Assembly (NCBI GenBank): GCA_946414885.1 | Contig: CAMKQH010000001.1 | Location: 186,001-250,000 of the forward strand | DNA length: 64,000 nucleotides | Reading direction: 5' to 3' | Origin: an uncultured Lachnospiraceae bacterium | GTDB taxonomy: Bacteria; Bacillota; Clostridia; Lachnospirales; Lachnospiraceae | Shown: positions 1 through 64,000 of the stretch, piece after piece | Layout of the letters: each line of letters opens with the position of its first letter | How positions within the stretch are numbered: position 1 is the first letter of the stretch | Notes under the pieces: generated by a model | The model's database searches: none | Told to the model about the DNA's origin: nothing | What the model saw: only the letters and a program-made list of their open reading frames with translations | Made by a program: the position numbers and the translations under genes

Positions 1-1
1 T

Positions 2-754
2 TCCTATGCGGCAAACCTTGGTGAGACCATCACGGCAAAGGGGTTGAAGGATAAAATAAAGTTAAAGGCCGGTATCTTTGGCGCAGAGCCTTGGACGGAG
101 GAGATGCGCCATAACATTGAGGAGACTCTTGGGATTAAGGCGTATGACATTTATGGATTAACGGAGATTTCCGGCCCCGGCGTGTCTTTTGAATGTGAGG
201 AGCAGAAAGGCATGCACGTGCAGGAGGATCATTTCATTCCTGAGATCATCAATCCTGAGACTGGTGAAGTGCTTCCAGAAGGAGAAGTTGGCGAGCTTGT
301 ATTTTCCTGTATTACAAAGAAGGGCTTCCCGCTTCTGCGTTACCGCACCAGAGACCTGTGCTTCCTGACCCGGGAGAAGTGTTCCTGTGGACGTACGCTG
401 ATCAGAATGCACAAGCCCATGGGCAGAAGTGACGACATGATGGTAGTCAAGGGCGTCAACGTATGGCCTTCCCAGATTGAAGCCGTTTTGTTGAATTTGG
501 GCTATCAGGCAAATTATCAGATTGTTGTTGACCGTGTTGGTAACAATGATACCATTGAGGTACAGGTGGAATTGACGCCGGAGATGGCGGCGGATCCCGC
601 ATTGAACGTTGCTGACCGTCAGAAGAAGATCATCCATGGTCTGAAGAACATGCTGGGCATTCTGGTGGAAGTGAAGGTGGTTGATCCCATGACCATTCCC
701 AGAAGCGAAGGCAAGGCCAAGAGAGTCGTTGACAAGAGAGATTTGTATCGCTAA
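2..754 (+). CDS. Phenylacetate-CoA ligase family protein (3' part, cut by window start)
   Basis: The reading frame is open from the first bases of the window, so the true start lies upstream and only the last ~250 residues are seen. The visible part has the hallmarks of the PaaK branch of adenylate-forming enzymes: YGLTEISGPG (A5-type motif), RYRTRDL, a CSCGRT zinc-like knuckle, and the C-terminal stretch GRSDDMMVVKGVNVWPSQIE. Known family role: ATP-dependent activation of phenylacetate or related aryl acids to CoA thioesters in the cytoplasm. The exact substrate cannot be told. It ends 9 bp before a strong terminator, so it is the last gene of its own transcript and separate from the DUF5348 gene that follows. 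Confidence 0.88.
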   Translation, partial: SYAANLGETITAKGLKDKIKLKAGIFGAEPWTEEMRHNIEETLGIKAYDIYGLTEISGPGVSFECEEQKGMHVQEDHFIPEIINPETGEVLPEGEVGELVFSCITKKGFPLLRYRTRDLCFLTREKCSCGRTLIRMHKPMGRSDDMMVVKGVNVWPSQIEAVLLNLGYQANYQIVVDRVGNNDTIEVQVELTPEMAADPALNVADRQKKIIHGLKNMLGILVEVKVVDPMTIPRSEGKAKRVVDKRDLYR

Positions 755-763
755 CGTATGTCT

Positions 764-793
764 AAAAGAGCCAGGATTCCCTGGCTCTTTTTT
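764..793 (+). terminator. Rho-independent terminator after the CoA ligase
   Basis: A 12-bp stem (764-775 with 780-791) around a 4-base loop ATTC runs directly into a T tract. It lies 9 bp after the stop codon of the ligase gene. Confidence 0.9.
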
Positions 794-829
794 ATGTCAC
801 GGGGGCGTGCTTGCTGACACATTTTCCCC

Positions 830-858
830 TTTTCAAGTTGGCAGTTCTGTGGTAAAAT
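830..858 (+). promoter_or_regulatory. Probable promoter of the DUF5348 gene
   Basis: An extended -10 (TGG then TAAAAT at 853-858) lies 17 bp after a weak -35, TTTTCA (830-835). It is the only good -10 between the terminator and the next gene. Confidence 0.45.
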
Positions 859-935
859 GGTAACGGAATTGTTAGAAATTCCAAAGAGAAGGTATTGGGA
901 AGACGAAAACCGGGGAAGCAAAAGGGGGACAAGAC

Positions 936-1382
936 ATGCTAAAATATGAGCAGTGGCTGCAATCCATTGGATATTTGCAGGAGCAGATCGAGGATTTCTT
1001 TCAGATGACGAAGTATCTGGATCAGGAACAGGTGTACATTCCGGATCTGGTTCCTACGGCAGAGACGATGTACGTACAGGAGCGACTGGAAGCGTTTTGT
1101 CATGAGCTTGAGGAGGCGTATTATCAGGTAAAGCGCCTGAATGCGCAGGTGGTGCTGGAGGGAAGGCTTCGCCTTGGCGCCAATGGCCGCTATTGGCTGG
1201 AGAATGAGGAGCTGACCTGCGGACGCAGCGTCGAACTCTTGTACAATGACGGAAAGGGCGTGTCAAACATCGAGTCCTGGCATGCGGGACGCATTGACCA
1301 CAATGGTACAAAGTATTATTTTACGGGTAACCGCAATCTTCAGCTGGAGGGCGTGACCGCGCGCCTGAAGCAACATCTGTAA
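936..1382 (+). CDS. Small protein with DUF5348-like C-terminal domain
   Basis: 148 residues, cytoplasmic, with no signal peptide or membrane segment. The N-terminal ~70 residues are acidic and likely helical (LEAFCHELEEAYYQVKRL near 51-68). The C-terminal half resembles what I know as DUF5348: LEGRLRLGANGRY at 74-86 and WHAGRIDHNG at 115-124, a compact beta-rich fold. No function is established for this family. The start is supported by AGGGGGAC 8-10 bp upstream of the ATG. It stands alone: a terminator lies upstream and the ribozyme operon has its own promoter 35 bp downstream. Assignment to the domain family is from memory of its pattern. Confidence 0.7.
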   Translation: MLKYEQWLQSIGYLQEQIEDFFQMTKYLDQEQVYIPDLVPTAETMYVQERLEAFCHELEEAYYQVKRLNAQVVLEGRLRLGANGRYWLENEELTCGRSVELLYNDGKGVSNIESWHAGRIDHNGTKYYFTGNRNLQLEGVTARLKQHL

Positions 1383-1416
1383 AAGCATCTGAGGGCAAGG
1401 GGCAAGAGATTGTCCC

Positions 1417-1445
1417 TTGACTTTTGAAACACAGTTTTATAGAAT
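1417..1445 (+). promoter_or_regulatory. Promoter of the glmS-ribozyme operon
   Basis: TTGACT (1417-1422), a 17-bp spacer and TAGAAT (1440-1445) form a near-consensus sigma-A promoter. Transcription would start near 1452, about 80 bases before the ribozyme cleavage site. Confidence 0.75.
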
Positions 1446-1454
1446 TGTGATTTG

Positions 1455-1486
1455 GGAATGTCGTCAGGGCGAAGCCTTGGCGTTCC
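1455..1486 (+). other. Leader stem-loop at the expected 5' end of the ribozyme transcript
   Basis: GGAATGTC (1455-1462) pairs over 8 bp, with G-U pairs, with GGCGTTCC (1479-1486). A second 5-bp stem lies inside (1466-1470 with 1474-1478), with a 3-base bulge. No T tract follows, so it is not a terminator. It begins within a few bases of the predicted transcription start, where such hairpins often protect a 5' end. Confidence 0.5.
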
Positions 1487-1532
1487 AATACAGTAAAATG
1501 ATCTCATTCCGGCGGAGGATGGGGGGATCATT

Positions 1533-1672
1533 AGCGCCTGGACCTTAATTGGTTGACGAGGGTTGGCAGTTATCGAAAGACTCGGCGGATGCTGCCACGG
1601 CCATCGCAGGTCGTCACGAAGAAAGCAAAAAGCGGAATGAAAACCGTAACAGAGGTTCTTCGGATGCGGGAA
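1533..1672 (+). ncRNA. glmS-type self-cleaving ribozyme/riboswitch (GlcN6P-sensing)
   Basis: The segment reads like the glmS ribozyme consensus from end to end. It has AGCGCCTGGAC at the cleavage site (expected between A1533 and G1534), P1 GACC/GGTT around TTAATT, then TTGACGAGG. P2 is GGCAG/CTGCC enclosing TTATCGA and the CTCGGCGGAT pseudoknot segment. P3 is ACGGCC/GGTCGT. Then comes the A-rich GAAAGCAAAAAGCGG stretch, and a P4 closed by CCGTA/TGCGG. The Thermoanaerobacter ribozyme has the same order and very similar core bases. Known role: GlcN6P acts as the cofactor for cleavage, the downstream mRNA is then degraded, and amino-sugar synthesis falls. Here it sits 43 bases upstream of a GlmU-like acetyltransferase start and no glmS follows; the operon is acetyltransferase-nagB-glmM. 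Confidence 0.93.
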
Positions 1673-1715
1673 CAAAAATATGGATGAAACGTATCATTCA
1701 TGATAAGGAGATTTT

Positions 1716-2372
1716 ATGTATACGATTAATGATTTGTATGACTTGGATCATACTCTGGCAAAGGATTATCTTTCTCAGTTTACCTATCCCTGGGAGGCGC
1801 TGAAGGGCATTAAGGACATGATCCTTGCCCTGGGCGAGACGCTTGGTGACGATTATGAGGAGGTATCCGAGCACGTTTGGGTACACAAGACCGCAACGGT
1901 ATTCCCTTCCGCATATCTTGGCGCGCCCTGCATCATTGGACCTGAGACGGAAGTAAGACACGGAGCGTTCATCAGGGGATCAGCTTTGGTTGGCGCAAAC
2001 TGTGTGGTTGGTAACTCCGTTGAGCTTAAGAACGTAATCCTTTTTGACCACGTACAGACGCCGCATTATAACTATGTTGGCGACAGTATTCTTGGTTATT
2101 ACAGCCATATGGGCGCAGGATCCATCACCTCCAACGTAAAGAGCGACAAGCAGCTGGTTGTCGTTCACAATGGCACGGAAAAGATGGAGACTGGAATGAA
2201 AAAATTCGGCGCAATGCTGGGTGATCACGTAGAGGTTGGCTGTAATGCAGTCTGCAACCCCGGTACCGTGATCGGCAGAAACAGCAACGTATATCCCACC
2301 TCATGCGTGAGAGGCGTTGTACCCGCTAACAGCATTTATAAGAACAGCGGTGAGATCGTCGAGAAGAACTAA
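1716..2372 (+). CDS. GlmU-like left-handed beta-helix acetyltransferase (probable GlcN1P N-acetyltransferase)
   Basis: 218 residues, almost all hexapeptide-repeat left-handed beta-helix with no nucleotidyltransferase domain. It resembles the acetyltransferase half of GlmU: R87 in FIRGSA, K105 in VELKN, H117 and Y120 in HYNYVGD, and N140 in GAGSITSN stand where E. coli GlmU has R333, K351, H363, Y366 and N386. The inferred reaction is GlcN-1-P + acetyl-CoA to GlcNAc-1-P; uridylylation would need another protein. Such proteins are often labelled UDP-GlcNAc pyrophosphorylase-like, and a different acceptor sugar is possible. It is the first gene after the glmS ribozyme, with AAGGAG ahead of the ATG. 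nagB and glmM follow, which supports an amino-sugar role. Confidence 0.8.
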   Translation: MYTINDLYDLDHTLAKDYLSQFTYPWEALKGIKDMILALGETLGDDYEEVSEHVWVHKTATVFPSAYLGAPCIIGPETEVRHGAFIRGSALVGANCVVGNSVELKNVILFDHVQTPHYNYVGDSILGYYSHMGAGSITSNVKSDKQLVVVHNGTEKMETGMKKFGAMLGDHVEVGCNAVCNPGTVIGRNSNVYPTSCVRGVVPANSIYKNSGEIVEKN

Positions 2373-2404
2373 CCGGATGGGGCGTTCAAAGCCCTCCGGC
2401 ATTT
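2373..2404 (+). terminator. Weak terminator or attenuator hairpin between the acetyltransferase and nagB
   Basis: CCGGA (2373-2377) pairs with TCCGG (2395-2399), and GGGC (2380-2383) with GCCC (2391-2394), around a 7-base loop, with a two-base bulge on the 5' side. Only four Ts follow (CATTTTAAG). It begins right after the stop codon and may lower, rather than stop, transcription into nagB. Confidence 0.4.
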
Positions 2405-2453
2405 TAAGTACGGAAATTAAATAAAGCAAATTGATTAGGGAGAAAAATAGAAT

Positions 2454-3245
2454 ATGAGAGTAGTTATTCAGGATAATTACGAAAAGATGTGTAAGTGGGC
2501 TGCAAATTACATTGCAGGCAAGATCAACGCACACAAGGAAGCACGTCCTTTTGTTTTGGGACTGCCCACCGGTTCTTCACCGATCGGCGTTTACAAGGAA
2601 CTGGCCAGAATGAACAAGGCCGGCGAGGTTTCCTTCGCAAACGTGGTAACCTTCAACATGGATGAGTATTTGGGACTTCCTCACGAGCATGACCAGAGCT
2701 ACTGGTACTTCATGCACGACAACTTTTTCAATCATCTGGTGGACATGAAGCCTGAGAATATAAATATTCTCAACGGCATGACCGATGACCCTGAGGGAGA
2801 GTGCGCAAGATATGAGGAGAAGATCGCTTCCTATGGCGGCATCGACCTGTTCATGGGCGGCATCGGCGTTGACGGTCACATTGCATTCAACGAGCCTTAT
2901 ACCAGCCTTTCTTCCCGCACGGGCGTGAGAGACCTGACCACGGATACCAGAATCGTGAACAGCCGTTTCTTCGGGAATGATCCTGAGAAGGTTCCCGCAA
3001 AGGCCCTTTCCGTAGGCGTTGGCACCGTGACCGATTCCAAGGAGGTTCTGATCCTCATCAATGGTCACAACAAGGCAAGGGCTCTGGCGGCAACCGTTGA
3101 AGGCGGCGTTTCCCAGAAATGGACCTGCTCCGCACTGCAGATGCACAATGCGGCAATCCTTGCAGTTGATGAGGCGGCATGCGGTGAACTCACTGTTGAC
3201 ACATACAAGTATTTCCTGGACATCGAGAGAAAGGAGAGACTGTAA
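2454..3245 (+). CDS. nagB: Glucosamine-6-phosphate deaminase/isomerase NagB
   Basis: 263 residues against 266 for E. coli NagB, and complete. Catalytic residues are in place: D70 in NMDEYLGL, D140 and H142 in [14 protein letters not shown], and E147, plus the phosphate-binding GLPTGSSP near 36-43. The enzyme interconverts GlcN6P with fructose-6-P and ammonia in the cytoplasm. Usually it is catabolic and paired with nagA, induced by amino sugars. Here nagA is absent and the gene lies behind a ribozyme that switches the operon off when GlcN6P is high, which fits the reverse, biosynthetic direction better. The ATG follows GGGAG by 11-12 bp, and glmM starts 3 bp after the stop. Codon choice is like that of a highly expressed gene. 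Confidence 0.95.
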
Positions 3246-3247
3246 TC

Positions 3248-4594
3248 ATGGGTAAGTATTTCGGCACTGACGGCTTCCGCGGCGAGGCTAACAAGGATCT
3301 GAATTTTGAACATGCAGTGAAGATTGGCCGGTTCCTCGGCTGGTATTACGGAGCAAGAGAGGGGAAGAAGGCCAAGGTCGTGATCGGCAAGGACACGAGA
3401 AGATCCAGCTACATGTTTGAGTATGCGCTCTGCACGGGCCTGATGGCGAGTGGCGCTGATGCTTACATCATGCACGTAACCACGACTCCTTCCGTTGCTT
3501 ACATCACCAGAGTGGATGATTTTGACTGCGGCATCATGATCTCTGCATCCCATAACCCGTACTATGACAATGGCATTAAGCTCTTGAATGGCAATGGCGA
3601 GAAGATGGATGAGGAGACCATTCTGAAGGTTGAGGATTACATTGACGGCAAGATCGAGGTTCCCGTTGCGGAACGAAATGAGATCGGACGCACCGTGGAC
3701 TACGTGGCAGGAAGAAACCGTTATATCGGATTTCTGATCTCCTTGTCGAAGTACAGCTTCAAGGACGTGAAGGTTGGTTTGGACGTTGCTAACGGTGCTG
3801 CATGGCAGATCGCCCGCGGCGTGTTCGAGGCCCTTGGCGCAAAGCTCTACGTGATGAATGATAAGCCTGACGGATATAACATTAATACGGACTGCGGAAG
3901 CACGCACATTGAGCATCTGCAGAAATTTGTTGTTGATAACGGCCTTGACGTTGGTTTTGCATTTGACGGTGACGCGGACAGGTGTCTTGTCGTTGACGAG
4001 AAGGGCAACGTCGTTACCGGCGATCACGTGCTTTACATTTACGGCCTGTACATGAAGGAGCGCGGAAAGCTTCTGAACAACAAGGTTGTTACAACGATCA
4101 TGAGTAACTTTGGTCTGTACAAGGCACTGGATAAGGTTGGCATTGAGTACGAGAAGACCAAGGTTGGCGACAAGTACGTTTACGAGAACATGGTTCAGAC
4201 CGGCAACCGCATCGGCGGTGAGCAGAGCGGCCACACCATCTTCCTGAAGTATGAGACCACCGGTGACGGCATCGTTACGGCACTTAAGATGATGGAAGTA
4301 ATGCTTGCTAAGGGCAAGCCCATGAGCGAGCTCGCCGCTCCCGTGGTATTCTATCCTCAGGTGCTGAAGAATGTTCGCGTGAAGAGCAAGCCCGACGCGC
4401 AGAATGATCCTGACGTACAGGCAGCAGTGAAGAAGGTGGCAGACGAACTCGGCGATACCGGAAGAATTCTGGTTCGCGAAAGCGGTACCGAGCCCGTGAT
4501 TCGCGTGATGGTTGAGGCAGAGAGCGATGAAATCTGCGAGAAGTACGTAGATTCCGTCATCGAAGTCATCAAGGCAAAGGGGCATTTGGCATAA
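3248..4594 (+). CDS. glmM: Phosphoglucosamine mutase GlmM
   Basis: 448 residues, the normal size of GlmM. It shows all four alpha-D-phosphohexomutase landmarks: the phospho-serine loop ISASHNPYYDNGIK (S101), the metal loop DGDADR (240-245), the sugar loop GEQSGH (324-329, the GlmM form of this motif) and the phosphate loop RESGTEP (410-416). It converts GlcN6P to GlcN1P on the way to UDP-GlcNAc, peptidoglycan and teichoic acids. It starts 3 bp after nagB and ends just before a strong terminator, so acetyltransferase, nagB and glmM form one ribozyme-controlled unit. Phosphomannomutase is the main alternative, but the sugar loop favours GlmM. Confidence 0.93.
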   Translation: MGKYFGTDGFRGEANKDLNFEHAVKIGRFLGWYYGAREGKKAKVVIGKDTRRSSYMFEYALCTGLMASGADAYIMHVTTTPSVAYITRVDDFDCGIMISASHNPYYDNGIKLLNGNGEKMDEETILKVEDYIDGKIEVPVAERNEIGRTVDYVAGRNRYIGFLISLSKYSFKDVKVGLDVANGAAWQIARGVFEALGAKLYVMNDKPDGYNINTDCGSTHIEHLQKFVVDNGLDVGFAFDGDADRCLVVDEKGNVVTGDHVLYIYGLYMKERGKLLNNKVVTTIMSNFGLYKALDKVGIEYEKTKVGDKYVYENMVQTGNRIGGEQSGHTIFLKYETTGDGIVTALKMMEVMLAKGKPMSELAAPVVFYPQVLKNVRVKSKPDAQNDPDVQAAVKKVADELGDTGRILVRESGTEPVIRVMVEAESDEICEKYVDSVIEVIKAKGHLA

Positions 4595-4613
4595 TCGCAT
4601 ATGAAAGCATTCC

Positions 4614-4644
4614 ACCCCGCAGGATTTCGTCCTGCGGGGTTTTT
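4614..4644 (+). terminator. Strong terminator of the ribozyme operon
   Basis: A perfect 11-bp GC-rich stem (4614-4624 with 4630-4640), loop TTTCG, then a run of Ts. It lies 20 bp after the glmM stop codon. Confidence 0.95.
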
Positions 4645-4657
4645 ACGTAAATGGACT

Positions 4658-4686
4658 TTGACATTTTAGAAGAATTGTGCTAGTTT
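4658..4686 (+). promoter_or_regulatory. Promoter of the acyl-CoA ligase gene
   Basis: Consensus TTGACA (4658-4663), a 17-bp spacer ending in TGC, and an extended -10 TAGTTT (4681-4686). Confidence 0.65.
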
Positions 4687-4699
4687 ATTATGTATGGGT

Positions 4700-4724
4700 G
4701 CTTTAAAGCGTCATAGTTTAAAGC
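4700..4724 (+). promoter_or_regulatory. Perfect inverted repeat just after the promoter, possible operator
   Basis: GCTTTAAA (4700-4707) and TTTAAAGC (4717-4724) form a perfect 8-bp dyad with a 9-bp centre, about 10-15 bp past the expected transcription start. This is a usual place for a repressor site of TetR- or FadR-like type. No regulator gene is adjacent, and it could also act as an mRNA hairpin. Confidence 0.4.
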
Positions 4725-4820
4725 AAGAAAACATTACAAGAAATATTCAAGGTTGCCACATTGGTTTGAAGGAGTTTTGAAAAGATCGCTTGGTGACGTT
4801 GGAAAGTGGAGGAGCGAAAG

Positions 4821-6461
4821 ATGCCGGTTACGGACTTATTGGAACGAAATCATAAGTTATACGGGGATGAGGTGGCGCTGGTGGAATTGAACCCCAGCAT
4901 GCCTGACACAAGAAAGACGACTTGGAAGGAGTACGACTTGGTACAGCCGACAAGTTCCACGCCTTATCGCCGTGAGATCACTTGGAGCATTTTTGACGAG
5001 AAGGCAAACCGCGTGGCAAACATGTTGCTGTCCCGCGGCATTCAAAAAGGGGACAGAGTGGCCATCCTGATGTTTAACTGTCTGGAGTGGCTTCCCATTT
5101 ACTTTGGCATTTTGAAGACTGGTGCCATCGCAGTACCTTTTAATTTCCGCTTTGCGGCAGACGAGATTCAGTACTGCGCCGACCTTGCGGAGGTACACGT
5201 GCTGTTCTTTGGTCCTGAGTTTATCGGCCGTATCGAATCCATTGAAGAAAAGCTCAGCAAGGGCAGACTTCTCATCTACGTGGGCGACGGATGTCCCACG
5301 TTTGCGGAGAGCTATCGTGAGCTTGTGGCGGACTGCTCCAGCCAGGCACCTTTGGTACGTCTTGAGGAAGAGGATGACGCTGCGATTTATTTTTCTTCAG
5401 GTACCACGGGCTTCCCGAAGGCAATCTTACATAATCATGAGAGTTTGACGCAGGCGGCTCAGATGGAGCAAAAGCACCATTTGACGGGTCGGGACGACGT
5501 ATTCCTTTGCATTCCGCCCCTGTATCATACCGGTGCGAAATTCCATTGGATGGGAAGTCTTTGTGCAGGAAGCAGGGCCGTTCTCTTAAAGGGAACCTCG
5601 CCTGAGATCATTCTGGACGCCGTTTCCAAGGAGCATTGTACCATCGTTTGGCTCCTGGTACCCTGGGCGCAGGATATTTTGGAAGCGCTGGATCGCGGCG
5701 ACTTAAAGCTTTCGGATTATCAGCTCGATCAGTGGAGACTGATGCACATTGGCGCACAGCCCGTTCCGCCTTCCCTGATCAAGCATTGGAAGGAATATTT
5801 CCCGAATCATGCATATGACACGAACTATGGCCTTTCCGAGTCCACCGGCCCCGGTTGCGTGCATCTGGGCATTGAAAACATTCACAAGGTAGGTGCCATC
5901 GGCGTACCCGGTTATCGCTGGAAATGCAAGATCGTGGATGAAAACGGCGAGACCGTAAAGCAAGGAGACGTGGGCGAGCTTTGCGTGAAGGGCCCTGGCG
6001 TCATGACTTGTTATTACAACGATCCCAAGGCAACGGCAGAGACCTTGAAGGACGGTTGGCTCTATACCGGAGACATGGCAATGCAGGACGAGGATGGCTT
6101 CATCTTCCTGGTAGACCGTAAGAAGGACGTGATCGTCAGCGGCGGTGAGAACATTTATCCCGTTCAGATCGAGAATTTCCTCGCGGCATATGACAAGGTC
6201 AGCGACGTGGCAGTAATCGGACTTCCCGACAAGAGACTTGGTGAAATCACCGGCGCGATTATCCAGATCAAGGATGGCATGACCTGCACGGAAGAGGAGA
6301 TCGAAGAATATTGCAAGGGCCTTCCCCGTTACAAGAGACCGAAGAAGATCATCTTTGCGGACGTGCCCAGAAACGCTACCGGTAAGATCGAGAAGCCTGC
6401 ACTGCGCAAGAAATACGGTGCGGAATATCTGGTTGCCCAGCAGAATGAAGTAGAGGCATAA
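4821..6461 (+). CDS. AMP-forming acyl-CoA synthetase (class I adenylate-forming ligase)
   Basis: 546 residues. The adenylation core carries the AMP-binding P-loop FSSGTTGFPK (191-200), YGLSESTGPG (A5), GWLYTGDMA (A7), DRKKDVIVSGGENIYP (A8) and the catalytic lysine in RNATGKIEK near the C-terminus. It therefore activates a carboxylic acid through an acyl-AMP to a CoA thioester; the acid is unknown (medium-chain, aryl or crotonobetaine-like are all possible). An in-frame GTG at 4806 also exists, but it overlaps the GTGGAGGAG ribosome site, which is correctly spaced for the ATG at 4821, so the ATG is chosen. It is monocistronic: it has its own promoter and a terminator follows. Confidence 0.88.
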   Translation: MPVTDLLERNHKLYGDEVALVELNPSMPDTRKTTWKEYDLVQPTSSTPYRREITWSIFDEKANRVANMLLSRGIQKGDRVAILMFNCLEWLPIYFGILKTGAIAVPFNFRFAADEIQYCADLAEVHVLFFGPEFIGRIESIEEKLSKGRLLIYVGDGCPTFAESYRELVADCSSQAPLVRLEEEDDAAIYFSSGTTGFPKAILHNHESLTQAAQMEQKHHLTGRDDVFLCIPPLYHTGAKFHWMGSLCAGSRAVLLKGTSPEIILDAVSKEHCTIVWLLVPWAQDILEALDRGDLKLSDYQLDQWRLMHIGAQPVPPSLIKHWKEYFPNHAYDTNYGLSESTGPGCVHLGIENIHKVGAIGVPGYRWKCKIVDENGETVKQGDVGELCVKGPGVMTCYYNDPKATAETLKDGWLYTGDMAMQDEDGFIFLVDRKKDVIVSGGENIYPVQIENFLAAYDKVSDVAVIGLPDKRLGEITGAIIQIKDGMTCTEEEIEEYCKGLPRYKRPKKIIFADVPRNATGKIEKPALRKKYGAEYLVAQQNEVEA

Positions 6462-6512
6462 TGCACAATATAAAGCGTAGCAAATGATGGAGCGATGAAA
6501 AGACTAAATTAT

Positions 6513-6545
6513 AAGCAGTCGTGGGATGATCCTGCGGCTGCTTTT
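6513..6545 (+). terminator. Terminator after the acyl-CoA ligase
   Basis: A long stem of about 14 pairs, several of them G-U (6513-6526 with the strand ending at 6542), has a short loop and is followed by TTTT. Confidence 0.8.
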
Positions 6546-6595
6546 GTGAATTGAAATTGTATAAAATTGTGCAAACATTTTTATCAAAAAAAGTA

Positions 6596-6624
6596 TTGAC
6601 TTTTATACGTGAACAAGATATAAT
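6596..6624 (+). promoter_or_regulatory. Promoter of tRNA-Leu
   Basis: TTGACT (6596-6601), a 17-bp spacer and perfect TATAAT (6619-6624), 11 bp before the mature tRNA 5' end. Confidence 0.9.
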
Positions 6625-6635
6625 ACATTTTGTTC

Positions 6636-6719
6636 GCAGGAATGGCGGAATTGGCAGACGCGCACGGTTCAGGTCCGTGTGGTGGCAACACCATGAGGGT
6701 TCAAGTCCCTCTTTCTGCA
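6636..6719 (+). tRNA. tRNA-Leu (anticodon CAG)
   Basis: The acceptor stem GCAGGAA (6636-6642) pairs with TTTCTGC (6712-6718). There is a leucine-type D arm (TGGCGGAATTGGCAGACGC), an anticodon stem CACGG/CCGTG around TTCAGGT, and the long variable arm GTGGTGGCAACACCAT expected of a class II tRNA. The T arm is GAGGGTTCAAGTCCCTC. The anticodon CAG reads CUG. The 3' CCA is not encoded; the genome reads ACGA after the discriminator position. It has its own consensus promoter and terminator, so it is a single-gene unit. Confidence 0.96.
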
Positions 6720-6730
6720 CGAATGATAAG

Positions 6731-6758
6731 AGAGCAAACAATGAGTTTGCTCTTTTTT
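6731..6758 (+). terminator. Terminator of tRNA-Leu
   Basis: A 9-bp perfect stem AGAGCAAAC/GTTTGCTCT with a 5-base loop, followed by six Ts, 11 bp after the tRNA. Confidence 0.92.
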
Positions 6759-6900
6759 GTTGCTTCGAGGGAAGTGGAGGAGCCAATTCTAGAAAGCGAA
6801 AATAGTTGTTTTACTAAAATTTTAGAATATGACGTAAACGATTACACTTTTTTAATCTTTTAAACACAAAACGAACACAATTCTCGGATACAATGTACTT

Positions 6901-6979
6901 AGATAGTTACTAGTTAACTATCTCCCCCCCTCATAAGAAAGTGGAAGAGCCGCACGTTAGTGTGGCTCTTCCGCTTTTT
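6901..6979 (+). ncRNA. Candidate small RNA with a C-rich single-stranded patch
   Basis: A possible -10 TACAAT (6889-6894) precedes a perfect 9-bp hairpin AGATAGTTA/TAACTATCT (6901-6923). Then comes an unpaired stretch with seven consecutive Cs (6924-6930), and then a terminator hairpin. The order hairpin, C-rich patch, terminator in ~80 nt is that of Firmicute small RNAs that mask ribosome sites (RsaE/RoxS type). No convincing -35 is present and no open frame of note exists, so this is only a candidate. The 9-bp dyad could instead be a protein-binding operator. Confidence 0.3.
6943..6979 (+). terminator. Strong terminator upstream of murE
   Basis: A 13-bp stem (6943-6955 with 6960-6972), loop GTTA, then GCTTTTT. 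No protein-coding gene lies between this and the tRNA terminator, so it must end something else, perhaps a short RNA. Confidence 0.9.
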
Positions 6980-7009
6980 CTGCATATATTAATATATAGG
7001 AATCCTTAA

Positions 7010-7037
7010 GAATTCTTTCCTTGAATGGAAGGAATTC
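7010..7037 (+). other. Stem-loop in the murE leader
   Basis: GAATTCTTTCC (7010-7020) pairs with GGAAGGAATTC (7027-7037), 11 bp with one G-U, closing the loop TTGAAT. It lies 16 bp before the AGGAGG site of murE and has no T tract. It may modulate translation. Confidence 0.45.
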
Positions 7038-7065
7038 CTATGGTAAAGTGATAGGAGGGCAGTCA

Positions 7066-8622
7066 GTGACCTTAAGGGAACTGTTGACGGGATCAGATGC
7101 CTTGTTTTTACGGGGAAATGAAGACCGGGAAGTAAAGGGGATCACTGCGGATTCCGGGAAGGTAGCACCCGGAACGGTATTTTTTTGCATCCAAGGAATG
7201 GCTCGGGATGGAGCGGATTATGCCAAGGAAGCCGTGGAACGCGGCGCCGTGGCAATGATCGCGGGAATTGAGTCGGACGTTACTCCGGGGAGGACGGGGA
7301 CCATGCCTGACTCGGAGCCATGGATGCATGACGACAGGCTGCAAATGCTTCTGGAAAATGCAGGAGAGAACGTGGCGGTCGTTTGCGTTAGAAACGTGCG
7401 AAAGGCATTGGCACGTGCAAGCGACGCGTGGAACGGGCACCCATCCGGGAAGCTTGTTACCATTGGCGTTACTGGTACCAAAGGAAAGACGACGACCACG
7501 TACCTGATCAAGTCCATATTGGAAAATGCAGGTCGCAGGGTTGGCCTGATCGGAACCAATGAAGTGATCATAGGACGGAGGCATCTGGCTGCAGGAAACA
7601 CTACGCCGGACGCGACGTTACTTCATGATTACTTCCGACAGATGGTTGAAGAAGGGGCGGATACCGTCGTGATGGAGGTTTCCTCCCAGGCAATCAAACA
7701 TAGCCGGACGGACGGTATTTTGTTTGATTACGGGATTTTTACCAATCTTTCGCCTGATCACGTGGCACCAGGCGAGCATCGTGATTTTGAAGAATATTTA
7801 GAATGTAAGCGGGAGCTTTTTAGACAATGCAGGATCGGGATCATCAACGGAGACGATCCATATGCGCAGAGGATCACGGAGGGCTGTACCTGCAAGATCG
7901 AGACCTATGGCCTAAATGAGGAGAATGAGCTTCGGGCCCGGAACGTAACGCTGGAGCGTTTTGACGGGAAATTAGGCGTACGTTTCCAGACGGCGGGTCT
8001 TATGGAATTTGAGGCAAGGATTCCCATGCCGGGAAGCTTTAGCGTTTATAACGCCCTCGCCGCTATTTATCTTTGTAAGCATTTTCGCGTAAGGGAATCT
8101 GACGCGCAAAGGTCCCTTGCCGCAGCCAAGGTGAAGGGCCGCATCGAAACGGTTCTGGAGAAGGACGGATACGTTGTTTTGATCGACTACGCGCATAATC
8201 CCATGGCGCTTTCCAGCCTTTTGGAAACTTTGCGGGCTTATCATCCGGGGCGCCTGATCTGCCTGTTTGGATGCGGGGGTGACCGCCCCGTCATGAGGCG
8301 AAGACTTATGGGACGCATCAGCGGAGAAAAGGCAGATCTTACCATCGTGACGGATGATAATCCGAGGAGCGAGGATGCAGCGACGATCCGGAAGCAGATC
8401 GCGGAGGGCATCAGGGAGGTTCAGGGAAGCTACGTGATGGTCCCGGGACGGCGCGAAGCCATACGACAGGCGCTATCCATGGCGAAAGAGGGAGATTTGA
8501 TCGTGCTTGCGGGAAAGGGGCACGAAACGTATCAGGAAATTAAGGGAAAGACGTATCCCTTGGACGAAAGAGACATTATACGGGAGATTGTAGATAAAAC
8601 ATGCTATATGCAGACGTCATAG
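7066..8622 (+). CDS. murE: UDP-MurNAc-tripeptide synthetase MurE (meso-diaminopimelate type)
   Basis: 518 residues. Mur ligase layout: N-terminal UDP-binding domain with GITADSGKVAPGTVFF (25-40), ATP loop GVTGTKGKTTTT (134-145), substrate contacts GNTTPDA and MEVSSQAI, and C-terminal domain with DYAHNP (374-379). DNPR (431-434) marks enzymes that add meso-diaminopimelate rather than lysine to UDP-MurNAc-L-Ala-D-Glu. The reaction is in cytoplasmic peptidoglycan precursor synthesis. The start is taken as GTG 7066 because AGGAGG sits 7 bp before it and the resulting V/MTLRELL matches usual MurE N-termini; an in-frame TTG at 7021 lacks a site. It overlaps priA by 22 bp. Confidence 0.93.
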   Translation: MTLRELLTGSDALFLRGNEDREVKGITADSGKVAPGTVFFCIQGMARDGADYAKEAVERGAVAMIAGIESDVTPGRTGTMPDSEPWMHDDRLQMLLENAGENVAVVCVRNVRKALARASDAWNGHPSGKLVTIGVTGTKGKTTTTYLIKSILENAGRRVGLIGTNEVIIGRRHLAAGNTTPDATLLHDYFRQMVEEGADTVVMEVSSQAIKHSRTDGILFDYGIFTNLSPDHVAPGEHRDFEEYLECKRELFRQCRIGIINGDDPYAQRITEGCTCKIETYGLNEENELRARNVTLERFDGKLGVRFQTAGLMEFEARIPMPGSFSVYNALAAIYLCKHFRVRESDAQRSLAAAKVKGRIETVLEKDGYVVLIDYAHNPMALSSLLETLRAYHPGRLICLFGCGGDRPVMRRRLMGRISGEKADLTIVTDDNPRSEDAATIRKQIAEGIREVQGSYVMVPGRREAIRQALSMAKEGDLIVLAGKGHETYQEIKGKTYPLDERDIIREIVDKTCYMQTS

Positions 8623-10829
8623 TTAACATCGTTCATGAAAAACTGGATAAGAGCTTTCAGTACAAGGTTCCGGAAAGACTTCAGGATTCCCTTTGCCTTG
8701 GAAGCTGCGTCATGATCCCGTTTGGTGCGGGGAACCGGTTGATCAAGGGCTATTGCGTTGGTCTGGGGGACAAATGCAAGATCGATCCCTCCAAGATCAA
8801 AGAGATTGCTGAGATCGTCCAAAATGATGCCGGTGATGAGGGACGGAGCGTTGCATTGGCGGCCTGGATCAAGGAGAATTACGGATCGACCATGATTCAG
8901 GCCTTAAAAACCGTGCTTCCCATGCGGAAGTCCGTAAAAAAGCTGGAAAGACGCACCATTGTAAGAAAGGCGACGAGAGAAGAACTGATCTCCATGTTGG
9001 GGGAGAGCCAAAGAAAGCATCAGGTGGCAAAGGCCCGGCTTTTAGAGGCACTTCTCGAGGAAGAGACAATCCCGTACGAATGGGTGACTTCTAAGCTTGG
9101 AGTCAGCGCCCAGGCCATTGGTTCGCTGGAACGACTGGGGGCGCTTAAGATCGACAGTACCACCACTTTTCGGGATCCCGTGAAGGTTCGCGCCGAGGAG
9201 GAGGAAAAGAAGATCCTGAGTGCTGATCAGGGTAAGATCATTCATGACGTGTTGGAGGATTTTGACGAAGGCATTCACAAGACCTATTTGATCCATGGCA
9301 TTACCGGAAGCGGAAAGACGGAGGTGTACGTACGCCTGGTGGAAGGGATGGTAAAAAAGGGACGGCAGGTTATTATGCTGATCCCGGAAATTGCCTTGAC
9401 TTACCAGACGCTTCTTCGCTTTTACAGACGCTTTGGAAATCGCGTGAGCGTTATGAATTCCATGTTGTCTCCGGGAGAGAAATTTGATCAGTGTGAGCGC
9501 GCCAAGGCAGGTGAGATCGACGTCATCATCGGCCCGAGGTCGGCGCTTTTTACGCCGTTTCCGAATTTGGGGCTCATCATTATAGATGAGGAACATGAGG
9601 CAAGCTATAAGAGTGAAGGCACGCCCAAATATCATGCCAGGGAGACGGCAGAAAAGCTGGCAGAGCTTTCGGGCGCAAGTCTGGTACTGGGAAGCGCAAC
9701 GCCCTCCGTGGAGGCGTATTACCGTGCGCTACAGGGAGAATACGGATTGTTCCGCCTAAAGGACAGGCTTACGGGAGGATCGCTTCCTGAAGTTGGCATC
9801 GTGGACCTTCGGGAGGAACTGCGGGCAGGTAACCGTTCAATTTTTAGCAGAAAACTACAGGAATTGCTTGCTGACCGGCTTTCCAAGGGTGAGCAGGCCA
9901 TGCTGTTTTTGAATCGCCGTGGCTATGCCGGATTTGTTTCCTGCAGGAGCTGCGGTTTGGTCATCAAATGTCCGCATTGCGACGTTTCGCTCTCGGAGCA
10001 TGGCGGGAATAAGCTGATCTGTCACTATTGCGGATACGGGATTCCAAAGCCGGCCGTTTGCCCGTCCTGCGGTTCAAAATACGTGCTGGGCTTCAAGGCG
10101 GGAACGGAACAGATCGAAGAAAAATTAAAAGAATTATTCCCGGACGTGCGGACGCTTCGCATGGATCGCGACACGACGGGAACCAAGGACAGTTATGAGA
10201 CGATCCTAAGTGCGTTTGCGAATCAGGAGGCAGACGTCCTGATCGGTACGCAGATGATCGTGAAAGGGCATGATTTCCCCAATGTGACGCTTGTGGGCGT
10301 TCTCGCAGCGGATCTGTCCCTTGGGATTTCGGACTATCGTTCAGGCGAAAGAACGTTTCAGCTTCTCACGCAGGCCGTGGGGCGTGCGGGCAGGGGAGAC
10401 AAGCCCGGAGTCGCCGTGATCCAAACCTATCAGCCGGATCATTATGCGGTCCTTGCCGCGGCGGCGCAGGATTATGAGAGTTTTTATCAGGAGGAGATTC
10501 TATACAGGGAATTGGGAGGTTATCCGCCGGTCCATCATCTGTTGGCAGTGCAGGTATTTTCACCTGACGAGCGGGCAGGGGAGAGGCTTGCGTCCTACAT
10601 GGCCGGAAAGGTGCGGGAATACGCCAAAGGGCAAAAAATCCAGATGCTGGGACCCAGTGCGGCAACCATTGGGAGGATCAACGACGTTTACCGGTTTGTG
10701 CTGTATTTTAAGGCGGAGGATTACCGAAAACTGGTCGGGATCAAGGACCGGCTGGAGAATTATCTCTCCGAGGAACGGATCACGCAGGAAAACGTGCAAT
10801 TTGACTTTGATCCCATGAACTTTCTTTGA
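8601..10829 (+). CDS. priA: Primosomal helicase PriA (replication restart)
   Basis: 742 residues, full length. An N-terminal DNA-binding region (1-200) precedes a superfamily 2 helicase core with Walker A GITGSGKT (233-240), Walker B DEEH (329-332), and GSATPS. A cysteine-rich zinc insertion follows (CRSCG, CPHC, CHYCG, CPSCG, about 450-495), then motifs V and VI (QAVGRAGRG). It recognises stalled or recombined forks and reloads the replisome. The ATG at 8601 lies inside the end of murE, so translation is probably coupled. The -35 element of the def promoter overlaps its stop codon. Confidence 0.97.
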   Translation: MLYADVIVNIVHEKLDKSFQYKVPERLQDSLCLGSCVMIPFGAGNRLIKGYCVGLGDKCKIDPSKIKEIAEIVQNDAGDEGRSVALAAWIKENYGSTMIQALKTVLPMRKSVKKLERRTIVRKATREELISMLGESQRKHQVAKARLLEALLEEETIPYEWVTSKLGVSAQAIGSLERLGALKIDSTTTFRDPVKVRAEEEEKKILSADQGKIIHDVLEDFDEGIHKTYLIHGITGSGKTEVYVRLVEGMVKKGRQVIMLIPEIALTYQTLLRFYRRFGNRVSVMNSMLSPGEKFDQCERAKAGEIDVIIGPRSALFTPFPNLGLIIIDEEHEASYKSEGTPKYHARETAEKLAELSGASLVLGSATPSVEAYYRALQGEYGLFRLKDRLTGGSLPEVGIVDLREELRAGNRSIFSRKLQELLADRLSKGEQAMLFLNRRGYAGFVSCRSCGLVIKCPHCDVSLSEHGGNKLICHYCGYGIPKPAVCPSCGSKYVLGFKAGTEQIEEKLKELFPDVRTLRMDRDTTGTKDSYETILSAFANQEADVLIGTQMIVKGHDFPNVTLVGVLAADLSLGISDYRSGERTFQLLTQAVGRAGRGDKPGVAVIQTYQPDHYAVLAAAAQDYESFYQEEILYRELGGYPPVHHLLAVQVFSPDERAGERLASYMAGKVREYAKGQKIQMLGPSAATIGRINDVYRFVLYFKAEDYRKLVGIKDRLENYLSEERITQENVQFDFDPMNFL

Positions 10830-10854
10830 CCTGAAGAGCGTTTTGTGCTATAAT
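10826..10854 (+). promoter_or_regulatory. Promoter of the def operon
   Basis: TTGACC (10826-10831, overlapping the priA stop codon), a 17-bp spacer ending in TGC, and perfect TATAAT (10849-10854). It should drive def-fmt-rsmB-rlmN-prpC-prkC-rsgA and perhaps xpaC-telA. Confidence 0.9.
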
Positions 10855-10913
10855 ATTTGCGCTAAGAAAACCAAAAGACTTATATTTTATTGTTTTGTGG
10901 AAAGGAAATTATC

Positions 10914-11405
10914 ATGGCAATCCGAAACATTAGAGAGATGGGAGATCCCATTCTGGAAAAGACCTGCAAGGAAGTAAAGGAAATGACGCCCCGCATTCGT
11001 GAACTGATCGAGGACATGCTCGATACCATGTATGAGGCGAACGGCGTAGGTCTTGCTGCACCGCAGGTGGGAATTTTGAAACGCATCGTCGTGATCGACG
11101 TTACGGGAGAGGATCCTTACGTCCTGATCAATCCAAAGATTCTTGAGACTTCCGGGGAACAATGCGGACCGGAAGGCTGTCTTAGCGTTCCCGGAAAGAG
11201 CGGGATCGTGACGAGACCCAATTACGTTAAGGCGACGGCACTTGACGTGAACATGCGTCCTTTTGAGATCGAGGGAGAGGAATTGCTTGCGCGCGCCATT
11301 TGCCATGAATTGGATCATTTGGACGGGCATCTTTACGTGGAAAAGGTTGAGGGAGAACTGCAGGACGTGGTTCCGCCCGCCGCTCAGGAGGAAGAGGAAG
11401 CATGA
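10914..11405 (+). CDS. def: Peptide deformylase
   Basis: 163 residues with the three metal and active-site motifs: GVGLAAPQ, EGCLSVP (cysteine ligand) and HELDHLDG (two His ligands and the catalytic Glu). It removes the formyl group from new N-terminal methionines at the ribosome. The ATG at 10914 follows AAAGGA by 9-10 bp; an upstream in-frame TTG at 10890 has no ribosome site. It overlaps fmt by 4 bp, and the pairing of the enzyme that removes formyl groups with the one that adds them to initiator tRNA is a common bacterial arrangement. Confidence 0.97.
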   Translation: MAIRNIREMGDPILEKTCKEVKEMTPRIRELIEDMLDTMYEANGVGLAAPQVGILKRIVVIDVTGEDPYVLINPKILETSGEQCGPEGCLSVPGKSGIVTRPNYVKATALDVNMRPFEIEGEELLARAICHELDHLDGHLYVEKVEGELQDVVPPAAQEEEEA

Positions 11406-12337
11406 AGATCGTGTTTATGGGAACGCCGGAATACGCGGCACAATCCCTGGAAGCCATCATCCAGTCTGGCAGAGAGGTAGTGCTTGTGATCACGCAGCCG
11501 GATAAGCCAAAGGGCAGAAGCGTGGAACTGGTCGCTCCTCCCGTCAAGGAATGCGCGCTAAAACACGGAATTCCCGTATTTCAGCCGGAGAGGATCAAGC
11601 GCCCTGAAGCGGTGGCAAAGCTTAGGGAATATGAGGCGGATGCCTTTGTGGTTGCGGCATTTGGACAGATCCTATCCCAAGAGATTTTGGACATGCCGAG
11701 GCTTGGATGCCTGAACGTCCATGCGTCTTTATTGCCCAAGTATCGCGGCGCGTCTCCCATACAGCGCGTGATCCTGGACGGTGAAGAAAAGACTGGCATC
11801 ACCATCATGCAGATGGATGCAGGAATCGATACGGGAGACATTCTGTACCAGAAAGAGATTCCCATTGAGCCCGAAGATAATTTTGAGACCCTTCACGATA
11901 AACTGGCAGCACTTGGCGGCGTGGCGATCACGGAAGCCTTAGATCTTTTGGAGGCAGGGGAACTTGTCGCAGTGAAGCAGGATGACGAACTGAGTTGCTA
12001 TGCGCCTTTGATCACGAAGGAGATGGGAAAGCTTGATTTCTCAAAGTCAGCCGTGCGTCTTGACCGTCAGATCCGCAGCATGACGCCGTGGCCCAGTGCC
12101 TTTACCAAATGGAATGGCAAGCAGCTGAAGATATGGAAGGCCGTGCCGCTAAAGCAATCGGTTAAAAAAGCGGAGCCTGGCGAGGTGACGGAGGTCACAA
12201 AGGATGCTTTCGCCGTGGCAACGGGGGAAGGATCCCTTCGCATCGAAGAGCTTCAATTGGAGGGGAAAAAGCGAATGAGCTGTCATGACTTCCTTTTGGG
12301 AGTGAAGGTGCAGGTTGGAGATAAGCTGGGAGTATAA
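11402..12337 (+). CDS. fmt: Methionyl-tRNA formyltransferase
   Basis: 311 residues, typical length. The Rossmann-type catalytic domain begins MKIVFMGTPEYA and contains the formyl-THF site NVHASLLPKYRGASPIQ (catalytic Asn and His) and MDAGIDTGDIL. The C-terminal ~100 residues form the OB-like tRNA-binding domain. It uses 10-formyl-THF to formylate Met-tRNAfMet. The start codon overlaps the stop region of def (ATGA), so the two are translationally coupled. Confidence 0.97.
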   Translation: MKIVFMGTPEYAAQSLEAIIQSGREVVLVITQPDKPKGRSVELVAPPVKECALKHGIPVFQPERIKRPEAVAKLREYEADAFVVAAFGQILSQEILDMPRLGCLNVHASLLPKYRGASPIQRVILDGEEKTGITIMQMDAGIDTGDILYQKEIPIEPEDNFETLHDKLAALGGVAITEALDLLEAGELVAVKQDDELSCYAPLITKEMGKLDFSKSAVRLDRQIRSMTPWPSAFTKWNGKQLKIWKAVPLKQSVKKAEPGEVTEVTKDAFAVATGEGSLRIEELQLEGKKRMSCHDFLLGVKVQVGDKLGV

Positions 12338-12378
12338 GAACAAATGCATTGCCCCGTGGCAGTGCGGGGAGAGAAGCA

Positions 12379-13788
12379 ATGGAGAACGTCAGGGAGATTG
12401 TGCTGGACGTTCTGCTGACCTTGGAAAAGGACGGCGGGATGTCTCACCGGCTGATCGGCAACGTATTGAATAAATATGATTATCTGGACGCGAAGGACAA
12501 GAGATTTATCAAGCGCGTAGCGGAAGGAACGCTGGAGAGGCGCATTGAACTGGATTATTATCTGGATTACTTTTCCAGCTTGCCCGTCAGGAAGATGAAG
12601 CCCCTGATACGGAATCTTCTTCGCATGAGTGCCTATCAAATACTTTACATGGATGCCGTTCCGGACAGCGCCGTCTGTAATGAGGCATGTAAGCTGTCTG
12701 AACGCAGGAAATTCCAGAACTTAAAGGGATTTGTCAACGGAGTATTGAGGAAGGTCTCGCGGGAGAAGGAGGCCCTTCCCTTGCCAGACAGGAAGAAAGA
12801 TTTCCTTCTGTTTCTTTGCGTTAAATATTCTATGCCGGAAGTGATCACGAAGACATGGCTTTCAGAATATGGAGAAGCCCTTACGGAAAAAATACTGCAA
12901 GGGCTTTTGGAGATTCATCCCGTGTCGCTGCGCGTGGAAGAAAGCCTTTCCGGGGCAGAGGTAATTGAGGTAAAGGAGCGCATTGAAAAGAGCGGGGCAA
13001 AGGCGGAAACGTCCCCCTATGACGCAAGGATTCTTCTCGCGAGGGATTTAGAGGGGGCGGAGAGCCTTCCGGATTTTTGCGAAGGAAAGCTGACCGTTCA
13101 GGATGCGAGCTCCGTTCTGGCCGTAAAAATGGCTGGAATCCGGAAGGGTGACTTGGTGGTGGATGCCTGCGCGTCGCCTGGCGGAAAGAGTATTCTTGCA
13201 TCGGAGCTTACGGGTGAGGAAGGGCACGTGACCTGCGGCGACGTGTCACCTCAAAAGACTGATAAAATACATGAGAACGTGACCCGCATGGGCCGCAACA
13301 ACATAGAGGTCCGGGTTTGGGACGCAAGAGAACCGGAAACGGATCTGATCGGAAAGGCGGACGTGCTGCTTTTAGACGTGCCGTGTTCCGGATTTGGAGT
13401 AATGGGAAAGAAGCGCGACGTAAAATATCACGTTACGGAGGATGGGCTTTCCGGTCTTGATGAACTCCAAAAAGAAATCTTGGCCGGCGCGACAAGGTAC
13501 GTAAAGCCGGGAGGCATCCTGCTTTACAGTACTTGTACGATCAGAAGCCAGGAAAACCGTGACGCGGTAAGGTGGATCTTGGAGAACCTGCCATTTGAGC
13601 CCGTTCCTATGGAGGCGGAGCTTCCGGCTGCCGTTTTGGCGGGCGTGCTGGAGGAAAAAAAGGCTTATCGCGGAGAGAAGGCATCATGGGAGAATTGTCT
13701 TGCACAGATTCTTCCGGGCGTCCTTGAAATGGATGGCTTTTTCTTTGCAAAGTTTAGGAGAAAAATGAATGCAGACAGTGGAAACTGA
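12379..13788 (+). CDS. rsmB: 16S rRNA (cytosine-967-C5)-methyltransferase RsmB
   Basis: 469 residues. An N-terminal NusB-like helical RNA-binding domain (1-~140) is followed by a Rossmann methyltransferase domain with the SAM loop VDACASPGGK (261-270), the PCSG motif (C336) and STCTI (C386, the covalent nucleophile). It methylates C967 of 16S rRNA using SAM. ATG 12379 is chosen because GGGGAGAG lies just upstream; an in-frame TTG at 12349 would put that site inside the gene. It overlaps rlmN by 20 bp. Confidence 0.95.
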   Translation: MENVREIVLDVLLTLEKDGGMSHRLIGNVLNKYDYLDAKDKRFIKRVAEGTLERRIELDYYLDYFSSLPVRKMKPLIRNLLRMSAYQILYMDAVPDSAVCNEACKLSERRKFQNLKGFVNGVLRKVSREKEALPLPDRKKDFLLFLCVKYSMPEVITKTWLSEYGEALTEKILQGLLEIHPVSLRVEESLSGAEVIEVKERIEKSGAKAETSPYDARILLARDLEGAESLPDFCEGKLTVQDASSVLAVKMAGIRKGDLVVDACASPGGKSILASELTGEEGHVTCGDVSPQKTDKIHENVTRMGRNNIEVRVWDAREPETDLIGKADVLLLDVPCSGFGVMGKKRDVKYHVTEDGLSGLDELQKEILAGATRYVKPGGILLYSTCTIRSQENRDAVRWILENLPFEPVPMEAELPAAVLAGVLEEKKAYRGEKASWENCLAQILPGVLEMDGFFFAKFRRKMNADSGN

Positions 13789-14857
13789 CGGAAAAACAGA
13801 CGTAAAATCCCTGACGCTTGCGGAACTTCAGAAAGCCGTGGAGGACATGGGAGAGAAGGCTTTTCGGGCGAAGCAGTTATATCAGTGGATGCATGAAAAG
13901 CTTGCCGGAAGCTATGAGGAAATGACCAACCTTTCCGCAGGCTTCAAGGAGAAGTGCAGGGAAAGATTTTGGTATGCCTCTCTGGAAACCGTCAGAGTGC
14001 AGGAATCAAAGATCGACGGCACGCGGAAATACTTGTTTGGCCTTCGCGACGGCAACGTGGTGGAGAGCGTTTGGATGCAGTATAAGCATGGAAACAGCGT
14101 TTGCATCTCCTCGCAGGTTGGTTGCCGCATGGGATGCAGGTTTTGTGCTTCCACGCTGGACGGACTCGAGAGGAATCTGACGCCTTCTGAGATGCTCGAA
14201 CAGATCTATGCCATAACAAAGCATACGGGACAAAGGGTTAGCAACGTCGTGGTCATGGGAACCGGTGAACCCATGGACAATTATGATAATCTGATTCGTT
14301 TCCTAAAGCTTCTGACGGATGAAAACGGACTCAACGTTTCCCAGAGAAACGTTACGGTATCTACGTGTGGGATCGTGCCGCAGATGAAGCGGTTTGCCGA
14401 GGAAGGGCTTCAGGTTACGCTGGCGCTGAGCCTGCATGCTTCCAATGACGAAAAACGCAGGAAACTAATGCCGATCGCCAACAAGTATTCCATCAGCGAA
14501 CTGATGGAAGCGTGTGATTATTATTTTAAGCAGACGGGCCGGAGGATCACGTTTGAATACAGTCTTGTGGGCGGCGTAAACGACACGGATGAGGATGCGG
14601 AGGAACTGTCGAGACTCGCGTCGAAACTCTGCTGCCACGTCAACCTGATTCCGGTCAATCCCATCAAGGAACGGGATTACGTTCAGTCAGAGGCGAAAAG
14701 GGTGCTTGCTTTTAAAAATAAGCTTGAAAGAAATAAAATAAATGTTACAATTAGAAGGGAAATGGGCCGTGACATTGACGGGGCCTGTGGACAGTTGAGA
14801 AGGAAACATAAGGAATCCATTTCCATGGAAGGTACGGGAGGACAACAGGGGTGCTAA
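13769..14857 (+). CDS. rlmN: Dual-specificity 23S rRNA/tRNA adenine-C2 methyltransferase RlmN
   Basis: 362 residues, radical SAM enzyme with the cluster-binding CRMGCRFC (C119, C123, C126). MGTGEPMDN follows, and a conserved C-terminal cysteine in GACGQL near 342 serves with another cysteine in methyl transfer. It makes 2-methyladenosine at A2503 of 23S rRNA and position 37 of some tRNAs. The last ~18 residues, after RRKHKE, are not conserved in the family as far as I recall. The start lies within rsmB and the end overlaps prpC by 7 bp, keeping the tight order seen in many Firmicutes. Confidence 0.96.
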   Translation: MQTVETDGKTDVKSLTLAELQKAVEDMGEKAFRAKQLYQWMHEKLAGSYEEMTNLSAGFKEKCRERFWYASLETVRVQESKIDGTRKYLFGLRDGNVVESVWMQYKHGNSVCISSQVGCRMGCRFCASTLDGLERNLTPSEMLEQIYAITKHTGQRVSNVVVMGTGEPMDNYDNLIRFLKLLTDENGLNVSQRNVTVSTCGIVPQMKRFAEEGLQVTLALSLHASNDEKRRKLMPIANKYSISELMEACDYYFKQTGRRITFEYSLVGGVNDTDEDAEELSRLASKLCCHVNLIPVNPIKERDYVQSEAKRVLAFKNKLERNKINVTIRREMGRDIDGACGQLRRKHKESISMEGTGGQQGC

Positions 14858-15585
14858 AAGCATTTTCCCTAACCGACGTCGGTAGGAAAAGACAACTAAA
14901 TGAGGATTACGTCTGCGCAAGGACGGAAGAAGTAGGAAATCTTTCCAATTTCTTTATCGTTGCAGACGGAATGGGCGGACATAAGGCAGGCGACCGGGCA
15001 TCCAAGGAAACCGTGGAAATGATGCTGGAGAAGATCTCCACCGTAAAGGAAACGGATCCCAAGGTAATCTTGCAGGAGGCCCTGAACGTGGCAAACAGGA
15101 AGGTTTTTCTGGATGCCAGCGCATCAGAGGATCTGGAAGGCATGGGGACCACCGTCGTGGCGGCTACCATTCGCGACGGAAAGCTTCTGGCCATGAACGT
15201 AGGCGACAGCAGGCTTTACTTGATCTCTGGCGGGGAAATCCGTCAGATCACCATGGATCATTCCCTCGTGGAGGAAATGGTCAGAAAAGGCATTCTTGCG
15301 AAAGAGAAAGCACGTAACCATCCCAAGAAAAACATCATCACCAGGGCCGTAGGCGTTGCCCCGACCGTGGAACCGGATTTTTTTGAGGTGGACTTAAAAG
15401 CAGGAGACAGAATACTAATGTGTTCCGACGGCCTGAGCAACATGCTTGAGGATGAGGAACTGCAGAAAATTGTTGACAGCGTTGGAACCCTGGAGGATAA
15501 GGCAAAGCTCTTGGTGGACGCTGCAAACGTAAACGGCGGAAAGGACAACGTTTCCGTGATTTTGATCGAGATCCCTGCAGAATAG
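14851..15585 (+). CDS. prpC: PP2C-family Ser/Thr protein phosphatase (PrpC/Stp)
   Basis: 244 residues, single PP2C domain. Metal-binding aspartates are seen in NEDY (near 19-21), VADGMGGH (near 38-45), CSDGLSNM and GGKDNVS. This is the cognate partner of the PASTA kinase encoded 16 bp downstream: it removes phosphate from Ser/Thr of cell-envelope and division proteins. The GTG start is supported by GGGAGGACAACAGGG directly upstream and overlaps the end of rlmN. Confidence 0.95.
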   Translation: MLKAFSLTDVGRKRQLNEDYVCARTEEVGNLSNFFIVADGMGGHKAGDRASKETVEMMLEKISTVKETDPKVILQEALNVANRKVFLDASASEDLEGMGTTVVAATIRDGKLLAMNVGDSRLYLISGGEIRQITMDHSLVEEMVRKGILAKEKARNHPKKNIITRAVGVAPTVEPDFFEVDLKAGDRILMCSDGLSNMLEDEELQKIVDSVGTLEDKAKLLVDAANVNGGKDNVSVILIEIPAE

Positions 15586-15601
15586 ATTTTGGAGAAGACT
15601 T

Positions 15602-17767
15602 ATGGTAAAGATGGGTATGATGATCGGTAACCGATATGAGATCTTGGAAAAGATCGGTACCGGCGGCATGTCAGACGTATATCGGGCGAAATGTCATAAG
15701 CTGAACCGTTACGTGGCGGTGAAGGTTTTGAAACAGGAATTCGCGGAGAACGAGAATTTCGTTTCGAAATTTATCATCGAAGCACAGGCGGCAGCAGGAC
15801 TGATGCATCCTAACATCGTGAACGTGTACGACGTTGGCGAGGAGGCTGGCATCCATTACATCGTAATGGAGCTGATCGAGGGCATTACGCTTAAGAAATA
15901 TATCGAAAAGAAGGCGCGTCTTTCTTACAAAGAGGCCGTCAGCATTGCGATTCAGGTGAGCATGGGCATTGAGGCAGCCCATAACAATCACATTATCCAC
16001 AGAGACATTAAACCTCAGAACATTATTATTTCCAAGGACGGAAAGGTAAAGGTGACGGATTTCGGAATCGCCAAGGCAGCATCCAGCAACACCATTACCT
16101 CCAATGTGATGGGTTCCGTTCACTATACCTCCCCTGAGCAGGCCCGGGGCGGATACAGTGACGAGAAGAGTGACGTTTATTCATTGGGCATTACCATGTT
16201 TGAGATGTTGACCGGACGGGTTCCCTTTAACGGGGAGACGACGGTTGCAATCGCCATTAAGCACATTCAGGAAGAACTGCCGTATCCGAGCGATTACGTT
16301 CCGGAGATTCCCGTGGCAGTGGAATCCATCGTGCTGAAATGTTGTCAGAAATCTCCCGACAGACGTTATCAGAACATGGGAGAGCTTTTGAGAGACTTGA
16401 AGCAATCGCTCCTTACGCCAGACGAGGATTTTGTGGAGCTTGACAATCCCGACGTGGACGGCGGAACGCGCGCCATCAATGACTGGGAGCTTAGCCAGGT
16501 GCGCGGAAGGACTTATGCCGACGATACCGATGAAGGAATCCGGCTGAAGGATCAGGAGTATCAGGACGGCTACGAGGCGGAACCGGAAGTATACGACGAC
16601 ATGGATGGGGATGATGCCCGCGGCGGCATGACGAAGGTGGAAAAGATCACTGCCATCGTCACGGTGATCGTGGGAATCGTGATCCTGATCATTATCCTAG
16701 TTCTCAGCAAGCAGTTGCTTAACTATTTTTTGCCTGAAAAGGATGGGGAGAGTTCCGTAGGCACGGGACCCACCTCACCGATCATATCGGATGAAAGTTC
16801 CACGGGCAATTTGTCAGAAGAGATTTCCAAGCCTGACGTTCCCAGCAGGGAGATGCCCACCGTGGAAGGGCTTAGCGTTGAAGAAGCGAAGAGAAAGCTG
16901 CTAGGACTTAAGATGCTGGTTTCCGTGGAGTACGTGGAATCGGACTTGGTCCCAGCGGGCGACGTGATCAGTGCTGACGTGGAACCCGGACTTATGGTTC
17001 CGGAAGGCAGTGTGATCGTGCTTAACGTGAGTTCCGGCGTTGAGGGCGTTTTGGTACCTGACGTGACGGGATGTACCTTGGATGAGGCGACCAGCCGCCT
17101 TGACCAGGCAGGTTTTCTGGTAAATAAAATGGAAGATTATTCGGATGCGGAGGAAGGTCTCGTGTTTAACCAGAATCCGGTCAGCCGCGTGAAGGCCCCG
17201 AAAGGCAGCGTGATCACGGTCTATATCAGTAAAGGTAAGGAAAATGTCATGAAGAAGGTTCCTGCCCTGATCGGATTAGAGCAGTCGGAGGGAACGCTTC
17301 GCGCCATTGAAAGCGGACTTAGCATCGGCAACATTCAAATGGTCTTTAATGACAATTATGCGGAGGGAAGAATCTGTACCCAGAGCTATTCTTCCGGCGT
17401 ATACGTGGACGAGGGCACTGCCATCGACATTTGCGTCAGCATGGGGCAGAAGCGCTCTTATAAGTGTGACGTGACCATTGAAGCGCCGTCAGCGGCGGAG
17501 GCACCGGATTACAGGGCAGGCAGCACCGTTGGACTGAAGCTCGTGGCAGATACGGGAATGGTTTTGCTGGATACAAAGACGACGAGCTTTCCATATCCCG
17601 TCAGCTATCAAAGCATCGATTCTCCCGGGGGTAACCTGACCGTCACTTATACTGTGACCATCCCCGGCGAAACGACCACGGATCCGGTTACGGGAGAAAC
17701 CGTTGTCAGTGAGGCAAAGACGGAAACAAAGAGTTTTACCAGAAGAATAGATTTTGTGAGAGAATAG
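15602..17767 (+). CDS. prkC: PASTA-domain Ser/Thr protein kinase (PrkC/Stk1/PknB type)
   Basis: 721 residues. Cytoplasmic kinase domain: glycine loop GTGGMSDVY (19-27), VAVK (K41), HRDIKPQN (133-140), DFG (153-155) and SPEQ (177-180). An acidic juxtamembrane linker is followed by one membrane helix (about 349-369) and an extracellular part with three PASTA repeats (about 420-620). A further ~100-residue beta-rich tail ends at 721. PASTA repeats bind peptidoglycan fragments, so it senses cell-wall state and drives phosphorylation opposed by PrpC. rsgA follows 7 bp later, the usual order. The C-terminal tail beyond the repeats is also found in some clostridial homologues. Confidence 0.96.
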   Translation: MVKMGMMIGNRYEILEKIGTGGMSDVYRAKCHKLNRYVAVKVLKQEFAENENFVSKFIIEAQAAAGLMHPNIVNVYDVGEEAGIHYIVMELIEGITLKKYIEKKARLSYKEAVSIAIQVSMGIEAAHNNHIIHRDIKPQNIIISKDGKVKVTDFGIAKAASSNTITSNVMGSVHYTSPEQARGGYSDEKSDVYSLGITMFEMLTGRVPFNGETTVAIAIKHIQEELPYPSDYVPEIPVAVESIVLKCCQKSPDRRYQNMGELLRDLKQSLLTPDEDFVELDNPDVDGGTRAINDWELSQVRGRTYADDTDEGIRLKDQEYQDGYEAEPEVYDDMDGDDARGGMTKVEKITAIVTVIVGIVILIIILVLSKQLLNYFLPEKDGESSVGTGPTSPIISDESSTGNLSEEISKPDVPSREMPTVEGLSVEEAKRKLLGLKMLVSVEYVESDLVPAGDVISADVEPGLMVPEGSVIVLNVSSGVEGVLVPDVTGCTLDEATSRLDQAGFLVNKMEDYSDAEEGLVFNQNPVSRVKAPKGSVITVYISKGKENVMKKVPALIGLEQSEGTLRAIESGLSIGNIQMVFNDNYAEGRICTQSYSSGVYVDEGTAIDICVSMGQKRSYKCDVTIEAPSAAEAPDYRAGSTVGLKLVADTGMVLLDTKTTSFPYPVSYQSIDSPGGNLTVTYTVTIPGETTTDPVTGETVVSEAKTETKSFTRRIDFVRE

Positions 17768-17774
17768 AGGAAGC

Positions 17775-18650
17775 ATGCAGGGAAAGATCGTGAAAGGGAT
17801 CGCGGGATTCTATTACGTGAACGTGGATGGGATCCTGTATGAATGTAAGGCGAAGGGCGTCTTTCGCAAGGACCATCGGAAACCTTTGGTGGGGGACGAC
17901 GTCCTGTTGGAAGTTTTGGATGAGGAAAAGAAAACAGGCAACGTGACGGAGCTTCTCCCAAGAAAAAGTGAGTTGATGCGTCCGGCGGTGGCCAACGTTG
18001 ATCAAGGGATGGTCATTTTTGCGATGACTTCTCCCGCACCGAATCTGAATCTTTTGGATCGCTTTCTGATCATGATGGACAGACAAAAGCTTCCTTGTCT
18101 GATCTGCTTTAACAAAATGGATCTAGATGACGGAAAATTGATGGAGACGTACCGATCCGCGTATGAGAAGAGCGGACACCCGCTTCTTTTCATCAGTGCC
18201 AAGGAGGGCACGGGATTAAAGGAATTGCGCGCCTTTCTTGAGGGAAAGACTACCACGGTGGCAGGACCGAGCGGCGTTGGAAAATCTTCCCTGATCAATC
18301 ATCTTCTTGGTGAAACGGCCATGGAGACGGGAAGCCTTAGTGCGAAGATCGACAGGGGAAAACACACGACGCGCCACTCAGAGCTCCTGAGGATCGATCA
18401 GGATAGTTTTATCTTTGACACGCCGGGCTTTAGTTCCCTTGAGGTCATGGATCTTGAGAAGGAAGAACTGGCGGCGTATTATGAAGAATTTGTTCCGTTT
18501 GAAAAGTATTGCCGCTTTGGAGGCTGCAGTCACGTGACGGAACCGGTCTGCGGCATTAAGCAGGCAGTGGAGACGGGGGAGATCCCGCGGATCCGGTATG
18601 AAAATTATTGTCAGTTATATGGAGAATTAAAGAGTAAAAGAAAGTACTAG
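17775..18650 (+). CDS. rsgA: Ribosome small-subunit maturation GTPase RsgA
   Basis: 291 residues. Circularly permuted GTPase: the NKMD motif (113-116) precedes the P-loop GPSGVGKS (164-171), then DTPGFSS. An OB fold lies at the N-terminus (1-~70), and a zinc knuckle follows the GTPase domain (C, C-x-H and C in FGGCSHVTEPVC, near 248-258). It binds the 30S subunit late in assembly and hydrolyses GTP there. It is the last of the conserved rlmN-prpC-prkC-rsgA block; the rpe and thiamine pyrophosphokinase genes that often come next are replaced here by xpaC and telA. Confidence 0.95.
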   Translation: MQGKIVKGIAGFYYVNVDGILYECKAKGVFRKDHRKPLVGDDVLLEVLDEEKKTGNVTELLPRKSELMRPAVANVDQGMVIFAMTSPAPNLNLLDRFLIMMDRQKLPCLICFNKMDLDDGKLMETYRSAYEKSGHPLLFISAKEGTGLKELRAFLEGKTTTVAGPSGVGKSSLINHLLGETAMETGSLSAKIDRGKHTTRHSELLRIDQDSFIFDTPGFSSLEVMDLEKEELAAYYEEFVPFEKYCRFGGCSHVTEPVCGIKQAVETGEIPRIRYENYCQLYGELKSKRKY

Positions 18651-18681
18651 TTACGCTGGTTAACAGAATTGGAGAATTCGC

Positions 18682-20133
18682 ATGAGCAACAATCAGGATT
18701 GGAAAAATCTTGGAGAACAGATCTTAGATTCCGTGGCGGGGGCATTGAATTCGGGAGATTTTCAGCAATTGAACAGTCTGGTTTCCGGTACGGTGGACAC
18801 CGTCGTGCAGGAAGCCAAAAAACAGGCTGAGATCACGAGGGCGACACGGGAGGAAATTCTTAGGCAATACCGGGAGAATAATGCCGCGAACCGCGAAAAG
18901 TGGTTGCAACAGCAGCAGGAATTGAACCGCAGAAAGGAAGAACGCCGGGAAGAATGGAGAAAGGTCCGCGAGGCACAGCAGTACCGGTATTCGCCGAATA
19001 GCGTCGGATCCAGGCCATTGCCGCCGCCTCCCAGGGTGAACCGCGTTCGGTTTAAGAAGGTTGGAAGCGTTAAGAACGTATTGAATACGGTGTTTGGTTC
19101 GCTGGGACTCAGCGTCGGAGTCGGCATGTCCATGGTGTCTTTGATTCTGATGAGTACCGGACGCACCTGGTTTCCGTTTGCGTTTGCCACGGCAATCGTG
19201 GCGGGCATATCCATTGCGATGCTCATCAAGGGAAGCAAGCAGCGCGGGCTGATCAGCAGGGCGCAGCGTTACATGCAAATCTGCGGGACCAAAATGTATG
19301 CGGACATCGATGAGATTGCCGTTCAGACGGGAAACAGTTCCAAATTCATTAGAAAGGACATCAAGAAAATGCTTCGCCTTGGCATGTTCCCGGAAGGTCA
19401 TTTGGATCTTCAGGAAACCTGCTTTATGTTAAACAACGAAGTATACCGTCAATATACGGAAACTGCGGAAGCGTTTAGAATGCGCGAGCAGATGAATGCT
19501 GAGAAGAACCGCATACTTACGGCGGAGGAGGAAGAACGGGAGCTTAAACTGCAGCAGGAGAACGAATTAAATGCCATGATGTCGGAAGGAACGGCATACA
19601 TACAGAAGCTGCGTCAGTTGAACGAATCCATTCCCGGTCAGGAGATTTCAGGGCAGTTGTCCCAGCTGGAAACCTTGCTTCGTCAGATCTTTGACCGCGT
19701 GAAGGAGCATCCGGAGCAGATGAACCGCATGCACAAGCTGATGGAGTACTACCTGCCCACGACGGTAAAGCTTGTGGAAGCTTACGTACAGTTTGAAAAG
19801 GTGGAGAATCCCGGTCAGGACATCCGGGACGCCAAGGCAGAGATCCAGAAAACCTTGGGAATCATCAACGAAGCCTTTACGGAATTGCTGAATAACCTCT
19901 TCCAGGACGAAGTGTTTGACGCCACCACGGATGCCCAGGTTTTGCAGGCCATGCTTTCAAGAGAGGGTCTTCGTCGCGAAATGAGTTCGGAAACTATTGA
20001 CTCCAAGCAAGAAAACGAATATGATGAATATGAGGCGCAAGAGGAAGAAGAGGATGACAATCCGTTTAAGCTTACGCTGGAACCAGAGCAACCTGAGGTG
20101 CTGCCTTCCCTGAAGGCACCATGGGAAAGCTAG
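18682..20133 (+). CDS. XpaC-like membrane protein (5-bromo-4-chloroindolyl phosphate hydrolysis family)
   Basis: 483 residues. The N-terminal ~110 residues are charged and glutamine-rich and likely helical (RREEWRKVREAQQYR). Two membrane helices follow at about 138-182, then a long soluble helical region, ending in a very acidic tail (EYEAQEEEEDDN). The core resembles the XpaC family. XpaC and TelA are encoded together in many Firmicutes and have been linked to resistance to toxic anions and envelope stress, but the molecular role is not settled. The next gene is TelA, 32 bp away. ATG with GGAG spaced at 9 bp. Confidence 0.72.
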   Translation: MSNNQDWKNLGEQILDSVAGALNSGDFQQLNSLVSGTVDTVVQEAKKQAEITRATREEILRQYRENNAANREKWLQQQQELNRRKEERREEWRKVREAQQYRYSPNSVGSRPLPPPPRVNRVRFKKVGSVKNVLNTVFGSLGLSVGVGMSMVSLILMSTGRTWFPFAFATAIVAGISIAMLIKGSKQRGLISRAQRYMQICGTKMYADIDEIAVQTGNSSKFIRKDIKKMLRLGMFPEGHLDLQETCFMLNNEVYRQYTETAEAFRMREQMNAEKNRILTAEEEERELKLQQENELNAMMSEGTAYIQKLRQLNESIPGQEISGQLSQLETLLRQIFDRVKEHPEQMNRMHKLMEYYLPTTVKLVEAYVQFEKVENPGQDIRDAKAEIQKTLGIINEAFTELLNNLFQDEVFDATTDAQVLQAMLSREGLRREMSSETIDSKQENEYDEYEAQEEEEDDNPFKLTLEPEQPEVLPSLKAPWES

Positions 20134-20165
20134 GAGATAAATGAAATCTATGGAGGATACGCAAA

Positions 20166-21356
20166 ATGAGTAACGAATTGGACGAAATGTTAAATCAAGC
20201 ACCCAGCCTTACCCTGGACCCCATTCCAAGCCCCGCAGACGCGATCGCTGAAATGACACTGACGCCGAACGCAAAGGAAGAAGAGGAAGTGCCGGTTGTT
20301 CAGGAAGTAAATCTGACTCCCCAGGAGCAGAAAATGGTAGATGATTTCGCTGCACAGATCGACATCACTAATACGCAGCAGGTAATGCAGTACGGTTCCG
20401 GAAGCCAGAAGAAGATCGCTGATTTCTCTGAGAGCGCTCTTGGCAATGTTAGAACCAAGGACATGGGCGAGATCGGAAAGATGCTGACCGACGTGGTTGC
20501 TGAGCTGAGAAGCTTCGAAAACGAGGAAGACAAGGGATTCTTTGGCAACATCTTCAAGAAGAGCACCGCAAAGCTTTCTGACATGAAGGCTAAGTATGAC
20601 AAGGCTGAAGTTAACGTAAATAAGATCTGCAAGGTGATGGAAGGCCATCAGGTAACCCTGTTGAAAGACATTGCCATGCTGGATAAGATGTATGACCTGA
20701 ACATGAACTACTACAAGGAACTGTCCATGTACATCCTTGCCGGCAAGCAGAAGCTTGAGCACGCTAAGAGCGTTGAGCTTCCTGAATTACTTGCTAAGGC
20801 TGAGAAGAGCGGACTTCCTGAGGATACGCAGGCTGCAAGGGATTTCTCCGCACAGATCGATCGCTTTGAGAAGAAGATCTATGACCTGGAGCTGACCAAG
20901 ACCATTTCCCTTCAGATGGCTCCTCAGATCCGTCTGATTCAGACGAATGACACTGCAATGAGTGAGAAGATCCAGTCCACTCTTGTAAATACCATTCCTC
21001 TGTGGAAGAGCCAGATGGTAATCGCAATTGGACTGAACCACTCCACGAACGCTGCAAGGGCACAGAAGGAAGTTTCTGACATGACCAACGCACTTCTGAA
21101 GAAGAATGCGGAGACCTTGAAGGTTGCTACCATTGAGACTGCAAAGGAGAATGAGAGAGGTATCGTGGATATTGAAACCCTGACCCAGACCAACCAGACC
21201 CTGATCAGCACTTTGGATGAAGTGATGAAGATCCAGGAGGAAGGCAGAACGAGACGTGCAAACGCTGAGGTAGAGCTTGCAAGAATCGAGAACGAGATGA
21301 AGGCAAAGCTGCTTGACGTTAGTAAGGGAAGCATGTTAAAGAAAGAAAGCAAATAA
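20166..21356 (+). CDS. telA: TelA-family toxic anion resistance protein
   Basis: 396 residues, cytoplasmic, almost entirely alpha-helical with coiled-coil stretches. It shows features of the TelA family: an N-terminal acidic leader, then LTPQEQKMVDDFAAQIDI, and a QMAPQIRLIQ segment in the conserved core. Family members were found through tellurite resistance and are thought to act in membrane or anion stress; no enzyme activity is established. It pairs with the XpaC gene upstream and ends in a terminator. Codon use (AAG, GCT and CTG rich) looks more like the highly expressed nagB and glmM than its neighbours, suggesting high protein levels. Confidence 0.88.
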   Translation: MSNELDEMLNQAPSLTLDPIPSPADAIAEMTLTPNAKEEEEVPVVQEVNLTPQEQKMVDDFAAQIDITNTQQVMQYGSGSQKKIADFSESALGNVRTKDMGEIGKMLTDVVAELRSFENEEDKGFFGNIFKKSTAKLSDMKAKYDKAEVNVNKICKVMEGHQVTLLKDIAMLDKMYDLNMNYYKELSMYILAGKQKLEHAKSVELPELLAKAEKSGLPEDTQAARDFSAQIDRFEKKIYDLELTKTISLQMAPQIRLIQTNDTAMSEKIQSTLVNTIPLWKSQMVIAIGLNHSTNAARAQKEVSDMTNALLKKNAETLKVATIETAKENERGIVDIETLTQTNQTLISTLDEVMKIQEEGRTRRANAEVELARIENEMKAKLLDVSKGSMLKKESK

Positions 21357-21369
21357 TGAACTTACTTAG

Positions 21370-21400
21370 AGCCGGTTCCGAAAGGGACCGGCTTTATTTT
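21370..21400 (+). terminator. Terminator after telA
   Basis: A 10-bp stem AGCCGGTTCC with GGGACCGGCT and a GAAA tetraloop (21380-21383), followed by TTATTTT. Confidence 0.92.
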
Positions 21401-21495
21401 GGCAAGGATTGAGCAAGAATAACAATAATAGCGTAGCGTAAAACGATTTTTTCTGAGATAATGTACAAAGAAAAGTCTTAATGAGGAGGTTACGC

Positions 21496-22998
21496 ATGAA
21501 TTTAAAAACAGCATTTGCGCCATACTTTAAAGTTGGCGCGGCAATGTCGAGATGGAATCTCCATACGCCTGCACACGTGGAATTCCTTTCGCAACAATTT
21601 AGCAGCTATACCGTCGAAAATGACATGAAGCCCATGTATTTCCTTGACGGGAAGAAAAACCGCATGGAGTCAGAGAAGTATAACCTGGCGCCGGCACTGA
21701 CTTTTGAGCATGCCATTCCCTATCTGGAGATGGCAAAGGCAAAGGGAATCCCCATGCGCGGACATACTCTTGTGTGGCACGGACAGACGCCGCAGTGGTT
21801 CTTTTACGAGAACTATAATACTTCAGGAAAGCTTGCAAGCAGGGAAACGATGTTGGCAAGAATGGAAAACTATATTAAGGGCGTGCTTGGCTTCGTGCAG
21901 GACAATTATCCCGGCGTCATCTATGCGTGGGACGTTGTCAATGAGGCCATCAATGACGGCGGTTTTCGTGATTCCCTTTGGTTTAAGGTTCTCGGAAAGG
22001 ATTTCATCGAGAAGGCATTTGAGTTTGCAAGAAAATATGCGGCCCCGGGCGTATCCCTGTTTTACAATGATTATGAGTCTGCAACGGAATGGAAACGGGA
22101 TTGCATCTTGAAGGACATTCTGATTCCCTTGAAGGAAAAAGGCCTGGTTGACGGCATGGGAATGCAATCGCACCTGCTTATGGATCATCCGGATTTCAAG
22201 GATTTCAAAACGGCTTTGGAAATGTATGGAGCGCTTGGAATCGAGGTACAGATCACGGAGCTGGACCTGCATAATGCAGACCCTTCAGAGGAATCCATGC
22301 ATCAGCTGGCCATGAGATATCAGGAGCTCTTCCGGATTATAGTCGAGGCGAAGAAGTCTGGCAAAGCGAACGTGACGGCAGTGACGTTCTGGAATCTGCT
22401 GGATGAAAACAGCTGGCTTTCCGGTTTCCGCAAGGAGACAAGCTATCCTTTGCTGTTCCATGGAAAATGTGAGGCGAAGGAAGCGTATTATGAGGTTTTG
22501 AAGGTTGTTGTTCCTGAGGATCAGATAGATCTCTGGAAGTTCGAGGCAAGCGAAGAAGATTTCCAGGCACAGGGTATGCCTGAGGAAAATAAAGGAGGGA
22601 TTACCATGCAGGAAGTATATGAATTCTTAAAGGAAGTTGGCGTTTATTATCTGGCAACGGTGGAAGGTGATCAGCCTAGGGTAAGGCCTTTTGGCACCAT
22701 CGACATGTTCGAGGGCAAGCTTTATATCCAGACGGGTAAGGTTAAGGAAGTTTCCAAGCAGCTGCAGAAGAATCCGAAGGCAGAGATCTGTGCCTTTGCG
22801 GAAGGCAGATGGCTGCGCGTTGCAGGTGAACTGATCCGCGATGACAGGATCGAAGCAAAAGAGCACATGCTGGAAGCATATCCTCACCTGAAGGGCATGT
22901 ATTCCGCAGAGGATGACAATACGGAAGTTCTCTACTTCAGAAACGCTACGGCGACGTTCTCCTCCTTTGGCGCTCCTTCCAGAAGCATCCAGTTCTAA
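21496..22998 (+). CDS. GH10 xylanase fused in frame to a pyridoxamine-phosphate-oxidase-like flavin protein
   Basis: 500 residues. Residues 1-~340 are a GH10 TIM barrel: GHTLVWH (89-95), WDVVNE with acid/base E150, and ITELD with nucleophile E255. No signal peptide is present, so it would act on xylo-oligosaccharides inside the cell. A short linker leads to residues 371-500, a split-barrel domain like small PPOX/FMN-binding proteins (YLATVEGDQPRVRPFG). That domain starts with its own methionine, preceded by AAAGGAGGG at perfect spacing, as if a separate gene lost the stop before it. ATG 21496 is chosen because AGGAGG lies 8 bp upstream. A sequencing slip removing a stop is a possible alternative explanation. 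Confidence 0.85.
   Translation: MNLKTAFAPYFKVGAAMSRWNLHTPAHVEFLSQQFSSYTVENDMKPMYFLDGKKNRMESEKYNLAPALTFEHAIPYLEMAKAKGIPMRGHTLVWHGQTPQWFFYENYNTSGKLASRETMLARMENYIKGVLGFVQDNYPGVIYAWDVVNEAINDGGFRDSLWFKVLGKDFIEKAFEFARKYAAPGVSLFYNDYESATEWKRDCILKDILIPLKEKGLVDGMGMQSHLLMDHPDFKDFKTALEMYGALGIEVQITELDLHNADPSEESMHQLAMRYQELFRIIVEAKKSGKANVTAVTFWNLLDENSWLSGFRKETSYPLLFHGKCEAKEAYYEVLKVVVPEDQIDLWKFEASEEDFQAQGMPEENKGGITMQEVYEFLKEVGVYYLATVEGDQPRVRPFGTIDMFEGKLYIQTGKVKEVSKQLQKNPKAEICAFAEGRWLRVAGELIRDDRIEAKEHMLEAYPHLKGMYSAEDDNTEVLYFRNATATFSSFGAPSRSIQF
22591..22608 (+). promoter_or_regulatory. Internal ribosome site and ATG inside the xylanase fusion
   Basis: AAAGGAGGGATTACC then ATG at 22606, in frame with the xylanase. 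The AGGAGG core is 7 bp from the ATG. The 130-residue flavin domain could be made alone from here. Confidence 0.65.
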
Positions 22999-23004
22999 TA
23001 ACGA

Positions 23005-23043
23005 AAGGGCATGCTCCTCTAAAGGCGCATGCCCTTATCTTTT
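23005..23043 (+). terminator. Hairpin between the xylanase fusion and the esterase gene
   Basis: A perfect 10-bp stem AAGGGCATGC (23005-23014) with GCATGCCCTT (23027-23036), followed by the imperfect T tract ATCTTTTC. Likely partial termination, lowering expression of the next gene. Confidence 0.6.
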
Positions 23044-23061
23044 CACAGGGAGAATACAATC

Positions 23062-24714
23062 ATGGAAAAAAAGCCTGAAATAACAGTTTTTGAAGATGGA
23101 ACAAAAATTTGGGAAGCGGAGCTGGGAAGCTTTGCGGTAAAGACGTATCTGCCTAAAACGGATCTGCCCGAAGACATTGTAAATTTTGGATTCCGCGCGC
23201 CCTACCTCATGATTTTTGAGGAGAAACGACTCTCAAAGCAGGAGGCGAAGGAATTCGCTGATAAGAATGGTTTTTCGGAGGTCGCATCCGGGTTTGCCGG
23301 AAGCGTGAATTTTTTCTATCCGTTGAATGATGGTGGTTGGGAAAAGGCGCCGGATTCATTCTTTGCCGATATTCTAGGGGAGTCCCGCATCAGCCAGTAT
23401 TATGAGGATGGCATGGCCATCACGTATGACCGCTTTGCAAAGAAGATGGGCAATCCCTACATCCGCGGTGCAGTTCTCAGAACCTATCTTTATGGATATG
23501 GGCAGTCTGCAGATTTTATCGCAAAGAATTATCTAAAAACAATTTACGGTCCCTTCCTTTGGGGGCCCGGAGAAGTAACGCCGGCCGCATGCATCCTGCA
23601 GGGGCTTAGCGTGATGCCTAAGCCGGAGCGCAGGGACGTACCGGTGGTATCCGTTGGTAACAGTGACGAGATCAATGAAGCGTTGATGGAGAGCCTGGAC
23701 GACGTATTGATCGAGCAGGTCGCAGACGTTCCGGGCGATTATAAGGAGTTCGTTGGAAATTACAGACGCATTCTTGGAGACCTCCAAGAGGAACCTGACT
23801 TAGAGAAGATGGGCATGGTATGCGAGCCTTCTTACGTCACCGTAAAAACTGCAGCAGACAATCGCGGAGACGATAAGGACACGAAGGAGCACAGGATCGG
23901 CTACGTTGCTTATTACAATAAGGGCATCATGGATGGAGGGAAGAAGGTTCCGCTGGTGCTTTGTTTCCACGGCGGCGGAGATTCCACCTTCTTTATGGCA
24001 AGCTGTTCCGGTTGGAATCTGATCGCGGCGAAGTATGGATTTCTTCTTGTCTGCGTGGAAAATCACTTAAACAGCACGGCGACTGAGAACATGGAGATGC
24101 TCAGCCAGCTTAAGGAGAAGTATTCCATTGATGAGACAAAGATTTATGCCAGCGGTTTCTCCATGGGCGGCTGTAAGTCATGGGACATGATGCAGGAGTA
24201 TCCGAAGGTATTTGCGGCAGTTGCACCCATGGATGCAACGTTCGAGGTAGGCTGCAATTCTTATGGCGATCCGGTGGAAGGCTACAACCAGACCGTGCTT
24301 GTGCCCACGTTCTATGCCGGCGGAGAGATCACGCCGCTTCCGGAATTGCCCTTCCAGGCACAAAAATGCGTTGACCGCATGAGATACGTATTCAAAGTAA
24401 ATCAGGTGAAAAAGCCTTATGAAGTAAAGCTGGAAGAAAAAGAACAGTGGGAAAATCCCATCTGGGGCGTGGACGGTGACTATACCTACAAGTTAGTCAA
24501 CGAGGAGCGTGAGAACAGCGTATTGACCTTACAGCTTTTTGAAAGCACGAACGGAAAGTGCTATTCCGTATTTGGGTGCGTGGGGAATCAGGGACATGAG
24601 GTGAGACACCATACCTGTGAGCAGGCATGGAAGTTTATGAGTCAGTTCAAGAGACTCCCGGACGGAACGATAGAAGGCGGAGACATGGAGACGATCAAGG
24701 CTTTATACAAATAA
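23062..24714 (+). CDS. Alpha/beta hydrolase with PHB-depolymerase/feruloyl-esterase-like catalytic domain
   Basis: 550 residues, no signal peptide. The N-terminal ~270 residues show no domain I recognise. From about 285 comes an alpha/beta hydrolase resembling the polyhydroxybutyrate depolymerase and feruloyl/acetylxylan esterase group: LVLCFHGGGD (oxyanion region), then the nucleophile elbow GFSMGGCKSWD, with a late QGHEVRHH histidine. Its place after an intracellular GH10 xylanase suggests removal of ester side groups from imported xylo-oligosaccharides; this is inference. ATG 23062 is chosen since CAGGGAG precedes it; an in-frame ATG at 23029 lies within the upstream hairpin. Confidence 0.72.
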   Translation: MEKKPEITVFEDGTKIWEAELGSFAVKTYLPKTDLPEDIVNFGFRAPYLMIFEEKRLSKQEAKEFADKNGFSEVASGFAGSVNFFYPLNDGGWEKAPDSFFADILGESRISQYYEDGMAITYDRFAKKMGNPYIRGAVLRTYLYGYGQSADFIAKNYLKTIYGPFLWGPGEVTPAACILQGLSVMPKPERRDVPVVSVGNSDEINEALMESLDDVLIEQVADVPGDYKEFVGNYRRILGDLQEEPDLEKMGMVCEPSYVTVKTAADNRGDDKDTKEHRIGYVAYYNKGIMDGGKKVPLVLCFHGGGDSTFFMASCSGWNLIAAKYGFLLVCVENHLNSTATENMEMLSQLKEKYSIDETKIYASGFSMGGCKSWDMMQEYPKVFAAVAPMDATFEVGCNSYGDPVEGYNQTVLVPTFYAGGEITPLPELPFQAQKCVDRMRYVFKVNQVKKPYEVKLEEKEQWENPIWGVDGDYTYKLVNEERENSVLTLQLFESTNGKCYSVFGCVGNQGHEVRHHTCEQAWKFMSQFKRLPDGTIEGGDMETIKALYK

Positions 24715-24725
24715 GTTAAAAAGAA

Positions 24726-24762
24726 CTGGGTCACGGGGAATTTCCCGAGACCCAGATTTTTT
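24726..24762. terminator. Bidirectional terminator between convergent genes
   Basis: The stem CTGGGTC/GACCCAG with an inner CGGG/CCCG is flanked by Ts on the + side (24757-24762) and by As before the stem, which form a T tract on the - strand. It serves the esterase gene (+) and the HD-GYP gene (-). Confidence 0.9.
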
Positions 24763-26629
24763 ATGCGTTCTTATGCATGTTCATGACTTCAATGCAGATC
24801 TTTTGGTATAATTCCATGCGGCCGTCAGAGGTCTGATGAGATATCTTCTCACAGAGTTCCTTATCGTTCTCAATTAAGGCGACGAGGTCAGGATTATAGA
24901 TGGTTCCCGCGTCGGCCTTAAACTCATCCAGGATCATCTGGAAGGTCTTGCCGTGGGTGTAGTATCTGCCGAGCACGTCCGTGCCTGCGTCGGCGCTGTC
25001 CGCTAACCGGATCAGGTCGATCAGAACCCGGACGGGAGAGTTCACGTTGTCAAAATCTTTCGGATATCCCTTACCGTCATAGGTCTTGTGATGACCGCGG
25101 ATCACGTCGACATAGGGCGTGAAATCGGGATCATCTTCGAGAAGCTTGGCACCGAGACTTGGATGATACTTAAGGATGCCGTATTCATCCTCGGAAAGCT
25201 TGCGGTCCTGCGTGTTGATAATGATGGCTACGCGGCATTTTCCCACGTCATGCAGAAGACCGCTCCGTTCCACGTAGGAAAGGATCTTTTCACGGTTTTC
25301 CAGGATTTCCTTCTCCGTGGCGTATCCTAACAGCCCAATGAAAAGAGAGGGATTATGCTCTAATACGGATTCACCGATCATGCGGGCGATCTTGGAAACC
25401 ATTATGCTGTGTACGTAGGTCGTGGGTTGCCTGCGAAGAATCAGGTTGAGGAGAAGGGAAAGCTTGTCCTCGGCATTATCCAGGAGCGGTGCAGCCAGTC
25501 CGTAAAATTCGTAAAAAGTCCAATTAAAATCTTCGGGATAAAAGGTGTGCGGCGTGTGGACGCTGTCCTTGATCAGGCGGTTCAACGCACCCTGCAATAA
25601 GTTCCCTTTCTCCGCAGGAAGCTTTTTCAAAGCCTTTGCGGCATAAGCGAAACAGGAGTGTTCATTCCGGAGCAATTGCCAGGTCCGCTTGGAATCACTC
25701 TTTTCGAAATTGATGGCGGGAAGCGCCTTCAAAATGTAGTCAGACATGGAGACGACGCTGGCTTCCTCGGAGGTCTGTTTCTGAATCCGCTTATAGCTAT
25801 TTTCCATGATCTTGTAATATCCAAGGGGATCGCTCTTTAGGTTGATCCTGCCCATTTTGTTCAGTGCCTGTTCCGCGAGTACACAATATTCCTCAGCGTT
25901 TGTGATGCAGGAAGGATTCATGGAGAGGATGTTTAAGTATTGTTCCTCCACGTTTCTTACGATCGCCTTTACGTAAGGCGCATTGCCGTCTAATTTCTGC
26001 ACTTCCTCGCGATTCCACAGAGCCATGCATCTGTCACGGAATTCGCTTGCGCGGCCGGAGAGGGACGGGTACTCCGCACTGTATTGGATCAGATTTAAAT
26101 AAGCGGTAAAGAACAGGCCGCGATAAGCCTCCCGGGGAATTTCCGCGTAATGATCTTCGTAAGTCGTGATCCTTTCAAAATATTGTAACCATTCCGAGGG
26201 ACCGTCTGCATTCAGCGTCTGATCAAACAGAAGATAGTGCGCGCAGCCCATGGCGTAGTTTAAAAACACGATCTTCGCAAAATCCCGCATGTCCTCATAA
26301 TGGGGAAGCAAGTATCTTGCAAGCCTTAGTCCGAAGGAAACGACGTAAAGGGAATTTTCATGCAGGTTCCAAAGGAGTTCAAAAAGCAGGTCCCATTCCT
26401 GCCATGACATCCGCATGGGCAGGGAAGAAAAGAACTCGTTGAACAGTTTTTCGTTTTCCTGATATACTTCACGAAGAATCTTGGCACGCTCGTAAACGAC
26501 CTCGGACCAGTTGGCATCCTCACAGGAGGCCATCAGGCGGTTGTTCCATTCACCTACCAATTCTGAATTCATTTTCAAGGTTTCATATAATTCATTCAAT
26601 TGTTTTTCGGTGATTACGGTTTCTTCCAT
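24761..26629 (-). CDS. HD-GYP domain protein with long helical N-terminal region
   Basis: 622 residues. Residues 1-~400 are a helical, tetratricopeptide-like region with no motif I can name and no membrane segment. The C-terminal ~210 residues hold an HD domain of the HD-GYP type: H460-D461 in LLHDVGK, HHKTYDGKGYP (513-523) and DLIRLADSADA. HD-GYP proteins usually hydrolyse cyclic di-GMP, or act as degenerate sensors; the metal residues and GYP are kept here, so activity is plausible. The start is the ATG at 26629, preceded by AAAGGAGGTGAACC; an in-frame ATG 27 bases upstream would swallow that site. It is the only - strand gene and is divergent from the cobalamin riboswitch. Confidence 0.85.
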   Translation of the reverse strand: MEETVITEKQLNELYETLKMNSELVGEWNNRLMASCEDANWSEVVYERAKILREVYQENEKLFNEFFSSLPMRMSWQEWDLLFELLWNLHENSLYVVSFGLRLARYLLPHYEDMRDFAKIVFLNYAMGCAHYLLFDQTLNADGPSEWLQYFERITTYEDHYAEIPREAYRGLFFTAYLNLIQYSAEYPSLSGRASEFRDRCMALWNREEVQKLDGNAPYVKAIVRNVEEQYLNILSMNPSCITNAEEYCVLAEQALNKMGRINLKSDPLGYYKIMENSYKRIQKQTSEEASVVSMSDYILKALPAINFEKSDSKRTWQLLRNEHSCFAYAAKALKKLPAEKGNLLQGALNRLIKDSVHTPHTFYPEDFNWTFYEFYGLAAPLLDNAEDKLSLLLNLILRRQPTTYVHSIMVSKIARMIGESVLEHNPSLFIGLLGYATEKEILENREKILSYVERSGLLHDVGKCRVAIIINTQDRKLSEDEYGILKYHPSLGAKLLEDDPDFTPYVDVIRGHHKTYDGKGYPKDFDNVNSPVRVLIDLIRLADSADAGTDVLGRYYTHGKTFQMILDEFKADAGTIYNPDLVALIENDKELCEKISHQTSDGRMELYQKICIEVMNMHKNA

Positions 26630-26660
26630 GCGAGGTTCACCTCCTTTATGCTTCATTTAT

Positions 26661-26689
26661 ATTTTATCGCAAATAATGAGGACTGTCAA
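26661..26689 (-). promoter_or_regulatory. Promoter of the HD-GYP gene
   Basis: On the - strand: TTGACA (26689-26684), a 17-bp spacer, and TAAAAT (26666-26661), 32 bp before the start codon. Confidence 0.85.
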
Positions 26690-26774
26690 TTGTGCGGGAT
26701 TCCATACGACGTGAAAACCAAGGGAATTGCCGTGCTAAGAAGGAGTTATCATCCGTGATTACTCATGTTTTGGC

Positions 26775-26803
26775 TTGCACGTTATCTGCTTTTGTGATAA
26801 TAT
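26775..26803 (+). promoter_or_regulatory. Promoter of the cobalamin riboswitch operon
   Basis: TTGCAC (26775-26780), a 17-bp spacer and TAATAT (26798-26803), about 25 bp before the riboswitch. An overlapping GATAAT with a shorter spacer is the alternative -10. Confidence 0.65.
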
Positions 26804-26829
26804 ATAGCAAGTTTCATAGAGAAGAGTAA

Positions 26830-27020
26830 TTGGTGCCGGCGGAGAAGTCCTTTTTCTCCAAGGGTTAAAAGGGAAGCGGGTGTGATTCCCGCACGATCTC
26901 GTCACTGTGATAAGGGAGTGGGAGCGTCAGGACTCTTTTGCATAAGGAGTCAGTCACTGATCCGATGGATTGGGAAGGCGACGCGTCTGCAATGATCTTT
27001 CAGCCAGGAAACCTGCCAGT
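26830..27020 (+). promoter_or_regulatory. Cobalamin (adenosylcobalamin) riboswitch
   Basis: The classic landmarks are in order: an opening TTGGTGCCGG, then GGGAAGCGGGTGTGATTCCCGC, the CACTGTGA turn (26913-26920), a long peripheral arm, and GGGAAGGCGACG. Last comes the B12 box AGCCAGGAAACCTGCC (27002-27017). Binding of cobalamin in this class folds the downstream RNA into an off state. Downstream lie a hairpin CTTAG/CTAAG (27077-27104) and a terminator, so control is probably by premature termination. The genes behind it are a cobaltochelatase, a corrinoid-type ABC transporter and the cobalamin pathway. Confidence 0.96.
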
Positions 27021-27123
27021 TATAATGGTACGGGAAGAAATTCCAGATCACGAGTAATTGGTCGTATCGAGAGGAAACCGTCTTAGGAGAAAAAACTAAG
27101 AAGGTCTAATTTTGATGTGAATG

Positions 27124-27152
27124 ACTCTGCTGATCAAGGGCAGAGTTTTTTG
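27124..27152 (+). terminator. Riboswitch-controlled terminator
   Basis: ACTCTGC (27124-27130) pairs with GCAGAGT (27140-27146), followed by a run of Ts. It lies between the riboswitch and the first gene, with 87 bp of plain leader to the CbiK start. Confidence 0.85.
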
Positions 27153-27239
27153 TTTTCACGTCACTCATAGATGCATAAAACAATCGCTCTTCTAAAATGA
27201 ATCATACAAAGTGACCTACGGAGAAAAGAGGAGAAGAAC

Positions 27240-29267
27240 ATGAAGAAAAAAGCATTACTGGCAATGATGGCGGCGATGGCGCTTGCACTTGGCATGACCG
27301 CCTGCACGAACATGGCACCGGATCCGGACGCAACGTCCCAGACGGGGGAAACCGTTACGCAGGAGAGTACGCAGGAAACGTCATCTACGGAGGAGAGTAC
27401 GGAAGTGGTAGAACAGAAAACGGATCAAGAGCTTGCGGATGAAGTGGCAGCCCTGATTGATGCCATTTACGTTCAGAAAAGAACGGATAAAACGGATGAA
27501 CAGTGCGCAGCAGCCAAGGCGGCATGGGACAAATTGACAGATGCGCAGAAGGAATTGGTGGAAGGTGAATTCGCAGATCCCGATTACTTCGGACGCGACA
27601 CCGGTGATGCTTCTAAGGATGATCCACTAAACCAGGACGGCATTGGCGAGAAGGAGCTTTTGGTCGTGAGCTTTGGTACCTCCTTTAATGACAGCCGCGT
27701 GGAAGACATTTCAAGCGTGGAAAAGGCATTGCAGGCAGCTTATCCTGATTGGTCCGTGAGACGGGCGTTTACCGCTCAGATCATCATCAATCACGTGCAG
27801 GCGAGAGACGGCGAGAAGATCGATAATATGGAGCAGGCTCTGGAGCGTGCCATTAAGAATGGCGTAAAGACGCTTGTAGTACAGCCCACGCATCTGATGC
27901 ATGGTGCTGAATACGATGAGCTCGTTGGCGTTTTGAAACAGTATGAGAATCAGATCCCGAACATTGTGGTTGCTGAGCCTTTGCTTGGCGAAGTTGGCAG
28001 TGACGCCAGCGTGATCAATGACGACAAGCAGGCAGTGGCCAAGGCGGTTGTGGCCGATGCCGTAAAGACTGCCAACATGGGCGACGTTGCGGCAGCTGAA
28101 GCTGGTGGAACCGCACTGGTGCTGATGGGACACGGAACCGCGCATTCAGCGAAGGTTACGTACAGCCAGATGCAATCACAGATGGAAGCGCTTGGGTATA
28201 ACAACGTATTCATCGGCACCGTGGAAGGTGAGCCTGAGGACACGTCCTGTGAGGCAGTCATTGAGAAGGTGGCGGGAAGAAAATTCCCCAAAGTCATCCT
28301 TCGTCCTTTGATGGTGGTAGCCGGAGATCATGCAAACAATGACATGGCAGGGGAGGATGAGGATTCCTGGCTGAGCATGTTTATGGATTCCGAAAATTTT
28401 GAAACCGTTGACGTGCAGATTGCGGGACTTGGAAGAATTCCCGAGGTACAGGAAATCTACGTACGCCATACCGCCGAGGCAATCGAACTTGCAAAATCTC
28501 TTGCCGAACAGACGCAGACTACCGTCACCGGACTTAAGGAGTCAGAACTGAAGGAAGGCGTGACTTATCTTGCTAAGTTTAGCACGGACAGTGGCATGTT
28601 TAAGACCAATGAAGCATGTGAGGGCAAGGGAACCCTGACGGTTAAGGATGGCAAGATGACGTTGCACGTCACCATGCCCAGCAAGAACACCGTGAAGCTT
28701 TTCCAGGGACTTGTGGCTGACATGAAGGGGCTTGGCGATGCAATCATTCTGCCTTCAATTGATGAAGTAACCTACAGTGACGGAGCGAAGGAAGAAGTAT
28801 ATGGATTTGACGTTCCCGTGCCTGCGCTGGATCAGGAATTTGACCTTGCACTTGTTGGAACCAAAGGTACGTGGTATGATCATAAGGTAAGCGTTTCCGA
28901 GGTGACGGAAGGCAATCTTGACGGCGTTGTGGCAGTTAAGTCACAGGCCGCTTCCCTGGCAGACGGTGAATACGTTGCAACGGTTACGGTGACCGGCGGC
29001 TCCGGCAAGGCGACGATCGAAAATCCCGTAAAGATCATCGTAAAGGATACTAAGATTTACGCCGAACTGACTTGGAGCAGCAAGAATTATGACTATATGA
29101 TCGTGGACGGCGAAAAATACTTAAATGAGGCAGCTGAGGGTGAAAACTCCAAGTTTACCATCCCGGTGAAGAGCCTCGGAGAAGAGCTTAACGTGATCGG
29201 AGATACCATTGCCATGGGAACGCCTCATGAGATTGAATATTCTTTGAAGTTTGTTGTGCAGGAATAA
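27240..29267 (+). CDS. cbiK: Surface lipoprotein: CbiK-like cobaltochelatase with C-terminal NEAT-like domains
   Basis: 675 residues. A lipoprotein signal (lipobox MTAC, C22) is followed by a Ser/Thr/Glu-rich linker and a short helical module (about 63-108, ending LTDAQKELVEG) typical of Firmicute surface proteins. The chelatase domain (138-424) has VVSFGTSFNDS, H218 in PTHLMHG, H298 in LMGHGTAHS and H364 in VVAGDHANND, the last two matching the metal histidines of CbiK. After 430 come two beta-rich repeats; the second (DGEYVATVTV ... NYDYMIVDGEKY) resembles haem-binding NEAT domains. CbiK normally puts cobalt into sirohydrochlorin in the cytoplasm; this one would sit outside the membrane. 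It is the first gene after the riboswitch. Confidence 0.85.
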   Translation: MKKKALLAMMAAMALALGMTACTNMAPDPDATSQTGETVTQESTQETSSTEESTEVVEQKTDQELADEVAALIDAIYVQKRTDKTDEQCAAAKAAWDKLTDAQKELVEGEFADPDYFGRDTGDASKDDPLNQDGIGEKELLVVSFGTSFNDSRVEDISSVEKALQAAYPDWSVRRAFTAQIIINHVQARDGEKIDNMEQALERAIKNGVKTLVVQPTHLMHGAEYDELVGVLKQYENQIPNIVVAEPLLGEVGSDASVINDDKQAVAKAVVADAVKTANMGDVAAAEAGGTALVLMGHGTAHSAKVTYSQMQSQMEALGYNNVFIGTVEGEPEDTSCEAVIEKVAGRKFPKVILRPLMVVAGDHANNDMAGEDEDSWLSMFMDSENFETVDVQIAGLGRIPEVQEIYVRHTAEAIELAKSLAEQTQTTVTGLKESELKEGVTYLAKFSTDSGMFKTNEACEGKGTLTVKDGKMTLHVTMPSKNTVKLFQGLVADMKGLGDAIILPSIDEVTYSDGAKEEVYGFDVPVPALDQEFDLALVGTKGTWYDHKVSVSEVTEGNLDGVVAVKSQAASLADGEYVATVTVTGGSGKATIENPVKIIVKDTKIYAELTWSSKNYDYMIVDGEKYLNEAAEGENSKFTIPVKSLGEELNVIGDTIAMGTPHEIEYSLKFVVQE

Positions 29268-29289
29268 GAAATGACGGAAGGTAACAAAC

Positions 29290-30495
29290 ATGAGAATCAT
29301 TAAGGCAGGATTGATCTTGCTGATTTGCCTGTCCCTATGCGCCTGCGGCGCACGGGGGCAGGATTCCCGAAATGACGATTCCGGGGCGGAGAGTTATTTC
29401 GGAGATATGTTAAAAACCGAGGTCGCTGGCATGGAAAACGAGGCTGCCTCCTTTGCCCAAATGCATTGGGAAAAGGGGATGGAGCTTTCTTATGCCACGA
29501 CCTTTTTTGTTGAGAAAGCAGGGGATTACGTACTGATCACCATCGCGGACGCGGACCGGTTTCTTGTTGTACCGGAAGGGCAGAGCGTGCCTGACGACGT
29601 GCCAAAGGACGTGGTAATTCTCAAAAAACCCATACAACGCGCGTATCTTGCGTCCTCCTCCGTGTTTGACCTGATCCGTGAAGCAGGTGCGCTTGGCAGA
29701 CTTCGCCTTTCCGGTACCAAAAAAGAGGATCTTTGCATTCAGGAAGCGATTGCAGCCATGGATGCGGGAGAATTATTGTATGCCGGAAAATACAATAAAC
29801 CTGATTACGAATTATTGATTGCGGAGGGGTGTGATCTCGCGATTGAGAACACTATGATCTATCACAATCCGGAGGCCAAGGAAAAACTGGAGGCGTTGGG
29901 AATCCCTGTTTTGGTAGAGACCTCGAGTTATGAAACACATCCCTTCGGCAGGATGGAATGGATCAAACTGTACGGGCTTTTGTTTGACCGTGAGGATGAT
30001 GCTGACGCTTTTTTTGATGAAACGGTTAAAGCCATAATGCCCGTGCTGCAACAGGAGAAAACGGATTGCAAGGTGGCATTTTTTTACGTGAATTCCAACG
30101 GCGTGGTCAACGTAAGAAAGCCTGGGGATTACGTTGCCAAAATGATTTCTTTGGCAGGCGGAGAGTATGTTTTGACGAATGCCAAGGTGGAGGAAGAGAA
30201 TGCCCTCTCCACCATGAACATGCAGATGGAAGACTTTTATCTCGCGGCGAAGGATGCCGACGTGATTGTTTACAACAGTACCATTGTCGGCGAGTTAAAC
30301 AGCATCGGCGATCTTCTGGAGCTAAGTCCGCTTTTTGCGGATTTCAAGGCCGTAAAGGAGAACCGGGTTTATTGCACGGAGAAGAATTTCTTTCAGCAGA
30401 CCACGGCCATCGCGGACTTTGTGGAGGATCTTGGCATGGCGCTCCGAAATCCGGAGCAAAAGGAATTTCATCAAATGAAAAAGCTCTCGAAATAA
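29290..30495 (+). CDS. ABC transporter substrate-binding lipoprotein (corrinoid/haem/siderophore class)
   Basis: 401 residues. Lipoprotein signal with lipobox LCAC (C19), then the two-lobe fold of class III binding proteins (BtuF/FepB type). Recognisable stretches are LSGTKKEDLCIQEAI, the lobe-linking region ETSSYETHPFGRMEWIKLYG, and VYCTEKNFFQQTTAIADFV near the end. It would deliver a corrinoid or related tetrapyrrole to the permease encoded next. It lies 22 bp after cbiK and 46 bp before the permease gene, under the same riboswitch, so cobalamin or a precursor is the likely cargo; iron chelates remain possible. Confidence 0.82.
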   Translation: MRIIKAGLILLICLSLCACGARGQDSRNDDSGAESYFGDMLKTEVAGMENEAASFAQMHWEKGMELSYATTFFVEKAGDYVLITIADADRFLVVPEGQSVPDDVPKDVVILKKPIQRAYLASSSVFDLIREAGALGRLRLSGTKKEDLCIQEAIAAMDAGELLYAGKYNKPDYELLIAEGCDLAIENTMIYHNPEAKEKLEALGIPVLVETSSYETHPFGRMEWIKLYGLLFDREDDADAFFDETVKAIMPVLQQEKTDCKVAFFYVNSNGVVNVRKPGDYVAKMISLAGGEYVLTNAKVEEENALSTMNMQMEDFYLAAKDADVIVYNSTIVGELNSIGDLLELSPLFADFKAVKENRVYCTEKNFFQQTTAIADFVEDLGMALRNPEQKEFHQMKKLSK

Positions 30496-30541
30496 TCTTT
30501 GGGAGAATTGTCTTGGGATGATTTCGGAAAGGATCTGAAGA

Positions 30542-31585
30542 ATGACTGAGAATGAAAAAATAAAGCCCCAAAGGACTTCATATATGCGCAGAATCATTTT
30601 CTTTGTCGCAGCGGCAGTTGCGCTGGCAGTCCTGATCTTATGGAACATGTGGAGCGGCAGTCATTCCATGACGGGAAGGGAAATTTGGCAGGTTCTCACT
30701 GGGCAAGTCACTGAGGGGGCAGGGTATCAGATTTTATGGAACGTCAGGCTCCCTAGGATTTGCGCGGCCTTTTTTTTAGGCGGCGCGCTTGCCGTATCAG
30801 GCTTCCTTCTGCAAACTTTTTTTGGAAATCCAATCGCAGGTCCGTACGTGCTGGGCATTTCCTCCGGCGCAAAGCTTGTGGTTGCCTTAACCATGATCTT
30901 TTTTCTGGGAAAGGGTATTCACTTAAAATCCTATGGCTTGATGGCGGCAGCGTTTGTCGGTTCCCTCATGGCAATGGGATTTGTGCTTTTGGTCTCGCTT
31001 CGCGTACAAAAGGCATCCCTGCTGATCGTATGCGGCATTATGATCGGTTATGTCTGTTCCGCGGTGACGGATCTTTTGGTCACCTTTGCGGACGATTCCA
31101 ACATCGTAAATTTACACAATTGGTCCATGGGAAGCTTTTCAGGAATGCAGTGGGCGAACGTGGGGTTCATGGCGTGGATGGTGATCCTCACCTGCGTGAT
31201 CACTTTTTTGCTGTCGAAGCCCATGGGAGCATATCAGTTAGGCGAAGCATATGCGAGAAACGTGGGCGTGAACGTGAAGGCACTCCGGATCGCAATGATC
31301 CTTTTGTCCAGCCTTTTGTCAGCCTGCGTAACGGCATTTGCCGGCCCCATTTCTTTCGTCGGGATCGCCGTGCCGCATCTGGTAAAGCTCTGCACCAAAA
31401 CGGCAAAGCCCCTGATCCTGATTCCAGGTTGCTTTCTCGGCGGCGCGGTAGTGACGCTGTTTTGTGACGGGATCGCGAGATGCGCGTTTGCTCCGACGGA
31501 GGTCAGCATCAGTTCCGTCACCGCAGTATTTCTTGCTCCCGTGGTCATAGTCATGATGCTGCGGAAAAAGGAGGCAAAGTCATGA
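30542..31585 (+). CDS. FecCD/BtuC-family ABC transporter permease
   Basis: 347 residues, around ten membrane helices. Family landmarks are LWNVRLPRICAAFFLGGALAVSG near the start, the NPIAGPYVLGISSGAKL segment, and the cytoplasmic coupling region ITAFAGPISFVGIAVPHLVKL (here CVTAFAGPISFVG). It forms the membrane channel with the ATPase encoded at 32025. The DUF2809 gene starts inside its stop codon region (ATGA), so that small protein is made together with it. Confidence 0.92.
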   Translation: MTENEKIKPQRTSYMRRIIFFVAAAVALAVLILWNMWSGSHSMTGREIWQVLTGQVTEGAGYQILWNVRLPRICAAFFLGGALAVSGFLLQTFFGNPIAGPYVLGISSGAKLVVALTMIFFLGKGIHLKSYGLMAAAFVGSLMAMGFVLLVSLRVQKASLLIVCGIMIGYVCSAVTDLLVTFADDSNIVNLHNWSMGSFSGMQWANVGFMAWMVILTCVITFLLSKPMGAYQLGEAYARNVGVNVKALRIAMILLSSLLSACVTAFAGPISFVGIAVPHLVKLCTKTAKPLILIPGCFLGGAVVTLFCDGIARCAFAPTEVSISSVTAVFLAPVVIVMMLRKKEAKS

Positions 31586-31977
31586 AAAAGAAGAAATGTA
31601 TTTACTTTATTGCTTTTCTGATCCTGCTTGCCGTCGAATTTTTTATCGGGATATTTGTGCATGACCGTTTTATAAGGCCTTACGTGGGTGACGTGATCGT
31701 TGTGATCGTCCTTTATTTCTTGATCAGGAGCATTTCCCCGGAGAAACCTGCGTTTTTATGCCTTTGGATTCTTTTGTTTGCCGCTTGTGTGGAAGTGACT
31801 CAGGTTTTCCCGCTGGTGGATCTTCTCGGCATAAAGAATCGCTTTATCCGGGTGGTCATGGGAACTTCTTTTTCCTGGAAAGACATGATAGCCTATATTG
31901 CCGGATCCGTCGTTAATCTTATCATGGATCTGAAAATCTTTAAGGACGTGACGACGCGGGGCGGCAGAAGGGAATAA
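31582..31977 (+). CDS. Small membrane protein, DUF2809-like
   Basis: 131 residues with about four membrane helices: FIAFLILLAVEFFIGIFV, VGDVIVVIVLYFLI, FLCLWILLFAACVEVTQVF and a last helix near 105-120. The VGDV and EVTQ motifs recall the DUF2809 family, whose function is unknown. The ATG at 31582 overlaps the permease stop and is preceded by AAAGGAGGC; an upstream in-frame start would lie inside the permease gene. Its position between permease and ATPase genes suggests an accessory part in corrinoid uptake, but such proteins also occur alone. Confidence 0.75.
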   Translation: MKKKKCIYFIAFLILLAVEFFIGIFVHDRFIRPYVGDVIVVIVLYFLIRSISPEKPAFLCLWILLFAACVEVTQVFPLVDLLGIKNRFIRVVMGTSFSWKDMIAYIAGSVVNLIMDLKIFKDVTTRGGRRE

Positions 31978-32024
31978 ATGACCGCTTGCGGCTTTAACAA
32001 ACATGTAAAAGGGAAGGAAAACGC

Positions 32025-33176
32025 GTGGAGATAAAAAATGGACTAAAAACGGAACAACTAAGCGTCGGCTATGAGAAAAAGGTACTCCTTTCAGGCGTGG
32101 AGCTGGAGGTGCGAGGCGGAAGCGTGTTGACGCTGATCGGACCGAACGGGTCCGGAAAATCCACGATTCTAAAGACGCTTACCAGGCAGCTGGAAAGCCT
32201 TGGCGGAAGAATTCTATTTTTAGAGAAGGACGGATCAGCGCAGACGGACGCAGGGAAAGAAACGTGGCGCAGCATGGAGGAAATGACGGGTGCGGAAATC
32301 GCAAAGAAACTCGCCATGGTAATGACGCAAAGACCTGCCGCGGAACTCATGACTTGCCGTGAAATGGTGGCAACGGGACGATATCCCTATGTGGGAATGC
32401 TGGGAATTCTTGGGAAAGAAGACTGGCAGAAGGTGGACGAAGCCATGCATATCATGAACGCGGAGGAGGTGGCGGACCAGAGTTTTTATGCGATCAGCGA
32501 CGGACAAAGGCAGCGGGTCATGCTTGCCAGGGCTCTGTGCCAAGAACCCAAGGTTCTGGTGCTGGACGAGCCAACCTCGTATTTGGACTTGCGCCACAAA
32601 CTGGACATTTTGGAGTCAATCCGAAGACTGGCAAAGGAAAAGGGAATCGCCGTGATCACTTCTTTGCATGAACTGGATTTGGCCATGAAGGTGTCTGACT
32701 GGATTGCATGCGTGGACGGAGACCGGGTGGCAAGACAGGGAACGCCGGAGGAGATCTTTTCCGGAGATTACGTGCAAAAGCTCTACGGCGTTGATCCGGA
32801 ATGCTTTAATCCCATGACGGGAGCCCTGTATCTAAAGGCGGGAAAGGCGCAGCCAAAAATCTTCGTCATTGGCGGCGGAGGAGTGGGGATCCCCACGTAT
32901 TACAAGCTTCTGCGCGAAGGAATTCCTTTCGCCGCAGGTATTCTTTTTGAGAATGATCTGGAGATGGACGCGGCGCGGGCTTGTGCAAGCCAGGTGGTCA
33001 GCGCGGAGGCTTTCACGCCCATTGACGCCAAGGCTTTGGAAAGGGCAAGGAAGCTTATCGACGAGTGCGAGACGGTAATTTGTCCGTTAAAGACGTTTGG
33101 ACCGCTAAATGAGGCAAATAAAGCCCTTAAAGAATACGCAAAAAATTGCGGGAAACTGGAAAACGTGGTAGAATAA
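32025..33176 (+). CDS. ABC transporter ATPase (BtuD/FepC type) with extra C-terminal domain
   Basis: 383 residues, longer than the ~255 usual in the family. The ATPase domain has Walker A GPNGSGKST (39-47), Q-loop TQRPAAE, signature ISDGQRQR (157-164), Walker B VLVLDEP (178-183) and switch H in SLHELD. After about 275 an added ~108-residue domain begins PKIFVIGGGGVG (277-288) and reads like a Rossmann fold without a clear cofactor signature. It powers the permease encoded upstream. GTG start with GGGAAGG 8 bp upstream. The extension might sense a nucleotide or couple uptake to processing; this is speculation. Confidence 0.88.
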   Translation: MEIKNGLKTEQLSVGYEKKVLLSGVELEVRGGSVLTLIGPNGSGKSTILKTLTRQLESLGGRILFLEKDGSAQTDAGKETWRSMEEMTGAEIAKKLAMVMTQRPAAELMTCREMVATGRYPYVGMLGILGKEDWQKVDEAMHIMNAEEVADQSFYAISDGQRQRVMLARALCQEPKVLVLDEPTSYLDLRHKLDILESIRRLAKEKGIAVITSLHELDLAMKVSDWIACVDGDRVARQGTPEEIFSGDYVQKLYGVDPECFNPMTGALYLKAGKAQPKIFVIGGGGVGIPTYYKLLREGIPFAAGILFENDLEMDAARACASQVVSAEAFTPIDAKALERARKLIDECETVICPLKTFGPLNEANKALKEYAKNCGKLENVVE

Positions 33177-33225
33177 AAAGAACGCATTAAAACATAAATC
33201 ATAAAAAAGAATGGAGGAAACCAAT

Positions 33226-33567
33226 ATGCCATTTATTGATTCAAAGATCACCGTACCCGTAAGTGCTTCCGGGAAGGAAGAGTTAAAGAGCGAACTTGGC
33301 AAGCTGATCACAACGCTTCACAAGAGCGAGACCTATCTGATGGTGGGCATCGAGGATAATTATGATCTGTGGCTTGGCGGCAAGAAGCTGGAGAAGGGGG
33401 CATACGTTGCAGTAAGCCTTTTCGGAAACGCATCCTCCGGCGACTATGACAAGCTGACGGGACAGATCTGTGAACTGTATGCAAGAAAGCTTGGCATTCC
33501 AGGAAATTGTATCTACGTAACGTATCATCCCGTGAGCGACTGGGGATGGAACGGCGGTAATTTCTGA
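33226..33567 (+). CDS. MIF/phenylpyruvate-tautomerase-like protein
   Basis: 113 residues, the size of MIF-type tautomerases. The protein begins MPFIDSK, so removal of Met would expose Pro1, the catalytic base of this superfamily. The C-terminal part [19 protein letters not shown] and final WGWNGGNF match the MIF pattern (WGWN...F). The natural substrate in bacteria is unknown. ATG 33226 is preceded by GGAGGAAACC and gives the Pro1 start; an ATG at 33211 would bury it. It sits between the transporter ATPase gene and cobQ, overlapping the latter by 1 bp. Confidence 0.82.
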
Positions 33568-35105
33568 TGGCTAAGGTGATCATGGTGCAGGGGACGATGT
33601 CCAATGCCGGAAAAAGCCTGGTGGTCGCAGGTCTTTGCAGGATATTTAAGCAGGATGGCTACCGCGTTGCGCCGTTCAAGTCCCAGAACATGGCCCTGAA
33701 TTCCTTTATCACGAAGGAAGGACTTGAGATGGGGCGTGCGCAGGTTATGCAGGCGGAAGCGGCGGGAATGGAACCCATGGTCTGCATGAATCCCATTTTG
33801 CTGAAACCTACGACGGACAAGGGCTCCCAGGTCATTGTCAACGGCGAAGTCCTCGGCAACATGCCTGCAAAAGAGTATTTTAAGTATAAGACAAAGCTGA
33901 TCCCTGACATTGTCAAGGCCTTCCAAAAGCTGGAGGAGTATGCCGACGTGATCGTGATCGAAGGCGCGGGAAGCCCTGCAGAGATCAACTTAAAGGAAAA
34001 TGACATTGTCAACATGGGAATCGCAAAGCTTGTGGACGCTCCCGTCCTTTTGGTCGGCGACATTGACCGCGGCGGCGTGTTTGCCCAGCTCCTTGGAACG
34101 ATCATGCTCCTTGAGGAGAACGAGAAGGCAAGGATCAAGGGACTGATCGTCAACAAATTCCGCGGAGACAAGACCATCTTAGATCCCGGCATCACCATGC
34201 TGGAAGAGCGCGGCGGCATTCCCGTTACGGGGGTGTTGCCCTATATGCACGTAAAGCTGGATGACGAGGACAGTTTAAGCGAACGTCTTACGAGTAAGGG
34301 GCGGGGAGCGGTGAACGTGGCCGTGATCAGGCTGCCGCGGATCTCGAACTTTACAGACTTCTCAGCGTTTGAGCGGATTGACGGCGTAAAGGTAACTTAC
34401 GTGACAAGGCCCGAGGAGCTTGCGGACGCAGACATTGTCATTCTGCCAGGAAGCAAGAATACCATCGGAGACTTAAAGTGGCTCCGGGAGAGTGGCATGG
34501 AGGCATCCATTTACCGCTTCGCACAGGAAAAGCCCGTGATGGGGATCTGCGGCGGATATCAGATGCTGGGAAACCTGATCTCTGATCCGGAGAACGTGGA
34601 AGAAGGCGGCTCCATTCGGGGCTTGGGACTTTTGGGCGTCGAGACAATCCTAAAGGCTCAAAAGACGACACTGCAGGTTCGGGGAACGTTTGGAGAACTG
34701 GAGGGTTTCTTTTCCTGCCTGTCAGGACTGGCGGTGGAAGGCTATGAGATCCACATGGGCGATACGAAGGCTTCTGACGGTCAAAAGAGCCTGACCCGGA
34801 TCCGAGAGATCCGTCAGAGGGAAGAGGGTTCCGCACAGACGGCTGCCGCGGGTGATTTCCGCATGGACGGCGCCATTTGCGGAAACGTATGCGGAAGTTA
34901 CGTACACGGCATTTTTGATCAAGGTGACGTGGCGTATCGCGTCGCAAAGGCCTTGGCTGACAAGAAGGGCGTTACCCTGCGGGCGCCGGAGGAATCGGAT
35001 TACCGCGCCTATAAAGAGAGCCAGTATGATCTTTTGGCGGCAGAGATGAGAAAGCATCTGGACGTGGATGCCGTGTATGCAATGCTTCGCGACGCAGCAA
35101 TCTGA
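33567..35105 (+). CDS. cobQ: Cobyric acid synthase CobQ/CbiP
   Basis: 512 residues, typical length. N-terminal DTBS-like amidoligase domain: GTMSNAGKS nucleotide loop (9-17), [31 protein letters not shown]-terminal class I glutamine amidotransferase domain with the nucleophile in MGICGGYQM and a late histidine in GSYVHGIFD. It amidates positions b, d, e and g of adenosylcobyrinate a,c-diamide using glutamine and ATP. It begins on the last base of the tautomerase stop codon. Confidence 0.96.
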
Positions 35106-35167
35106 CGCGGGGAAGTGCTGCCATTGATCGAAAGGCGTGACGAGAGAAAAACGGAAGGGCAAAAGCG

Positions 35168-36310
35168 ATGGACTGGATCGGGACGGATCCGTTGGAGATA
35201 ACGGACGTAGATGAGAAGCTTTATCGGGAGATCAAAGCAGGCTGGGACAAGGTGGCAAAGCCCTTGGACAGCATGGGAAGCTTTGAGGAACTGCTTTCAC
35301 GCATTGGTGCGATTCAGGGAAGACTTCTTCCGGAGGTGGGAAGAAGTCGCGTGATCGTTTGCTGTGCAGACAATGGCATTGTTGAGGAGGGCGTCAGTCA
35401 AAGCGGGCAGGAGGTCACTGCAATCTGCGCCGGCAACATTGCGGGCGGACGATCCAGCGTAGCCATTATGGCAAAGCAGGCAGGCGTAGACGTTTTGTGC
35501 GTTGACGTTGGGATCAATGCGGATGAGAAGATCAGCGGCGTCCGTGATGAAAAAATCCGGAAGGGTACCAGAAATTTCCGGAAAGAGCCGGCAATGACGC
35601 CGGAAGAAGTTGAACAAGCAATTAATGTCGGCATGAAGCTGGTTTTGGAGAGCAAGGAAGCGGGATATGCCATCCTTGGGATTGGCGAGATGGGAATCGG
35701 AAACACGACGACTTCCAGTGCCGTGACGGCTGCGCTTCTTGGACGCTCTTCCGTCACCATGACGGGCAGGGGCGCGGGTCTGGATGACGCAGGGCTGTCA
35801 CGTAAACAGGCGATCATCCGGGAGGCGTTGTTTCAGTACGGTTATCAGACGGAGCTGGGTGAAGCGCAGGAAATGGCGGAAAAGATCGGAGTTGAGCTCG
35901 GTGAAAAAAGAGAACCGGCGTATTCCAAAAGAGAGCTTGCGCTCGACGTGCTGGAAAAGATGGGAGGCCTTGACATTGCCTGTATGGCAGGCATTTGCGT
36001 CGGTGGCGCAAACTATCACGTGCCGATTGTTCTGGATGGGTTTATCAGTCTTGCCGCGGCACTTGTGGCATGCCGGATTGAGCCCAAGGTAAAAGAGTAC
36101 CTGATTCCTTCTCATTCCGGTAAGGAACCCGCCGTAAAGGCTATCGAGAAAGAACTGGGCCTGCAGCCCGTGATTTATGCCAAAATGGCACTTGGGGAAG
36201 GCACGGGTGCAGTGATGATGCTTCAGCTTTTGAAAACGGCAAATGCGGTTTATGAAAACAGCGTATCATTTGAAGGGGCAGGCATAGGACAATACGAGCG
36301 TTTTCAATGA
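35168..36310 (+). CDS. cobT: Nicotinate-nucleotide:dimethylbenzimidazole phosphoribosyltransferase CobT
   Basis: 380 residues. Core motifs of the family: KPLDSMGSFEELLSRIGAIQ, CCADNGIVEEGVSQ, GIGEMGIGNTTTSSA, TGRGAGLDD, and the catalytic glutamate in LGEGTGAVM near 345. It activates the lower-ligand base by transferring phosphoribose from nicotinate mononucleotide, giving alpha-ribazole-phosphate. No gene for making dimethylbenzimidazole (bluB or bza) is in the window, so the base could be imported or be a different benzimidazole. The N-terminal ~20 residues are longer than usual. Confidence 0.95.
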   Translation: MDWIGTDPLEITDVDEKLYREIKAGWDKVAKPLDSMGSFEELLSRIGAIQGRLLPEVGRSRVIVCCADNGIVEEGVSQSGQEVTAICAGNIAGGRSSVAIMAKQAGVDVLCVDVGINADEKISGVRDEKIRKGTRNFRKEPAMTPEEVEQAINVGMKLVLESKEAGYAILGIGEMGIGNTTTSSAVTAALLGRSSVTMTGRGAGLDDAGLSRKQAIIREALFQYGYQTELGEAQEMAEKIGVELGEKREPAYSKRELALDVLEKMGGLDIACMAGICVGGANYHVPIVLDGFISLAAALVACRIEPKVKEYLIPSHSGKEPAVKAIEKELGLQPVIYAKMALGEGTGAVMMLQLLKTANAVYENSVSFEGAGIGQYERFQ

Positions 36311-36367
36311 TTGAAGACGCACCGGCTGAGGCAAGGTATTAGGGAAAGACATGAGGGAATGACGGCC

Positions 36368-36913
36368 ATGATGATTTTGATCGTGGGAGGAAGCGGCTGC
36401 GGCAAGTCAGCGTATGCGGAAAAAAGAATCATGGAACTGAGCTTAGATGGCGCCATGCGATATTACCTTGCGACCATGCAGGTCTATGGAGAGGAAGGAC
36501 GCCGAAAGGTGCAGCGCCACGTGGAACTGCGTAAGAATAAGGGCATGCTCACGATCGAACAGACACGCGACGTTTCAGAGGCGCTTCCAAAGATGCAGGA
36601 AGGCTCCAAGGTCGTTCTCTTGGAGGATCTGGGGAATTTAGTCGCGAATGAAATGTTTGGCGAGGATGGCGCCATGACGCCCTGGGAGATCGTGGCGGAT
36701 AAGATCGTAATGCAGCTTCGTCAAATGAATTCCAGTTTAGATCATCTTGTGATCGTTTCGAATAACGTATTTGAAGACGGCATCGATTATGAGGAAGGAA
36801 CAAGGGATTATCTGCGTGCACTGGGAATGGTGAACGCGGAACTCGCCGGGGATGCAACGCAGGTCGTGGAAGTGGTTGCCGGAATTCCTTTGATGGTGAA
36901 AGGTAAGGAATAA
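36368..36913 (+). CDS. cobU: Adenosylcobinamide kinase/guanylyltransferase CobU
   Basis: About 181 residues from the ATG at 36368. P-loop GGSGCGKS (7-14), then EGRRKVQRHVELRKNKG where CobU carries its guanylylated histidine region, and LLEDLGNLVANEMF. It phosphorylates adenosylcobinamide and transfers GMP to it, preparing the nucleotide loop. The start is not fully certain: an ATG 9 bases upstream and another 3 bases downstream are also in frame, and the GAGGGA site suits 36368. cobS follows by 15 bp, so salvage and late-assembly genes are grouped. Confidence 0.9.
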   Translation: MMILIVGGSGCGKSAYAEKRIMELSLDGAMRYYLATMQVYGEEGRRKVQRHVELRKNKGMLTIEQTRDVSEALPKMQEGSKVVLLEDLGNLVANEMFGEDGAMTPWEIVADKIVMQLRQMNSSLDHLVIVSNNVFEDGIDYEEGTRDYLRALGMVNAELAGDATQVVEVVAGIPLMVKGKE

Positions 36914-36928
36914 GGAGAAAGAAAAACC

Positions 36929-37744
36929 TTGAAATGGATCAAGTCGGTTGGAAAAGCATTTGTCGTTGCCTTTTCCATTTATTCAAAAATACCAATGCCG
37001 CGCTTTAACTGGGAATCGGATGACATGAAATATCATCTGTGCTTTTTCCCATGGGTTGGAGCAGTGATCGGCGGATTGGAGTGGCTCTGGTACTTTCTGT
37101 GCTCACAAAGGGAGCTCGGAACGTGTGCCTACGTTTTTATCGCCATTGCCATTCCCATATTGGTCACGGGAGGCTTCCATCTGGACGGTTTTATGGATTC
37201 CTGCGATGCGTTGCATTCCTATCAGGACAGGGAGAAAAAGCTCGAGATCTTAAAGGATCCTCACATAGGGGCCTTTGCCGTGATCTGCCTTGCCGGATAT
37301 TTTCTGTTGGCGGCGGGAGCGCTTTCAATCCTATATGATGCGGCGATTCAGGAGGCATCAATGCTTTTTGGGGATTGGCGGGGCGTGGCCGTGCTTTGCA
37401 TGAGCTTCTTTCTCTCCAGGGCGCTCAGCGGAATCAGCGTCGTCACCATGCCGGGTGCCAAGAAGAAGGGCATGCTCCAAACCTTTTCTGACACGGCAGG
37501 AAAGAAAACGGTCCTGGTCCTTTTGATCCTGCAGCTTGTATTGATCGCGGCGGCAGCCATTGTGCTAAGTCCCGTCATGGGCATCACGCTTATCGCGTCA
37601 GCCGGACTTTCTTTCGCATATTATTATCACGTCAGCATGAAGCAATTTGGCGGGATCACGGGAGATTTGGCAGGATATTTTGTGTCTCTTACTGAAGTAG
37701 TGATCTTATGCGTCGCGGCAATCTTGGCGGTGATCCTGGGGTGA
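36929..37744 (+). CDS. cobS: Adenosylcobinamide-GDP ribazoletransferase CobS
   Basis: 271 residues, integral membrane protein with about six helices. Family motifs: FSIYSKIPMPRFNW, FFPWVGAVIGG, and the metal-binding DGFMDSCDALHSYQDREKKLEILKDPHIG region (written here in parts: GGFHLDGFMDSCDAL, then KDPHIGAFA). It joins adenosylcobinamide-GDP and alpha-ribazole(-phosphate), the last assembly step, at the membrane. TTG start with AAGGAG upstream. Confidence 0.94.
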   Translation: MKWIKSVGKAFVVAFSIYSKIPMPRFNWESDDMKYHLCFFPWVGAVIGGLEWLWYFLCSQRELGTCAYVFIAIAIPILVTGGFHLDGFMDSCDALHSYQDREKKLEILKDPHIGAFAVICLAGYFLLAAGALSILYDAAIQEASMLFGDWRGVAVLCMSFFLSRALSGISVVTMPGAKKKGMLQTFSDTAGKKTVLVLLILQLVLIAAAAIVLSPVMGITLIASAGLSFAYYYHVSMKQFGGITGDLAGYFVSLTEVVILCVAAILAVILG

Positions 37745-37813
37745 CTTTGATAACGCCGCAGGGTGCCGTGTTTGTTAGAATATATAGTCAGAATTTGAAA
37801 TGAGGTTTGGCGA

Positions 37814-38485
37814 ATGAGAATCATCATAGTTAGACATGGACAACCAAATTATGAAAAAGACTGTTTGACGCCGCTGGGAATCCGGCAGGCGAAGGCGGCA
37901 GCTGAGAGATTAAAGGACGAAGGGATTGAGGAGATTTATTCTTCTCCCATGGGACGGGCCAGGCAGACGGCGCAGGAGACGGCAGATTTGCTTGGGATCC
38001 GTGAGATCAAGATCCTGGATTTTATGCATGAACTTCCCTGGGGAACGGAGGGAGGGCCGCTTTACGCGGACGGTCATCCCTGGAATATAGCGGACGAGCT
38101 GGTGCGACAGGGCTGGGACTTAAACCGGACCGACTGGCCGGAGCACCCGTATTTTGTGAGAAACGTGGTGACGAAGGCCGTACAGGGGATCGCGCCCTGC
38201 ACGGATGCATGGCTCGCGACGCTGGGCCTTCAACGGGAAGGATTGTATTATCGCTGCACGAGGGAAGATGACATTCAGCACACGGTGGCATTGTTTTGCC
38301 ACGGCGGATCCTCGACGGCATTGCTCGCCCAAATGTTTAATCTGACGTTCCCATACCTTTGTGCTACCGTGCACCTTGGATTTACGGGGATTGCGACCAT
38401 CCGTTTTTCCAGAACGCCGGGGGACGTTTACGTGCCACACGTGGAAATCCTGGGAGATGAAAGGCACTTGCTTGGAGTGGAATAA
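37814..38485 (+). CDS. Histidine phosphatase family protein
   Basis: 223 residues. Phosphoglycerate-mutase-like fold: catalytic RHG (7-9), SSPMGRARQTA with the second arginine, LPWGTEGG near the acid, and CHGGSSTALL with the second histidine. The place between cobS and a cobU-like gene suggests alpha-ribazole-5'-phosphate phosphatase (CobC) activity, but another CobC-like enzyme is encoded at 38954, and this one is larger, with an insertion at 95-150. The substrate is therefore left open. Confidence 0.85.
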   Translation: MRIIIVRHGQPNYEKDCLTPLGIRQAKAAAERLKDEGIEEIYSSPMGRARQTAQETADLLGIREIKILDFMHELPWGTEGGPLYADGHPWNIADELVRQGWDLNRTDWPEHPYFVRNVVTKAVQGIAPCTDAWLATLGLQREGLYYRCTREDDIQHTVALFCHGGSSTALLAQMFNLTFPYLCATVHLGFTGIATIRFSRTPGDVYVPHVEILGDERHLLGVE

Positions 38486-38516
38486 GAGCTTAGAACAAAG
38501 GGAAGAGGACAGTCTT

Positions 38517-38936
38517 ATGGTATTGTGGATCGGCGGCCGCGCGCAGGGAAAGCTTGCGCTGGCCATGCAAAAATGGCCAGAAGCGAAGATCTTGGACGTG
38601 AGCGAAACGGATGCGAAGGGCAAAGAGGAACTCTTGCGGTCCTTAGAGGATGCACTGAAAGACGAACGGCTTGTCTGGAATCATTTTCACCTGTTTGTCA
38701 GACGGGCGTTATTGCTGGGAATGGAACCTTCGGAGATATGGGAGAAGGTAGCAAGCTTCGTAGACGAAAGACCTGACCTAGTGGTGATCTGTGATGAGAT
38801 TGGGAATGGGATCGTTCCCATGGAACCAGAGGAAAGACGCTATCGGGAGGAGACGGGGCGAATGCTCTGTAAGCTGGCTGCAAAGGCAGACTGCGTGGAG
38901 AGAATCTTTTGCGGGATTCCCGTGAGGATCAAGTAA
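38517..38936 (+). CDS. Short CobU-like protein with altered P-loop
   Basis: 139 residues, shorter than the ~180 of CobU. The C-terminal half is clearly CobU-like: VVICDEIGNGIVPMEPEERR and ETGRMLCKLAAKAD followed by FCGIPVRIK. The N-terminal loop reads GGRAQGKLAL (near 6-15), where the Ser/Thr after the lysine of a normal GKS/T loop is Leu, and the middle part with the guanylylation histidine region is much shortened. Kinase and guanylyltransferase activity may be lost or changed. It is the second cobU-type gene here and is flanked by two histidine phosphatase genes. ATG 38517 with GGAAGAGGA upstream. Confidence 0.72.
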   Translation: MVLWIGGRAQGKLALAMQKWPEAKILDVSETDAKGKEELLRSLEDALKDERLVWNHFHLFVRRALLLGMEPSEIWEKVASFVDERPDLVVICDEIGNGIVPMEPEERRYREETGRMLCKLAAKADCVERIFCGIPVRIK

Positions 38937-38953
38937 ACGCCGGAGGCGCGAAC

Positions 38954-39541
38954 GTGAAAACAGTGGAATTGTATTTGATCCGGCATGGAAAAACGCCGGG
39001 GAATGAAGAGAAAAGATACGTGGGAAGAACGGAGGAGAACCTTTCGGAAAAAGGGCGAAGGGAACTTCTTGAAAAACAGGCACCGGCTGCGGAAATACTG
39101 TTTTCCAGTCCCATGAAGCGCTGCGTGGAAAGCTGTCAGTGCCTGTATCCCGGCATGGAACCGATCGAGATCGATGCTTTCCGTGAGATCGATTTTGGAA
39201 CCTTTGAGGGGAAGAATTATCAGGAATTGTCAGGGGACAAAGACTATCAGTCGTGGATCGACAGCGGCGGGACCATGGCTTTTCCGCAAGGCGAAAGCAG
39301 GCAGGATTTTATCCAGAGAAATCTCGCAGGATTTCAGGAATTGCTGACGGTACTGCGAGGGCTCCCAAAGGATAAGATCACCGCCGCTGCCGTGGTTCAC
39401 GGCGGTACCATCATGTCCATCCTGTCTGGTGCGCATGGCGGGGATTATTATGATTATCAGATTCCCAATGGAGAAGGATACCGGGTTTGCATAAAACTGG
39501 AGGAAAAGGATTTTCAGATTCTTTCAGCGGAAAGAATCTAG
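38954..39541 (+). CDS. cobC: CobC-like histidine phosphatase (alpha-ribazole phosphatase)
   Basis: 195 residues, the size of CobC. RHGKT (10-14), GRTEENLSEKGR, SSPMKRCVES, FREIDFGTFEGK (the strongly conserved CobC/PhoE segment) and VVHGGTIMSIL. Inferred reaction: removal of the 5'-phosphate from alpha-ribazole-phosphate or adenosylcobalamin-phosphate. GTG start at 38954 with GGAGG 8 bp upstream. cbiB follows 15 bp later. Members of this broad family act on several small phosphates, so the call depends partly on context. Confidence 0.8.
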   Translation: MKTVELYLIRHGKTPGNEEKRYVGRTEENLSEKGRRELLEKQAPAAEILFSSPMKRCVESCQCLYPGMEPIEIDAFREIDFGTFEGKNYQELSGDKDYQSWIDSGGTMAFPQGESRQDFIQRNLAGFQELLTVLRGLPKDKITAAAVVHGGTIMSILSGAHGGDYYDYQIPNGEGYRVCIKLEEKDFQILSAERI

Positions 39542-39556
39542 AACGGAGAGAGTACA

Positions 39557-40990
39557 ATGCCAGTATACTTTTATCACGTATTTGCATTTTTTCTAGGTTT
39601 CGTATTGGATTGCATCTTTGGGGATCCGTATTTTATGCCTCATCCCGTGAAGGCAATGGGGAAGCTGATCAGCGCGTTGGAGAAGCGTTATCTTGGGCCA
39701 AAGGAGATCATTGCAATGCCTGCGGCTGATAACCAAGAGAGTGAAAGCCAAGAGAGCGATAATCAAGAAAATGAAATCCAGGAAAGTGAGAACCTGGACG
39801 TTGACGGTCAAGAAGCTAACGTGCCGGAGATCGAAGGCATGTTTGATGAGAGCGTGGAAACAATTGGTCAGGAAATGGAAAGCCTGACGGATGAAGAATC
39901 TAAGAAATCGACGTCTGAGGCTGACGAATTTGAGGATTGGAAGAATCTGCACGAGGACGTAATCTGGTCTGAGAACATGGAAGAATTTGACTGGAGCCAG
40001 ACGCCGAAGAAAAAGGCATCTGAGGAAATCAAAGAGGAATCCGCAGAATCCATGCAGGAAGCTGTCGTTGCTGAGGAAAGCGAGAAAGCACCCTCGGAGG
40101 AGACTCTTTCGCCAGAAGCAAAAAAGAAGCGGGAGCAGGGTCGCACCACCGTGCTGATCGTCCTTCTCTGTACGGTTATCGTGGCAGACATACTCTTTAT
40201 GGGAAGCTATTTTATCCATCCCATCGTTGGTTGTCTGGTGGAAGCATTTTTGACCTATCAGATCTTGGCGGCAAAGTGTCTTCGCGTCGAGAGCATGAAG
40301 GTATACAAGGCTTTAAAAACGGGATCCCTCAAGGAAGCCAGAAGGGCTGTTTCCATGATCGTTGGAAGGGATACGGCGAATCTTTCTGAAGAGGGAGTTA
40401 CCCGCGCGGCGGTGGAGACGGTTGCGGAGAATGCCTCTGACGGCGTGATCGCCCCCATGCTCTATCTTGCCATAGGCGGGCCGGTTTTGGGTCTTGTCTA
40501 CAAGGCAATCAATACCATGGATTCCATGATCGGTTACAAGAATGAAAGATATCTTGATTTTGGACGGGCAGCTGCCAAGCTGGATGATTTTGTGAATTAT
40601 CTTCCCTCAAGGATCAGTGCAAGACTCATGATCTTTGCCTGTCATTTCCTGGGCTCCTCCTTTGACGCACCGGAGGCGGAGAGGATTTATCTAAGAGATC
40701 GGTTAAAGCACGCAAGTCCCAACTCCGCCCAGACGGAAAGCGTTTGTGCGGGAGCCTTGGGAATCCAGCTTGCGGGAGATGCCAGCTATTTTGGCAAGCT
40801 TGTTCATAAGCCCACCATCGGAGACGCAAAGCGCGCGATCGAGCCTGAGGACATCCGGCGCGCGAATCGTCTGATGTACGGAGCGGCCCTCCTTTGCCTA
40901 CTCATTTGTTTGATCGTGATGTTGCTGATCTGTTACTTTGGGCTAGGCGGCAAGGAAATGATCGAAATCATGAGAATCACCTCTGCGTAG
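39557..40990 (+). CDS. cbiB: Adenosylcobinamide-phosphate synthase CbiB with large acidic insertion
   Basis: 477 residues, about 150 more than usual. Normal parts: the N-terminus AFFLGFVLDCIFGDPYFMPHPVKAMG (written as FGDPYFMPHPVKAMG at 21-35), then from ~195 on the membrane core with RRAVSMIVGRDT, ETVAENASDGVIAP and SPNSAQTESVCAGALGIQL. It attaches aminopropanol (or its phosphate) to cobyric acid at the membrane. Between ~57 and ~193, after the first helix, lies a very acidic, low-complexity insertion (ESESQESDNQENEIQESEN and similar), ending in a basic KKKREQGR just before the next helix. The frame stays open across it, so this is not a frameshift. Confidence 0.9.
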   Translation: MPVYFYHVFAFFLGFVLDCIFGDPYFMPHPVKAMGKLISALEKRYLGPKEIIAMPAADNQESESQESDNQENEIQESENLDVDGQEANVPEIEGMFDESVETIGQEMESLTDEESKKSTSEADEFEDWKNLHEDVIWSENMEEFDWSQTPKKKASEEIKEESAESMQEAVVAEESEKAPSEETLSPEAKKKREQGRTTVLIVLLCTVIVADILFMGSYFIHPIVGCLVEAFLTYQILAAKCLRVESMKVYKALKTGSLKEARRAVSMIVGRDTANLSEEGVTRAAVETVAENASDGVIAPMLYLAIGGPVLGLVYKAINTMDSMIGYKNERYLDFGRAAAKLDDFVNYLPSRISARLMIFACHFLGSSFDAPEAERIYLRDRLKHASPNSAQTESVCAGALGIQLAGDASYFGKLVHKPTIGDAKRAIEPEDIRRANRLMYGAALLCLLICLIVMLLICYFGLGGKEMIEIMRITSA

Positions 40991-41054
40991 TATGTATGTA
41001 GGGAAAGGGGACGCGTAACGTTCCGGCAGTAAGGGAAAGGACTAGGATAAACAT

Positions 41055-42521
41055 ATGCCATGCACAACGGTTTTGGTCGGGAAAAAGGCCAGTAATGACA
41101 ATACCACGATGATCGCGAGGACGGATGACGGACATTTCGACGTTAAGAAAATGATCGTCGTTGAACCAAAGAAACAGCCAAGAAAATATAAGAGCGTACT
41201 GTCGCATTTAGAGATCGAACTTCCGGAGAATCCCATGCGGTATACGGCATGTCCTAACGTGGATAAAAAGGAGGGCATCTGGGCGGCAACGGGCATCAAT
41301 GCTGCCAACGTTGGCATGACGGCGACGGAGACCATTACCTCCAATCCCAGGGTTCTGGCTGCAGATCCGCTGGTGGAATACAAAAAGGCAAAGACGAAAA
41401 AGGAAAAGGACGTGCCGGGAGGCATCGGAGAAGAGGATATCGTCGTTTTGGTACTGCCCTACGTTCACAGTGCAAGAGAGGGCGTCCTAAGACTGGCATC
41501 CATCTTGGAAACCTATGGAACCTATGAATCCAATGGCATTGCCTTTAATGACGAGAATGAAATCTGGTGGATGGAGACGATCGGAGGACATCATTGGATG
41601 GCAAAGCGCGTGCCGGATGAGGTTTGCGTGATCATGCCAAATCAGTTTGGCATGGATTCCTTTGACCTGAAGGATGCCTTCGGTGCAAAGAAAAATCACA
41701 TGTGCTCAGCTGACCTTCGCGAGTTTGTCGCAGAGAATCATTTGGACCTGAATCAGGACGGCAAGTGGAACCCCAGGGATATTTTTGGGTCCCATGATGA
41801 CAGCGATCATATCTATAACACGCCGAGAGCCTGGTTTATGGGAAGATATTTAACGCCGCAGGGTCATCGCTGGGAGGGCGAGAATGCCGAGTTTACGCCG
41901 GAAAGTGATCATATTCCCTGGAGCTTTGTGCCTGAAAGAAAGATCGCAGTGGAGGACGTAAAGTATCTTCTTTCCGGGCATTACCAGGGAACGGATTTTG
42001 ATCCCTATATGGCGCAGGATACGGGGAAGCGTGGAAAGTACCGCTCCATCGGCATTAACCGCACGGGCGTTACCAGCATCTGTCAGATCCGGAGCGACGT
42101 TCCGGAAGAGATCAAGGGATTGGAATGGATCTGCTTTGGATCCACTGCCTTTGACGCCATTCTCCCGGTATATCCGAACGTTCCGAAGGTTCCGGCGTAT
42201 TTGAGCAATGTCACGACGGATGCTTCCACGGAGAATTTTTATTGGGCGAGCAGAATGATCGCCGCATACGCGGATGCGAATTTTGCAACCAGCGCACAGC
42301 AGATCGAGAGATATCAGGAGGCCGTTTTTGTTAAGAGCCGCCAGATCGTTTTAGAGTATGACAAGAAGATGAAGGAAACCGGTGATTGTGAGAAGCTGGC
42401 AGGCGAAGCGAATGAGAAGCTTTGCAAGATGGCAAAGGAGCAGACGACGGATTGTTTGAACAAGGTTCTGCAGATCGCCAGTGAACACATGAAGAACGGA
42501 TTTAACAGGGCGGATCACTAA
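41055..42521 (+). CDS. C69-family dipeptidase
   Basis: 488 residues. It begins MPCTTVLVGKKAS, with the candidate nucleophile Cys3 near the N-terminus as in dipeptidase A of lactobacilli (Ntn-hydrolase fold). Further family segments are ARTDDGHFD, TNGIAFNDENEIWW-type motif (SNGIAFNDENEIWWMET), RVPDEVCVIMPNQFG and NTPRAWFMGRYL. It should cleave dipeptides in the cytoplasm. No link with cobalamin is evident although it lies between cbiB and cobD, 64 bp and 18 bp away. Confidence 0.9.
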   Translation: MPCTTVLVGKKASNDNTTMIARTDDGHFDVKKMIVVEPKKQPRKYKSVLSHLEIELPENPMRYTACPNVDKKEGIWAATGINAANVGMTATETITSNPRVLAADPLVEYKKAKTKKEKDVPGGIGEEDIVVLVLPYVHSAREGVLRLASILETYGTYESNGIAFNDENEIWWMETIGGHHWMAKRVPDEVCVIMPNQFGMDSFDLKDAFGAKKNHMCSADLREFVAENHLDLNQDGKWNPRDIFGSHDDSDHIYNTPRAWFMGRYLTPQGHRWEGENAEFTPESDHIPWSFVPERKIAVEDVKYLLSGHYQGTDFDPYMAQDTGKRGKYRSIGINRTGVTSICQIRSDVPEEIKGLEWICFGSTAFDAILPVYPNVPKVPAYLSNVTTDASTENFYWASRMIAAYADANFATSAQQIERYQEAVFVKSRQIVLEYDKKMKETGDCEKLAGEANEKLCKMAKEQTTDCLNKVLQIASEHMKNGFNRADH

Positions 42522-42539
42522 GGAGAGCAAAAGAGAAGG

Positions 42540-43625
42540 ATGCATGGCGGAGACGTTTATCGCAACAAAGTACATACGGATTTTTCCGTGAACGTAAACC
42601 CGCTGGGGATTCCGGAGCAGGTCCGGGAGGCATTGACTGACGCGGTTTCGCGCGTTCAGACGTATCCGGACGTGAAATGTGAGGAGCTCCGCGGGAAATT
42701 GGCCAAGCGATATGGCCTGGGGACTGAAAACGTGCTGTGCGGAAACGGCGCATCGGAATTGATCAGCGCGGTCTGCAGTTGGAAGAAGCCGAAAAAGGCA
42801 CTTTTACTTGCTCCGGGATTTTCGGGCTATGCCAGGGCGCTGAGGGCGCAGGGATGCAGGATCACCCACTTTTACCTCAGAAAGGACGAGGAGTTCGCCT
42901 TGTCGGAGGGAATGACGGACAAACTGCGGGATGCGATCAAAAGAGGGGCATATGATCTTTTCTTTTTGGCCAATCCCGCCAACCCCACGGGAAAGCTTAC
43001 GGAGTTAGGGACAATACGCATGCTTGCAAAAATTTGCAAAGAAGCGGGGACGGTCATGGTCGTGGATGAGTGCTTTATGGAACTCACTGCGGAGCCGGAG
43101 AATTACAGCATGACTAGTGACACGTTGGAGTATGGGAATGTTCTTGTGCTCAGGGCTTTTACCAAAACCTTTGCCATTCCCGGGATCCGCTTGGGATATC
43201 TTCTTTGCGGCGACAAGGAAATCGCGGGGAAGATTGCCCTACAGCTTCCGGAATGGAACGTTTCGGTTATGGCACAGGCAGCAGGAATGGCATCCATGGA
43301 GCAGGAGGGATACCTTTCGGCAAGCAAGGTTTTTGTAAAAACGCAGCGCGATTATCTGGAGAAGGGACTTCGGAACTTGGGCGCAAAAGTCATCCAGTCC
43401 GATGCAAATTTCATCCTGTTTTTGTGGGAAGATGAAGCGCTTTACGACCAGTTGCTGGAGCGGGGATTTCTCATCCGGGACTGCAGTGATTACGAGGGCC
43501 TAGGCAAAGGTTATTATCGCATTGCCGTGAAGAATCGCATGGAGAATGAGATGCTTTTACAGGCGATGGAAACGATTTTGGAGAGTCAAAAAAAGGATAC
43601 GAGACAAAGGGATAAACGGGAATGA
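42540..43625 (+). CDS. cobD: Threonine-phosphate decarboxylase CobD (HisC-like PLP enzyme)
   Basis: 361 residues, fold type I aminotransferase. MHGGDVYRNKV and FSVNVNPLG at the start are typical of CobD. GNGASELI, NPANPTGKL, VVDECFMELT and RAFTKTFAIPGIRLGY (PLP lysine in FTKTF) complete the core. It makes (R)-1-amino-2-propanol phosphate, the linker that CbiB attaches. Histidinol-phosphate aminotransferase is the close alternative; position between cbiB and cbiC favours CobD. It overlaps cbiC by 4 bp. Confidence 0.9.
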   Translation: MHGGDVYRNKVHTDFSVNVNPLGIPEQVREALTDAVSRVQTYPDVKCEELRGKLAKRYGLGTENVLCGNGASELISAVCSWKKPKKALLLAPGFSGYARALRAQGCRITHFYLRKDEEFALSEGMTDKLRDAIKRGAYDLFFLANPANPTGKLTELGTIRMLAKICKEAGTVMVVDECFMELTAEPENYSMTSDTLEYGNVLVLRAFTKTFAIPGIRLGYLLCGDKEIAGKIALQLPEWNVSVMAQAAGMASMEQEGYLSASKVFVKTQRDYLEKGLRNLGAKVIQSDANFILFLWEDEALYDQLLERGFLIRDCSDYEGLGKGYYRIAVKNRMENEMLLQAMETILESQKKDTRQRDKRE

Positions 43626-44260
43626 AAACGATAGAATACGTCCTGCCCGGGGATATTGAGAAGCGGAGCTTTGAGATCATTGGGGAGGAATTAAGGGAAA
43701 GAGGAATCACGCTGCCGCCGGACGAGGAACCCGTGACGAAACGCGTGATCCACACCAGCGCAGATTTTGATTACGCTGAGACGCTCACTTATTCCAAGGA
43801 TGCAGTGAACGTCGCAAGAGAACTTATCAAACGGGGCGCAGACATTGTGACGGACACCAACATGGCCAAGGCCGGGATCAGCAAGGCGACGCTTGCAAAA
43901 TATGGCGGACAGGTCCATTGCTTTATGGCGGACGAGGACGTTGCCGAGGAAGCGAAGGAGCGGCAGGTGACGAGGGCAACCGTCTCGATGGAACGCGCAG
44001 CGGCGCTTCCGGGTCCCGTGATTTTTGCCATCGGAAATGCTCCGACGGCACTGATCTCTTTATATGAACTCATGGAACAAGGAATCTTCAAGCCGCAGTT
44101 TGTGATCGGCGTTCCCGTCGGATTCGTGAACGTGGTTCCGGCAAAGGAATTATTTTTGGATTCGGACGTTCCCTTTATCATTAACCGGGGAAGAAAGGGT
44201 GGAAGCAACGTCGCTGCCGCCATTTGTAACGCATTGCTTTATGGGGTAGATCAGAAATGA
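43622..44260 (+). CDS. cbiC: Cobalt-precorrin-8 methylmutase CbiC
   Basis: 212 residues, normal length. Catalytic histidine H44 in RVIHTSADFDYAETL, then GADIVTDTNMAKAGI, FAIGNAPTALISLYELM and GVPVGFVNVVPAKE. It moves a methyl group from C11 to C12, giving cobyrinic acid. It overlaps cobD upstream and the YjbR-alkyltransferase fusion downstream, each by 4 bp. Confidence 0.96.
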   Translation: MKTIEYVLPGDIEKRSFEIIGEELRERGITLPPDEEPVTKRVIHTSADFDYAETLTYSKDAVNVARELIKRGADIVTDTNMAKAGISKATLAKYGGQVHCFMADEDVAEEAKERQVTRATVSMERAAALPGPVIFAIGNAPTALISLYELMEQGIFKPQFVIGVPVGFVNVVPAKELFLDSDVPFIINRGRKGGSNVAAAICNALLYGVDQK

Positions 44261-44898
44261 TGAAAACGAGAGAACAGGCACTTCGCTATGGGCTTTCCTT
44301 TCCGGATGCTTATCAGGACGCGCCTTTTCATGACGCGAACTGGCAGCTGGTGCGCTATGCGGGAAACAAGAAAGCATTTCTTTGGACGTATGAAAAGGAC
44401 GGACAAGTCTGCCTTAACGTCAAGGTAGATCCCGAGAAGGCTTATTTCTGGCGGAAAATTTATGATTCCGTGATCCCGGGCTATCACCAGAATAAAGATC
44501 ATTGGAATACGGTTATTTTGGATGGGAGCATCCCGGACAAGGACGTGAAGATGATGATCGCTGAGAGCTATGACCTGATCAGCGACAGTCCTTCCAAGCG
44601 CATTTATGAGGCGGTAAAGCAAATCCCCTACGGGCGGGTGGCGACGTATGCGCAGATCGCGGAGCTCGCCGGGGACAAAAAGATGGCGCGGGCCGTGGGA
44701 AATGCATTGCATAAAAATCCTGACCCGGACAATGTCCCATGCTTCCGGGTAGTCAATTCCAAGGGGGAGCTCGCCGGAGAATTCGCATTTGGCGGAAGCG
44801 GCGCCCAAGCAAAGCTTCTGAAGGCGGAAGGCATCGTTGTTACGGACGGCAGGGTTGATCTGGAGAAGTATCAGTGGAGGACGAAAGAACGTGTTTGA
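44257..44898 (+). CDS. YjbR/MmcQ domain fused to an alkylguanine-DNA alkyltransferase-like domain
   Basis: 213 residues. Residues 1-~108 are a YjbR/MmcQ-like domain (LSFPDAYQDAPF, then WNTVILDGSIPDKDVKMMI). Residues ~113-200 are the DNA-binding and active-site half of O6-alkylguanine-DNA alkyltransferase: IPYGRVATYAQIAELAG, ARAVGNAL, PCFRVV (161-166), GELAGEFAFGG. The acceptor cysteine C162 is kept, but the His that normally follows (PCHRV) is Phe, so normal methyl transfer may be lost or slowed. It may instead work like alkyltransferase-like damage sensors. It overlaps cbiC and the next gene. Confidence 0.85.
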   Translation: MMKTREQALRYGLSFPDAYQDAPFHDANWQLVRYAGNKKAFLWTYEKDGQVCLNVKVDPEKAYFWRKIYDSVIPGYHQNKDHWNTVILDGSIPDKDVKMMIAESYDLISDSPSKRIYEAVKQIPYGRVATYAQIAELAGDKKMARAVGNALHKNPDPDNVPCFRVVNSKGELAGEFAFGGSGAQAKLLKAEGIVVTDGRVDLEKYQWRTKERV

Positions 44899-45268
44899 AC
44901 GGGATTATATCATGCGCATGATCAAGGAAATGGTCAGGGCGATCATAAAGCTTTTGTTTGGCATTGACACCCAGTCGCCCACGGCGGAATTGTTGCAGGA
45001 TACGGAGCAAAAACAGACGCTTGAGGAATTGTACGACCTGGTGGACGCGGGGGAAATCTGTGAAGCAGAAAACCGCGTGATCGAACTGTCGGAGGATGGC
45101 AATGGGAGTGACTTGGAAATTGCCGTTTTGTTTTATTCTTACCTGAATGAAAAGTCAGACGCTTTTTTGGAGGAACACAGGTTTAGCCGTGAGGAAGTCA
45201 TGCAGGGATTGAAAGACGTTGCCTCCCGGCATGGCTTGGGAGAAATGGCGGATGTGTTTCTACACTAA
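44891..45268 (+). CDS. DUF6483-like small protein
   Basis: 125 residues, helical. It starts VFERDYIMRMIKEMVRAIIKLLFG, an opening I associate with the DUF6483 family, followed by an acidic TPR-like helical repeat region (LEELYDLVDAGEICEAENRVIEL) and ending GLGEMADVFLH. Function unknown. GTG 44891 is preferred because GTGGAGGACGAAAGAAC lies directly upstream; the first codons overlap the stop of the YjbR fusion. Confidence 0.7.
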   Translation: MFERDYIMRMIKEMVRAIIKLLFGIDTQSPTAELLQDTEQKQTLEELYDLVDAGEICEAENRVIELSEDGNGSDLEIAVLFYSYLNEKSDAFLEEHRFSREEVMQGLKDVASRHGLGEMADVFLH

Positions 45269-45304
45269 ATCCGGCAGAATGGATGAACGTTTAAGGTGGC
45301 AGTG

Positions 45305-46438
45305 ATGGCAGAGAAGGAAAGTACGGTAAGGCTTGGCTTTACGACGGGGAGCTGCGCGGCAGCAGCTGCAAAGGCAGCGACGTACATGCTCCTTACGGGA
45401 AAACTTAAAAACGAGATCACCATAGAGACGCCCAAGGGCATTCCGTATCACGCCCAGATCGTAGAGATTACAAGGCTAGAGGACCTGGTGCGGTGCGCCG
45501 TGATCAAGGACGGCGGATCGGATCCTGACGTGACGACGGGATGTCACGTGTTTGCGGAGGTAACATTTGACCTCCAAACGGCAGGAGTCTTGATCGACGG
45601 CGGAGAGGGCGTGGGACGCGTTACGCTTCCAGGGCTGGATCAGCCCGTGGGAAATGCGGCGATCAATCACGTGCCAAGGGAAATGATCGGGAAGGAAGTG
45701 CTGGAGGTTTGCAGCGTCTGTGACTATCACGGCGGACTTCGCGTGACCATTTCCGTGCCGGAAGGAAAGGACCTTGCGGATAAGACTTTCAATCCAAGGC
45801 TTGGGATCGTTGGAGGCATCTCCATCTTGGGAACAAGCGGTGTCGTGGAGCCCATGAGTTCTAAGGCATTGTTGGAGACAATCCGCGTGGAACTCAATCA
45901 AAAAAGGGCGTTGGGACAGACGATTGCAGCCGTGTCTCCAGGAAATTACGGCCTGGATTTTATGAAGCAGACTTATGATTATGATCTAGATAAAAGCGTG
46001 AAGTGCTCGAACTTCATCGGCGATACCATTGACATGGCGAAAGCGCTTGGTTTTTCAGGAATGCTCCTCACGGGACATATCGGAAAATTGATCAAGGTTT
46101 CCGGCGGCATTATGAACACGCACTCCAAGGAGGGGGACTGTCGCATGGAGCTCCTTGCGGCGGCGGGATTAAAGGCCGGCTGTGACGCAAACGTGGCAAG
46201 AGCCATATTGGAGACTGCCGTGACGGAGGAGGGCATCCGGATTTTGAAGGAAGCAGGATGCTGTGAGAAGGCGATGGATTACGTCATGGAGAGGATCCTG
46301 TTCTTTCTGCGAAAGCGCGGAGGGGAAGGCTTCCGGATCGAGTGCATGACCTATTGCAATCAATACGGACTGCTTGCAAAGAGTGACGGCGCGGAAGCAA
46401 TGCTTTCTGCGTTAATGACTGACGGTCAGATAGGATAG
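45305..46438 (+). CDS. cbiD: Cobalt-precorrin-5B C1-methyltransferase CbiD
   Basis: 377 residues. LGFTTGSCAAAAAKAA at the start is diagnostic; then KDGGSDPDVTTG, GGEGVGRVT, ILGTSGVVEPMS and GHIGKLIKVSGGIMNTHS. It methylates C1 of the corrin ring in the anaerobic pathway. The ATG at 45305 with AAGGTGG five bases before is preferred over the GTG at 45296. It is followed after 3 bp by a gene of unrelated type, where the cobalamin run is interrupted until cbiF. Confidence 0.96.
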   Translation: MAEKESTVRLGFTTGSCAAAAAKAATYMLLTGKLKNEITIETPKGIPYHAQIVEITRLEDLVRCAVIKDGGSDPDVTTGCHVFAEVTFDLQTAGVLIDGGEGVGRVTLPGLDQPVGNAAINHVPREMIGKEVLEVCSVCDYHGGLRVTISVPEGKDLADKTFNPRLGIVGGISILGTSGVVEPMSSKALLETIRVELNQKRALGQTIAAVSPGNYGLDFMKQTYDYDLDKSVKCSNFIGDTIDMAKALGFSGMLLTGHIGKLIKVSGGIMNTHSKEGDCRMELLAAAGLKAGCDANVARAILETAVTEEGIRILKEAGCCEKAMDYVMERILFFLRKRGGEGFRIECMTYCNQYGLLAKSDGAEAMLSALMTDGQIG

Positions 46439-46441
46439 ACC

Positions 46442-47182
46442 ATGATGATCGAAAAGAAAAGGTTTATGGGAGACAAGTCCCTTAGGAGCTACGTGATCCC
46501 CATGGGCACGAAAGAGATTGGGGACTGGGCCTTCGCAGGTTGCAGGGAGCTCGCGTGGATCAAGATCCCTGCGAGCGCGACATGCATTGGAAGGGATGCG
46601 TTTGCAGGCTGTGATAAGCTTATGCACGCATCTTGGTATCAGGAAAGACCTGAGGAGGAAGACGAGCTTTCCGGGCTCATGGCAGTTGCACTTCGTTTTT
46701 TCAAGGCGGACGCAAGGCTGATCACGGAGCGGCGCCTGGGCCGGCAAGCATGGACGGCGTTATGGGATGAGTTGTGCGAAACCTATTTAGAGAGTTCTGA
46801 CGCAGAAGGGTTTCGTCCGTTTCTCGCAGGTGGCGAGGAGGATTACGCGGACGAGGAGGAAAAGCTTAAGGAGCATTGCAGGGCAACGCGTCTCCGGAAG
46901 GCATTGGCCGTTTACGTGAGACTAACCGCAGACGGGAATCCGGAAAGAAAAGCGTATTATCAAGAAAAGCTCCGGGAAAATGACATGGCATTGGAGCTCC
47001 TTATAAATCATCCGGAGAATCCGGCAAAAGCGGTCAACGTCTTCGGGGAGGCAGGACTTTTAACGCAGGAAAACTGCCGGGAACTGCTAAAGAGATTGCC
47101 GGAGGAATGCGTTGAACTAAAGGCATTGATACTGCAACGGGCAGCACAGGGCGGAACGGGATTTTCCATGGATTATATTTGA
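46442..47182 (+). CDS. Short leucine-rich-repeat (BspA-like) protein
   Basis: 246 residues, no signal peptide. Residues 10-60 contain two BspA-type repeats: IPMGTKEIGDWAFAGCREL and IPASATCIGRDAFAGCDKL. From about 75 a long helical region with acidic segments (EEDYADEEEKLKEH) follows, ending FSMDYI. Such proteins usually mediate protein contacts; no function can be given. Two ATG codons in a row open the gene (46442, 46445). It begins 3 bp after cbiD. Confidence 0.72.
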   Translation: MMIEKKRFMGDKSLRSYVIPMGTKEIGDWAFAGCRELAWIKIPASATCIGRDAFAGCDKLMHASWYQERPEEEDELSGLMAVALRFFKADARLITERRLGRQAWTALWDELCETYLESSDAEGFRPFLAGGEEDYADEEEKLKEHCRATRLRKALAVYVRLTADGNPERKAYYQEKLRENDMALELLINHPENPAKAVNVFGEAGLLTQENCRELLKRLPEECVELKALILQRAAQGGTGFSMDYI

Positions 47183-47211
47183 TAAGAATTGCATGCGAAA
47201 GGAGAAGAAAC

Positions 47212-47763
47212 TTGATCTTTATTACTTCAGATACGCATTTTGGAGATGAAAGCATCAGACGCTATGAGAACAGACCGTTTTCGAGCGTGCAGGAGATGGA
47301 TGAGGAACTGATCCGGAGATGGAATGAGAAGGTTTCCGAGGATGACGTGGTATGGCACCTCGGCGATTTTTGCGCCCTTGGCAAGGAAGAGGAATACCTG
47401 AAAAGATTGCATGGAAAGGTAATCCTTGTCAGGGGGAATCACGACGAGCTTTCAAATGAGCAGTATCGCCGCGCCGGATTTTATGAGGTCTATGACTTGC
47501 CGGTTCTGTACGAAGGATTCTGGATCCTTTCCCATGAACCCTTGTACGTCAATGAAAACATGCCTTACGCGAATCTGTTTGGACACGTGCACGGATCCAA
47601 ACAGTACGTAAACTTTAGCAGTCAACACTACGTGGTCTGCGTTGAACGGTCCGGATATGCGCCGATCGCGTTTGAGGACGTGAAAAAGACAATTGTGGCT
47701 CAGACCAAAGAATGCTATAATGAAGCAATAAAAGATAACGCAAAAAGGATGGAAATGGAATGA
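47212..47763 (+). CDS. Calcineurin-like metallophosphoesterase
   Basis: 183 residues. Full set of metal motifs: SDTHFGD (near 6-12), GDFCALG, VRGNHDE, SHEP and GHVHG. It is a small cytoplasmic phosphoesterase of unknown substrate, resembling phage and bacterial members. The start is TTG 47212, because AAAGGAGAAGAAAC precedes it and the protein then opens with the strand LIFITSDTHFG; the upstream in-frame codon overlaps the previous gene. It overlaps the thioesterase gene by 4 bp. Confidence 0.88.
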   Translation: MIFITSDTHFGDESIRRYENRPFSSVQEMDEELIRRWNEKVSEDDVVWHLGDFCALGKEEEYLKRLHGKVILVRGNHDELSNEQYRRAGFYEVYDLPVLYEGFWILSHEPLYVNENMPYANLFGHVHGSKQYVNFSSQHYVVCVERSGYAPIAFEDVKKTIVAQTKECYNEAIKDNAKRMEME

Positions 47764-48173
47764 GCAAGTTGGAAGAGGCGCGTGAGATTTTTTCAAAGGA
47801 TCTCTACGCGACAAAGCAATCCGGGATCCAGATAGAGGAAGTCGGAGATCATTATTCAAAATGTAGCATGGCCTTGACGGAGAACCACAGAAACGCCTAT
47901 GGCGGGATCATGGGCGGCAGCATATACACGCTGGCGGACTTTGCGTTCGCGGTGGCATCCAATTTTGAACAGGAGAATCTGACGGTCAGCCTTGTGGGAC
48001 AGGCAAGCTTCCTGAACATGTCTAAGGGCAGCGTATTATATGCGGAGGCAAAGCTGATCAAGGACGGCAGGACAAATTGCTTTTATGAGATCTCCATTTA
48101 TGATGATCTTGGAAAGGACGTTGCAGTAGTCTCGTTCACGGGCGCACACGTAAACAGGCCCACGGCCAAATAG
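47760..48173 (+). CDS. PaaI-type hotdog thioesterase
   Basis: 137 residues, single hotdog domain. The segment NHRNAYGGIMGGSIYTLADFAFAVASN matches the HGG helix region of PaaI thioesterases, with NAYGG in place of the common NxxGxxHGG. GQASFLNMSKGSVLYAEAKLI and the late VVSFTGAHV complete the fold. It should hydrolyse an acyl- or aryl-CoA. It is coupled to the phosphoesterase gene by ATGA overlap. Confidence 0.88.
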   Translation: MSKLEEAREIFSKDLYATKQSGIQIEEVGDHYSKCSMALTENHRNAYGGIMGGSIYTLADFAFAVASNFEQENLTVSLVGQASFLNMSKGSVLYAEAKLIKDGRTNCFYEISIYDDLGKDVAVVSFTGAHVNRPTAK

Positions 48174-48191
48174 GGTGGAAGGGTGCATTAG

Positions 48192-49403
48192 ATGAGAGAA
48201 TTGTTTTCCCTGGACCAGCATGATTACAAAGAGGACGGGAAAGTTTTCCGGAGAGATTCCGTTCGCGGAATCATTATGAAAGACGGGAAGGTTCTGCTCG
48301 TTCATTCAAAAAAATACGGGTATTATAAATTCCCCGGCGGCGGCATCGAAGGGGACGAGGCACATGCCCAGACGCTTTGCAGGGAGGTGCGCGAAGAGAC
48401 GGGCTTCGAGGTCTGCGAGGAGAGCATCCGTGAGTTCGGACTTGTGCCCAGACGCCATAAGGACGCACGGGATGAGAACGGCATCTTTGCCCAGGATAAT
48501 TTTTATTATTTCTGTGAGCTGAAGGATGGCGTGAAAACGGAAGTAAAGCAGGATGATTATGAGCGTGAGGAAGGCTTTACTCCCGTATGGATGGAGCCTT
48601 TTGAGGCTAGCCAAAGGAACGGGTATTGTGATCTAAGTCAGGAAGGTCTGGACGCGATCATGGTGAAGCGCGAGGCAAAGGTGTTGGATCTGGTTGACCT
48701 GGAGAGCAGAAGGCTTCAGCGAAAGGAACATGAGAGGAACACGATAAAGGCCCTGGGTCATCCGGAATACTTCGACATGCTGGACTACGTGGAGGAAGTT
48801 CTGGGAGAGAAGCAGACGGAGCATGCGGGCAGCGGAAAGACGGAAATCGCCTATAGCAGGTTTGATCACACAAAGCGTGTTTTGGCCTGGGTGCTTAGGC
48901 TCTATGAAAAGTCCTCACGGAAAAATGAAATCCCGTTAGACGAATTGGTCATCGCAACCATCTTTCATGACGTGGGACGCAAAGCGGCGGACAAGCTGAG
49001 GATCCCGCACGCGCAGGCAGGCGTGCCTATCGCCAGGGAGTACTTGGAGAAGAAAGGTTATGAAGCTGTTAAAACTAATTACGTTTGCAGTTTGGTGGAG
49101 CAGCATTCAGATAAGTATCGCATGAAGAAGGAAAAGCTGGATCCGGGTCTTTTGATGCTGATGGAGGCAGATCTTCTCGACGACATGGGTGCGCAGGGAA
49201 TCGTCATGGACTGCATGATCACGGAGAGCCGGAATCCGGATGCCAGATTTGAAGATTGTCTGGATCACGTAACAAGATATACCCTGCGGCAACAGGAAGA
49301 GGACAATCCCATGGTAAGCCCCGAGGGAATCGCTTTTTGGGATGAAAAGACAAAGCTGACGAGATATTTTGTCGAGTCGTTACGAAAGGACGTCGGGCTG
49401 TAA
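48192..49403 (+). CDS. Nudix hydrolase fused to an HD phosphohydrolase domain
   Basis: 403 residues. Residues ~20-150 form a Nudix domain with an intact Nudix box (G50 to F72: REVREETGF with the catalytic glutamates). Residues ~215-370 form an HD domain: H226 in FDHTKRV, HD (259-260) in IFHDVGRK, and HAQAGVPIAREYL. Two nucleotide- or phosphate-cleaving activities in one chain suggest sequential action on a nucleotide or dinucleotide, but no substrate can be named. It lies 18 bp after the thioesterase gene. Confidence 0.87.
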   Translation: MRELFSLDQHDYKEDGKVFRRDSVRGIIMKDGKVLLVHSKKYGYYKFPGGGIEGDEAHAQTLCREVREETGFEVCEESIREFGLVPRRHKDARDENGIFAQDNFYYFCELKDGVKTEVKQDDYEREEGFTPVWMEPFEASQRNGYCDLSQEGLDAIMVKREAKVLDLVDLESRRLQRKEHERNTIKALGHPEYFDMLDYVEEVLGEKQTEHAGSGKTEIAYSRFDHTKRVLAWVLRLYEKSSRKNEIPLDELVIATIFHDVGRKAADKLRIPHAQAGVPIAREYLEKKGYEAVKTNYVCSLVEQHSDKYRMKKEKLDPGLLMLMEADLLDDMGAQGIVMDCMITESRNPDARFEDCLDHVTRYTLRQQEEDNPMVSPEGIAFWDEKTKLTRYFVESLRKDVGL

Positions 49404-49427
49404 GTTTAAGACGTCGGGAGGTGTTAT

Positions 49428-50693
49428 GTGAATAAGAGGGGAAAAAGGGTTTGGGGTAAGTTTTTTGTTTGGTGTTTTTTAGTTTGCAGTCTGGCAGTCA
49501 GCGCGGCAGTTACTGTCTTTGCTGACATGGGGCCGAAACCTAACGTATCCGTCACTCTTAAGAATGCGCCGGGACAGTTTTATTGTATTGCCCTGCTGAC
49601 AAAGGAGGGTGGGAGACCGGAAAAAGAGCCTGGAAATGATGGATTAACGGGGGTTAAGGCAGAGTTAAGGGATAAGGTCTTTGCGTATGAGCAAAACGGT
49701 TGGAAGCTGAGTTTTAGCAGAGGCGGGTCTGGGTTCCTTAGTTTTTCTGATTCGTACGGATACAGCCAAAATCCGGAATATAGCTTCAACTATTACGCGC
49801 CATCCCATTTTAAGGTTTTGCTGATTACGGAAGATGGCATGGAATACGTCAGCAACGAGATAACCACGACAAGGTTTTCCGCGCAATGCATTTATGACGT
49901 CGCAGCGGGAACGCTGACGGAGGACGTGGAGGCATATCGGAAATATGACAAGACCTATGTGGTCACGGCTATGAAATATCTGGTTGGAACGCTTTTGACA
50001 GAAGGTCTCTTGTTGATTTTATTCCGTTTGAATCAAGCCCGTAATTTGCCCATCTTTTTTATCGCAAATATCTTAACGCAAATTTATCTGCACGTGGGAA
50101 CTTGGCGTTATCAGGTAAATCAAGGCGGCGGGCTGGGATACCTTGGGAAGTTTCTTGGCATGGAATTCCTGATCATTTTGGCAGAGTGTCTTCTTTATGC
50201 TTTCTTCATGAAGCAGAAGAATGAGAAGCATGGCAGATGTATCATTTATGCCATTGTCGCTAACGTTGTCAGTGCGATTGCGGGACTGGTTTATGAAATT
50301 CCCATTAGCAGTGCCGCACTTGTTTTTATAGATTTAGCCGTGGTCATGATTCTGCTGATAGCCTTTTCCTTGGACACTAAGCGGAACTTGGTTATGGCAG
50401 TTTTGATTCATTTAGGGATTTTGTTGATTTCCTATCCGGTGAGCTTCGCGGTCACTAAGACGTTGACCACCATAGGATATAATAGCATGTCCGCCATCCA
50501 TTTTTTCCGCATCTTTTTGAATGGCATCGCTCAAGGATTTTATATTACCTTGAGAAGCTTAGGATGTGCATTCTTGCTAAAGACGAAGGATGGCAGTAAG
50601 GGCATCGTGCGAAAAGTGGCATATGCCATGGTGACCGTAATTACCATATGGGTAATCACTTGGCTGCTTCAATGGGCGAATAACTACTATTGA
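49428..50693 (+). CDS. Membrane protein with signal peptide and extracellular N-terminal domain
   Basis: 421 residues. A signal-like helix (8-32) ends at VFADMG. An outside domain of about 145 residues follows, starting KPNVSVTLKNAPGQFYCIALL. After ~182 there are about seven membrane helices (for example FLGMEFLIILAECLLYAFFM and ISSAALVFIDLAVVMILL). I do not recognise the family. The beta-rich outer domain resembles those of Firmicute membrane proteins annotated only as hypothetical. GTG start with GGGAGG 6-7 bp upstream. Confidence 0.72.
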   Translation: MNKRGKRVWGKFFVWCFLVCSLAVSAAVTVFADMGPKPNVSVTLKNAPGQFYCIALLTKEGGRPEKEPGNDGLTGVKAELRDKVFAYEQNGWKLSFSRGGSGFLSFSDSYGYSQNPEYSFNYYAPSHFKVLLITEDGMEYVSNEITTTRFSAQCIYDVAAGTLTEDVEAYRKYDKTYVVTAMKYLVGTLLTEGLLLILFRLNQARNLPIFFIANILTQIYLHVGTWRYQVNQGGGLGYLGKFLGMEFLIILAECLLYAFFMKQKNEKHGRCIIYAIVANVVSAIAGLVYEIPISSAALVFIDLAVVMILLIAFSLDTKRNLVMAVLIHLGILLISYPVSFAVTKTLTTIGYNSMSAIHFFRIFLNGIAQGFYITLRSLGCAFLLKTKDGSKGIVRKVAYAMVTVITIWVITWLLQWANNYY

Positions 50694-50754
50694 CGTGAAT
50701 TTGTGGAATGGAAAATGATAATAATTTTGTTAACGGCAAAGGAGCAAGTAAAAC

Positions 50755-51888
50755 ATGAGTGGATTTAACGCAGAAAAGATGACGGCATATCTGGATTCCT
50801 TACTGGATCTGGGAATTCCGTCGGTGGATTTAATTGTTTATCATGACCATCAGCAGATCTACCGTCATATGAACGGTACGGTCAATACGGAAAAGACGCA
50901 GCCCGTGGCAGCGGATCAAAGGTACCTGATGTTTTCCATGACGAAGGTACAGACGATGACGGCGATCATGCAGCTCGTGGAGCAGGGAAAGCTTTCCCTG
51001 GAGGATGAGGTCGCAAAGTATCTTCCGGCATACAAGGACGTCAAAGTTAAAACGGAGAACGGTGAAGAAGCGTTAAAATGGCCTCTGAAGGTTAGACACC
51101 TGGTTTCCATGCAGTCTGGATTGGATTATGACTTAAATCGTCCTGGCATTGTACGCGTATTAAATGAAAAGGGGCAGAAGGCAACGACGAGGGAAATCGT
51201 GGATGCCTTCGCGGAGTCTCCCTTATTGTTCCAGCCGGGCACGCATTTTTGCTACAGCTTAAGCCATGACGTTGCGGCAGCAGTGTTGGAAGTCGTCACG
51301 GGAATGAGCTTCGGTGAGTATCTGAAGAAGAATGTCTGGGAGCCCCTTGGTATGAAGAATACCTTCTTCGCAAAGCCTGACAATATGGGGCTTGAGAGAC
51401 TTGCCCAGCAATATATTTGCGATGAAACGGGGATTGTGCCCATGGGGCAGACCTGTAACTATCAGCTTTCGGAAAGCTATGAGAGCGGCGGCGCAGGACT
51501 TGTAAGCTGTACGGAGGATTATGCCATTCTCGCGGATGCCATTGCATGCGGCGGCATTTCGGCAAAGGGCGTTCGGATCTTAAAGCCGGAATCCGTGGAG
51601 CGTTTCAAACAGAATCTCTTGTATTCGGATTCCATGAACGACATTGCAAGGACCATGGGAAGAGTAGGCTATGGTTACGGCTGCGGCATGCAGATATTGT
51701 TAAATCCTGAGATGGTAGCTTCGCCTGCACCTGCAGGCGTCTTTGGATGGGACGGCGCGGCAGGTGCCTGCATCCAGATGGATACGGTGACAAAGACAAG
51801 CTTTGTCTATCTGATGCACGTAAGAAATTGCGGCATGGCTTACGGCGTGATCCATCCGAAGCTCCGTGACATGGTGTTTGGAAAGTAA
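50755..51888 (+). CDS. Serine hydrolase of the beta-lactamase/transpeptidase (class C/EstB) family
   Basis: 377 residues, no signal peptide. The nucleophile motif is SMTK (S61-K64). Next come HLVSMQSGLDYDLN, then PGTHFCYSLSHDV, where the usual YxN is YSL, and a late HVRNCG in the HxG position. The fold is that of class C beta-lactamases, D-aminopeptidases and esterases. Lack of a signal and the altered YxN make a cytoplasmic esterase or peptidase more likely than antibiotic resistance. GGAG lies 10 bp before the ATG. Confidence 0.85.
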   Translation: MSGFNAEKMTAYLDSLLDLGIPSVDLIVYHDHQQIYRHMNGTVNTEKTQPVAADQRYLMFSMTKVQTMTAIMQLVEQGKLSLEDEVAKYLPAYKDVKVKTENGEEALKWPLKVRHLVSMQSGLDYDLNRPGIVRVLNEKGQKATTREIVDAFAESPLLFQPGTHFCYSLSHDVAAAVLEVVTGMSFGEYLKKNVWEPLGMKNTFFAKPDNMGLERLAQQYICDETGIVPMGQTCNYQLSESYESGGAGLVSCTEDYAILADAIACGGISAKGVRILKPESVERFKQNLLYSDSMNDIARTMGRVGYGYGCGMQILLNPEMVASPAPAGVFGWDGAAGACIQMDTVTKTSFVYLMHVRNCGMAYGVIHPKLRDMVFGK

Positions 51889-51915
51889 ATTAGACAGAGA
51901 ATGGATGATGCGTAA

Positions 51916-53460
51916 ATGCTATTTTTGTACGGAAAGCCGATTTGGCTGGCTCCCGCGTCGATTCTGTGGAGGACGGTCAGAGTGCTGATCCCCGCATGGG
52001 TGGGGATGAATCTTATGATCGCGGAAATCGGCAGCGCATATATGGTGAAGGATCACAGACGGCTTGAGTCCGTGGATGAAATCAGCTATGAAGAGACGCT
52101 GGACTACGTGGAGAATCCAGGCATGGGGTTTTATTCCCCCGTCTACGTTCATTTTCAGGAGAATGGAAATGCCGTGCCGGAGACGTCTGATCCGCTGATC
52201 CATTTCCGAATGGATCTTGCGGAGTTTTCGGGTGCCTATCATCATTCCTCCGATAAGGAACTCTCAGAGGATGCTTTAAAATGCTTCGAAGAGACGCTGG
52301 AGAAGCTTGAGGAGGATCAGCGCTGCGCAATTCTTCGCTTTTCTTATGACCCCTGGTTTAGCGGGAAAAATACTTATGAACCAAGCTTGGAAATGATCCT
52401 GCGGCATCAGGAACAGCTTGGCGAAGTGATCAGCAGACACGGAGAAACAGTGGTTTCCGTCGAGTGCGGCCTCTTTGGGAAATGGGGTGAGATGCACGGA
52501 TCGAAAGCATGCACGCAGGAAAACTTTAACAGAGTGATCGACAAATGGCTGGATGTTTTACCGGAATCCATTCCCATCAGCGTTAGGACGCCGAGCCAAT
52601 ATGCAGGATGGTGCGGCATTGGCTTAAACGAACTTGCTTCGCAAGTGACAACGCCAGGACAAAAGGAATATCGCGTCGGAATCTATGATGACGGGTATAT
52701 GGCTTCCGAGTCTGATCTTGGTACCTACGTGAATCGAGACCAAGAGCTTACGTGGCTTTCGAATCAGGCGAAGCATACGCTCTTTGGAGGAGAGGCGGGC
52801 GTGACCCGCGATAATATGGACGAGATCGGATTAACGGTTTCCTACTTGGAAAAAGAGGCGTTTCTTACGCATCTTACGTATCTAAACGGCGCTTGGAACC
52901 AACAGACGATGGACGTTTTAAAGCAGGAAACGTACGAAGGGAGCGATCCAAGATATCAAGGTCGTTCGGGTTATGAATACGTAAGGAATCACTTTGGATA
53001 TCGGTTTGTCGTGCGCGGCGTCAGAATGACAAAGGAAGTGCCGCAGGGGTGGAATCTTATTCTGGAGACAGACGTGGAGAACGTTGGATTTGCAAATCTG
53101 GTAAAACCGAAGGAATTGAGTTTGCTGATTGTTGGAAATGGCGTGAAATATCATTATCCGGTCATGGAATGGGTTGAGAATTCAGATCCGACGAAATGGG
53201 ACAGCCAGACGATCACAAGCTTTTGCGTGAGTGCTTTTCTGCCGGAGGATGCTCCGCTTGGAGAATACGAGGTTTATCTGGCCATTGCAACGCCGAGCAT
53301 TTTGGACGAGGAAAAGAAGCCCATTTACGCCGTGCGTCTTGCCAATGACGGGGAAGTATGGAATGATGAACTGAGGGCGAATTTTCTTGGAAGCTTTCAA
53401 GTTACGGACAAGCCAAAGAAATTGGAATGGACGCTGGAAAACGGCTATGTATTGAAATGA
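51916..53460 (+). CDS. DUF4874/DUF4832 domain protein
   Basis: 514 residues. The region YVENPGMGFYSPVYVHF through LRFSYDPWFSGKNTYEPS and VECGLFGKWGEMHGS resembles the TIM-barrel-like DUF4874 domain, followed by DUF4832 features (GGEAGVTRDNMDEIG, NHFGYRFVVRGVRM). Such proteins are often secreted and tied to polysaccharide metabolism. Here a hydrophobic stretch (near 15-45) may act as an anchor, but no classical signal is clear. The ATG at 51916 has a weak site (GGATGATG); a later ATG at 52006 would remove the hydrophobic part. Function unknown. Confidence 0.75.
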   Translation: MLFLYGKPIWLAPASILWRTVRVLIPAWVGMNLMIAEIGSAYMVKDHRRLESVDEISYEETLDYVENPGMGFYSPVYVHFQENGNAVPETSDPLIHFRMDLAEFSGAYHHSSDKELSEDALKCFEETLEKLEEDQRCAILRFSYDPWFSGKNTYEPSLEMILRHQEQLGEVISRHGETVVSVECGLFGKWGEMHGSKACTQENFNRVIDKWLDVLPESIPISVRTPSQYAGWCGIGLNELASQVTTPGQKEYRVGIYDDGYMASESDLGTYVNRDQELTWLSNQAKHTLFGGEAGVTRDNMDEIGLTVSYLEKEAFLTHLTYLNGAWNQQTMDVLKQETYEGSDPRYQGRSGYEYVRNHFGYRFVVRGVRMTKEVPQGWNLILETDVENVGFANLVKPKELSLLIVGNGVKYHYPVMEWVENSDPTKWDSQTITSFCVSAFLPEDAPLGEYEVYLAIATPSILDEEKKPIYAVRLANDGEVWNDELRANFLGSFQVTDKPKKLEWTLENGYVLK

Positions 53461-53490
53461 TAATTATGGAAAACGCAGGAGGAAGTAACT

Positions 53491-54606
53491 ATGACGGAAA
53501 CCAGACCTTTTGTACCTTGGGAACAGATGAACAGCTTTATGATCGATGCTTTTAAGGGGTATGGCGTCCCGGAGGAGGATGCGAAGATCTGCGCTGACGT
53601 CCTTTTGGAGTCTGACAGAAGGGGCATCGAAAGCCACGGATGCAATCGCTTTAAGCCCATCTATATCGACAGGATCGTGAAGGGAACGCTTTTGCCCAAG
53701 ACGGAGCTTGAGATTATCAAGGAGACGCCGACGACAATTGTCGCTGACGCGCATGACGGCATGGGCATGGTGGCCAGCTATCACGTGATGAAGAAGCTGA
53801 TCGAGAAGGCGAAGACCTACGGCATGGCGGGAGGAGCGATCCGCAACAGCACCCATTACGGCATCGCGGGCTACTGGACCGGCATGGCGAGCGATGCAGG
53901 AATGATCGGCATCACGGGCACCAATGCGAGACCCTCCATTGCGCCAACTCTTGGCGTGGAAAACATGCTTGGAACGAATCCGCTCACGTTCTCCATCCCG
54001 ACGGATGAGGAGTTCCCGTTCTGTCTGGACTGCGCGACTTCCATCGTACAGCGCGGAAAGATTGAATATTATGCCAGAGAAGGAAAGCCCGTGCCGGCAG
54101 GCATGGTGGTTTCCGAGCAGGGGGAAGCGCTGACGGACAGCGCTCAGATCTTAAAGGATCTGGTGAAGGGAACGGCAGCCCTGGCGCCCCTCGGCGGCAT
54201 TGGCGAGGAGATGGCGGGATATAAGGGATATGGCTATGCAACGGTTGTGGAGATCCTTTCAGCAGCCTTGTCCGGCGGTGAATTTATGAAGGCTCTGTCC
54301 GGCGTTGACGAAAACGGAAAACCCAGAATGTATCACTTGGGCCATTTTTTCTTTGTGGTCGATCCCGAGGCATTTATGGGACGTGAAGAGTTTAAGAAAA
54401 TTGCCGGCGAGATTTGCCGCGCGCTGCGCGCTTCAAAGAAGGCTCCCGGCGAGAGCAGGATCTATACGGCGGGAGAGAAGGAACATGACGTTTGGCTCTT
54501 CCGTAAGGATAAGGGCGTTCCCGTGGGTGAGGCCGTACAAAAGGACATTATCACCGTAAGGGATGCGCTGGGATTAAATTATCATTTCGCTTTTGAAGAT
54601 AAATAG
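53491..54606 (+). CDS. Ldh-family (malate/L-lactate/ureidoglycolate-type) NAD(P)-dependent dehydrogenase
   Basis: 371 residues. Family segments: LLESDRRGIESHGCNRF (catalytic-histidine region), ADAHDGMGMVASYH, NSTHYGIAGYW, FSIPTDEEFPFCLDCATS and GYKGYGYATVVEILSAAL. This family oxidises or reduces 2-hydroxy acids such as malate, sulfolactate or ureidoglycolate; the exact substrate cannot be told. AGGAGG spaced 7 bp from the ATG. It is the last of the unrelated genes before cbiF, 26 bp away. Confidence 0.88.
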   Translation: MTETRPFVPWEQMNSFMIDAFKGYGVPEEDAKICADVLLESDRRGIESHGCNRFKPIYIDRIVKGTLLPKTELEIIKETPTTIVADAHDGMGMVASYHVMKKLIEKAKTYGMAGGAIRNSTHYGIAGYWTGMASDAGMIGITGTNARPSIAPTLGVENMLGTNPLTFSIPTDEEFPFCLDCATSIVQRGKIEYYAREGKPVPAGMVVSEQGEALTDSAQILKDLVKGTAALAPLGGIGEEMAGYKGYGYATVVEILSAALSGGEFMKALSGVDENGKPRMYHLGHFFFVVDPEAFMGREEFKKIAGEICRALRASKKAPGESRIYTAGEKEHDVWLFRKDKGVPVGEAVQKDIITVRDALGLNYHFAFEDK

Positions 54607-54632
54607 CGGTGGTGGATTGCGGAGGAACGGGA

Positions 54633-55391
54633 ATGGTTTATTTTGTGGGCGCCGGAAGCGGCGCGGCTGACCTGATCACGGTGCGTGGGAAAAAACTGTT
54701 GGAGAAGGCGGACGTGATCATTTATGCTGGTTCTCTGGTAAATCCTGAACTGCTTGCATATGCAAAGCCGGACTGTGAGCTTCACAACAGCGCAAAGCTG
54801 ACGTTGGAAGAAATCTTGGAGATCATGGAAAAGGCGGAGAAAGACGGAAAGATGACGGTTCGCCTTCACACGGGGGAACCAAGTATTTACGGGGCCGTCA
54901 GGGAGCAGATGGATGCGCTCGATGAGCGCGGCATACCATATGAGAGCTGCCCAGGCGTTAGTGCATGCTTTGGCGCAGCGGCGTCCTTAAATCTGGAATA
55001 TACCTTGCCGGAGGTGTCGCAGTCTTTGATCATCACAAGAATGGCTGGTAAGACGCCCGTGCCGGAAAAGGAATCCATAGAAAGCTTTGCGGCCCACGGA
55101 GCCAGCATGGCGATTTATCTGAGCGCAGGGATGCTGGAGGAATTATCACGGCGCCTGATGGCGGGAGGTTATGCTAAGGATACTCCCGCAGCCTTGGTGT
55201 ATAAGGCTACCTGGCCGGAGGAGGAACGGTATCTGTGTACCGTGGAGAGCCTTCCAAAGGTGGCGGCAGAGCATGGGATCAACAAGATTGCCGTTGTGCT
55301 GGTTGGTCCGGCGATCGCCCAGAGTGGGTATGCAAGATCGAGGCTTTACGCGCCGGATTTCGCGACGGAATACCGTCCGGCAAAGGTTTAA
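54633..55391 (+). CDS. cbiF: Cobalt-precorrin-4 C11-methyltransferase CbiF
   Basis: 252 residues. Tetrapyrrole methylase domain: FVGAGSGAADLITVRG, the ADVIIYAGSLVNPELL segment typical of CbiF/CobM, LHTGEPSIYGA and CPGVSACFGAAA. It methylates C11 with SAM. The ATG at 54633 follows GGAGGAACGGGA and starts the domain cleanly; an upstream GTG at 54609 is in frame but has no site. Confidence 0.95.
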   Translation: MVYFVGAGSGAADLITVRGKKLLEKADVIIYAGSLVNPELLAYAKPDCELHNSAKLTLEEILEIMEKAEKDGKMTVRLHTGEPSIYGAVREQMDALDERGIPYESCPGVSACFGAAASLNLEYTLPEVSQSLIITRMAGKTPVPEKESIESFAAHGASMAIYLSAGMLEELSRRLMAGGYAKDTPAALVYKATWPEEERYLCTVESLPKVAAEHGINKIAVVLVGPAIAQSGYARSRLYAPDFATEYRPAKV

Positions 55392-55432
55392 GAATGAGAG
55401 CATAACGGTTCATGATTTTGGAGGTGTCAGGT

Positions 55433-56473
55433 TTGATTCTTCGCGTTTGTACCTTTACCGCCCAAGGGGAAGCCTTGGCGCGGAAGACATTTGAAGAATG
55501 GACGGAAATGATCCCGCAGTATCGAAGCGCGGACGTTTCTTTGGAGCAATGGACGGGAGCGTGTTTTGAAAAGCACCTCCCCATTCTGTTTATCGGAGCC
55601 TGCGGGATCGCAGTGCGGGCCATCGCGCCCTTTGTGAGGGACAAGCTTTCCGACAGCGCGGTGCTCGTCATGGACGAGCAGGGGAGATTTATCATTCCCA
55701 TTCTCTCCGGACACGTTGGAGGCGCGAATGCGCTCGCAAAGAAACTTGCGGATAAAACGGGAGCCGTTCTGGTTCTGACAACGGCAACGGACGTGGAAGG
55801 AACGTTTTCCGTGGACGTATTTGCCATGGAGAACGGCCTGCAGATCAAAAACCGGGACGGTATCCGGAAGGTTTCTGCGAAGCTTCTTCGAGGGGAGAAG
55901 GTAACCATCACTTGGGAAGACGGAATCCAGGCGGCAATTACTGAAGGTTGCGAAACGGAAGAGACGGAGCTTCCGGAGGGACTTGTTTTTGTACCTTTTT
56001 CATCTGGGACGGTTGACGTTAGGATCATTACGGAGGAAGGCCTTGCACGGCATCGGGATTTAAGTCAGTCGCTCTTGTTGGTGGCCAAGGAATATGTCCT
56101 GGGAATTGGCTGCAAGAAGGGAAAGACTTTTGAGGACTTAAATGCATTTTTGGTAGAAAACCTCCCGGAAGGGTGGCTGGAGAAAACCTGTGCCATCGCC
56201 TCCATTGATCTGAAGGCCAGGGAAGAAGGACTGTGGGAATTGGCGCAATATTATCACTTGCCCTTTGTAACGTATCCAGCAAGTGAACTGCAGAAGGTGC
56301 AGGGAGAATTTACGGAGTCTGAGTTTGTCCGCAAAACCACAGGCGTGGCGAACATATGTGAGAGGGCGGCACTTTGCCATGCAGGAACAGGTGGGAAGCT
56401 CGTTCAAAAGAAGACGGCGTCGCAGGGCATGACGGTGGCAGTGGCCAAGAGAATCACGGTGCTTCATTTTTGA
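55433..56473 (+). CDS. cbiG: Cobalt-precorrin-5A hydrolase CbiG
   Basis: 346 residues. The N-terminal domain has FIGACGIAVRAIAPFVRDK and ILSGHVGGANALA (the metal/delta-lactone handling core). The C-terminal CobE-like domain begins LGIGCKKGKTFEDLNAFL and has FVTYPASELQKVQGEFTES. It opens the ring-A lactone and releases acetaldehyde. TTG 55433 is chosen because GGAGGTG sits 6 bp upstream and the N-terminus then matches family members; an ATG at 55412 is the alternative. Confidence 0.94.
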   Translation: MILRVCTFTAQGEALARKTFEEWTEMIPQYRSADVSLEQWTGACFEKHLPILFIGACGIAVRAIAPFVRDKLSDSAVLVMDEQGRFIIPILSGHVGGANALAKKLADKTGAVLVLTTATDVEGTFSVDVFAMENGLQIKNRDGIRKVSAKLLRGEKVTITWEDGIQAAITEGCETEETELPEGLVFVPFSSGTVDVRIITEEGLARHRDLSQSLLLVAKEYVLGIGCKKGKTFEDLNAFLVENLPEGWLEKTCAIASIDLKAREEGLWELAQYYHLPFVTYPASELQKVQGEFTESEFVRKTTGVANICERAALCHAGTGGKLVQKKTASQGMTVAVAKRITVLHF

Positions 56474-56539
56474 ACAGTGATGAAGGAATGCAGCGTGAAG
56501 ATTGACGGAAGAGATTTTAAACGCGGGTTGGGAGATCAA

Positions 56540-57292
56540 ATGAGACAGACGATTTACGTTGTGGGCATTGGGCCGGGAAAACTGGAAGGAATGACGTTGG
56601 AGGCGAAGCACGTTTTGGAGACGTGTGACGTGATCGTAGGATATACGACCTATACGGATCTGTTAAAACCAAGCTTTCCGGACAAAGAATACTTAACGAC
56701 GGGCATGCGGCAGGAGATAGAGCGTTGCAGGCTTTGTTTTGAGTTGGCGGCGCAGGGAAAACAAGTTGCGCTTGTGTGTAGCGGAGACGCAGGCGTATAT
56801 GGGATGGCGGCACCCATGTATGAGCTTTTGCCGGAATATGCCTCTGGGACTTCTGACATGGAAATCAGCATTGAGATCGTTGGCGGCGTGACGGCGGCAA
56901 ACAGCGGCGCGTCGGTGCTTGGAGCACCCTTAAACCATGATTATTGCGTGATTAGCTTAAGCGATCTGCTGACTTCCTGGGAGACGATCGAGAACCGCCT
57001 GCGCGCAGCGATCATGGGAGATTTTGCGATCGCCATTTATAATCCTTCCAGTCATAAGCGAAAGGATTACTTGAAAAGGGCATGCGAGATCATGCTGGAC
57101 GCGGGAGCCAGCCCGGACAGGGCCTGTGGCTACGTGCGAAACATCGGAAGGGACGGAATGGAAAGCCGCGTCATGACGCTGAAGGAATTGAAGGAGACAG
57201 AAACAGACATGTTTACCACGGCGTTTGTGGGAAATTCCCAGTCCATTTTGCAAGACGGTAAACTGATCACGAAGCGGGGGTATTCGATATGA
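56540..57292 (+). CDS. cbiH: Cobalt-precorrin-3 C17-methyltransferase CbiH
   Basis: 250 residues. VVGIGPGKLEGMTLEAKHVL, DVIVGYTTYTDLL (the CbiH/CobJ signature), CSGDAGVYGMAAPM, NSGASVLGAPLNHDYCVISL and IYNPSSHKRKDYL. It methylates C17 and drives ring contraction. The ATG at 56540, with GGGAG 5-9 bp upstream, begins the domain; an upstream GTG at 56477 would add 21 unconserved residues. It overlaps the next gene by 4 bp. Confidence 0.95.
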   Translation: MRQTIYVVGIGPGKLEGMTLEAKHVLETCDVIVGYTTYTDLLKPSFPDKEYLTTGMRQEIERCRLCFELAAQGKQVALVCSGDAGVYGMAAPMYELLPEYASGTSDMEISIEIVGGVTAANSGASVLGAPLNHDYCVISLSDLLTSWETIENRLRAAIMGDFAIAIYNPSSHKRKDYLKRACEIMLDAGASPDRACGYVRNIGRDGMESRVMTLKELKETETDMFTTAFVGNSQSILQDGKLITKRGYSI

Positions 57293-59379
57293 GGAAAGTG
57301 CTGATCTATGCGGGCACGACGGAGGGCCGTGAACTGGCGCAAAGGCTTGCTGAAAAAGGCATTTTTTCGATTGTCTGCGTTGCCACGGAATATGGAGCCC
57401 AGGTTATGCAAGATACGGCAGTACGGGAAGAGATTGACGTAAGGCAGGGGAGACTTTCCGTCACGGAAATGAAAGACCTCCTGCTGGCGGAAGCGCTCTT
57501 TGCCGTTGTGGACGCAACGCATCCTTATGCGACGGAAGTGACGAAAAACATTAGACAAAGCATGGAGGGAAGCAGCGTTCCCTATTTCCGTCTGGAGAGA
57601 AATCTGGAGGAAGAAACAGACCTGACAAAGGACTGCATTTATTTTGATTCAGCAAGCGCTTGTGCAAAAAGGCTTTGCTGCATGGAAGGAACTGTTCTTT
57701 TGACGACGGGAAGCAAGGAGCTGGATGCCTTTTGTCAAAGAGAGGAACTGCGAAGCCGCTTGGTGGTTCGCGTGCTCCCAGGCAGGGAAAGCATGGAGCT
57801 TTGTTGGAAAAATGGGCTGGAAGGAAAACAGATCATAGCCATGCAGGGGCCCTTCACCAAGGAGATGAATCTGGCGACGATCCGCCAATATGGCATTACC
57901 TGTATGGTGACAAAGGAAAGCGGAAAGGTCGGCGGCGTTGACGAGAAGCTGGAAGCGGCGAAGGAAGCCGGCATCACGTGCTGTGTCATTCGAAGGCCCA
58001 TTCCGGAAGCGGATCAGACCTATTCCTTTTTGGAAACTTGTGAAGCAATCGAAAAGCTTGCTTTGAAAGAGGGCGGTGAGGAAGGTGAAAAGGCGTTCCT
58101 CGACGTGGTTCTGGCAGGCATTGGCATGGGAACAAGGGAGCAACGGACCATAGCCCTGGAGCAAAGGCTGGCCGAGACGGATTATTTATTTGGGGCAAAG
58201 CGGATGCTGGAAGGCCTTAGTGCGAAAAAGAACGTATACCCTTATTATCTGGAGAAGGATATCGTACCTTGCCTAAATGACGTCCGGGAAAAAGAAAATG
58301 GCAAACAGAACGTGACGATCCTTTTTTCGGGAGACGTGGGATTTTACAGCGGCGCTGCAAAGCTGTGTGCGGCGCTTGAAAAGATGGATGCAATTAGGTT
58401 GCGCTTTTTGCCTGGAACCTCGACGATCTCAGCCCTTGCCGCAAAGTTTGGGGAAAGCTGGCAGGATGCCATGATCCTTAGTACCCATGGCGTGGAACAA
58501 AACCAATGGAAGGCAGAGCTTTTGTTTGCCATGCGAAGGGGGAGAAAGCTTTTCTTTTTAACCTCTGGTCCGGAGGACGTCCGGGAGATCGGAGCGTTCT
58601 GCGTGGAGCGTGGATTTGACGAACATTACGATCTAAAACTTGGGTATCAGCTTTCCTATGCGGAGGAAAGGTGCTTTACGCCTACTGCAAAAGAAGCAAT
58701 GGAAATCACGGAACCTGGGCTGTATGCAGGCTTTATGGTACCAAGGAAAAGTACTTGCGCCGGAACGGATGCCGGGCAGCCTTGCGCGGCCTTCGGTCAG
58801 ATCACGCCGGGATTCTCAGATGAGGCGTTTCTGCGTGAGAAAGTCCCGATGACCAAGGAAGAAGTGCGTGAAATATCGATCTGTAAGCTGAGAATAACGG
58901 AAGATGCCGTGGCGTATGACGTGGGAAGCGGAACGGGCTCCATTGCAATGGAGATGGCAGCCTTGTCGCCGCGGATTCAGGTTTATGCCATCGAGTGCAA
59001 TCCGGAAGCGGTGGAACTGATCCGGAGAAATCGTGAAAAGTTTGGCGCTTATCAGGTACGGGTCATCGAGGCAATGGCACCGGAAGGAATGGAGGGATTG
59101 CCAGCACCGACGCACGTATTTATCGGCGGAAGCCGCGGTAACCTTCGGGAGATCCTGGAAGCCATTTACCAAAAAAATCCGCATGCGCGGGTTGTCATGA
59201 ATGCCATCAGCCTGGAGAGCATTGCAAAGATGCAGGAACTGGTTCGGGAATTTCCGGTAGAGGATCTGGAGATCACCAACGTTTCCGTCAGCAAGGCAAA
59301 GCAGGTGGGGGCATACCATCTGATGCAGGCGGCAAATCCCGTGATGATTTTCTCGTTCACGTTTCAAAAGGCAGAATAG
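57289..59379 (+). CDS. cbiJ/cbiET: Fused CbiJ (precorrin-6A reductase) - CbiE - CbiT (precorrin-6B/7 methyltransferase)
   Basis: 696 residues, three enzymes in one chain. Residues 1-~255: CbiJ/CobK reductase (IYAGTTEGRELAQRL, VDATHPYATEVTKN, TTGSKELDAF). Residues ~268-480: CbiE C5-methyltransferase (AGIGMGTREQRTIALE, FSGDVGFYSGAAKL, LSTHGVEQN). Residues ~520-690: CbiT C15-methyltransferase/decarboxylase with SAM loop DVGSGTGSIAMEMAAL and FIGGSRGN. Together they reduce precorrin-6A and methylate C5 and C15 with loss of the C12 acetate carboxyl. CbiE-CbiT fusions are common (CobL); the added CbiJ at the front is less usual. No stop or frameshift is seen at the junctions. Confidence 0.94.
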   Translation: MRKVLIYAGTTEGRELAQRLAEKGIFSIVCVATEYGAQVMQDTAVREEIDVRQGRLSVTEMKDLLLAEALFAVVDATHPYATEVTKNIRQSMEGSSVPYFRLERNLEEETDLTKDCIYFDSASACAKRLCCMEGTVLLTTGSKELDAFCQREELRSRLVVRVLPGRESMELCWKNGLEGKQIIAMQGPFTKEMNLATIRQYGITCMVTKESGKVGGVDEKLEAAKEAGITCCVIRRPIPEADQTYSFLETCEAIEKLALKEGGEEGEKAFLDVVLAGIGMGTREQRTIALEQRLAETDYLFGAKRMLEGLSAKKNVYPYYLEKDIVPCLNDVREKENGKQNVTILFSGDVGFYSGAAKLCAALEKMDAIRLRFLPGTSTISALAAKFGESWQDAMILSTHGVEQNQWKAELLFAMRRGRKLFFLTSGPEDVREIGAFCVERGFDEHYDLKLGYQLSYAEERCFTPTAKEAMEITEPGLYAGFMVPRKSTCAGTDAGQPCAAFGQITPGFSDEAFLREKVPMTKEEVREISICKLRITEDAVAYDVGSGTGSIAMEMAALSPRIQVYAIECNPEAVELIRRNREKFGAYQVRVIEAMAPEGMEGLPAPTHVFIGGSRGNLREILEAIYQKNPHARVVMNAISLESIAKMQELVREFPVEDLEITNVSVSKAKQVGAYHLMQAANPVMIFSFTFQKAE

Positions 59380-59395
59380 TAAGGGGGAGGAAGCT

Positions 59396-60790
59396 TTGGC
59401 GAATCCAAGAATCATGTTGGCCGCTCCAAAGAGTGGCAGCGGGAAGACCCTGATCACGTGCACCTTGCTCGAGGCGCTTCGGCAAAGAGGATTAAAGGTT
59501 CAGGCGTTTAAATGTGGTCCTGATTACATTGATCCCATGTTTCACAAACGGGTATTGGGGGTGCCCTCTCGCAATCTTGATCTTTTCTTCACGGGAGAGG
59601 ACGTGACGAGGGCATTGTTCTTAAAGGATAACGACAGTGACATTTCCGTGATCGAGGGCGTCATGGGATTATATGACGGTCTTTCGGGCACTAGTGAGGA
59701 GGCTTCGGCATACCATCTTGCAAGAACACTGAATGCACCGATCCTATTGGTTGTAAATTGTAGGGGCATGGGGAGATCCGTTCTTGCGGAGATTGCAGGA
59801 TTCCTTGCCTTAGACCGCGAGAAGCTGATCAAGGGCGTTATCCTAAATCAGGTGAGTGAAGCATTTTATCAGTCGATCGCGCCCATCATCCGGGAGGAAT
59901 TAAACATCGAAACGTTTGGCTTCTTCCCGACAAGAAAAGAGTTAGAGATACCGAGCAGACATCTGGGACTTTTGCTTCCTGATGAGTTAAGCGAATTAAA
60001 GTCTAAGATGGAGGAGGCGGCAGGGCAACTCGAAAAATCCGTTTGCATAGATCGGATTCTCGAACTTGCAAACGACGCTGCGAAAAAGAACCCGTTGACT
60101 GTGGGAGAATATAAGTGGTTAAACGCACCCGGCGGGAATGCTAAAAAGGTCAGGATCGGCGTTGCCATGGATGAGGCTTTTTGCTTTTATTACGAGGATA
60201 ATTTCCGGCTTCTGGAAAATGCGGGTGCGGAGCTTTGTTTCTTCTCCCCGATGAGGGACGCGAAGTTGCCGGAGGGCGTGCAAGGCCTGATCCTTGGAGG
60301 CGGCTACCCGGAGCTTCGTGCGGGAGAGCTGTCGGAAAACGGGGCGATGCGCGCGGAGATCAAACAAAAGCTCGCGGACGGAATGCCTGCCCTGGCGGAG
60401 TGCGGCGGATTCATGTATCTGCATGACTTCATTCAGTCTCCGGAGGGAGAGGAGTATCCCATGGCAGGAGTGATTCCCGGAGGCTGCCGGAATTCCGGAA
60501 AGCTTGTGCGATTTGGATATGCAATGTTCCAGATGCCAAGATCCTTTGCCTCGTTTTCAGATGGAATGGATGAAAACGTCAGTAACGAAATCCGGGGTCA
60601 TGAATTTCATTATTATGACAGTGATGCCTGCGGGGAGGATTGCATCGCGGTAAAGCCCGTGACGGGCAGAAACTGGAAATGTGGGTATTTTGGCGATGGA
60701 CGATATTTAAGCTTTGGACATCTGTATTATCCGTCAAACCCTGGATTTGCGAAATGGTTCGTGGATCAGTGCGAAAGCTGGAGGAAATAA
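59396..60790 (+). CDS. cbiA: Cobyrinate a,c-diamide synthase CbiA
   Basis: 464 residues. N-terminal amidoligase domain with APKSGSGKTLITCTLLEAL (nucleotide loop), KCGPDYIDPMFH, and VIEGVMGLYDGL. C-terminal glutamine amidotransferase domain with GGGYPELRAGEL, PALAECGGFMYL (cysteine nucleophile) and RGHEFHYYD. It amidates the a and c side chains of cobyrinate. TTG start, with GGGGGAGGAAGC upstream. The cysteine-rich small protein follows after 1 bp. Confidence 0.96.
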   Translation: MANPRIMLAAPKSGSGKTLITCTLLEALRQRGLKVQAFKCGPDYIDPMFHKRVLGVPSRNLDLFFTGEDVTRALFLKDNDSDISVIEGVMGLYDGLSGTSEEASAYHLARTLNAPILLVVNCRGMGRSVLAEIAGFLALDREKLIKGVILNQVSEAFYQSIAPIIREELNIETFGFFPTRKELEIPSRHLGLLLPDELSELKSKMEEAAGQLEKSVCIDRILELANDAAKKNPLTVGEYKWLNAPGGNAKKVRIGVAMDEAFCFYYEDNFRLLENAGAELCFFSPMRDAKLPEGVQGLILGGGYPELRAGELSENGAMRAEIKQKLADGMPALAECGGFMYLHDFIQSPEGEEYPMAGVIPGGCRNSGKLVRFGYAMFQMPRSFASFSDGMDENVSNEIRGHEFHYYDSDACGEDCIAVKPVTGRNWKCGYFGDGRYLSFGHLYYPSNPGFAKWFVDQCESWRK

Positions 60791-60791
60791 C

Positions 60792-61034
60792 GTGGAAAAG
60801 AATTCACATCGTTTTTTTGAAAATAAGGAGTGCAAATATTATCCTTGTCATAAAGGCCTGGAGCAGCTCAATTGTCTTTTTTGTTATTGCCCCATGTACC
60901 GCCTGGAGAATTGTCCGGGGAATCCCACTTATATTGATAAGGGGGAGCGTAGGATCAAGGTTTGCACGAATTGCACGTTCCCGCATCAGGCAGAGAATTA
61001 CGACCGCATTATAGACATCCTTAAGAAATCCTGA
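60792..61034 (+). CDS. Cysteine-rich small protein (metal-binding, cobalamin-cluster associated)
   Basis: 80 residues with eight cysteines (14, 19, 28, 31, 33, 41, 58, 61) in the pattern YPCH, CLFCYCP, NCPG, CTNC, plus histidines at 6, 20 and near 64. This matches the Cys_rich_small domain seen next to cobalamin and metal genes in clostridia and methanogens. A zinc- or cobalt-binding or chaperone role is plausible, not proved. GTG 60792 is chosen because the GGAG in the end of cbiA is correctly placed; longer frames would lie inside cbiA. Confidence 0.85.
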   Translation: MEKNSHRFFENKECKYYPCHKGLEQLNCLFCYCPMYRLENCPGNPTYIDKGERRIKVCTNCTFPHQAENYDRIIDILKKS

Positions 61035-61050
61035 ATATGCGTAAGTTTGT

Positions 61051-61079
61051 TTGCCTTACGCGCGGGTTTATGCTAAAAT
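61051..61079 (+). promoter_or_regulatory. Promoter of the 61.2-kb gene
   Basis: TTGCCT (61051-61056), a 17-bp spacer ending TGC, and TAAAAT (61074-61079). It starts a new unit after the cobalamin run; no clear terminator hairpin precedes it. Confidence 0.65.
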
Positions 61080-61199
61080 ATTCGGAAGAAGGGTCCCGGC
61101 CGAAGGTTGGGAAGATTCCTTCTGTTTCTGCAAGGAATCTGACTAGGAAACAAAATAATAAAAGATTCCAAAAATAAAAATGCAAAGGAGAGAAAGAAC

Positions 61200-61697
61200 A
61201 TGACAAATGAATCACAGACCTTTACTTTTCAGGCACTTCCTCAGAACTTAGAGGAGTTGAAGGCACTTCCGGAAGCTTCCCTTGACACCCCTTTCAAGGC
61301 TGCGGCACTGACGATCTGTGCACTTTGCGCATATGCGTCGTCACCTGAGGCGGGAATCGAAATGTTAAATTTCCTAAAGGGGCCTCAGCCGCTGAGCGCT
61401 TATGACCTCAGCTTCCTGAAGGATAGATTCAGGGATCAGAAGTACGTGCCTTTCTCTTATTTTGAGGGCGCAGTGCCTTCCAATAATTATACGCCGAGCC
61501 AGCCTTTTACCGTTACGTTCCACACCAATCCCTACTCTTATGAGAATGACGGATACTGCATGCTTCACGTGAAGTCCGGCGGCGCGGATTCCGAGCGTCA
61601 GATCAAGCTTCGCAAGAAGGGCGAGCAGTGGTTCCTCTGGGAGCAGTTTGTCATGGTGGGCATCAGAAAATCTGCGGCTGAGGATCCGTGGGCATAA
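61200..61697 (+). CDS. Conserved small protein of unknown function (DUF6935-like)
   Basis: 165 residues, soluble. It opens with TFTFQALPQNLEELKALPEA and has a helical first half (AALTICALCAYASSPEAGIEML), then a beta-rich second half (FTVTFHTNPYSY, MLHVKSGGADSERQIKLRKK, WFLWEQF). I believe this corresponds to a Lachnospiraceae family listed as DUF6935, with moderate certainty. Function unknown. The start is supported by AAAGGAGAG 9-10 bp upstream. Codon use is like that of strongly expressed genes. Confidence 0.7.
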   Translation: MTNESQTFTFQALPQNLEELKALPEASLDTPFKAAALTICALCAYASSPEAGIEMLNFLKGPQPLSAYDLSFLKDRFRDQKYVPFSYFEGAVPSNNYTPSQPFTVTFHTNPYSYENDGYCMLHVKSGGADSERQIKLRKKGEQWFLWEQFVMVGIRKSAAEDPWA

Positions 61698-61714
61698 AAA
61701 GAGGTTGACGAAAC

Positions 61715-62809
61715 ATGGATCAGACGACGGAACCCAAAAAGAAAAACGCGAACGTTGAGCTCCTTAGGATCATTACCATGATCATGGTGACCATGCTGCA
61801 CGCGCTGGGGAAAAGTGATCTTTTGCTTCCCATGAATGACATTGATTCCGTAAACGGATGGCTCGCGTGGGGATTAGAAATCCTTTCCATTTGTGCGGTC
61901 AACGTATTCATGCTGATCTCCGGATATTTTATGATCAATTCCAGGTTTAAACTGGGACGTCTGTTTGAGATCATTTTGGAGACAATGTTTTATTCGCTGG
62001 CGCCGCTGTTAGTATTCCTGGCGTTTGGAAAGGTCACGAGTGAAGACCTTAGCATCTATAGCCTTTTGCAGTATTTTGCGCCGATACACATGGATACGTA
62101 TTGGTTTATTACAGCATATGTGGTCACATACTTGCTTTCACCGTTTTTATCGGCGGGAATCCATTCCATGGAGAAAAAGCAGCTGCGCACGGTGATACTG
62201 TGCCTTTTGGCGTATGAATGTTTTATTATCAGCATTTCGCCCGTGAAATACGTGGTAGATGACGAGGGTTATACTTTCTTGTGGTATTGCATTGTCTTTC
62301 TGATCGGAGCATACTTTAGAAAATATGGGTTCCGCTTTTTGGACAAATCATATAAGGGCAGTCTCGTTTATTTCGCCGCCTGTGTTCTTATTTACGCAGA
62401 GACGGCGGTGCTCTATTGGTTCAAGGAACGCACGGGGCGCCTGGAGGATTTTACGAGTGCGACCCTGCATTACAATCAGTTTTTAGTGTTGATGGCGGCC
62501 ATCGGGCTTTTTGTGGCATTCCTGCATGCAAAACCCCTTGGCGGGAAGGTCGCAAAGTTGATCTGTGCCATTTCACCGCTGGTGCTTGGAGTTTATCTTC
62601 TGCAAGAGAATTTAAAGCTGAGATTCGAATGGCAGGGATGGTTTGGACTAAAGGGTTCCCTTTCCGAATCCATGCCGCTGTTCCTGTTGCGATTGCTGGG
62701 AGCAGTGATTGGAATGTTCCTGCTTGGGATTTCGGTGGATGCATTGCGGTCGATTCTTTTCAAGGCGGTTCAAAGGATATTTAGCAAAGCAAAGGATACT
62801 GCAAAATGA
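61715..62809 (+). CDS. Membrane acyltransferase (acyltransferase-3 family)
   Basis: 364 residues, about ten membrane helices. After a charged N-terminus, NANVELLRIITMIMVTMLHAL carries the family's conserved RxxA/I and the catalytic-type histidine (near 29). Further on come NVFMLISGYFMI and YWFITAYVVTYLLSPFL. Such enzymes O-acylate cell-surface polysaccharides or wall polymers. It overlaps the glycosyltransferase gene by 4 bp, which supports a joint role in making or modifying a surface glycan. Confidence 0.88.
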   Translation: MDQTTEPKKKNANVELLRIITMIMVTMLHALGKSDLLLPMNDIDSVNGWLAWGLEILSICAVNVFMLISGYFMINSRFKLGRLFEIILETMFYSLAPLLVFLAFGKVTSEDLSIYSLLQYFAPIHMDTYWFITAYVVTYLLSPFLSAGIHSMEKKQLRTVILCLLAYECFIISISPVKYVVDDEGYTFLWYCIVFLIGAYFRKYGFRFLDKSYKGSLVYFAACVLIYAETAVLYWFKERTGRLEDFTSATLHYNQFLVLMAAIGLFVAFLHAKPLGGKVAKLICAISPLVLGVYLLQENLKLRFEWQGWFGLKGSLSESMPLFLLRLLGAVIGMFLLGISVDALRSILFKAVQRIFSKAKDTAK

Positions 62810-63834
62810 CGGACGTGAGCGTTATCGTACCTGTATATAACATGGCGGAAGGCGGGAAGCTGGAGTATTCCATCCGGTCGCTGATCAACCAGACGCTTCA
62901 AAACATGGAGATCATAGCGGTGGACGATGCCTCTACGGATCGGTCCCTGGAGATCCTAAGGCAGTTTGAAAAGGACTATCCCGGCCGCGTTAGAGCCATT
63001 GCCTCCCCGGAGAACAGAAAACAGGGCGGGGCAAAGAACATTGGCTTAAAAGAGGCAAAGGGCCGTTTTATAGGCTTCATGGATGCAGATGACTGGGTTA
63101 CGCCGGACATGTATGAGAAGCTTCTGAAGATTGCGGATGAGACGGGGGCTGACGTGGTGGGAACGGACATGTGTCTGGTCTACGAACACACAATGGAGCC
63201 CACCCAAAGGGTAGCGTGTAATGACGTGGCGCAGACGGGTCCGATGGATCACGAGAAAAGAAAAGCATATCTGATGAAGTCGGGACCGCTGGTTACGAAG
63301 ATTTATGCCAGGGAGATTTTTACGGAAAAGGAGTTTCACTTTCCGGAGCACATGTTTTACGAGGACAATGCAACCGGCGTGGAAATCGGCATGAGAATCA
63401 AGCACTTTGAATACCTGCCGGAAGTGAACATGTTTTACTATCAACATGACGCCTCGACGACGCATGCGATCAGTCCAAAGAAATGTGAAGATCGCATGGA
63501 GGCCATGCGAATCATGATGGATTATGCCTCAAAAAATGGAGCACTTGAGGAATTCCATGACGTGATCGAATATCAATACGGGATCCTCTTTTACCGGAAT
63601 ACGCTTTTTACCTACATGCAGGGCGTTGCCAAAAAAGACTTAAGCTTTATCCGGAATTTGGGGAAGGAAGCATTGGCAACATTCCCAAAATTCCGGGAAA
63701 ATGCTTATTATCTCAAAGAAGTGAACGATTACGAACAGAAGCTGATCAACCTGCAATTGAAATCGACGTATCTTTTTGTTTTTGTCTACTGGCTGAAACA
63801 AATATCAAAAAAGATCAAGAGCCGTCGTAAATAA
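62806..63834 (+). CDS. Family 2 glycosyltransferase
   Basis: 342 residues. GT-A fold: VSVIVPVYNMAEGG (4-17), VDDASTDRS, GGAKNIGLKEAKG, DADDW as the metal-binding DxD, and MFYEDNATGVEIG as the acceptor-side acidic motif. The C-terminal ~60 residues are basic and helical, without a clear membrane segment. It transfers a sugar to a surface polysaccharide or wall polymer; donor and acceptor are unknown. It is coupled to the acyltransferase gene by overlap and ends in a terminator. Confidence 0.92.
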   Translation: MTDVSVIVPVYNMAEGGKLEYSIRSLINQTLQNMEIIAVDDASTDRSLEILRQFEKDYPGRVRAIASPENRKQGGAKNIGLKEAKGRFIGFMDADDWVTPDMYEKLLKIADETGADVVGTDMCLVYEHTMEPTQRVACNDVAQTGPMDHEKRKAYLMKSGPLVTKIYAREIFTEKEFHFPEHMFYEDNATGVEIGMRIKHFEYLPEVNMFYYQHDASTTHAISPKKCEDRMEAMRIMMDYASKNGALEEFHDVIEYQYGILFYRNTLFTYMQGVAKKDLSFIRNLGKEALATFPKFRENAYYLKEVNDYEQKLINLQLKSTYLFVFVYWLKQISKKIKSRRK

Positions 63835-63842
63835 AGATTTGG

Positions 63843-63884
63843 AAAACCATCTTGAGAGAAATCTCAAGGTGGTTTTATTTTTTG
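63843..63884 (+). terminator. Strong terminator after the glycosyltransferase
   Basis: A 15-bp stem AAAACCATCTTGAGA (63843-63857), with G-U pairing, to TCTCAAGGTGGTTTT, with a GAAA loop, followed by ATTTTTT. Confidence 0.93.
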
Positions 63885-63895
63885 CCTATTAATAC

Positions 63896-63924
63896 TTGAC
63901 AAAAAGAAGTTAGTTGTGTATAAC
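63896..63924 (+). promoter_or_regulatory. Strong promoter for a gene beyond the window
   Basis: Consensus TTGACA (63896-63901), a 17-bp spacer and TATAAC (63919-63924). No start codon with a ribosome site is seen before the window ends. Confidence 0.85.
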
Positions 63925-63980
63925 AGTAATAGTTAGATGATTCTAACATTATTTTTTGAGCGCAAGTTAGTTTTAACTAA
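63909..63980 (+). promoter_or_regulatory. TTAG/CTAA dyads around the last promoter, possible metalloregulator operators
   Basis: A half site GTTAGTT (63909-63915) lies in the promoter spacer. GTTAGA-4-TCTAAC (63932-63947) follows the -10, and TTAGTT-2-AACTAA (63967-63980) follows that. TTAG...CTAA dyads are typical of DtxR-family iron or manganese repressors, but the target gene is outside the window. Confidence 0.4.
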
Positions 63981-64000
63981 TATTCTGCGTGAAAGAAAAG

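Follow-up and report, generated by a model that had tools for sequence, protein, structure and literature searches.

A glmS ribozyme at the head of an acetyltransferase-NagB-GlmM operon suggests ammonia-fed hexosamine synthesis in gut and rumen bacteria

Results

A glmS ribozyme heads an operon encoding a GlmU-type acetyltransferase (AcT), NagB and GlmM in the 64,000-nucleotide stretch of an uncultured Lachnospiraceae genome analysed here (the window), and the ribozyme-NagB arrangement recurs outside this genome. The association suggests that such gut and rumen bacteria may make the amino sugar of their cell walls straight from ammonia, the NagB probably acting as an ammonia-fed GlcN6P synthase that is pulled by GlmM and AcT, feedback-limited by the ribozyme, and at work beside GlmS. 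The features of the operon are as follows.

1417..1445, + strand: promoter-like site, TTGACT-17-TAGAAT, called by consensus match alone (10/12)
1522..1672, + strand: glmS ribozyme (RF00234), from covariance-model match, conserved columns and covariation
1716..2372, + strand: AcT, a stand-alone left-handed beta-helix, GlmU-type glucosamine-1-phosphate N-acetyltransferase, from its hexapeptide/GlmU-type fold
2454..3245, + strand: NagB (TIGR00502), a glucosamine-6-phosphate deaminase/isomerase that belongs to a distinct clade and is altered at the GlcNAc6P site
3248..4594, + strand: GlmM, phosphoglucosamine mutase (TIGR01455)
4614..4640, + strand: terminator-like hairpin closing the operon, 12-pair stem, 8 G-C

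The promoter-like site and the terminator-like stem agree with the bounds, 1417..4644, set by an earlier note on this DNA; neither kind of site is in excess in the region (3 promoter-like sites where shuffles average 4.3, and 2 terminator-like sites where they average 3.0). A 516-aa antisense open reading frame over GlmM was taken as a shadow frame.

Identity and conservation of the ribozyme

The glmS ribozyme that the earlier note had placed at 1533-1672 was recovered by Rfam as an RF00234 match at 1522-1672 (+) with 64.3 bits (gathering threshold 37, E 1.7e-12), spanning the full model (1-167). It is the single match in the whole genome (3.80 Mb) at E 0.001, the search for a second glmS ribozyme proposed in the note finding none at this threshold. 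Ribozyme calls throughout are by Rfam scoring, a loose regular-expression search for the core having been dropped as too noisy outside the operon. Self-cleavage is predicted between A1533 and G1534, which we take to be the site expected for the glmS ribozyme class, and both letters are present in 45/45 distinct NagB-linked copies. Forty glmS-linked copies share 39 conserved columns, of which 30 show at least 90% conservation in the 45 NagB-linked ones and 26 are identical in all of those. The conserved core and paired helices P1 and P2 are present, and the ribozyme signal is more than chance: among 42 aligned copies, that of the window included, both-side changes occur at 8 of the 12 pairs tested and 99% of cells pair. 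Folding energy alone is indistinguishable from that of shuffles (z -1.16).

Enzymes of the operon

The enzyme set read from the open reading frames in the earlier note is borne out, NagB reaching 377.7 bits against TIGR00502 (equivalog cut-off 236.9) and GlmM 547.2 bits against TIGR01455 (equivalog cut-off 447.55), and AcT having a GlmU-type fold. The nearest solved chains of AcT, 5z09 and 2ggo, are named as sugar-1-phosphate nucleotidylyltransferases. Against the bifunctional GlmU model (TIGR01173) the AcT region scores 51.3 bits, below the cut-off of 366.85 and over model positions 302-433 only. An AcT match is present in 243 of the 250 genomes sampled from the family of the source genome, and bifunctional GlmU is over cut-off in none of the 26 family genomes tested.

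At positions 72, 141, 143, 148, 172 and 208, presumably catalytic, this NagB has the same residues as 5hj5, and all six are retained in 80/80 members of its clade. What we take to be the GlcNAc6P site (151, 158, 160 and 161 in 5hj5 numbering) is altered (S151T, R158G, K160R, T161D) with Tyr254 retained, so that the GlcNAc6P-site residues by which a catabolic allosteric NagB is recognized are not those of this protein. Changes at 151, 158 and 160 are shared by 80/80 clade members, including NagBs without a ribozyme, and were therefore rejected as a mark of ribozyme-linked NagBs. Lys160 and Tyr254 are both named in the available text of PMC4008608, and the non-allosteric form is reported as the norm for Gram-positive NagB in that of PMC9812318.

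Recurrence of the association

Ribozyme matches were found in 49 of the 250 family genomes, 40 ahead of glmS and nine ahead of a unit containing NagB of this clade; none lies ahead of neither, and none heads AcT or GlmM without NagB or GlmS. The nine are exactly the sampled genomes that carry the clade (9/9). The unit behind the ribozyme thus holds a candidate for GlcN6P formation in 49/49 family contexts (GlmS 40, NagB 9), in agreement with the argument of the earlier note that the sign of the feedback fits biosynthesis.

A second set, almost entirely metagenome bins, was collected through NagB and comprised 50 clade genomes, one of which (G278) duplicates a sampled genome (G234); operon gene content in both sets was assigned by tblastn. 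The ribozyme lies directly ahead of the NagB unit in 35 of the 50 (34 above threshold and one scoring 36.4 bits), and 15 have no ribozyme match at the NagB locus, a contig end being close by in some. Gene order in the NagB units differs among loci and the ribozyme stays first. One ribozyme heads both NagB and GlmS at two loci, L131 (38.0 bits) and L151 (55.6 bits), and genome G291 carries two, one before glmS and the other before NagB followed by unrelated open reading frames. Nine ribozyme-headed NagB units are without adjacent AcT or GlmM (7/37 in the scan, 2/49 in the family), some being cut by contig ends, and in some relatives the neighbouring genes are for glycoside hydrolases or the PTS. 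The plasmid collection yielded no carrier of the module, where 23 records match partly at 60-80% identity and none over 80% of the query, and neither did the phage collection, where NagB matches 36 records with a best identity of 64%.

GlmS and NagA

The operon is without glmS, as the earlier note had it, AcT following the ribozyme at 1716. Its suggestion that the operon possibly replaces GlmS fails for the source genome because a complete glmS lies on a different contig (C11:14943-16784, 762.5 bits). Even with E relaxed to 5, the 2 kb surrounding the start of this gene gave no glmS ribozyme. The source genome (97.46% complete) has a single NagB-family gene, and nagA was not found in it (no TIGR00221 match at E 0.001), so that the catabolic nagAB pathway was not recovered. 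A ribozyme-bearing glmS together with nagA, which the note held would weaken the biosynthetic reading, is thus not what this genome presents.

GlmS is over cut-off in 36 of the 50 clade genomes. Among the 35 with a ribozyme-NagB unit, no GlmS was found in seven, and NagA is over cut-off in 13 and in none of the other 22. NagA is present in 9/11 GlmS-less clade genomes versus 12/39 others (p 0.004, in bins of unstated completeness), so that GlcNAc salvage is possible in them; this link weakens missing GlmS as proof of replacement by NagB. In the family sample, NagB occurs in 15/17 GlmS-less genomes (GlmS match absent or no stronger than E 1e-16) versus 134/233 others (p 0.009, relatedness not corrected), the two without NagB, G146 and G199, being 68-70% complete. 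A 99% complete genome with no GlmS match, G096, has an ordinary NagB, 41% identical, between GlmM and AcT.

Discussion

The operon may constitute a route from fructose-6-phosphate to GlcNAc-1-phosphate in which NagB would form GlcN6P from Fru6P and free ammonium, GlmM would convert GlcN6P to GlcN1P, and AcT would acetylate GlcN1P with acetyl-CoA. The acetylation would pull forward the NagB step, a readily reversible reaction with a stated equilibrium constant of 0.2 M (in the available text of PMC11593775). The 5' ribozyme is expected to sense GlcN6P and cut the leader, with decay of the mRNA presumably lowering expression of the unit, which amounts to negative feedback if NagB supplies GlcN6P. 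Since AcT and GlmM consume GlcN6P, repression by their own substrate is sensible only if NagB is its main source. In the source genome the route would run alongside a glutamine-dependent, ribozyme-free GlmS, and the pair may be likened to GDH versus GS/GOGAT, NagB being the high-ammonia, glutamine-sparing partner and GlmS the low-ammonia one. Like the earlier note, we infer this direction of flux from gene content and regulation; some comparative results favour GlcNAc salvage. Weighing against the proposed direction are the Akkermansia precedent (PMC5902328), the frequent NagA of GlmS-less clade genomes, the clade loci where no ribozyme matched, the relatives with glycoside hydrolase or PTS neighbours, the occurrence of the altered GlcNAc6P site in ribozyme-free NagBs, the reported norm of non-allosteric NagB in Gram-positives, and GlmS in the source and most clade genomes.

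It is possible, if unlikely, that NagB is instead a bidirectional buffer that holds GlcN6P and Fru6P close to their equilibrium ratio, producing GlcN6P at high ammonia and consuming it under a supply of amino sugars, with the ribozyme trimming the pathway and no committed biosynthetic route. The easy reversibility of the reaction would allow this, as would GlmS in the source and most clade genomes and NagA in the 13 ribozyme-NagB genomes, although an enzyme removing GlcN6P that is itself lost when GlcN6P triggers cleavage would make a poor buffer, and NagA does not exceed the cut-off in the other 22 ribozyme-NagB genomes. We give much less credence to a catabolic NagB serving glucosamine or GlcNAc use, in which GlmM and AcT would be the true targets of the ribozyme and GlmS-less genomes would live on GlcNAc salvage. 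The feedback would then have the wrong sign, nagA was not found in the source genome, no ribozyme of the family sample stands before AcT or GlmM unless NagB or GlmS is in the unit as well, and ribozyme-headed NagB units occur without AcT or GlmM nearby, most clearly in G291. In favour of the catabolic reading are the usual direction of NagB, the Akkermansia precedent (PMC5902328) and the frequency of NagA in GlmS-less clade genomes.

Least probable of all, and by our estimate very improbable, is that the ribozyme has lost its function, having travelled as a relic with a transferred block of genes, and exerts no control over the operon. Its 3' periphery is less conserved in NagB-linked than in glmS-linked copies and 7/35 mapped matches ahead of NagB score low (36-45 bits), but the invariant core columns, the both-side changes and the persistence of the ribozyme in first place through differing gene orders are difficult to reconcile with a relic.

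Beyond the ammonia-fed synthase proposed for this operon, our opinion is evenly balanced on a broader reading, namely that of a hexosamine pathway fed by ammonia and spreading horizontally among rumen and gut bacteria, in which NagB would be the physiological GlcN6P synthase, under the glmS ribozyme instead of or together with glmS, GlmS would be dispensable in some lineages, and other NagB lineages (G096/G212, possibly G079/G193) would have been recruited independently into such operons. Among these gut and rumen bacteria the glmS ribozyme regulon takes in a second enzyme, NagB, and the ligand of the ribozyme provides a logical test of NagB direction. If confirmed, the proposal would mean that these organisms can enter cell-wall synthesis without glutamine where ammonia is plentiful; it would also correct the annotation of their nagB genes as catabolic and explain some genomes seemingly without GlmS.

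Comparison with known systems

All but two known glmS ribozymes are said, by McCown et al. 2011, to lie in glmS mRNAs, and these two exceptions could foreshadow the present case. The operon resembles the Bacillus subtilis type ribozyme-glmS regulon (RF00234) in ribozyme class, conserved core, 5' leader position, a presumably identical ligand and negative feedback on GlcN6P supply, and differs from it in that the ribozyme heads the NagB, AcT and GlmM genes whereas the glmS of the source genome is ribozyme-free. The glmS ribozyme has been pursued as an antibacterial target and is commonly described as a one-gene switch (available text of PMC10594590); in the literature searched, mostly at abstract level, we found no report of one ahead of nagB. 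The protein shares with the GlcNAc-catabolic NagB of the E. coli type a TIGR00502 score over cut-off and the catalytic residues, but has changes at 151, 158 and 160, adjoins GlmM and AcT, and comes from a genome where nagA was not found. Akkermansia muciniphila is without GlmS and has NagB as its sole Fru6P-GlcN6P enzyme, as do some clade genomes; unlike what is proposed here, its NagB (Km for NH4 41 mM) reportedly could not supply GlcN6P under physiological conditions, and A. muciniphila depends on GlcNAc or GalNAc (available text of PMC5902328). The NagB of Giardia, as far as the available text of PMC4281351 describes it, differs in being eukaryotic, in passing from monomer to tetramer and in having no reported ribozyme, yet this NagB-family enzyme makes GlcN6P efficiently from Fru6P and ammonium and is unaffected by GlcNAc6P, the direction being that which we propose for the ribozyme-linked NagB.

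Organization of the ribozyme-headed operon

An operon of AcT (stand-alone GlmU-type acetyltransferase), NagB (glucosamine-6-phosphate deaminase/isomerase) and GlmM (phosphoglucosamine mutase) under a glmS ribozyme but without glmS, as described in the earlier note, is confirmed here by a full-length match to the Rfam model RF00234 (64.3 bits; gathering threshold, 37) and by the genes behind it:

1417-1445, + strand, promoter-like site consistent with the operon's 5' edge (no excess of such sites over the region's shuffles)
1522-1672, + strand, glmS ribozyme
1716-2372, + strand, AcT, starting 44 bases beyond the ribozyme end
2454-3245, + strand, NagB, second gene
3248-4594, + strand, GlmM, third gene
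4614-4640, + strand, hairpin with T tail consistent with the 3' edge (again no excess over shuffles)

The window's genome (3.80 Mb, 51 contigs) carries one RF00234 match by whole-genome search and one NagB-family gene; at 97.46% completeness it yields no nagA match at E 0.001. A complete glmS is present on contig C11; a search of the 2 kb surrounding its start, relaxed to E 5, finds no glmS ribozyme there. It is thus the operon, not the cell, that is without glmS. The nearest named record, labelled as a Lachnospiraceae bin from sheep rumen (L088), encodes a NagB 100% and a GlmM 98% identical to those of the window. Directly upstream of the operon lies a DUF5348 protein (936-1382), 93% identical in L088 versus 98-100% for the operon proteins, and two differing AMP-binding (acyl-CoA ligase-type) genes (1-754 and 4806-6461) flank the region. 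Elsewhere in the window, a Cobalamin riboswitch (26814-27034, 91.4 bits) precedes a chelatase of CbiK type, in which a NEAT domain matches under cut-off, along with a permease-like ORF and a periplasmic binding protein.

AcT matches the C-terminal portion of archaeal and bacterial GlmU-type enzymes and, in structure, chains 5z09 and 2ggo. The stand-alone acetyltransferase is nearly universal in the family, with a match in 243 of the 250 sampled genomes, and bifunctional GlmU was over cut-off in none of the 26 tested. On these two counts, AcT most likely serves as the regular glucosamine-1-phosphate acetyltransferase of the family, and the operon is most likely anabolic, NagB being placed amid core cell-wall enzymes.

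Targets and conservation of the ribozyme

Among the 250 family genomes, which were not chosen by NagB content, RF00234 was found in at least 49, a lower bound because the filters were tightened and no more than ten candidates were scored per genome. The DNA around 48 of these ribozymes, together with the window, places 40 ahead of glmS, nine ahead of a NagB-containing unit and none ahead of anything else. Some NagB was found in 149 genomes; in nine of them it shares 86% identity or more with that of the window (next best, 47%), and these are the same nine in which the ribozyme precedes a NagB unit (ribozyme in 9/9 versus 40/241 others; p 2e-7, treating genomes as independent and ignoring kinship). 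All nine also have a GlmS match (E <= 1.1e-195). G022, from the same genus as the window's genome, matches neither ribozyme nor NagB, in keeping with transfer of the module.

A scan of named genomes by NagB confirmed 584 loci. Most of the 80 listed are titled metagenome bins, many from ruminant gut, Ruminococcaceae bacterium P7 (G276) not being so titled, and their taxonomic labels span several orders and beyond. Whole-genome searches covered 50 of them (L089-L138, including G278 at L117, which is sampled family genome G234 again) and found RF00234 in 36, 35 over cut-off; the ribozyme lies directly ahead of the NagB unit in 35 (L133 at 36.4 bits) and, in G296, ahead of glmS instead. Seventeen of the remaining 30 were scanned as loci, giving two further ribozyme-NagB loci (L144, L151); the other 13, including L088, lay outside that scan. 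The link of the ribozyme to the NagB unit is firm.

Gene orders behind the ribozyme in 37 ribozyme-NagB loci, some cut by contig ends
NagB-AcT-GlmM: 20
NagB alone: 7
AcT-NagB-GlmM: 3
AcT-GlmM-NagB: 2
NagB-GlmM: 2
NagB-AcT: 1
AcT-NagB-GlmM-GlmS: 1
GlmM-NagB-GlmS: 1

The ribozyme holds first position throughout, and the downstream genes shuffle. A single ribozyme heads NagB and GlmS together in L131 and L151; G291 has one ribozyme about 30 bases ahead of glmS and another about 22 bases ahead of a NagB behind which unrelated ORFs lie; and in G230 glmS ends about 140 bases upstream of the ribozyme of an AcT-NagB-GlmM unit. Beside its ribozyme-NagB operon, P7 has two glmS over cut-off (L188, L189), with no ribozyme match in the stretch scanned at either, and its genome gives no match to NagA at E 0.001.

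Thirty of 39 reference columns, conserved at >=95% in 40 glmS-linked copies, are kept at >=90% in 45 distinct NagB-linked copies (26 invariant in 45/45); most of those lost lie in the 3' periphery, and two at the core edge are also free. Across 12 pairs from the window's structure in 42 aligned copies (four of 46 NagB-linked ones excluded), 99% of cells are paired and 59 are changed on both sides, versus 15.4 in shuffles and 0-9 in slid versions; further pair types, a weaker measure, number 16 versus 13.6 (reached by 21/500 shuffles), and related sequences may inflate these counts. Judged by its sequences, the NagB-linked ribozyme RNA is under selection.

Direction of NagB

The proposal of a glutamine-independent hexosamine route, possibly replacing or backing up GlmS, is supported in part: the ribozyme-NagB link is firm, but replacement of GlmS finds no support in this genome, given the complete gene on C11. 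NagB likely runs in the biosynthetic direction, as suggested by the feedback sign, its operon company, the lack of a nagA match in this genome and of NagA over cut-off in 22 of 35 ribozyme-NagB genomes, joint control with glmS, and clusters that likely represent parallel recruitment. G096 and G212 have a NagB of 41% identity placed between GlmM and AcT; the G096 cluster (L174, GlmM-NagB-AcT) has an ordinary-type NagB, and no match to GlmS turns up in this 99%-complete genome. GlmM-AcT-NagB-GlmS clusters of G079 (L183) and G193 (L184) contain a third NagB-like protein (35%), in which Gln replaces Lys208. From the NagB equilibrium constant of 0.2 M stated in PMC11593775, 10 mM ammonium would allow GlcN6P at about 5% of Fru6P, which would be useful only with pull by GlmM and AcT; the need for this pull would explain why they share NagB's operon.

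Among the 50 clade genomes, GlmS was not found in 11, bins of unstated completeness, seven of which carry ribozyme-NagB units, and three more have fragments only. That GlcNAc salvage, and not NagB biosynthesis, accounts for the missing GlmS is a real alternative, since NagA occurs in 9 of these 11 versus 12 of the 39 others; on the same side, the Akkermansia NagB fails physiologically according to PMC5902328.

The module shows signs of transfer. NagB identity exceeds GlmS identity in 105/105 pairs (median 88% versus 52%) among 15 genomes, the window's and 14 hand-picked from the 36 in the clade whose GlmS scores over cut-off, an excess supportive of transfer though not proof of it, as GlmS may be of two types. 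Contigs in bins labelled, for example, Spirochaetales or Flexilinea may be misbinned. Plasmid and phage collections yielded no carrier element for the module.

NagB activator site and comparison with Giardia

The six catalytic positions checked are kept in 80/80 clade NagBs. Thr, Gly and Arg stand in all 80 where the solved chain 5hj5 has Ser151, Arg158 and Lys160, residues that we take to line the GlcNAc6P site; position 161 is variable. In ordinary NagBs of the family, 18 of them read from 20 loci, the sequence at this site differs from both. As a mark of ribozyme-linked NagBs the altered site was ruled out, not being peculiar to them. Lys160 and Tyr254 are named for the GlcNAc6P site in PMC4008608. 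The altered site predicts that clade NagBs are insensitive to the catabolic activator, a property reported for Giardia's anabolic enzyme, which GlcNAc6P does not affect (PMC4281351).
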